Positions 1-25,775 of a stretch of 25,775 bases of DNA are shown in pieces. Each line of letters opens with the position of its first letter. Position 1 is the first letter of the stretch. The notes under the pieces are model-generated. The model worked only from the letters and a program-made list of their open reading frames with translations. It had not been told where the DNA came from and ran no database searches. The translations under genes and the position numbers were made by a program. Source of the stretch: a virus; IMG/VR virus record IMGVR_UViG_3300023178_000237, positions 1 to 25,775 of that record; one strand, written 5' to 3'.

Positions 1-3000
1 GTAGCAGTTATGTTACCTCTAAATATTGCGTCATTGAATTCTGCAAAACCGTTAGTATATCCAACAGCAGTTTTCTGTATAGACCAACCAGTAGAACCTG
101 CTGAATAATTATCAGATTCTATTGTGTTTGCAATCTTTGCATTTGATATAGCTGCGTCTGCAATCTTTGCAGTGCCTACAGCTAAGTTTTGTATTTTTGC
201 AGAAGTAATAGCAGCATCGTCTATATTTGCAGTTTTAACTAAATCTGCATTTCCTTGTTGTTCTGTTGAAGCAGCAGATTCATTACCAGCATTATCTACT
301 GCTGTAAATCTAAAAAACATTGTTGCAGCACTATCTAAAGATTCACCCTTAAGAGTTGCTACTGCTGGTATTCCTAATCTTAAGAAAGAAGCATCACATG
401 GTATGTTTCCTAATTTAGTTGCTTCTTCTACTGTAAAACCAGATGTAGTTGAACCATATACGTTTAAGTATGACAAGTCAGCAGGTAGTGTAAAATTAGT
501 AACAGAAGATACTGGGTTTCCAGAATTATCTGTCGCTGCTCCTAAATGATGTATTATCTGAACAGCACCCTGTATTGTTGCAATAGTTGTAGCTTCTGCT
601 GGAGTATTAGGTGTAGCTGTATCTACTGCTGTTGTAATAGTTTCATAAACAAATCCTGAAGCTGCACCAGTTGTTACTGCTTGTACTCCTATTTTATAGT
701 CTGTAGCTTTCTGTAAATTTTCTACAGTAAAGCTATTATTACCCCATTGTACAAAGTATCTAGTTGCTCCTCCTAAATCTGGGTTTACTGGTTCAACAGT
801 AACTTCATAATGTAAACCATTTTGAATAACTGTATTGTTTGTATTTTGTGGAGTAACCCACTCTATAAATATAATTGCTTGTTGTGTTCCTAAAGCGTCA
901 GTGTAAAAACTTGAACTTGTTCTTATACCTTCTGAATCAACATCGTCTGGGTCAAGAACTTTCCCTGGTTTATATGACCTTTGTCCTGTAACAGTACCAG
1001 ATAGTTGATTACTAAATCTTAAGTCGTCACCTATTTGTTTGTTTAAGTCACCAACTTCTAAAGAAGTATTTCCACTTTCCCAAACTACATAATCTGTTAA
1101 ATCAATATAAGCAATTCTAAATGGACTAGCAGATACAACTTTTCTTAAGTAAACACCAAAACCTTCTTCAATAGGAAATGTAATACCTACAATTCTAATT
1201 TTTTCTGGGTTAATTATTTGACCTTGCCATACTGCTTCATACGGTTTAGTTCTACCATCTGCAACTGCTTTATCTAAAGTGTCTACAAATCCAACTTCTG
1301 GGTCATAAACAAATATATTGTCTCCTACTTCAAAATCACCTTTGATATCGTAATACTCAAGAGATAGTGATAATGATTTTTTAACCCTAGTAAATTCATC
1401 TAAATATGCCTCTGCTCTTTTGTTAGCCATATTTGTATTAGTATCAGTTTCAGTTACGTATGCTACTCTCATTAATTTATTGCCATGTAGGTCATAATAT
1501 GGAATGTCTGTTAAAAATCTTTCTATTGTGTCAATTTTTTGACCATCAACACCTGAGTCAACTAAGTATTCAACACCAGCAACCCAGTCTTCAGCTTCAA
1601 ACTGTGTAGTCAAAGCATCAGGATTTAAACCTATTATTCCAGGGTCTTCACCAGAACTGTCTCTGACAATTATTGCATTTGGGTCGTTATCTCCATGACC
1701 AACAAATAAACTTTCTCTAGGTCCTGCATCTATTGTTCCGTTATGATTTACTCTAAATTCTGTATCTAATATTGACATAACCTTTTTGATTGCAGAAAAA
1801 ACAGATTCAACATTGTGAGTGCCTTTATAATTGTTAGCAGTGTTATCAATAGTTGGAGCAGTAGTAGAGGGTGTAAAAGCAGTGTCATAAAGAGCTTCAC
1901 CTTTAGTAAATTTAAATCCGTCAATATAACCTTTAAAATAGTTACCTTGTTGTGTTCTACCAATAGATAAATTTAAAGATGCTCTATCTGTTATTCCACC
2001 TGTTTTAGCATCCAATGTATTTCTTTTTATAGTTTTATCATCTATCCATTGTGATACAAGAGCACCATTTTCCCAAGTAGTAAACTTATTACCTTTTCTA
2101 GTTACGGCTCTATGAACCCATTGACCTACAGCTTTGTCTCCTAATTTAACACCATTAGCAATGCTCCATACGGTGCTATCTATACCAGTAACACCATCAA
2201 TAGTACTTTCTGCATATGTATCAGTCATAAATACTTGTAGTTCTCCAGAACCATTATCAAGTCCAAATATAAATCCAGGAACAGAACCATCACCCTGTGC
2301 TGATACTGCTGCTCCATTAGTAGTTTGAGTTGGTGCACTTATATATGTTTGTGCACCTGTGTACCACCTATTATTTATTTGCCAAAACTCAGAAAAGTTT
2401 TTTTGATATATAGGATTGTCTTCATAAAAAGTAAGACTTCCTTCTTCTGTTTCATATATTGAAGCATCACCTGTGTACCACTCTGGTATTCTGTCGCTAC
2501 CTAATCTTATAAGTTCAGCAATAGTATTAGTAACACTACCAACTGGAAGTGTTGATATTACTGTTTCTTCCCAAGAAGGTAATAAATTGGTTGCTGATGC
2601 TACAAAAAAATCTTGCGGTATAGCTGTTCCTTGATACCATTGTGAATTAGTTCTAGGGTCTAATGGTGTAGCAGTAGGATTTACTGCACTATCTGTACCT
2701 AATAAGTCATCTATATCTGCTCTTCTTTGCTTTATCATTGCATCGTCCCAAACAAATATATTTTCCCAAGTAATTTTATTTGAATTTGTAACCCATGGCT
2801 CATAAAGAATTAAATTTACAGCAGGACCTATAGTGTCATTATTTTTTGGATAATCAACAGGTTTTGGTTTACCACCAAAAAACATTAAAGAATATCCTGC
2901 ATCGTTGTAATCACTTAAATCAGATGAACTTGTTACTGCTGTACCGTCTACTTGTTTATACCAATGAACAAATAAAGAATCAGCAAAAGGTTCTTTACCA

Positions 3001-3638
3001 ATCATAAAACATAAGCCAACCATCATGTCAAAATGTTGTTGAGCTAAAGTATTATCATAAGGGAAAGAATCTTCATAATCCTCAAATACAGATTTAACTT
3101 TAGCTATATGTCCTACTAAGTCTGCCGATAACAATGTACTAGCTAATGACTCTGAAAACCTCATATTTGAGTTACTTGAATCGTCACCAGTATATTTAAT
3201 TCTTACACCTAGTGTTTGTTCTGTATTACTAGAATCTAAGTAGTGACCACCATCATCAGAAGTTGCTACACTGTCTCCTTTTTCAATTGGAAAGTTATAA
3301 TCTACGCTGTTAATTTGAAAAGGTATATCTTCATTATAAAAATCATAATATAAAGATTCAGAACCTCTATATTGACCACCACCGTTTAAGTGTGTGTGAC
3401 CATAACCTACTACTAAGTTACCTCTCACACCAGAATGAAAATCAGGGTCAAAAGGAACTCGTCCACCTATAGATTCAGTAAAGTTATCAGAACCACTAGG
3501 TACTGGGTCATTGTCTAAGTAAACTCCATTAAGAGGATATCCTGTGTCATATACATAAGGAACGAATCCTACTCTAGTCTTAATAGCAGCGAGACCATCT
3601 GAGCTTAAGTTTGCGTTAGCTAAATCGAATTGAGGCAT
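1..3638 (-). CDS. Tail hub/tip protein, C-terminal part, with N-terminal GH24-like domain (runs off left edge)
   Basis: This frame is open from an ATG at 3638 to the window edge, giving at least 1212 codons with no stop. Domains in order: residues about 10-230 resemble GH24 (T4-type) lysozyme, with GYGHT at 78-82, an acidic-helix block near 162-174 and QQHFDMMVGLCFMIG at 200-214. Residues 334-428 carry three WYxG motifs. Residues 439-592 are the second half of a LamG-like domain (WVHRAVTRKGNKF, then YIDGFKFTKG). Residues about 600-830 resemble the second half of a Gp37-like tail hub (TEFRVNHNGTIDAGPRESLF). Residues about 915-990 are FN3-like. From about 1130 come AKI repeats and the GFAEFNDAIFRGNITAT signature of J-like/DUF1983 tip proteins. 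The ATG lies one base after the upstream stop and has an AGGGTG ribosome site inside the upstream gene, so the two are translationally coupled. Likely role: virion tail tip, host contact and possibly cell-wall penetration. The domain calls come from recognition by eye. Confidence 0.85.
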   Translation of the reverse strand, partial: MPQFDLANANLSSDGLAAIKTRVGFVPYVYDTGYPLNGVYLDNDPVPSGSDNFTESIGGRVPFDPDFHSGVRGNLVVGYGHTHLNGGGQYRGSESLYYDFYNEDIPFQINSVDYNFPIEKGDSVATSDDGGHYLDSSNTEQTLGVRIKYTGDDSSNSNMRFSESLASTLLSADLVGHIAKVKSVFEDYEDSFPYDNTLAQQHFDMMVGLCFMIGKEPFADSLFVHWYKQVDGTAVTSSSDLSDYNDAGYSLMFFGGKPKPVDYPKNNDTIGPAVNLILYEPWVTNSNKITWENIFVWDDAMIKQRRADIDDLLGTDSAVNPTATPLDPRTNSQWYQGTAIPQDFFVASATNLLPSWEETVISTLPVGSVTNTIAELIRLGSDRIPEWYTGDASIYETEEGSLTFYEDNPIYQKNFSEFWQINNRWYTGAQTYISAPTQTTNGAAVSAQGDGSVPGFIFGLDNGSGELQVFMTDTYAESTIDGVTGIDSTVWSIANGVKLGDKAVGQWVHRAVTRKGNKFTTWENGALVSQWIDDKTIKRNTLDAKTGGITDRASLNLSIGRTQQGNYFKGYIDGFKFTKGEALYDTAFTPSTTAPTIDNTANNYKGTHNVESVFSAIKKVMSILDTEFRVNHNGTIDAGPRESLFVGHGDNDPNAIIVRDSSGEDPGIIGLNPDALTTQFEAEDWVAGVEYLVDSGVDGQKIDTIERFLTDIPYYDLHGNKLMRVAYVTETDTNTNMANKRAEAYLDEFTRVKKSLSLSLEYYDIKGDFEVGDNIFVYDPEVGFVDTLDKAVADGRTKPYEAVWQGQIINPEKIRIVGITFPIEEGFGVYLRKVVSASPFRIAYIDLTDYVVWESGNTSLEVGDLNKQIGDDLRFSNQLSGTVTGQRSYKPGKVLDPDDVDSEGIRTSSSFYTDALGTQQAIIFIEWVTPQNTNNTVIQNGLHYEVTVEPVNPDLGGATRYFVQWGNNSFTVENLQKATDYKIGVQAVTTGAASGFVYETITTAVDTATPNTPAEATTIATIQGAVQIIHHLGAATDNSGNPVSSVTNFTLPADLSYLNVYGSTTSGFTVEEATKLGNIPCDASFLRLGIPAVATLKGESLDSAATMFFRFTAVDNAGNESAASTEQQGNADLVKTANIDDAAITSAKIQNLAVGTAKIADAAISNAKIANTIESDNYSAGSTGWSIQKTAVGYTNGFAEFNDAIFRGNITA
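2354..2481 (-). repeat. 14-bp direct repeat encoding two WYTG motifs
   Basis: The 14 bases CACCTGTGTACCAC (plus strand) occur at 2354-2367 and again at 2468-2481, 114 bases (38 codons) apart and in the same frame. They encode the WYTG motifs at residues 387-390 and 425-428 of the tip protein. A third, diverged copy is WYQG at 334-337. This suggests a small duplicated module between the lysozyme-like and LamG parts. No function is recognised; the aromatic pair and glycine could suit a surface or sugar-binding turn. Confidence 0.5.
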
Positions 3639-3639
3639 T

Positions 3640-4332
3640 TTAATTCACCCTATACTCCCACCATTCTACAGTGAAGTCATCATTTTCTAACTGTAGATGA
3701 TAAGAGTAATCAGCTTCTATATATGACCTACTACCATCAAGATACAGACTAGAACTGCCAAACTTAGCTTGGTCAGTACTTATTTCTGCATTACCATAAA
3801 ATGTTATATCGTGTTTCTTATCAGTTGCGTCTGTAGTTGTTTTAGCACCATCAGTTCCTTCAAAATTAAGTAACAAATCTGTTTGTTCTTTACTTGGGTT
3901 AGTTATAGTTCCTGGTGTAATCGAACGCAGATTTCCACTTTCACCATCACGCAATAAACCATAAGGTGTACCATCTGTAACATTATTTAAAACAAATTCC
4001 AATGATTTATTTTCATAACTTCTTAATTTAGAAACACCACCTGTTTCTGATACAGGCATACCTCTAGCATCTCCGTCACCTAAATAAGTTACTAATCCAA
4101 CACCTTCAATATCTACTGCGTCATCTCCTAATCCTAATGATTGAACTACACCTACATACTCTGCTGAATCCAACATAGCATCGTCATCTAATTCATTTTC
4201 TTCAACTCTTGAAGGTATTATTACTATTTGGTCCCATGCATCTATTGTATTGAGAACAGAGTTAGGTAATTTGTTGTAATCTAATTGAAGTGTAAAACTT
4301 CCTTGAGTCATTAATTTTTCTGTAACTGACAT
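3640..4332 (-). CDS. Tail hub protein, N-terminal part, ending in a half LamG domain
   Basis: A 230-residue protein. Residues about 8-140 look like the first part of a siphovirus Gp37-like baseplate/hub protein: an SFTLQLDYNKLP start, a DAWDQIVIIPSR strand and a GVVQSLGLGDDAVDIEGVG turn, as in hub proteins that report their own reference frame to the tail tube. Residues 151-230 are the first half of a LamG/concanavalin-like domain (LLLNFEG at about 153, then KFGSSSLYLDG, then DFTVEWWEYRVN), and the protein stops exactly there, about 80 residues in. The start overlaps the distal tail gene by one base (TAATG), and the next gene starts one base after its stop. It is probably half of a split tail-tip protein that works with the downstream product. 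A simple truncation that left a non-functional LamG half is the alternative. Confidence 0.75.
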   Translation of the reverse strand: MSVTEKLMTQGSFTLQLDYNKLPNSVLNTIDAWDQIVIIPSRVEENELDDDAMLDSAEYVGVVQSLGLGDDAVDIEGVGLVTYLGDGDARGMPVSETGGVSKLRSYENKSLEFVLNNVTDGTPYGLLRDGESGNLRSITPGTITNPSKEQTDLLLNFEGTDGAKTTTDATDKKHDITFYGNAEISTDQAKFGSSSLYLDGSRSYIEADYSYHLQLENDDFTVEWWEYRVN

Positions 4333-5651
4333 TAAGCTTTCACCAACTTCTGGTATTCATATACATTGTCTAAATATTGGTCTCTTACAGATGTAGCAGT
4401 ATCTCCAGAATTTATACTTGCGTCTTCTTGTGCAAGTTCATAACCTAAAAACACTTTCATTTGAGAACCATTTTTATATAACATTTCTCTAGTAACATCA
4501 TAACTAATAGAGCTAGCACTATCTTCTGCACTACCTAATATCCATTTATTACCATCTTCAGGAGAAGCTGTGTCATCAATTATATAACCAGTGCCAGTTG
4601 CAGCATCAGTTCCAGAAGCAGTAGCAAGTGATAGATTAAATCTTGCTGCTACGTATGAGTTAGCAACTATAGAAACATGATGAGCACCACGTCTTAATGT
4701 AAAATCTACTACTAACCTACCGTCTTTACTATCAGCATTTAGGTAAGTAGTACATCTTACAGTTATACATTCAGGATGGTTTTTAAGTATTTGCATAGTT
4801 CTCCAACCTAACCAATCATCTCCTAGTTGGTCAGAACCAGTAGGTTCACCTTTACTAAATGCCCATGTTTTACTTGATTGATAATCACTTACGTCAAATA
4901 TATAAGTATCAAATAATGCTTGTGTAGTTGATGTATCAAAATCTACTTTTATTAATCCATTTTCTATCGAAAGAGCTGTTGGTTTATTTGTAGAGAATAA
5001 ACCATTTCTAACTTCTAATGCAGTTGTAGTACTTGTATCAGCAAAAGTACCAGTACTAACACGACATGAACCTTTGTAATAGTCTGATGGTTCAACATGA
5101 TAAGTAGCATTTGCATTTCTTAAATTGTTATCTGTTTTGAGTCTTAATGTTGTAGTAGCACCAGTTGCAGTACTAGTTAAATCTTTAGAAAGTCTTGTTC
5201 CGTCTGTTGGTTGACCAGTATGGTAATAATTGTAATGATTTCCAGGGGGAGCATGAAATTGATTTGTTGTGCTAGTTATACTGTGGTCATTGTCTAGTAA
5301 AGCACCAGTAAATCTTGATTCAAATTGTATTTCACCACTTCTACCCATATATTCAAAATCAACTGAATAATTAAAACCAGCTCTAGTGTATCTTTGTGTT
5401 TGAACACTGCTGTTCATTATCTTTACATAACCATCGTAACTAGAGTCACCATCATATGTAAATGGAACAGTAATTCCATATGCTGCCATAGAAATTAACT
5501 CATCTCTAATATACTTAACGTGGTCTAGTGTCAACTCAACACCACCAATCTTACCTGATATACTTAGCTCTCTACCGCCATCTGTTGATGAAAAGTTAAG
5601 ATTTCCAGGTGAAGTAAAGCTAAGACGACCTATATGTACTTGATTTGGCAT
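4332..5651 (-). CDS. Distal tail protein (Dit-like) with large C-terminal domain
   Basis: A 439-residue protein following the tape measure, the usual place for the distal tail protein that forms the ring joining tail tube and tip. Residues 1-130 have a Dit-like pattern: an N-terminal strand (VHIGRLSFTSPG), an SISGKIGG strand, a helix (YIRDELISMAAYG), a VPFTYDGDSSYDGYVKI strand pair and then YSVDFEYMGRSGEIQFES. The remaining 300 residues are Thr/Ser/Asp-rich and mostly beta by composition, like the large C-terminal extensions of evolved Dits, which often bind sugars; no specific binding module is recognised. It shares TAATG overlaps with the tape measure upstream and the hub gene downstream, so all three are probably co-translated in fixed ratio. 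The family call rests on position plus the N-terminal pattern. Confidence 0.75.
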   Translation of the reverse strand: MPNQVHIGRLSFTSPGNLNFSSTDGGRELSISGKIGGVELTLDHVKYIRDELISMAAYGITVPFTYDGDSSYDGYVKIMNSSVQTQRYTRAGFNYSVDFEYMGRSGEIQFESRFTGALLDNDHSITSTTNQFHAPPGNHYNYYHTGQPTDGTRLSKDLTSTATGATTTLRLKTDNNLRNANATYHVEPSDYYKGSCRVSTGTFADTSTTTALEVRNGLFSTNKPTALSIENGLIKVDFDTSTTQALFDTYIFDVSDYQSSKTWAFSKGEPTGSDQLGDDWLGWRTMQILKNHPECITVRCTTYLNADSKDGRLVVDFTLRRGAHHVSIVANSYVAARFNLSLATASGTDAATGTGYIIDDTASPEDGNKWILGSAEDSASSISYDVTREMLYKNGSQMKVFLGYELAQEDASINSGDTATSVRDQYLDNVYEYQKLVKA

Positions 5652-8600
5652 TATCTCCTACTTAATCCTGAACCTGCGTTTCCTTCTTTTTCTAATCTTC
5701 TTAAAGCACCTTGTATTTGAACAGCAGCTTTTCTAGCCTGTATTGGGTCAGTTGGAACTCCTGTTACATTTACATTTAAGTTTTCTACACTTATACTACC
5801 ACTTCTTTCAGAACCTTGAGGTGTTACTCTTAATCCACCTTGAGGTAATGAAGTAACCATTTCTGGTCCATATTCACCTACAAGTGCTCTTCTAAATGGA
5901 GCAACCATTCCACCATATTTTCTCTTAAGAACAACACTAAACTTATCAAATTCTCCTTTTTCATGTGCTTTGTCAAGTCTTTCTACAAGTAGTCTACGTA
6001 ACATATCTTTTTGACCTTTTGCTACTGCGGAATGATAGTCCAATGCTGTTTTACCAGCACCTAATAATACTTCGGCTGTTTGGTTATCACTAGTAGTAGT
6101 TCCACCAGACATATTAATTAATCTAGCTACATGACCTATATTTTGTGGGTCATACATTTGAGCATAAGGAACTCTTGCAGAGTCATATCTATAGTCAAGT
6201 CTTTCTCCATCTTGAGTTCTTGCTAGGTCTACACCTTCTCTTTGAACAGAACTACTCATGTCTGCTACAGTAATACCCTGAGCCTCACTTATTTGTTGTA
6301 CTAATGTTTTATAATCTACTCCAAGTTTAGATAAAGGATTATTTTTATCATTCATAGCAGCTTGTAACTGTGCTGAATTTATTACTACTTGACCAGTATT
6401 ATCAATTGATGTCTGTATTCCATAAAGATACTGAAATGCATTTGCTAAGTCTCTTCTACTACCTTTACCTTTACGTAAGTTTTTTAATGCTGTTTGACTT
6501 CTTAAATAATCCTCTGAACTTTCAAATACATCTCTATTTGCAGCAGTAGAAGTATCATCACCAAAACTAGAAAATCCAGGATTTAATATATCTGATTGAA
6601 TAGAAGATAATGCAGTATCTTCAATACCTGTATCTCCAAATAATCCTCCAATTGATTTTCTGGTATTTAGCTCTGAACGAATGTCTGGGTCAGTACTATA
6701 ATCTGCCCTAGTAGTTGAACCTAAAGCATGACTTAAAGATTCTACATGTTGAGCTCTTTCTAATTCAGTTATATATGTTTGAACTGATTTAATAGCTTTA
6801 TCCATTGATGTTTCAGTATTGTTAGCTAAGTTTATTGTTTTTGTTATTACTGTATCTATAGAACCACCAACACCACCATATGCATCAACTAATGCTTGAA
6901 ATGCAGCTGGTGAAGATTCTGCAAAATCTATAAATGCTTGTCTTGCTTCTTCATATTTAAGTTCGGTTGTGTATACATTTTCTGTTGCAGCTTCTAATCC
7001 GTCATAAGCAGTTTGCAATTCAAAACTAGCATTAGCTTGTTCATCAAGTAAAGCAATTTGTTCTTCTCGTAAAGCAATTAATTCAGGGTCTACTTCTCTT
7101 GCTTTTTCTCTTGCATCGTTTAATTCTTCTTCAGCTATTGATACTTCTAATATTGCAAGTTTTTGTTCATCTAGTGATTTATTGGTACCTTTAAGTTCTG
7201 CTAATTTTTCTTCTGCTACTTCAACATCTAATGATGTAGCTATGCCAGCTTCAGCTGCAAGCCTTACTCTTTCTAATTCTTCTTCAGCTTCTACAATACG
7301 TTTTCTTTCAGATGCAGAAAACTGACCTTTTTGTTTACGCTTCATTTCATCAAGAGCTATTTTCTTTTGTAGTAATCCAGCTTCTTCTGTCATAGTAATG
7401 TTGTTTTTTCTGCCTTTTAGTTCTGCTTCTTGTAAAGCTATTTGATTTTTGATTATTCTTTCACTTAATGTTGAATTCTTTCTTCTAGTAGCCATCAAAG
7501 ATTGTTCTGCTTTCTGGACTGCATAATTAGCAGAAGTAATATCTCTCAATCCACCTGTTACAGCAAACATCATATTCAATGCTTCAGCTATGTCTTGAGT
7601 AGCTTGACTAAATCCATATGTTAAAAATTGAGATACTTCTTGTATTTCTTCTGCAACTGCTTGAACTACTGTATCTCCATTAGCTCTGATTCCTTCAGCA
7701 AATTGTTTATAATATTCCCCTCCATCAAAATATCCTCTTTCACTTATAAAATCTTCCATTTCTGAAAATTTATCATCAGCAGCATCGATACCAGATTGAG
7801 CCATATCAATCATAGCTTTTTCTAAAAATCCATGATTATCTTCCACACCATAAGCAGCACCTTCTGCCATTGGCTTACCAATTTCTCTTGCAACTAACAT
7901 AGATGGGTTTACTACATCAAGAAAAGCTTTTGATTCTTCAATTGCATTTTCCATACCAGAAACTAATGCTGCACCTATTTGTGCTTGACGCTCTTGTATA
8001 CCAATTAAGATACCTTCAGAAGTAGCATTACCTAAAGCAAGACCTTGAGCTTGTGCTTTCGCTTGCTCTTCAGTTGTAAGACCCATGTCAGCTGCATCTT
8101 TAGGTCTCATTCTTTGTAGCAATCCTTCAGCAGTTGCTATTGCTGCTGGGTCTCTTAAGAAGTCTTGTAATATTGATTGAGCAGCTAATCCTTGAGATGC
8201 AATGTCTTTAGCTAACATTGGTGCAATTGATGCTAATCTTCTAACATCTTTATCAAATTTAGAAAGTTGGAAACTTTTTATTGTAAGTTCTTCTAACATA
8301 GCTCTGACGCTTTTTCTCATACGTTTTGGTAAATCGCTAAATATTGTAACTGCATTGCTTGCAGATTTAGCAAGTGTTTCATTTAAGGCTTTTTCAAACT
8401 TGGTCATTTCAAATTCCAATAAGCCAAGACCTTCTAGTTGTTTTTTAGCTTCTTCTAGTTGTTGTTCGTGTAATTGATTTTCTGCCATCATTACAGTTTT
8501 AATTAACTCTTCTCTGTTCATTGTGTGGGCATTTAAATCTTGAGATATAGCATTGTTCATTCTTAAGAATTCAAATCTTTCAATTAATGCTTCATTTTGC

Positions 8601-11600
8601 ATTTGCATAAATGTAGACATTTTAGCTTGATTACCAACTTGTCGGTTATCAGCTATTATAGGGTTACCGCCCTTACCTCTCATTTGACTAAATACAGTGT
8701 CGAGGAAAACCATATTTTCTATAAAATCAGTTAAACCTTGAGTTGGATTTGTTCCCAATAAAGCTTCAGGAATAAGACCTAATTCTTTTGTTCTAGTAAT
8801 AACTCCTGAACCCATAACATATTCTTCAACTTCTTGGAATACTCTTATCATTCCATTTCCAGCATCTTCAAACTCTACATTTGTAGCATTGAAAAGCTCT
8901 TGAGTAAAGTTGCTAATTCCACTTTGCTTTAAAAATTCTTCTGCACTCAAACCACCAAAATCAAAGTTACCTTTTTCTAGTGATTTAATGAATCCACCAG
9001 CACTGTCTGTAAATATAGTTCCTATCATGCTGTCAAGCATTCCAAAGTCAACCAATGTATCAAACTGGTCTATATATGCTTCTAAAGACATTCCTTGTTG
9101 CTTAGCTAATTCTTGCATTAATTGAAGTTGACCAGCTCCAAAGTTATTAGCTTGAGTTCCAAAACTTTCATCTAATGCTGAAAATAATTGTATTGCTATA
9201 TCATCAGCACTATCAAAATCAAAATCATTTAGCATTGCTCCAAGTTCTTGTTGTATTACTTTTGTAAAGTTTTTACTTTGTACTGCATCAAATCCCATTG
9301 ATTTAAATATTGCTTCAAATCTTTTTTCAACATTTTGACCTTGTGCTGTTGTATCAAATAATAATGTTTTACCAAGTTCTTGTTCAGCTTCTCTAACTTC
9401 TTCAGACTTCATTGCATAAGCTCTAGTTATATTGTCTATTTCGTCTTCAATAACTTTTATTATTTCTGTATTAGGTTTTGCTTTAGCTAACTCTTTGTCT
9501 AATGCTTTTTGTAATTCTTGTAAACGTATTTCTTGGAAATCTAAGTCTTTTGTTACTTCATTAAGTGCATTAATTTCGTTAGATATTTCTTTTATAGCAG
9601 CAGCAGTTTTCTTTGCTTCTTCCTGTAATTTAAAGAAAAATCCAAATACTGCTGTCATTAATATCATAGAACCAAACATAGTAACAAGACCCATAATGGC
9701 AGCTTTAAGACCATTTATTACAGCAGTTAAACCAGCAGAAGCTAATTTAAAACCTTTAGAAAATGCAATAGATTTTTGTAATGCTGCATTAATACTTATT
9801 AATGTTTTTCTTTTTCTAAGTAAAGCACCAGTAACACCACCAATAACATTTAATAAAGCCTGTAATCCTTTATGTAGTCTTGCAAATCTTTCCATAGACT
9901 TCATTGCATTTTTTCCAGCATTAGCAGCACTGCCACCCATCATTTTTAACTTAACAGCAGCTTTATCGTAGACTTGACTATTTTTAGCAATATCTTTCGC
10001 TTGTGAACCAGTATCTGATAAGAATTTTTTAAATTTTTCTGTTAATGCATCTAAACCTTTATTAAATCCAGCAAAGGCACCCATAGCAAGTTTTTTCAAA
10101 CCTTGACCAAGTGACATTAATGTTGAACTTACAAAAGCACCGATAGTTATAGCTAAGTTTTTAAACATTAGTGCAGTTTTTCTAACACCAGAATCTAGCA
10201 TTTTAAATGCCTTTGAGTTTTTCAAACCAATTGCTAATTTTTTACCAAAATCTAATGCCATTTTGCCCATTTCAAACATAGCAATACCAAACCTTTTAGC
10301 TGTTTCTATTATTAAGAAACCAGGCAAACTGTTTTTAAAAGCTACTCCTAATTTTGAAAGCAATGAAACTAATTGATTAAATCCTGTTTTTAGTTTTGCT
10401 GGTAGGCTCATAATTAATTCACCTAAACCTACAAATGCATCTGCCATTCTTGTAACAAACATTCTTATCATTTCAATAGGCATTGATTCCATAATACTTG
10501 ATTTCAACCTATTAAAAGCACTACGAATAACTGCTATTCCTTCTCTAAGGTTCATTAAAAAGTGAGATTTAAAGAATTTAATAAAAGTAAACAATTCAAT
10601 TTGTGCAGCTTTAAATTCTAAAAATGCATTTTGTATTCTTAATTTAAAATTTTTAAGTCTTAATCCAACGTTTTGCAATAGACTTCGGAATATTTTAAGT
10701 CTAGCTTGCATCAAAAATAATTGAGTGAGGAACTTCTCAAAAGCTTTACTATTAATTAACATCTTCATGAATTTTATAAGTCCAATCTTTGCTTTTTCTA
10801 CACCAGCTGTAAATTTTCCTCTTAATACCTCACCAAATCTAATAATTCCTTCTAATGCTTTATCCATACCATTAATAAATTTAGTACTTATAAATGAAGT
10901 AAACTGTTGTATTTTTTCTAATAAAAATTTACCTATGGCTTCAGCAACTTTAGGTATAGCTTTAAAGAATTTAGTACCTAATTCAATTGCAGACTTTCCT
11001 ATCCATTTTAAAAACTCAGCTAAAGGACCAAACAGTTTTGATAGTGCTTCAAATAAAGTGCTTAATTTAGCAATTAATTTGTCCAATATCTTTGTTAAAA
11101 AGTCTAATGATGATGAAAGAAGTTTCGCTATTTGGTCTCCAAACATAAACCCTCTAAACAATTCTTTAAATGCTTGTGTTGCTTTATTAGTTCTGCCAGT
11201 TTTTTCAAAATCTCTTTCTTGAAGTAATTCTTTTCTTTCAGATTGCAATGTACCTAGCTCTTCTGTTTGGTCTTTATTTAATTTACCTTTTTTTCTTTTT
11301 TCAATCATCAAAGCTTCAATTTTGGCTTTATTAAGTTTTAATAGTTCTTTTGTAGATTGTTGATAAAGTCTGTTTTGAATTTTTGCTGCGTTATTGTCTT
11401 CTACAGTTTCACCAGTTAATTTATTTTGTGCATCTGCATTTTTTATCAATTCATTACGTATTTCATTAAGTCTCGCTTTTTTTTCATCACTTACAACTTT
11501 ATCTACATTACCAAATTCTTCTGTAGCTAAAATTAATCCATCAATATGTGCAATTAATTTATCAACATCCATAACCATGTCGCTATAAACTTCTTTACTT

Positions 11601-14185
11601 ACATCGTCCAATCCATTCAATTCATTTTTAATATGTTTTAAAGCATCAATATTATGCTGATGTTCGGTTCTTGCATTTTTAAGGTCATTGGTAAGTTCTT
11701 TAAAATTACCCTCACTATCCAAGGATTTTAACAAAGTGTTATAATCGCTTAAGAGTTTTTTCTGTTGCCTTCCTAGTTCAAGGTGTCGTTTTAATTCTTC
11801 ATTTGATATTTTTAAATCTTTAGCAATAGCAGATTCGTCCATTCCACTTCGTTTCATTTTATTAATTTGACTAGCCATGTTTAATGAACTATCTGGGTCT
11901 TTTTCAAAACCTTGTACCATAGCACGTAAACCTTCTGCTCCTTGGAATTGTCCTGGTTTTGCAAATCCTTGAGTTTCAGCTTTAGTAATTATATCTTGAA
12001 ATTTATCATCAAACTCTAAATTTTTAGATTCTAACTTTTCAGATATAGTAGCAATTTTCATAAAAGACTTTTCTGTATCTTTTGCATATTGAGTAATATT
12101 TGCATGCTCATCGTCAATTTCACTTGCTATGTCTGCTCCTGAAATATCCCCTTCAATTTTTCCAAGGTCTTCAAAAATTCTTTCAAAACTTGTTAAGGTT
12201 TGGTTATCTATACCAAAACCATCTTCACCAACCAATTTAGTTTCAAAATTTGCACCAGTTCTTCCTATTTCATCATCAGCAAATTTTAGAAATTCATCTT
12301 TTAACACTGCAGTTTCTTCTTTATCAGCTTGTACAATCTTTGATGATTTAGATTTTGTTGCGTTAATTTTATCTTCTTCGTTTTGTAATTCTTTTGCTTG
12401 AAGAATAAGTTTTTCAAGTTCTAATTGGTCTGCTTTATTTTTAGCAATTCTTTCTTGAGTACCTAGTTGTTCAATTAATTCAACATCAATAGCTTGTAAT
12501 ATTCTAAATCTTTCTTTTTCAGCTTCTGTGTCTAATTTCTTTTCATTAAACGTACCGTCATCTTCACGAGCTTTAGCTAATATAGATTTATTTTTTTCTA
12601 CGTCATCAAATATACTTTCACCTAAGATAACTCTTGCTTCATTAAGAATGTTAGACAATCCTTCTACACGAGCTCCACCTCTTGCAGCAGATGCTAAGAA
12701 TGCACCTTCACCACCGCCTCTAGCACCAATACCAGTATTGTCTCTTAAGAAACCACTAGTTTCTGCTTTTCTTTGTCTAAATGATTTACCAACATTACCA
12801 CCTAAACCAGCAAGACCTACTTGTACTCTTCCGTCTACACCTGTACCTGGTATTCCTTGTTTTTGGAATTCATCTAAAGTTTCACCAGCTGTTCTAGCAG
12901 CTGTTCTCATTGCAAAAAGAGCTAATGTTATTGCAGAAATTGTTTTTGCCATTGCTGTAAGTCCTGCAATAGTAGTTCCAGCACCTATTGTTTGTAGTGA
13001 TTGTATAAAATTATTAACAGCAGGTAATGCATCATTACCAACATCAATAGCTATAGCTTGTATTTGATTTCTAAGTAAAGTTACTTGAGATGTTACAGTT
13101 TCGTATCTTTTTTCTGCCTCTGTTTGTAAAGCGTTATTTAGTACAAATTCTTCGTTAGCAGAATTTAAAGCATCTTTAACATCGTCAGCTGCTAAAGCCA
13201 TAGAACGTAAAGCTCTTAATGTTCTTTGTTGAGCTAGACCAAGTTCTTCTAATAATGAAACAGTGTCTCCACCAGCAATACCTACTTTACCTAATCCTTC
13301 TAAGAATGCTACGAAAGCATCAGCTGGTGATAATTCAGCAAGTCTTGAAAACTCATCTGTTGTCATTTGAGACACTTGTGCAAATATTGAAAGTTCTCTA
13401 CCACCTTGTAAAACGGCTGTCGACATTGTATCTAAAGCTCTAGCTACTGCTGTAGAACCTGCTTGTGTTTGCTGACCAACCTGTTTTAAGGCAGCAGCTA
13501 ATGCTAATGAATCAGCGGCAGCATTAGAAGTAGGGGATTCTAATAACTCCATTGCAGCTGCAATCTTTTGTGCAGCATTTACTATTTCTGATTCTGTAGC
13601 AGCAAATTCGTTACCTAAACGAACTACAACAGAAGCTAAATTTTCAATTTGTCTTTCAGGGGTTCTAGTTATTGCGGATAATCTTGATAATGCAAAAGCA
13701 CCGTCTTCAGCACTTAAGTTTGTTGCTACGGTTAGCTTAGCTATTGTTTCAGTAAATTTTGTAATATTGACAGCTTCTACACCTAACTGTCCACCAATCT
13801 CTGCTATTTTGTTTAAGTCGTTTGCAGCAACTGGAGCTTGTGTAGATATGTCTACAATACTTTTAGCAAGTACTTTAAAGTTTCTTTCAGTTTGTCTAGC
13901 TGCTTGACCACTAAAATCAAGAGTTTTCTTAACGCCAGCAAATGAATCTTGAAATCCTACTGCACCTCTAATAGCTACATTAAATGCAGCAAATGCAGCA
14001 CCACCAATAGCAGCAAATGCAGGAATAAAAGAAGACATTTTATTTGCAGCTAATGCAGTTCTTTTTTGAAGTTGTGTTAATTGACCAGCAGTTTGTTTAG
14101 CTGCTTTAGATAGAGAAGCGTTATCAGCATGAAATTGAAGAGCTACACTTACTGTTGATGCTCTTGTGCTGCCTTTAATAGCCAT
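5651..14185 (-). CDS. Tape measure protein (very long)
   Basis: A 2844-residue protein, the largest in the window. It sets tail length, fills the tube and is expelled during DNA entry. Residues about 1-400 match the TP901/PhageMin_Tail type: a hydrophobic helix near 50-80, then GFQDSFAGVKKTLDFSG, DISTQAPVAANDLNKIAEIGGQLG and TNLSAEDGAFALSRLSAITR. Residues about 500-1000 are charged coiled coil. Residues about 1005-1395 are an unusual Phe/Lys/Leu-rich amphipathic region. A hydrophobic stretch at about 1485-1517 (GLVTMFGSMILMTAVFGFFF) could cross a membrane. Residues about 2220-2400 are strong coiled coil. Near residue 2768 is the GEYGPE motif followed by a Gly-rich turn, seen at the end of many tape measures. 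An AGGGA ribosome site upstream overlaps the stop of the chaperone frame. By the rule of about 0.15 nm per residue, it implies a tail near 430 nm. Confidence 0.96.
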   Translation of the reverse strand: MAIKGSTRASTVSVALQFHADNASLSKAAKQTAGQLTQLQKRTALAANKMSSFIPAFAAIGGAAFAAFNVAIRGAVGFQDSFAGVKKTLDFSGQAARQTERNFKVLAKSIVDISTQAPVAANDLNKIAEIGGQLGVEAVNITKFTETIAKLTVATNLSAEDGAFALSRLSAITRTPERQIENLASVVVRLGNEFAATESEIVNAAQKIAAAMELLESPTSNAAADSLALAAALKQVGQQTQAGSTAVARALDTMSTAVLQGGRELSIFAQVSQMTTDEFSRLAELSPADAFVAFLEGLGKVGIAGGDTVSLLEELGLAQQRTLRALRSMALAADDVKDALNSANEEFVLNNALQTEAEKRYETVTSQVTLLRNQIQAIAIDVGNDALPAVNNFIQSLQTIGAGTTIAGLTAMAKTISAITLALFAMRTAARTAGETLDEFQKQGIPGTGVDGRVQVGLAGLGGNVGKSFRQRKAETSGFLRDNTGIGARGGGEGAFLASAARGGARVEGLSNILNEARVILGESIFDDVEKNKSILAKAREDDGTFNEKKLDTEAEKERFRILQAIDVELIEQLGTQERIAKNKADQLELEKLILQAKELQNEEDKINATKSKSSKIVQADKEETAVLKDEFLKFADDEIGRTGANFETKLVGEDGFGIDNQTLTSFERIFEDLGKIEGDISGADIASEIDDEHANITQYAKDTEKSFMKIATISEKLESKNLEFDDKFQDIITKAETQGFAKPGQFQGAEGLRAMVQGFEKDPDSSLNMASQINKMKRSGMDESAIAKDLKISNEELKRHLELGRQQKKLLSDYNTLLKSLDSEGNFKELTNDLKNARTEHQHNIDALKHIKNELNGLDDVSKEVYSDMVMDVDKLIAHIDGLILATEEFGNVDKVVSDEKKARLNEIRNELIKNADAQNKLTGETVEDNNAAKIQNRLYQQSTKELLKLNKAKIEALMIEKRKKGKLNKDQTEELGTLQSERKELLQERDFEKTGRTNKATQAFKELFRGFMFGDQIAKLLSSSLDFLTKILDKLIAKLSTLFEALSKLFGPLAEFLKWIGKSAIELGTKFFKAIPKVAEAIGKFLLEKIQQFTSFISTKFINGMDKALEGIIRFGEVLRGKFTAGVEKAKIGLIKFMKMLINSKAFEKFLTQLFLMQARLKIFRSLLQNVGLRLKNFKLRIQNAFLEFKAAQIELFTFIKFFKSHFLMNLREGIAVIRSAFNRLKSSIMESMPIEMIRMFVTRMADAFVGLGELIMSLPAKLKTGFNQLVSLLSKLGVAFKNSLPGFLIIETAKRFGIAMFEMGKMALDFGKKLAIGLKNSKAFKMLDSGVRKTALMFKNLAITIGAFVSSTLMSLGQGLKKLAMGAFAGFNKGLDALTEKFKKFLSDTGSQAKDIAKNSQVYDKAAVKLKMMGGSAANAGKNAMKSMERFARLHKGLQALLNVIGGVTGALLRKRKTLISINAALQKSIAFSKGFKLASAGLTAVINGLKAAIMGLVTMFGSMILMTAVFGFFFKLQEEAKKTAAAIKEISNEINALNEVTKDLDFQEIRLQELQKALDKELAKAKPNTEIIKVIEDEIDNITRAYAMKSEEVREAEQELGKTLLFDTTAQGQNVEKRFEAIFKSMGFDAVQSKNFTKVIQQELGAMLNDFDFDSADDIAIQLFSALDESFGTQANNFGAGQLQLMQELAKQQGMSLEAYIDQFDTLVDFGMLDSMIGTIFTDSAGGFIKSLEKGNFDFGGLSAEEFLKQSGISNFTQELFNATNVEFEDAGNGMIRVFQEVEEYVMGSGVITRTKELGLIPEALLGTNPTQGLTDFIENMVFLDTVFSQMRGKGGNPIIADNRQVGNQAKMSTFMQMQNEALIERFEFLRMNNAISQDLNAHTMNREELIKTVMMAENQLHEQQLEEAKKQLEGLGLLEFEMTKFEKALNETLAKSASNAVTIFSDLPKRMRKSVRAMLEELTIKSFQLSKFDKDVRRLASIAPMLAKDIASQGLAAQSILQDFLRDPAAIATAEGLLQRMRPKDAADMGLTTEEQAKAQAQGLALGNATSEGILIGIQERQAQIGAALVSGMENAIEESKAFLDVVNPSMLVAREIGKPMAEGAAYGVEDNHGFLEKAMIDMAQSGIDAADDKFSEMEDFISERGYFDGGEYYKQFAEGIRANGDTVVQAVAEEIQEVSQFLTYGFSQATQDIAEALNMMFAVTGGLRDITSANYAVQKAEQSLMATRRKNSTLSERIIKNQIALQEAELKGRKNNITMTEEAGLLQKKIALDEMKRKQKGQFSASERKRIVEAEEELERVRLAAEAGIATSLDVEVAEEKLAELKGTNKSLDEQKLAILEVSIAEEELNDAREKAREVDPELIALREEQIALLDEQANASFELQTAYDGLEAATENVYTTELKYEEARQAFIDFAESSPAAFQALVDAYGGVGGSIDTVITKTINLANNTETSMDKAIKSVQTYITELERAQHVESLSHALGSTTRADYSTDPDIRSELNTRKSIGGLFGDTGIEDTALSSIQSDILNPGFSSFGDDTSTAANRDVFESSEDYLRSQTALKNLRKGKGSRRDLANAFQYLYGIQTSIDNTGQVVINSAQLQAAMNDKNNPLSKLGVDYKTLVQQISEAQGITVADMSSSVQREGVDLARTQDGERLDYRYDSARVPYAQMYDPQNIGHVARLINMSGGTTTSDNQTAEVLLGAGKTALDYHSAVAKGQKDMLRRLLVERLDKAHEKGEFDKFSVVLKRKYGGMVAPFRRALVGEYGPEMVTSLPQGGLRVTPQGSERSGSISVENLNVNVTGVPTDPIQARKAAVQIQGALRRLEKEGNAGSGLSRR

Positions 14186-14195
14186 TTGTTATTCC

Positions 14196-14529
14196 CTACT
14201 TCTTAGTACCTTGGTTCCTACTTTCTGCTACAAACTGTTCCACTGAAACTGTTTGCCTTGGTCTGTTTCCTCTTCCTCTGATTCTGTCCATCTCTTTTTT
14301 AGCCCAACCTTTCGGTGGCTTATTGCTATGTTCAGAAACATATTCTTCACCGTCCATAACGGCTTTATAATATGGTGCATAAAATACTGATACGTCAAGT
14401 GGAAGATTAGTTAGTAGATTCATAAACCTTCTCCATGATAGATTAGCAGGTTCTTTTATACGGTAGTGTCTTTGAAAGTCAGCCTCTAGTTGAGCCCATC
14501 GATAAATTATATCCATGGTCTCAAATCTT
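14196..14529 (-). CDS. Tail assembly chaperone, second (frameshift) frame
   Basis: The T-like half of a G/GT pair. Open from the frameshift site, it reads IRFET and then the 106 residues from ATG 14516 (MDIIYRWAQLEADFQRHYR), ending 10 bases before the tape measure. An independent start at the ATG has no convincing ribosome site (the upstream bases are AAGATTTGAGACC), whereas the frame continues unbroken back to the slippery heptamer of the upstream gene. It is therefore probably made only as a fusion of about 228 residues. The basic, Arg/Lys-rich tail (about residues 70-106) fits a partner that holds tape measure and tube subunits during tail assembly. Known families of this type include lambda G/GT and the mycobacteriophage gp24/25 pair. 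The sequence family itself is not recognised with certainty. Confidence 0.8.
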
Positions 14530-14537
14530 ATTTTGGG
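14492..14537 (-). promoter_or_regulatory. Programmed -1 ribosomal frameshift signal with downstream hairpin
   Basis: The heptamer CCCAAAA at 14537-14531 (minus) reads C CCA AAA in the upstream chaperone frame and fits X XXY YYZ exactly. The very next codon is its TAA stop (14530-14528). Slipping back one base gives ATA AGA TTT GAG ACC ATG, which is in frame with the second chaperone. Eight bases further on, GAGACCATGGATA (14522-14510) can pair with TATCGATGGGCTC (14504-14492) around a 5-base loop: 11 of 13 pairs form, with two single mismatches. A slippery site, a short spacer and a stem together are the classic arrangement of lambda G/GT-type frameshifts. Confidence 0.85.
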
Positions 14538-14881
14538 GCGTCTTCGTCTCCTTCATCGACTTCAACTTCTTCTTCACCATCAGGTGTTACATTGTATTCT
14601 TTTAATAAGAATTCTAGTAATTGTTCAAGTTGTTCCCAAGTAGCACCATCTTCAAGAATTTCTTCCATTATGTCTTCACCAACTATTGATGATAACCATT
14701 CTGGAATTGCTGCTGTTGGCATGGCACCAGTTTCGTCCATCCAACGCATTTGAGCTAATACTGTTCTTGCAGGTAATGCAGGTGGGAATTGATATGTTTT
14801 CCCATTTAGTTTTATTGTAATTGGTTCCTTAGCAGATTCTTTTGCACCTGCGTCGAAATCCATGTATCTTTTGTCAGCCAC
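14528..14881 (-). CDS. Tail assembly chaperone, first frame (G-like)
   Basis: A 117-residue protein between the tail tube gene and the tape measure. After an N-terminal strand pair (PITIKLNGKTYQFPPALPA) it is helical and acidic (GEDIMEEILEDGATWEQLEQLLEFLLKEY), ending in a very acidic stretch (VEVDEGDEDAPK) right at the frameshift site. The start is taken as GTG 14881 because a GGAGGT ribosome site sits 4-5 bases upstream. A longer version from TTG 14893 would start inside that site, and an ATG at 14863 has no site of its own. By analogy with lambda G and mycobacteriophage gp24, most product is this short form and a minor fraction is the fusion with the next frame. Both act in the cytoplasm to coat the tape measure and recruit tube protein, and neither ends up in the virion. 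Confidence 0.85.
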   Translation of the reverse strand: MADKRYMDFDAGAKESAKEPITIKLNGKTYQFPPALPARTVLAQMRWMDETGAMPTAAIPEWLSSIVGEDIMEEILEDGATWEQLEQLLEFLLKEYNVTPDGEEEVEVDEGDEDAPK

Positions 14882-14885
14882 GCCG

Positions 14886-14891
14886 ACCTCC
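14886..14891 (-). promoter_or_regulatory. Ribosome binding site that fixes the GTG start of the first chaperone
   Basis: GGAGGT at 14891-14886 on the minus strand is followed by CGGC and then GTG at 14881. This near-perfect Shine-Dalgarno sequence rules out the longer reading from TTG 14893, which overlaps it. Confidence 0.75.
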
Positions 14892-14924
14892 AATCGTTCT
14901 CATTATTATTTAATTTTAACTATC

Positions 14925-15572
14925 TTAGTTAATGTCGAATACGTCAGAGTCATTTGTATTATCAATGATTCTGAATAATTCTGTGTACTGTGCAACAGAT
15001 TTTGGTTTTAACACCTTAAACTCTACACCGATAACAACCTTTTGAGGTGCTTTTTGATGAGCCATTGAGAAAGCTCCAACGTTTACTGCACGTGGAATCT
15101 CAACATGTCTATCAGCACCAGCAGGTCCGTCAACAATTAACAATAATGATTTCTCATCATAGTCATCTGTTGATGGAGGAATGATAGCATTGTAACCAGA
15201 TTGGTATCCATTGCTTCCATCTCCTGTTGTTATAGAACCACCACCAAGAGCTACTAATAAGTTAGCTTGTGAAGCTTGTGCAAGTTCACCAGTTAATCTA
15301 ACTTCTTGAGCAGTCTTGAAAGTAGCAATTGGGTCAATTTCTTCAGCGACCATAATGTCTTCAAATGTTTTATCCATTTCAAGAGTCCAGCCGTCTTCAG
15401 AATATCCTACGTCAACCCAGTCAGATGCAGGGCTTGACCATGCACTTGAACCGTCATCTGTAGGAAATGCAATGTAATCGCCAGAAGCATTACCTTCGTT
15501 AGCGATTGCAGCTACATATAGTACCCCAGTACCAACAATAACTTCGGATATTGTACCATTTGTACTTGGCAT
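14925..15572 (-). CDS. Major tail tube protein
   Basis: A 215-residue protein that should form the hexameric rings of the tail tube. It begins MPSTNGTISEVIVGTGVLYVA and carries a WVDVGYSEDGWTLEMDKTFEDIMVAEEIDP motif, which is typical of siphovirus tube proteins of the gpV/actinophage type (the usual 'reference value then E-x-D-P' turn). A mixed beta/helical body follows (EVRLTGELAQASQANLLVALGGG), then a late strand (APQKVVIGVEFKVLKPKSV). Length is normal for the family. It has a strong TAGGAG ribosome site 6-7 bases before the ATG, as expected for a highly made virion protein. Position just before the chaperone pair and tape measure supports the call. Confidence 0.9.
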   Translation of the reverse strand: MPSTNGTISEVIVGTGVLYVAAIANEGNASGDYIAFPTDDGSSAWSSPASDWVDVGYSEDGWTLEMDKTFEDIMVAEEIDPIATFKTAQEVRLTGELAQASQANLLVALGGGSITTGDGSNGYQSGYNAIIPPSTDDYDEKSLLLIVDGPAGADRHVEIPRAVNVGAFSMAHQKAPQKVVIGVEFKVLKPKSVAQYTELFRIIDNTNDSDVFDIN

Positions 15573-15585
15573 AATTATCTCCTAA

Positions 15586-15909
15586 TTACTCTTCTTCTAC
15601 TTCAGTATCTTGCAAGACACTGCCATTTGAGGCAAAGTCTTCAATGTCGGTGTCATCCACATAATCATCTGAAGGTTCATTGTCTTCCTCTTCAGCGATT
15701 TCCTCATCAACAATAAGCAAAGGATAACTTTTACCATCTAAGGTCCAAGTTTTCTCTTTTAGCCTATCCCATTCAGAGGACTCAAGTTCCGTCCCACTGT
15801 TTGTCTGAAAAGTTTTTCCAGACACAACATCTTTAGCAGAGTTTGCTTTATTGAATAGAGGATTGAGTTTTACTACAATCTTCTTATTCTCGTCTTTACT
15901 TCCAAACAT
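15586..15909 (-). CDS. Small acidic protein between tail terminator and tube protein, unknown
   Basis: A 107-residue protein. Residues 1-70 have a lysine-rich start (MFGSKDENKKIVVKLNP) and a compact part ending TWTLDGKSYPLLIVDEE. Residues 70-107 are almost only Asp/Glu with Ser/Asn (EEEDNEPSDDYVDDTDIED) and are probably disordered. It has a strong AGGAG ribosome site and sits 13 bases upstream of the tube gene. No family is recognised. The position and the acidic end could suit a cofactor or DNA-mimic-like plug that keeps tube or connector surfaces from associating early, but this is inference only. Confidence 0.75.
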   Translation of the reverse strand: MFGSKDENKKIVVKLNPLFNKANSAKDVVSGKTFQTNSGTELESSEWDRLKEKTWTLDGKSYPLLIVDEEIAEEEDNEPSDDYVDDTDIEDFASNGSVLQDTEVEEE

Positions 15910-15936
15910 AATTCTCCTAAACTGCCCTGTAAATCA

Positions 15937-15955
15937 TACTCAGTGTTATTGAGTA
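15937..15955 (-). other. Short hairpin between tail terminator and acidic-protein genes
   Basis: TACTCA at 15937-15942 pairs perfectly with TGAGTA at 15950-15955 around a 7-base loop, in the 51-base gap before the acidic-protein gene. There is no T-run after it on the transcribed strand, so it is not a convincing terminator. It may be an RNA processing or stability element, or chance. Confidence 0.3.
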
Positions 15956-15960
15956 CCGAC

Positions 15961-16398
15961 CTAAACCATTGCAGTCTCTTCAATTCTTGACGGTGTTTGC
16001 ACTATTTGAAAGCCGTATATTTTAGCTCTCAAGGGCGTATCATCGTCACTTGTTATATACCCATTACTATAGTTAAAAGCTGACTGAATTATGGTATTTG
16101 CAACAGAATATGCTGTTCCATAATCAGGTGTAGTGGTATCTGCTGTACCACCCCATTTACCTGCATATACGTCAATAGGCATAGTTGCTGATTGCATATG
16201 TGCTTCACTAAATGGATTTACTACTTGTCCACCTGCTCTAAATAATGTAACAAATGGTAACTCTGCATCTCTAGGTAACCTAGTAGCAATTCTACTTCCT
16301 ACAACTGCATTTATGTTTGTATCCTGCAACATCCATTTTCTCAATATAATTTCTGCGTCTGGTGGTGCAAGTTGATTTCCGTCTAAAGTATTTGGCAT
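15961..16398 (-). CDS. Tail terminator / tail completion protein
   Basis: A 145-residue protein that probably caps the finished tail tube and docks it to the head. The pattern fits the siphovirus terminator family: an N-terminal helix (PPDAEIILRKWMLQD), a NAVVGSRIATRLP turn, a LPFVTLFRAGGQVVNP strand pair, an IDVYAGKWGG strand and an AYSVANTIIQSAFN helix. This alternation of 'RI...LP...P.vtl...gG' with an 'iDvya' strand is common to actinophage and lambda-U-like terminators. Its place immediately before the tube protein is the standard position. A ribosome site (AGGATA) lies about 6 bases before the ATG. Confidence 0.75.
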   Translation of the reverse strand: MPNTLDGNQLAPPDAEIILRKWMLQDTNINAVVGSRIATRLPRDAELPFVTLFRAGGQVVNPFSEAHMQSATMPIDVYAGKWGGTADTTTPDYGTAYSVANTIIQSAFNYSNGYITSDDDTPLRAKIYGFQIVQTPSRIEETAMV

Positions 16399-16415
16399 AT
16401 GATTATCCTAACAGA

Positions 16416-19400
16416 TTAGTTTAAGAGTATGTTTTTTAACATTTGTAAACCACTTACTGAATTACCTGCTACATCAGGAGTAGTCTTACTTAATACAGCT
16501 TGATAGTAAGCAATTTTAGATTTATCAAGAGCTTTTGGTGGACCAAAATTTTTGCTTTTAGCATTAAAACCATATTGTTTTTTATTTAGTGGATGACTAG
16601 GGTCCATTGTTGTTTGAAAGTAAGCACTAACAGCTGCTGAGTCTTCTAATGACAATAATAAATGAATAACGTTTTCGTTATGACCTGAAAATCTAACATT
16701 TTTAATTAATCTATTAAGAGTGTTTTGTAAATTTTGACCAGAAGAAGTTTCTGCTCTATCACCGTAGTCTGTTTTTTTAACGTCTCTATAGTATCTTAAC
16801 TTTTTACTTTCATTTACCCATGTAAATCCACCTTTGTTAATTTGATTTCTTATTGTCTTGTAATCTTTTATTATTTGTCTAGATTCAGGAGAACTCAAAT
16901 CGATTCTATGTTCTTTTAAAATATGTTCTCCATCTAAATTAAAAAAGAATTTTTGTCTAGTACTGTGACCACCAGATTTAGTCTGTGAAGTAGCATCACC
17001 GTAAACATTTGTTTTACTTGCATTTACACTTCTTCCAAAAACTCCTTGTGCTGATTTTTCTCTAGCGTTTTTCATAAACTGCTTGTAATCTTCTGGACCA
17101 TCAAATTCAACACCTTCTGGGTCTAGTTTGATTTTTTTATTATCATAGTGACCCCTCCACTTACCAGAACCACTTCTGTCATAGTATCGACCAGTTTTTT
17201 TAACTCCTATACCTGCTTCTTTTGCTAATCTTAAAATATCATCATTATTTAATAATTCTTGACCATAACCTGCAAACTGAACAAACTCACCAAAATCAGA
17301 AATACCTAAACTTTTTATGTGTGCCATAGAGTCTGCAACATCTTCTAAAAGTAGCGCTCTTTTTTCTTTTATAGCCTGTAGTACTTCATTGTTTATTGGT
17401 TGAGCTTTACCACCAACAATTGCTTCAAAAAATCCATCATCTACTAAAGTTTGTTCAAAATTAGTAAATTGTCTAATTCTCATAATTTCACGTCCAGCCA
17501 TACGACCAGTAAAAGGAATAGTTCTACCCTTAAAATCAACTTTTGGACGTGCAGCAGAGGATTGTATTACTCCTTCTAAGTGTTTGTTTACTTTATTTGT
17601 AATAACCTTTAGAGCTTTTTCACCAGTCCAGTCATCTGTTCCACCAAAATGTTCTTGAAATATACCTAAATTTTCAGGATTTTGAAATTGGTTTTCTAAT
17701 TTTAAAACTTCTTTTTCGTAAAATTTATCAGCAGTTTGCTTAGCAGATGCCATAGCTCTATCTACTACAATTTTTTCATCTTGAGATAATTGAGCATAGC
17801 TTCTTCCACCAGCTTCAACTTGTCCATTTTTACTTAATTTTATATTTTTTAATTTTGGATAACTTTTTAAATGAGGTTCTAAATTTTCTTTTAATTTAGT
17901 CATTTGTAATGCTTGTGATTTTAGTTCGATAGCTTTATAAGCTTCTGCTATGGCTTCACCAGAAGCTTTTTGTAGCTCCGCTAATATTGCACCTTCTACG
18001 TCTGAAGCGTCAAAAATACCACCATATAAGTTTTGATTTTGTAGTTTTTGTGTATCTAAAAATGGTCTGTTGCCAAATCTATTTCGACTCATACCCATAG
18101 CTTCTAGATGGTCGTCTCCCATAACTATTCCAGCTCTACCTCCTCTACCTACTCTTCCTAATCTTCTATAAAATTCATTGTTAGCAAGTTCAAAATCTCC
18201 TGTTAAATTTATTCTTTGCATATGTTCTGTAATAACATTTTTAATTTTATCTAAGCCATTTTCAAAACCAGCAGGGTATTGACCTGGATTTAAATCTACT
18301 AAAGATGTAGTACCATCTGCTAATGTTCTAACAACTGAAGTAGAGCCACCATAAAATGTTTTACCTTTATCATATTTGTCAAAGTATTGATTTATTCTTC
18401 CATCAGATATTTTACTTCTTTTAACTGATTCAAATCTTCCAGTTTGATTGTTAAAAGCAACATCTCTAGCCCTTTGTGCGTTCTCTTGTGCAAAATCTCT
18501 AACTCTTCTGTCAACAATTAATTTAAATTCAGATTTTTGTTGTCTTTCTTTATTTCTACCTCTTGAATCAAACTTGTCTCTATTTTTTTTCATGTGATGT
18601 AAAACACCACCCTTAGCTTGTGAATAACTTATATCACCATCTACATCTAACATTTGAGCAGCTCTTTCACCTGCTCTAGTCAAAAATAAACTTCTAGGGT
18701 AAACAAATCTATCGCTCCTGTTTCTTAACGACCCTTGTTTGTCAGTTGCAGGACCACCAAACTCTACTTGTTGAGCATCTTTAAGACCTTCACCAAACGT
18801 TACACTAAATCCTAAAAAACCTCTGTTGTCATTTGCATTACCACCAATTAAAGGTGCATCTCTAGTTATAGAAGACTGTATTAATCTTTGACTGTAAATT
18901 GCATTGTCAAATTCATATTGAAGAACTGGGTTGTCTATTACTGTTTGTCCTACTTCTCTGTGTTTTTCATAATCTACAAATCCGTCACCTGGTCCAGCCA
19001 TAATTCCAAAATTTTCAACATATTCATTTAAATCAGAAACATTCATATCTCTTGGTCTGAGCCTTAATTGCCCATTTTCGTTTATATAAGTCATAACACC
19101 AGGTGCACCCCTTTTTGTTTTTTTCACATATTCAAAATCCTTTTTTTTATCAGGTTTAGATGTGTGTCTTCTAATATTGTTAAATTTTTTCATGTCTCCT
19201 TTATCCAATGCTTCACGAGCTTTTTCGTTTTGAGCATCACGACCTTTTTTTCTTCTAGTTTCCTGTTTTTCCATTCTCTCAACATAGTGAGGAGCAAAAG
19301 TAGCTAAATCACCAGGGGTATACATACCACCTGTTGATAAATCTATATCAGGACTTTCATAATACATATTTCCATTACTATCAAAAGATATTCCGTTCAT

Positions 19401-20294
19401 ACTAGAGTTTCCAGGTAAAACATCTCTACCAAAATCATATAAAGTATTTTGACTATTAATTCCATAAGTACCACCGCTAAGACCTTTAAGCATATTTGCT
19501 CTGTCTTTACCAAAAGCATTTAAAACATTTTCTATCTGGTCTTCAGACATATTATCAACTTGACTATCAGCAAATCTTTGTAGCGCCATTACTTCTGGTG
19601 CGGTAAAACCAGCTTCAACTAAATTTTGAGTTGTTTGACTGTTTCTTTTAGATGCTCTAATTCCAGCTTCATTTAGTAATCCATCTTGTTTTTCTTGGTC
19701 TTTTCCCACACCAAAACCACCTAGTTTATAATTAGGAGCATTTTTTATAGCTTGAGCATGTGTCTTCAATTGCCATTGTGGACCAATAGCGTTAGCTTTC
19801 ATTAAATCTGCTGTAACATCTTTTTGAACTTTTTGTACATTATCAATAGAGAAATCGACACTTACAAAATATTTCATAGCATTAGTAAGTATTTGTCTTG
19901 ACATATGACCAGCTTGAACACGCATAAACCTACCAAAAGGACCACCGCCTTGAGGTACTATTTTACCCTGTACTCTACCTAAAGCTCTACCACCAACAAT
20001 CCAAGCAGCACGACCCATAATAGATAATGCAAAGTTTTGTGTTGAAGCAAACGATTGAAAAGTGTTATAACTTTGAAGTATTGAATACATAGAATTAGAC
20101 AATCTATCAAGTGTTTGAGTTCTTGCACCAATAGATTTAGACCAGTTGTAAGTTCTTAAACCTTTAAATAGTTGAGCTTCTGTTCTTCTTGATATAAAAA
20201 CATCAGGTCTGTTTTCACCTACATATGTAACTTTAGAAGTTACAACTGATTCTCCTAGACCACTAGATACTCTTTGTTTTGAAGTAATAGCCAT
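16416..20294 (-). CDS. Giant neck-region protein, 1292 residues, unknown function
   Basis: It starts at ATG 20294, overlapping the stop of the head closure gene (TAATG), and ends 17 bases before the tail terminator. In HK97-like phages this slot holds a neck/tail-completion protein of about 120-150 residues (gp10 type); here it is nearly ten times longer. It is basic and rich in Lys, Arg, Asn, Gln and Gly. Residues 1-200 are mostly helical, and a Lys/Arg-rich linker lies near 350-400. Residues about 510-545 contain VEFGG and YPRSLFLTRAGERAAQML, faintly like the 'VEfG ... rpff.rA' end of gp10-type proteins. The rest has helical and Gly/Asn-rich stretches with no recognised catalytic motif; I looked for HExxH, Walker and nuclease motifs and saw none. 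It could be a neck protein with huge insertions or an ejected internal protein. It is probably a virion protein. Confidence 0.85.
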   Translation of the reverse strand: MAITSKQRVSSGLGESVVTSKVTYVGENRPDVFISRRTEAQLFKGLRTYNWSKSIGARTQTLDRLSNSMYSILQSYNTFQSFASTQNFALSIMGRAAWIVGGRALGRVQGKIVPQGGGPFGRFMRVQAGHMSRQILTNAMKYFVSVDFSIDNVQKVQKDVTADLMKANAIGPQWQLKTHAQAIKNAPNYKLGGFGVGKDQEKQDGLLNEAGIRASKRNSQTTQNLVEAGFTAPEVMALQRFADSQVDNMSEDQIENVLNAFGKDRANMLKGLSGGTYGINSQNTLYDFGRDVLPGNSSMNGISFDSNGNMYYESPDIDLSTGGMYTPGDLATFAPHYVERMEKQETRRKKGRDAQNEKAREALDKGDMKKFNNIRRHTSKPDKKKDFEYVKKTKRGAPGVMTYINENGQLRLRPRDMNVSDLNEYVENFGIMAGPGDGFVDYEKHREVGQTVIDNPVLQYEFDNAIYSQRLIQSSITRDAPLIGGNANDNRGFLGFSVTFGEGLKDAQQVEFGGPATDKQGSLRNRSDRFVYPRSLFLTRAGERAAQMLDVDGDISYSQAKGGVLHHMKKNRDKFDSRGRNKERQQKSEFKLIVDRRVRDFAQENAQRARDVAFNNQTGRFESVKRSKISDGRINQYFDKYDKGKTFYGGSTSVVRTLADGTTSLVDLNPGQYPAGFENGLDKIKNVITEHMQRINLTGDFELANNEFYRRLGRVGRGGRAGIVMGDDHLEAMGMSRNRFGNRPFLDTQKLQNQNLYGGIFDASDVEGAILAELQKASGEAIAEAYKAIELKSQALQMTKLKENLEPHLKSYPKLKNIKLSKNGQVEAGGRSYAQLSQDEKIVVDRAMASAKQTADKFYEKEVLKLENQFQNPENLGIFQEHFGGTDDWTGEKALKVITNKVNKHLEGVIQSSAARPKVDFKGRTIPFTGRMAGREIMRIRQFTNFEQTLVDDGFFEAIVGGKAQPINNEVLQAIKEKRALLLEDVADSMAHIKSLGISDFGEFVQFAGYGQELLNNDDILRLAKEAGIGVKKTGRYYDRSGSGKWRGHYDNKKIKLDPEGVEFDGPEDYKQFMKNAREKSAQGVFGRSVNASKTNVYGDATSQTKSGGHSTRQKFFFNLDGEHILKEHRIDLSSPESRQIIKDYKTIRNQINKGGFTWVNESKKLRYYRDVKKTDYGDRAETSSGQNLQNTLNRLIKNVRFSGHNENVIHLLLSLEDSAAVSAYFQTTMDPSHPLNKKQYGFNAKSKNFGPPKALDKSKIAYYQAVLSKTTPDVAGNSVSGLQMLKNILLN

Positions 20295-20641
20295 TATTCA
20301 TAAAAAAGAAGATTAACTCTTCTTAAATAATTTATGCCATCACGGTTTTTAGCTGTTTGTATTGAGTCTATTTCATAGTATTTACCTGTACTAGGTTCAT
20401 AAATTCTATCCGATGATTTTATATCAACACTACCATCTAAATATAAAATCCAAGACTGCACTACTGTATTTCTGCCATCTCTATTTTCTGATTCACCAAT
20501 AATTTGCAATCTACATGCATTATTAGTACTTAAATCAGACCAAGAAGTTGACTGTAAACCTCTGCTATCAACAGAAGAATCATCAACTCTTTGTACGTTT
20601 ACTTTATTAATAAATAATCTTTGTGGTATTCTTCCTGCCAT
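20294..20641 (-). CDS. Head closure / head-tail joining protein
   Basis: A 115-residue protein with the beta-barrel pattern of the SPP1 gp16/HK97 head-tail joining family (Phage_H_T_join type). It shows RLFINKVNVQRVDDSSVDSRG, a WSDLSTNNACRLQIIGESE strand, VVQSWILYLDG, a SSDRIYEPSTGKYYEIDSI strand pair and a closing strand (NYLRRVNLLFYE). This stopper protein binds under the connector and closes the filled head before tail joining. Length is typical. There is no clear ribosome site in the 30-base AT-rich gap upstream, so translation may depend on the preceding gene. It is coupled to the next gene by a one-base overlap. Confidence 0.82.
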   Translation of the reverse strand: MAGRIPQRLFINKVNVQRVDDSSVDSRGLQSTSWSDLSTNNACRLQIIGESENRDGRNTVVQSWILYLDGSVDIKSSDRIYEPSTGKYYEIDSIQTAKNRDGINYLRRVNLLFYE

Positions 20642-20671
20642 ATAATTAAATTTAGCAAGAAATTTAGAAAT

Positions 20672-21301
20672 TTAGGTATTGTGATTTGTCTTTAGTCTTT
20701 TTTTTCTTCGTTCTTTAGATTGGCAAGACTTACAAATATGGGCATAACCATCTGGAGAAGTTCGCTTAGCGTTAAAAGAACCAACAGATAGATTTTTTTG
20801 ACAAAACCAACAATCTTTAGTTTTAATACTTTTATCTTGATTCTTAATTTTATCCAAGCAAACATTGCAATATCTATTATAACCGTCTTTATATTTTTGA
20901 CTTTTAGTATATTCTAATAAGTCTTTTGTTACTTCACACTTGTAACATTTCTTAGTAGTTTTATCAACAGACATAAAATTTGCATTAGCTTTATCAACTT
21001 TATCTTTAAGTTCTGGATAATTTAGTAACCATGTTTTAAATTTATCAGGACCAATAGGTAAATCTTTAAACAATTCTCTACTTGAAGGTGAATAACCTTG
21101 TATTTCTATTCTTTTAATTATTTCATCAGTTAATTCTGGTGTTGGTGTTTTATAGGTTTTAAATCCACACTCTTCTTTTATTTGTCTAACTCTTTCAATA
21201 GAAACATTCCATTCTAAAGACCATTCAGTTAGTGATTTGTTTGGTTTAGATTGAAATAATAACTTAGCTTCTTCTAAGCTAGGTGCTTTTTTATTAGGCA
21301 T
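20672..21301 (-). CDS. HTH and double zinc-ribbon protein inside the neck operon
   Basis: A 209-residue protein, probably DNA-binding. Residues about 23-50 (SLTEWSLEWNVSIERVRQIK) look like a sigma-region-4 type helix-turn-helix. Residues 119-193 hold two tandem zinc-binding units with identical spacing: C119-x2-C122-x22-C145-x2-C148 and C164-x2-C167-x22-C190-x2-C193. Each also has an Asp-Gly before the second Cys pair. The C-terminus is strongly basic (KERRKKRLKTNHN). Units like these are often found next to HNH nuclease domains, but no HNH histidine/asparagine pattern is visible here. It overlaps the connector gene by one base (TAATG) and so sits in the structural operon. It may be a moron-like regulator, a nuclease relative that lost its catalytic domain, or a packaging-linked DNA binder. 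Confidence 0.8.
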   Translation of the reverse strand: MPNKKAPSLEEAKLLFQSKPNKSLTEWSLEWNVSIERVRQIKEECGFKTYKTPTPELTDEIIKRIEIQGYSPSSRELFKDLPIGPDKFKTWLLNYPELKDKVDKANANFMSVDKTTKKCYKCEVTKDLLEYTKSQKYKDGYNRYCNVCLDKIKNQDKSIKTKDCWFCQKNLSVGSFNAKRTSPDGYAHICKSCQSKERRKKRLKTNHNT

Positions 21302-21957
21302 TATATAAAATAACTTTTCCTATACGGTGACAATAACTGCATATCTGATGATGATAATGGAGCTATTGAAAGTGCATCTAATCCAACAGTGTATACTTGG
21401 CTATATTCTCCAATAGATTCTGAACCTGATAGGTTCATATTACCTGCTTGACTAGCACCTTGAGCAGATATTTCACCAGGGTCTTGTTGTGATGAGACTG
21501 CAACAGTAGCTTCTAATAATCTAGCTGCTGCTCTTGATGAAACCATCTTTATTTGTATAGGTAAGTCAGTTGACACACCACCACCGAATGCTGTATAACC
21601 AGATACATAGGTTACTACAATATTTTGTTCCCTCGCATAAGACCACCTTTTACCTAGTCGTCTTAATCTCCCACTATCATAAAATACAAAATCTGCTTGA
21701 TTACCTTCTGTTAATGTATATTCATCTTCTACTACAGATGTAATAGAATGTACAGGAAGGTGTCTTAAAAATATTTCTTTTGTTTGGTCACCAGTAAAAG
21801 TTTCTGTTTTAGTACCATACTCTAGGTCATAACCTACATATTGATTTATTGCTGCGTCAACAAAAGGAATTATATTATTAGTTAAATGAGTCTCTAAGTC
21901 TGAGTCAAAGTCTATTTGAGTATAAGACTCTACATCAGATGCCGTTGAGAAAGCCAT
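21301..21957 (-). CDS. Head-tail connector, gp6-like
   Basis: A 218-residue adaptor protein that would form a ring below the portal. The N-terminal helical pattern (TASDVESYTQIDFDSDLETHLTNNIIPFVDAAINQYVGYDL) is characteristic of HK97 gp6/SPP1 gp15-like connectors. It is followed by strands TKETFTGDQTKEIFLRHLPVHSITSV and DYSGRL-like turns (FYDSGRLRRLGKRW), then VVTYVSGYTAFGGG, a 'vtY..G' motif common in this family, and a later helix (LPIQIKMVSSRAAARLLEA). A strong AGGAGGT ribosome site precedes the ATG. It is about twice as long as HK97 gp6, mostly through the Ser/Gly-rich C-terminal third. Confidence 0.85.
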   Translation of the reverse strand: MAFSTASDVESYTQIDFDSDLETHLTNNIIPFVDAAINQYVGYDLEYGTKTETFTGDQTKEIFLRHLPVHSITSVVEDEYTLTEGNQADFVFYDSGRLRRLGKRWSYAREQNIVVTYVSGYTAFGGGVSTDLPIQIKMVSSRAAARLLEATVAVSSQQDPGEISAQGASQAGNMNLSGSESIGEYSQVYTVGLDALSIAPLSSSDMQLLSPYRKSYFI

Positions 21958-21966
21958 TTAGACCTC

Positions 21967-22245
21967 CTACTTATCTTCGACGTCTTTTTTAACTGCTTTA
22001 TCTTCTACGTCTGATTTTTTAACTGCTTTTTCAGCTGGAGCTTTTTTAGCTGCTGCTTTTTTCTTAGCAGGAGCTTTTTCTTTCTTACCCCAACCTTGCT
22101 CTTTGAGCCATTCAGTAGGGTATTCTTTACCAGCTTTAGCAACTAAATCTGCTTGAGAAGTTGGCACATCTACTGGGTTACCTTCCCAAAGCTTTCCATC
22201 AGGTAGCTTATAAATATTTTTTTCTGGAATTGTATACATAATCAT
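21967..22245 (-). CDS. Small Lys/Ala-rich protein after the capsid gene, unknown
   Basis: A 92-residue protein. Residues 1-52 form a compact-looking part (YTIPEKNIYKLPDGKLWEG ... YPTEWLKEQGWGKK). Residues 53-92 are a histone-H1-like tail of Lys, Ala and Pro that ends in a repeated DKAVKK/DVE unit. The start is uncertain: the AGGA ribosome site is only 3 bases from the ATG at 22245 but 9 bases from the ATG at 22239, so a 90-residue product is at least as likely. It is the first gene after the capsid terminator. It could be a head protein contacting packaged DNA or an assembly factor; both are inference. Confidence 0.75.
   Translation of the reverse strand: MIMYTIPEKNIYKLPDGKLWEGNPVDVPTSQADLVAKAGKEYPTEWLKEQGWGKKEKAPAKKKAAAKKAPAEKAVKKSDVEDKAVKKDVEDK
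21974..22030 (-). repeat. Tandem imperfect repeat encoding the Lys-rich tail
   Basis: Two adjacent copies of about 27-30 bases (21974-22000 and 22001-22030) share TCTTC.ACGTCT...TTTTTTAACTGCTTT. They encode the repeated KAVKK-DVEDK units at the end of the small Lys/Ala-rich protein. The second copy has one extra codon. Confidence 0.7.
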
Positions 22246-22280
22246 TAATCCTAACTTATAAAATAAAATTACTTGGTATT

Positions 22281-22306
22281 AGAAAAGGGCTTCCGAAGAA
22301 GCCCTT
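22281..22306 (-). terminator. Intrinsic terminator with UUCG loop after the capsid gene
   Basis: Read on the minus strand, AAGGGCTTC (22306-22298), TTCG (22297-22294) and GAAGCCCTT (22293-22285) form a perfect 9-bp stem closed as C(UUCG)G, one of the most stable RNA tetraloops. The end of the stem continues as TTTTCT. It lies 27 bases after the capsid stop, inside the structural operon. It probably ends a share of transcripts at the capsid gene so that capsid is made in excess over the neck and tail genes. Confidence 0.88.
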
Positions 22307-22332
22307 ATTCTACACTATCGTCTAAATCAAAC

Positions 22333-23580
22333 TTAGAAGTTTGTTATAGAACAGAAAGCTGTTGGTCTGTAAATGACAAAGCCCATTCTCATGGTTAATC
22401 TGATAGCTAGTTGATTCTTCGCAAAGAAGTCACTGTGGCTGTCAGAAACTGCAAGGTCTACACCTTGTCTCATTACCATTTGAGCAGCATCGCCACCACC
22501 GAATTTACCGACTAATGCGGTACCTTCAGCAATTGCTGTGCTTGGGACAACTTTAAGACCCCATAATCTAGCAGCTACATCGCCACCAAAGCCGCCTGCG
22601 GCTACGATTAATGGATTCTTAGAAGCAAGACCTGCGGTTGCATCTCCTGCTTGGTCAGTTACAGCAGTAACAATTTGATACCAGTCACTTGGGTGCATAA
22701 CAACTGAATCAGGCTCGACGAAAGCGTCTTTTCTGATTTCTGTTATTGCTTGATAAATTTGTCCAAGTCTGTTCAATTCTCCAGAATATGAAGAATAGTC
22801 AAATGTGTTAATACCAGATTTGTTTAATACACCAGTCAAGTTTGGAGCTGAACCATCACCGTTTAGTAATTGGTTGTCCATTCTTAATCTCATCATAGTT
22901 GTGAGACGTGAATTAACATATCCTTGGATACCAGAAACGTCAGCCAACAATTCATCTGTCACAGGCAAGAAAGTAGCAATCTTACGAATGCTTTCTGTTC
23001 TTTCTGTGAATGCCAATGCTGATTCGTTTGCACTGGAGATGTCTCCAGATTCTGCAATTTCACCTGCATTGTTTGTGAAAGTTGTCTCTTCAAGATATAC
23101 ATATGCATTTTGGTTTGTTGTGATTTGGTCAAACAATCCAATTACAGCATTTGGGTCTCTTAAAGCTGTCTCTAATATTCCAGGTGCTCTTAATGACTCT
23201 GGTGGATAACCTGTGGTATTTAATGTTGTTTTAAATTCTGCTTGAGAATCTACGCCTTTAACACCATTGCTTAAGTATGATTTATAAGCATCAGTATCTG
23301 TGAATTGCTCACCTATTGTTTTAATGCCAGCTGGAGCTTCTTCAGCAACAGGAAGTTCGTTAGCAACTTCGTTGCTTACTTCCATAGCTTTTTCATTAGC
23401 AGCTTTTGATTCTTCAATCTTAAGCTCATCTAATGAACCAGCAAGTTCCTCATTAAGACCTTTGATTTTCTCTTTTTGGTCTGCTGAGTACTTACCATCT
23501 TCAGCTGGAGCATCAAATACAGATTTAAGCTCTTCACGAGACTTAGCAATATTTTCTCTAAGCTCTTCTACTTTACTCAC
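22333..23580 (-). CDS. Major capsid protein (HK97 fold)
   Basis: A 415-residue protein. Residues 1-75 are a charged coiled-coil delta-like region (VEELRENIAKSREELKS), expected to act as a built-in scaffold and be removed by the prohead protease. The HK97-type shell domain follows: a YVYLEETTFTNNAGEIAESGDISSA E-loop-like region, the IRKIATFLPVTDELLADV helix, SRLTTMMRLRMDNQLLNGDGSAPNLTGVLN (the 'e...i..G.G...p.Gil' signature), VVMHPSDWYQI, RLWGLKVVPSTAIAEGTALVG and a final RMGFVIYRPTAF strand. The start codon is GTG with a GGAGA ribosome site about 9 bases upstream. It is preceded by the protease gene and followed by a strong terminator, consistent with high expression. Confidence 0.95.
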   Translation of the reverse strand: MSKVEELRENIAKSREELKSVFDAPAEDGKYSADQKEKIKGLNEELAGSLDELKIEESKAANEKAMEVSNEVANELPVAEEAPAGIKTIGEQFTDTDAYKSYLSNGVKGVDSQAEFKTTLNTTGYPPESLRAPGILETALRDPNAVIGLFDQITTNQNAYVYLEETTFTNNAGEIAESGDISSANESALAFTERTESIRKIATFLPVTDELLADVSGIQGYVNSRLTTMMRLRMDNQLLNGDGSAPNLTGVLNKSGINTFDYSSYSGELNRLGQIYQAITEIRKDAFVEPDSVVMHPSDWYQIVTAVTDQAGDATAGLASKNPLIVAAGGFGGDVAARLWGLKVVPSTAIAEGTALVGKFGGGDAAQMVMRQGVDLAVSDSHSDFFAKNQLAIRLTMRMGFVIYRPTAFCSITNF

Positions 23581-23605
23581 TGTAAATTATCTCCTATTAG
23601 ATTAC

Positions 23606-24793
23606 TTATACTTCAGTGTCGTCAGCCTCAACAACCATAGCATCTGCTAATAGTCTTTGAGACTCTGCCCACACTTCGTCGTCAAGGTCTTCTTCTTCGA
23701 CTGATTCAGTGTTATCTACTGGAACTTCTTCAACTTCTACCTCAGATTCTTCAGGGTCCTCTGTGTCTTCCTCTGGTTCGATAGCTACGTCAGTATCTAC
23801 TGAGTCTGTTGGTTCTTCAACAACAGCTTCAGCAGCTTCAGTTTGTTCTTCGTCTAAGTCGTCTTCTAACTCTAAAGCACCTTCGGTTCCGACTTCTTCA
23901 ATAAATTGGTCCAATTCGGTCCAAGCATCTTGTAAGTCTTCCTGAACTGCCCTTAATGCTTCAGTAGCCTTGACTCCTATTTTCCTTCCATCTTTTGCAC
24001 GTAACATCGCAATGGCGTTAGCACGTGTCATCAAGCCGTTCAATGCAGCAAGCACATCTTTGACTTCTTCCGAAAAAGTTTTAGAAACTTCTTCTGAATT
24101 CTCTATATCATCAGACTTTTTCATATCTTTGGCACATTTACCAGTTTTGTTATAGTCACAATGTCCATAACCTTTTTCGTCTGACTCTTCTACCACAGGA
24201 GTTGAACAGTTGCAATCGCAACCTGATTTCTCTTCTTCAACTTCTTCCTCTGGTTCTTCGTTTTCAAAAAATGTAGAATGACCAAGAACACCTTTTTCAC
24301 CAGCCATTTCTTCTAATAACTCTTTATTAGATTTAATAGCCATTGTGTATGTGTCTTGGTTAGCACCTACTAATACAGGAGATACCTCGTAGACTGATAA
24401 GTCTTTTAAGTATCTTGCGTCAACATCCTTATCACCGCTCTTAAATTTACCTCTTTCACTATCGTTAACTCTATATCCAAATGACCATTGTTGTAAGTCA
24501 CCCATAGCTTTAACTAAGTTGTATGCTTCTTTACCTGATTCAGTATCCATAAAAAATGAACCTTCAAAAGTAGCTTTATCGCCATCTTGTTTTATTTCAC
24601 CTTTACCAATTGGCATATCCCATTTATGAGCCCATACCATTGGAACTGAACCTGATTTGAATCCTGATTTGATAGCGTCAGGAATTACTACATCACCGTC
24701 GCTATCTAAAGTATTGAAAACCGAGAAAACAGCAGAAACTTTTCCTTCGTTGTCTGCTTTAAATTCTAAGTCGATATTTTTAATTTCACTCAC
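23606..24793 (-). CDS. Prohead protease with fused acidic, Cys-containing C-terminal region
   Basis: A 395-residue protein, about twice the usual length. Residues 1-160 are the HK97 U35/S78-type serine protease. The likely catalytic His is H56 (VWAHKW), the Ser is S104 (QQWSFGY), and E136 in SVYEVSPV fits the third residue. It cuts the capsid delta region and itself during maturation. Residues 180-230 are acidic with a cysteine cluster (C192, C194, C196, C212, C220) that could bind a metal. Residues about 238-300 are helical (EVKDVLAALNGLMTRANAIAM), and 300-395 are almost purely acidic with a final helix. The extension resembles a fused scaffold. The start is GTG with an AGGAGA ribosome site. 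Confidence 0.92.
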   Translation of the reverse strand: MSEIKNIDLEFKADNEGKVSAVFSVFNTLDSDGDVVIPDAIKSGFKSGSVPMVWAHKWDMPIGKGEIKQDGDKATFEGSFFMDTESGKEAYNLVKAMGDLQQWSFGYRVNDSERGKFKSGDKDVDARYLKDLSVYEVSPVLVGANQDTYTMAIKSNKELLEEMAGEKGVLGHSTFFENEEPEEEVEEEKSGCDCNCSTPVVEESDEKGYGHCDYNKTGKCAKDMKKSDDIENSEEVSKTFSEEVKDVLAALNGLMTRANAIAMLRAKDGRKIGVKATEALRAVQEDLQDAWTELDQFIEEVGTEGALELEDDLDEEQTEAAEAVVEEPTDSVDTDVAIEPEEDTEDPEESEVEVEEVPVDNTESVEEEDLDDEVWAESQRLLADAMVVEADDTEV

Positions 24794-24877
24794 GAGTGCA
24801 TCTCCTATAAATTGTTAACAAATTTAATAAGGTGCATATATATTAGACTTTAACAAATGTCTTGAAAATGCGTGGTA
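24794..24877 (-). other. 84-base AT-rich gap with palindrome and repeated half-site
   Basis: The gap before the protease gene holds the protease ribosome site (AGGAGA). It also holds a perfect 10-bp palindrome TTGTTAACAA (24812-24821) and a repeated TTAACAAAT (24815-24823 and 24850-24858, 35 bases apart). TAATATATAT near 24834-24843 on the minus strand could serve as a -10 box, but no good -35 box is at the right distance. It may be a weak promoter/operator; AT-rich chance is equally possible. Confidence 0.25.
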
Positions 24878-25765
24878 TTATTTTGTGATGTCTTTAATGA
24901 CAGTTAATTTGGAGACTGGCATGGTAACTTTTCTATCAGTCTTTTTATGTTTACCATCTTCCATTATTGCCCATACTTGCATAGTAGCTTCATCGCCACT
25001 AACACTAGTTACTACACCATGAACAGTTGAAGGTGGGTCGGGGTCCTTATTGATTGACCAACTGACAGATTGTCCAACTCTAACACTTGCTGCCTTTTCC
25101 CCACTTTTTTTAGATGAGAGTGGGTGGGAAGAAGGTAGTAAATCTTGGTCGTAAGGTTTTCTTTTAAATCTACCAGTTCTCAAAGCATGAAGGAACCCGT
25201 TAACTCTGGCTACTCCCCACTGGTCAGCTCCAGTTACATTACCACGAACTGATGATGGGTTTGTACGATAAGCACCAACACCTCTGTTAAATACAGATAC
25301 TAATGTTCTTAAATTAGTTCTGTACTTAGGATTTTTCGCATTGTGTTCTTTTACTTTATTAGTAAGAGTTTTGCGAATTCTATCTGAAACAGCTTTAGCA
25401 GCATTTTCATCAGCCATTTTACTGGCTAACTCATAAGCAGCTTTACGCCTACTTCTAACTACTTTCATTTGGTCAGATATAACTTTTTTCATAGCAGGAA
25501 CACCCATGTTTAAAACACCACCCCACTTAATAGCAGCAACAACACCAGCTAATCTGTTATTGTTTTGATGTCTTCCCATAAATCGCTCTCTTCTACGTAC
25601 CCAGCTAAGAACTGATTCACTTCTATCACCAGATTGATATTTAGTCCATCTAGCAAAAGCATCATTACCTGTAAACGAAGTAGGAGGGTTACCACCATTT
25701 CCACCTCGTCTCCAAATTTCTGGGTAATTCTCTTTTAGGTTTTTTGCATAACCATAAGGAAACAT
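24878..25765 (-). CDS. Conserved phage head-module protein with C-terminal SH3/Tudor-like domain
   Basis: A 295-residue protein. Residues 10-100 (YPEIWRRGGNGG ... RRRERFMGRH ... AGVVAAIKWGGVLNMG) and 140-200 (YRTNLRTLVSVFNRGVGAYRTNPSSVR ... ADQWGVARVNGFL) match a pattern I recall from proteins encoded next to prohead proteases in many marine and cyanobacterial phages (DUF5824-like; the name is from memory). Residues about 229-295 (VGQSVSWSINKD ... VHGVVTSVSGDEATMQVWAI) look like a small beta-barrel of the SH3/Tudor type. The protein is basic overall. The frame stays open to the window edge and no ribosome site is visible in the 10 bases before ATG 25765, so the true start may lie outside. The function is not established; a head-assembly role is inferred from its place. 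Confidence 0.75.
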   Translation of the reverse strand: MFPYGYAKNLKENYPEIWRRGGNGGNPPTSFTGNDAFARWTKYQSGDRSESVLSWVRRRERFMGRHQNNNRLAGVVAAIKWGGVLNMGVPAMKKVISDQMKVVRSRRKAAYELASKMADENAAKAVSDRIRKTLTNKVKEHNAKNPKYRTNLRTLVSVFNRGVGAYRTNPSSVRGNVTGADQWGVARVNGFLHALRTGRFKRKPYDQDLLPSSHPLSSKKSGEKAASVRVGQSVSWSINKDPDPPSTVHGVVTSVSGDEATMQVWAIMEDGKHKKTDRKVTMPVSKLTVIKDITK

Positions 25766-25775
25766 TTTATATTTA

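Follow-up and report, generated by a model that had tools for sequence, protein, structure and literature searches.

Tail completion proteins (TCPs) are present in most siphoviruses, and their location and job were unsettled until 2024. The fold typical of the Ne1/TCP superfamily consists of two long side-by-side helices and a small beta-sheet. The sizes reported for these proteins in published surveys lie within the ranges of 56–231 amino acids (aa) (PMC4362835) and 112–255 aa (PMC11099176). In phage 80alpha, the TCP gp51 is a monomer located inside the neck, in the tail lumen, between the end of the DNA and the tape measure protein; one of its loops caps the DNA end, a hairpin takes part in a sheet to which the tape-measure N-termini also contribute, the two helices form a bundle with the tape measure, and the authors expect gp51 to be ejected with the DNA (PMC11661146). 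In SPP1, gp16.1 helps load the terminator gp17, and particles without gp16.1 release their DNA outside the cell (PMC11099176). The gpZ protein of lambda carries an extra domain at the apex (PMC11661146), and p143 of T5, a putative TCP that is a proposed monomer, is located on the tail tip and not in the neck (PMC11784142). A search limited to open-licence papers found no giant TCP.

The giant gene and its relatives in the same slot

The DNA analyzed here (the window) consists of 25,775 nucleotides of the IMG/VR virus record IMGVR_UViG_3300023178_000237, with a GC content of about 34%. The giant gene is intact, starts with ATG and runs from 16416 to 20294 on the minus strand (1292 codons), which is exactly the single 3.9-kb, 1292-residue gene of the initial annotation, where no strand was given. 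Its start codon and the stop codon of the head closure gene have one base in common (TAATG), and this 1-nt overlap recurs in 70 of the 99 relatives scored, so that the translational coupling claimed from the window sequence is real. In the order of transcription, the upstream part of the module comprises an S78 protease, an HK97-fold capsid gene, a small gene, a gp6-type head-tail adaptor (21301–21957, minus strand; phrog_442, E=2.3e-19), a Zn-ribbon gene and the head closure/head-tail adaptor gene (20294–20641, minus strand; phrog_615, E=5e-6). Downstream of the giant gene lie a tail terminator of the gp17/DUF3168 type (15961–16398, minus strand; PF11367, E=7.6e-6, and phrog_123), a small gene, the major tail protein (14925–15572, minus strand; phrog_476, E=6e-5, and phrog_2175), two small genes and a tape measure protein of 2844 aa (5651–14185, minus strand).

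The giant gene occupies the position of the gp10-family gene in HK97, flanked by head closure (Hc1) and tail terminator (Tc1), as is the case in the Ne1/TCP superfamily, and shares with the HK97 gp10/Ne1 family (PF04883, PHROG 5) the order Ad1-Hc1-Ne1-Tc1. The protein is basic (pI 9.5, net charge of about +38), as are the members of that family, and contains no enzymatic domain detectable in Pfam, PHROGs, NCBIfam or PDB. On all these points, the gp10-type slot, the basic character and the lack of an enzymatic motif, the initial annotation holds. The search of phage records with the window protein returned nothing, so no relatives were found among cultured phages, and a scan of genome contigs for prophages or a host yielded no relatives of the capsid protein. 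The window belongs to an uncultured virus of bacteria; that it is marine is a guess based on where some of the related contigs came from.

Several hundred IMG/VR loci were fetched by searching with the capsid protein and the major tail protein. In these syntenic relatives, a single ORF per locus is found between head closure and terminator, for a total of 102 distinct complete proteins. The sizes of the slot proteins fall into discrete classes, namely, 310–376 aa (35 proteins), 608–683 aa (26), 1047–1317 aa (31) and 1678–1791 aa (10). In addition, a canonical gp10 of 175 aa (PF04883, E=1e-7; phrog_5, E=1.7e-11) fills the slot in a lineage with a capsid protein that shares 52% identity with that of the window, and together with the 310–376-aa relatives this lineage bridges the size gap between the published TCPs and the giants. 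The giant gene is not an orphan, nor is it an isolated case. The ratio of nonsynonymous to synonymous divergence (omega) of the slot gene is 0.18–0.66, below 1 in all pairs, so selection on this gene is purifying on average and positive selection is unsupported. The existence of 102 distinct complete homologues or slot-equivalents under purifying selection indicates that the giant gene is not a product of chance. No second gp10 candidate is recognized in these loci in the interval from the capsid to the tape measure.

Links to the tail completion protein family

The window protein has no direct profile matches in Pfam, PHROG, NCBIfam or PDB, including PF04883, PHROG 5 and TIGR01725, and AlphaFold2 is confident only in two stretches of the predicted core. 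A few single-member matches, phrog_25389 at residues 678–714 (E=0.012), a sigma factor in one relative (L124), and ribosomal S8, L9 and coronavirus spike in PDB, make no positional or biological sense and are attributed to chance.

The small relatives are more readable. In the 310–376-aa class, the gp10 signature appears as APIxTGNLRxSI...TIGSS...ADxAPYWWKTxYGG...QPPRP, and PHROG 5 (‘tail completion or Neck1’) matches the slot gene in 4 of the 18 small-class records (E=5.9e-5 to 1.2e-3). Among 31 small members, phrog_5 is the most frequent PHROG (7/31) and PF04883 the most frequent Pfam family (4/31); in the NCBIfam scan of the small members, the gp10 model is absent and the most frequent models are unrelated.

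The homology of the window protein to gp10 is transitive, via a chain of profile comparisons made with hhalign. The classes compared are the small class, the 600-aa class (mid), the 1000–1240-aa class (B), the window clade and the longest class. The weakest link of the chain is that between the canonical gp10 and the small class (E=2.8e-4 at APxxTGxLRxSI, probability 41%). From there, the small class aligns with the mid class (2.1e-12), with B (2.8e-13) and with the window clade (3.4e-7), and the window clade aligns with the mid class (7.5e-9) and with the longest class (3.6e-36), the last three matches involving the N-terminal extension described below. When only the core is compared, the window clade and the longest class align with the mid class at 2.8e-10 and with B at 6.5e-8, and B with the small class at 7.8e-9. 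Controls with five neighboring gene families never produce an E-value better than 0.14. The alignment of all classes is too divergent for pattern search. Taken as a chain of profiles, these comparisons support homology well: the window protein is very probably a distant relative, by descent, of the Ne1/TCP family, as distinct from a member of the families defined by the PF04883, PHROG 5 and TIGR01725 models. Small size is descriptive, not definitional, for the superfamily, and the window protein, with its 1292 aa, departs from this description.

Architecture of the slot protein

The gp10-like core of the giant protein is split into two parts (about residues 151–190 and 451–552), and the enlargement occurs at three places: an N-terminal extension shared by the relatives, a 265-residue insertion in a core loop and a hypervariable C-terminal tail of 740 residues. 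The N-terminal extension (residues 1–160; 19815–20294, minus strand) is helical and strongly basic (pI 10.8), is common to all size classes, being already present in the 310–376-aa relatives, and has the consensus GGR..GK.QG...P.GGGP..R..RV..G..SR. The first half of the core (about residues 160–190; 19725–19817, minus strand) is the N-terminal core helix, which terminates at the ‘AP’ of the AP..TG motif known from gp10, with an invariant P187; compared alone in hhalign, this half falls short of significance (best E=0.04), although in the right register. The core-loop insertion follows (residues 191–455; 18930–19724, minus strand), with low pLDDT and a length of 250–361 aa in the window clade, 536–632 aa in the longest class and only about 10–20 aa in the small class. 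The second half of the core (residues 456–552; 18639–18929, minus strand), to which the above core matches to the 600-aa and 1000–1240-aa classes belong, contains the xLxxSI strand, (V/I)E(Y/F)GGPATD and the YxPSLF helix. The gp10-like stretch that the initial annotation faintly perceived at residues 510–545 is therefore real but covers the core only in part; the remaining core residues lie at about 151–190 and 451–510. The C-terminal extension (residues 553–1292; 16419–18638, minus strand) is hypervariable and basic and has no invariant column; hhalign detects no homology of the C-terminal extensions between the four larger groups or to the tape measure, and no convincing internal repeats that would point to growth by tandem repetition were found.

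The prediction of structure agrees with this dissection. AlphaFold2 was run on residues 1–640 with 29 homologues and is confident only at about 151–190 (pLDDT 60–80) and 451–550 (pLDDT 55–82), which coincide with the two core halves predicted from motifs; for a small relative of 322 aa, the confident region is 140–300, i.e. the core. The pLDDT of the core is 55–87, and overall pLDDT is low, 47 and 54 for the two models. Foldseek returns no matches at E=0.001 or better for either model. The Foldseek output for the 1–640 model is noise because most of that model is unreliable; for the model of the small relative compared with BFVD, HK97 gp10 is named in 4 of the 14 best matches, all with E>=0.09.

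Computation shows that the enlargement was stepwise, by one loop insertion and C-terminal extension. The proposal of the initial annotation that a neck protein has grown by massive insertions is upheld by the size ladder in the slot, the profile–profile links and the split core found independently by AlphaFold2. Compared with the HK97 gp10 family, the window protein retains the core motifs AP...(TG)...SI, (V/I)E(Y/F)G and P.xF, which are intact in the 310–376-aa relatives, but differs in its length, the splitting of the core by the 265-aa insertion, the extensions at both termini and the lack of a direct HMM match.

Location and role of the giant protein

Two observations bear on the location of the giant protein in the particle. 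The first is the avoidance of cysteine. The slot family contains 9 cysteines in 83,562 residues (0.11 per 1000), and there are none in the tape measures (166,629 residues), including that of the window, or in the major tail proteins (10,230 residues), compared with 4–13 per 1000 in the adaptor, head closure, terminator, protease and the ORFs upstream of the protease. Because unrelated extensions are all cysteine-poor, this avoidance reflects selection and not descent. The paucity of cysteine groups the slot protein with the tail, and as the major tail protein is likewise poor, the feature marks ‘tail’, not ‘lumen’.

The second observation is the correlation with tape measure length. Across 61 phages, the length of the slot protein correlates with that of the tape measure (Spearman 0.88). 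With phylogenetic independent contrasts, the correlation is r=0.41 (p=0.001; leave-one-out r 0.33–0.48) when one phage (L218/L013), in which the tape-measure ORF is interrupted (1000 plus at least 1329 aa), is left out after inspection, and r=0.15 (p=0.25, not significant) when it is kept. No length correlation survives the contrasts for five other neck and tail genes. These data are suggestive of covariation between the slot and tape-measure lengths.

The best explanation, and one that we consider probable, is that the slot product is a giant TCP, distantly homologous to HK97 gp10, SPP1 gp16.1, lambda gpZ and 80alpha gp51, which would reside in the tail lumen between the DNA end and the tape measure and probably be ejected. 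For the individual parts of this reading, by analogy with 80alpha, the location in the lumen appears fairly likely, and ejection could go either way. Like 80alpha gp51, the core would occupy the lumen of the neck and the proximal tail, probably as a single copy or a few, where it would cap the DNA end and contact the tape-measure N-termini. Since the inserted loop comes after the N-terminal helix of the core, it would be placed at the DNA-facing apex, and the N- and C-terminal extensions would continue the two core helices down the lumen, beside the tape measure. On infection, the tape measure would exit first and the giant protein would follow, either ahead of the DNA or together with it, timing ejection and routing the DNA across the envelope, a role known for SPP1 gp16.1, and the hypervariable parts may be adapted to the tape measure or the host envelope of each phage. 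A giant plug that holds the tape measure and the DNA, times their release and travels along with them fits both the covariation with the tape measure and the avoidance of cysteine. A copy number of 12, which the initial annotation regarded as the sign of a neck ring, would not be expected given that the only resolved TCP is a monomer.

The known systems resemble the window to different extents. With 80alpha gp51 (PDB 9mu2), the giant protein presumably shares the core and the role of a plug between the DNA end and the tape-measure N-termini, but gp51 has 115 aa, no extension and no detectable sequence similarity to the window protein. SPP1 gp16.1 (141 aa) shares the gene position and, by analogy at the family level, possibly the function of loading the terminator and routing the DNA. 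The extra domain of lambda gpZ (192 aa) is at the end where the insertion of the window protein would lie, but it is a small beta domain compared with the 265–632 residues in the window and its relatives. T5 p143 (255 aa) is, by a low-confidence prediction, an enlarged TCP in the same gene slot, but is proposed to be a monomer at the tail tip.

The alternative posed in the initial annotation, growth by insertion versus a new internal or ejected protein settled in the neck operon, is partly a false contrast because the 80alpha TCP is itself in the lumen and is expected to leave with the DNA: a newcomer is disfavored on homology, but the internal or ejected function may hold. Identification as a giant TCP accounts for the largest unannotated neck-module gene in >100 uncultured viral contigs. 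Such a protein is 5–8 times larger than any TCP in the published surveys and should therefore show in cryo-EM maps and proteomes that missed small TCPs; the size ladder and the tape-measure covariation provide a direct test of the TCP and the tape measure as one lumen complex. More tentatively, and somewhat against the balance of probability, the TCP could, in a large group of uncultured phages, have turned into a giant lumen protein that is ejected, is attached to the DNA end and has a length (about 1790 aa at most) that scales with the tape measure. In that case, the internal content of the tail would have gained a second component that coevolves with the first and brings a large clade-specific payload into the cell along with the leading DNA end.

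The main rival to the lumen reading is an enlarged TCP outside the particle, as a collar, whiskers or on the tail-tip side in the manner of T5 p143, with variable parts that touch the host surface or envelope, which would explain the fast divergence. The slot is indeed far more divergent than its neighbors, with 27–36% identity between slot proteins of phages whose capsid proteins are 90–95% identical. In several close pairs, the synonymous divergence of the slot is far above that of the flanks, which points to allele replacement by recombination; in the near-identical pair L108/L113, dS is 0.02 for the capsid, 0.01 for head closure, 0.70 for the slot and 0.24 for the adjoining terminator, and such exchange is usual for host-facing proteins. 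Nevertheless, an outside location is unlikely: the collar or whiskers of the initial annotation find no positive evidence, with no fibrous, beta-rich, collagen-like, Ig or carbohydrate-binding domains in the Pfam, PHROGs and NCBIfam scans, the core groups with TCPs, of which the only resolved bona fide member is in the lumen, and the length follows that of the tape measure, a lumen protein. Less probable still is an assembly factor for terminator loading or head-tail joining, transient or absent in the virion, with the extra mass scaffolding or chaperoning long tails; the part played by SPP1 gp16.1 in loading gp17 (PMC11099176) and the longer slot proteins that accompany longer tape measures agree with it, but both gp16.1 and T5 p143 are virion components, and near-zero cysteine resembles virion tail proteins and not a cytoplasmic chaperone. 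Finally, replacement of gp10 by an unrelated protein, with the resemblance being convergent or due to chance, would account for the lack of a direct family match and the weak canonical–small link but is highly improbable, given the absence of another gp10 candidate between capsid and tape measure, the continuous chain across size classes (E 1e-7 to 1e-36, with controls at 0.14 or worse), the matches of gp10 models exactly at the small-class slot gene, and the independent choice by AlphaFold2 of the two predicted core halves.

Tail genes and tail length

The tape measure gene (window 5651–14185, minus strand) encodes a protein of 2844 aa, and because tail length is usually converted at 0.15 nm per tape-measure residue, the tail of this phage is probably longer than 400 nm. 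The tape measures of 129 relatives, 166,629 residues altogether, do not contain a single cysteine. At the related loci L013, L218 and L317 (G006), the tape-measure ORF is interrupted after 1000 aa and followed by another ORF that is at least 1329 aa long; the interruption represents either a real split gene or a sequencing error.

The tail terminator ORF (window 15961–16398) is 145 aa long, compared with 160 aa in the related contig L002, which is otherwise 99.96% identical to the window and aligns to it with one gap; the length difference is possibly due to an indel at the gene end, in the window or in the L002 contig.

The Zn-ribbon gene and its neighborhood

The 209-aa product of the gene at window 20672–21301 (minus strand) contains two Zn ribbons and may also have a helix-turn-helix. 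Its PHROG matches are Lar-like and endonuclease VII; no nuclease core is seen in this protein. More than 60 relatives retain the gene in place, between the adaptor and head closure genes, and it has diverged more than its flanks, as has the head closure gene. In the phages with 608–683 aa proteins in the giant-gene slot, an additional, functionally unassigned ORF of ~394 aa (L071:11102–12286 and relatives) lies between the Zn-ribbon and head closure genes.

The ORF upstream of the protease

The ORF upstream of the protease gene (window 24878–25765, minus strand), which reaches the contig end, shows a sub-threshold match to DUF5824 (PF19141; E=5e-5), and in the close relatives L002 and L004, its counterpart belongs to a 907-aa ORF.
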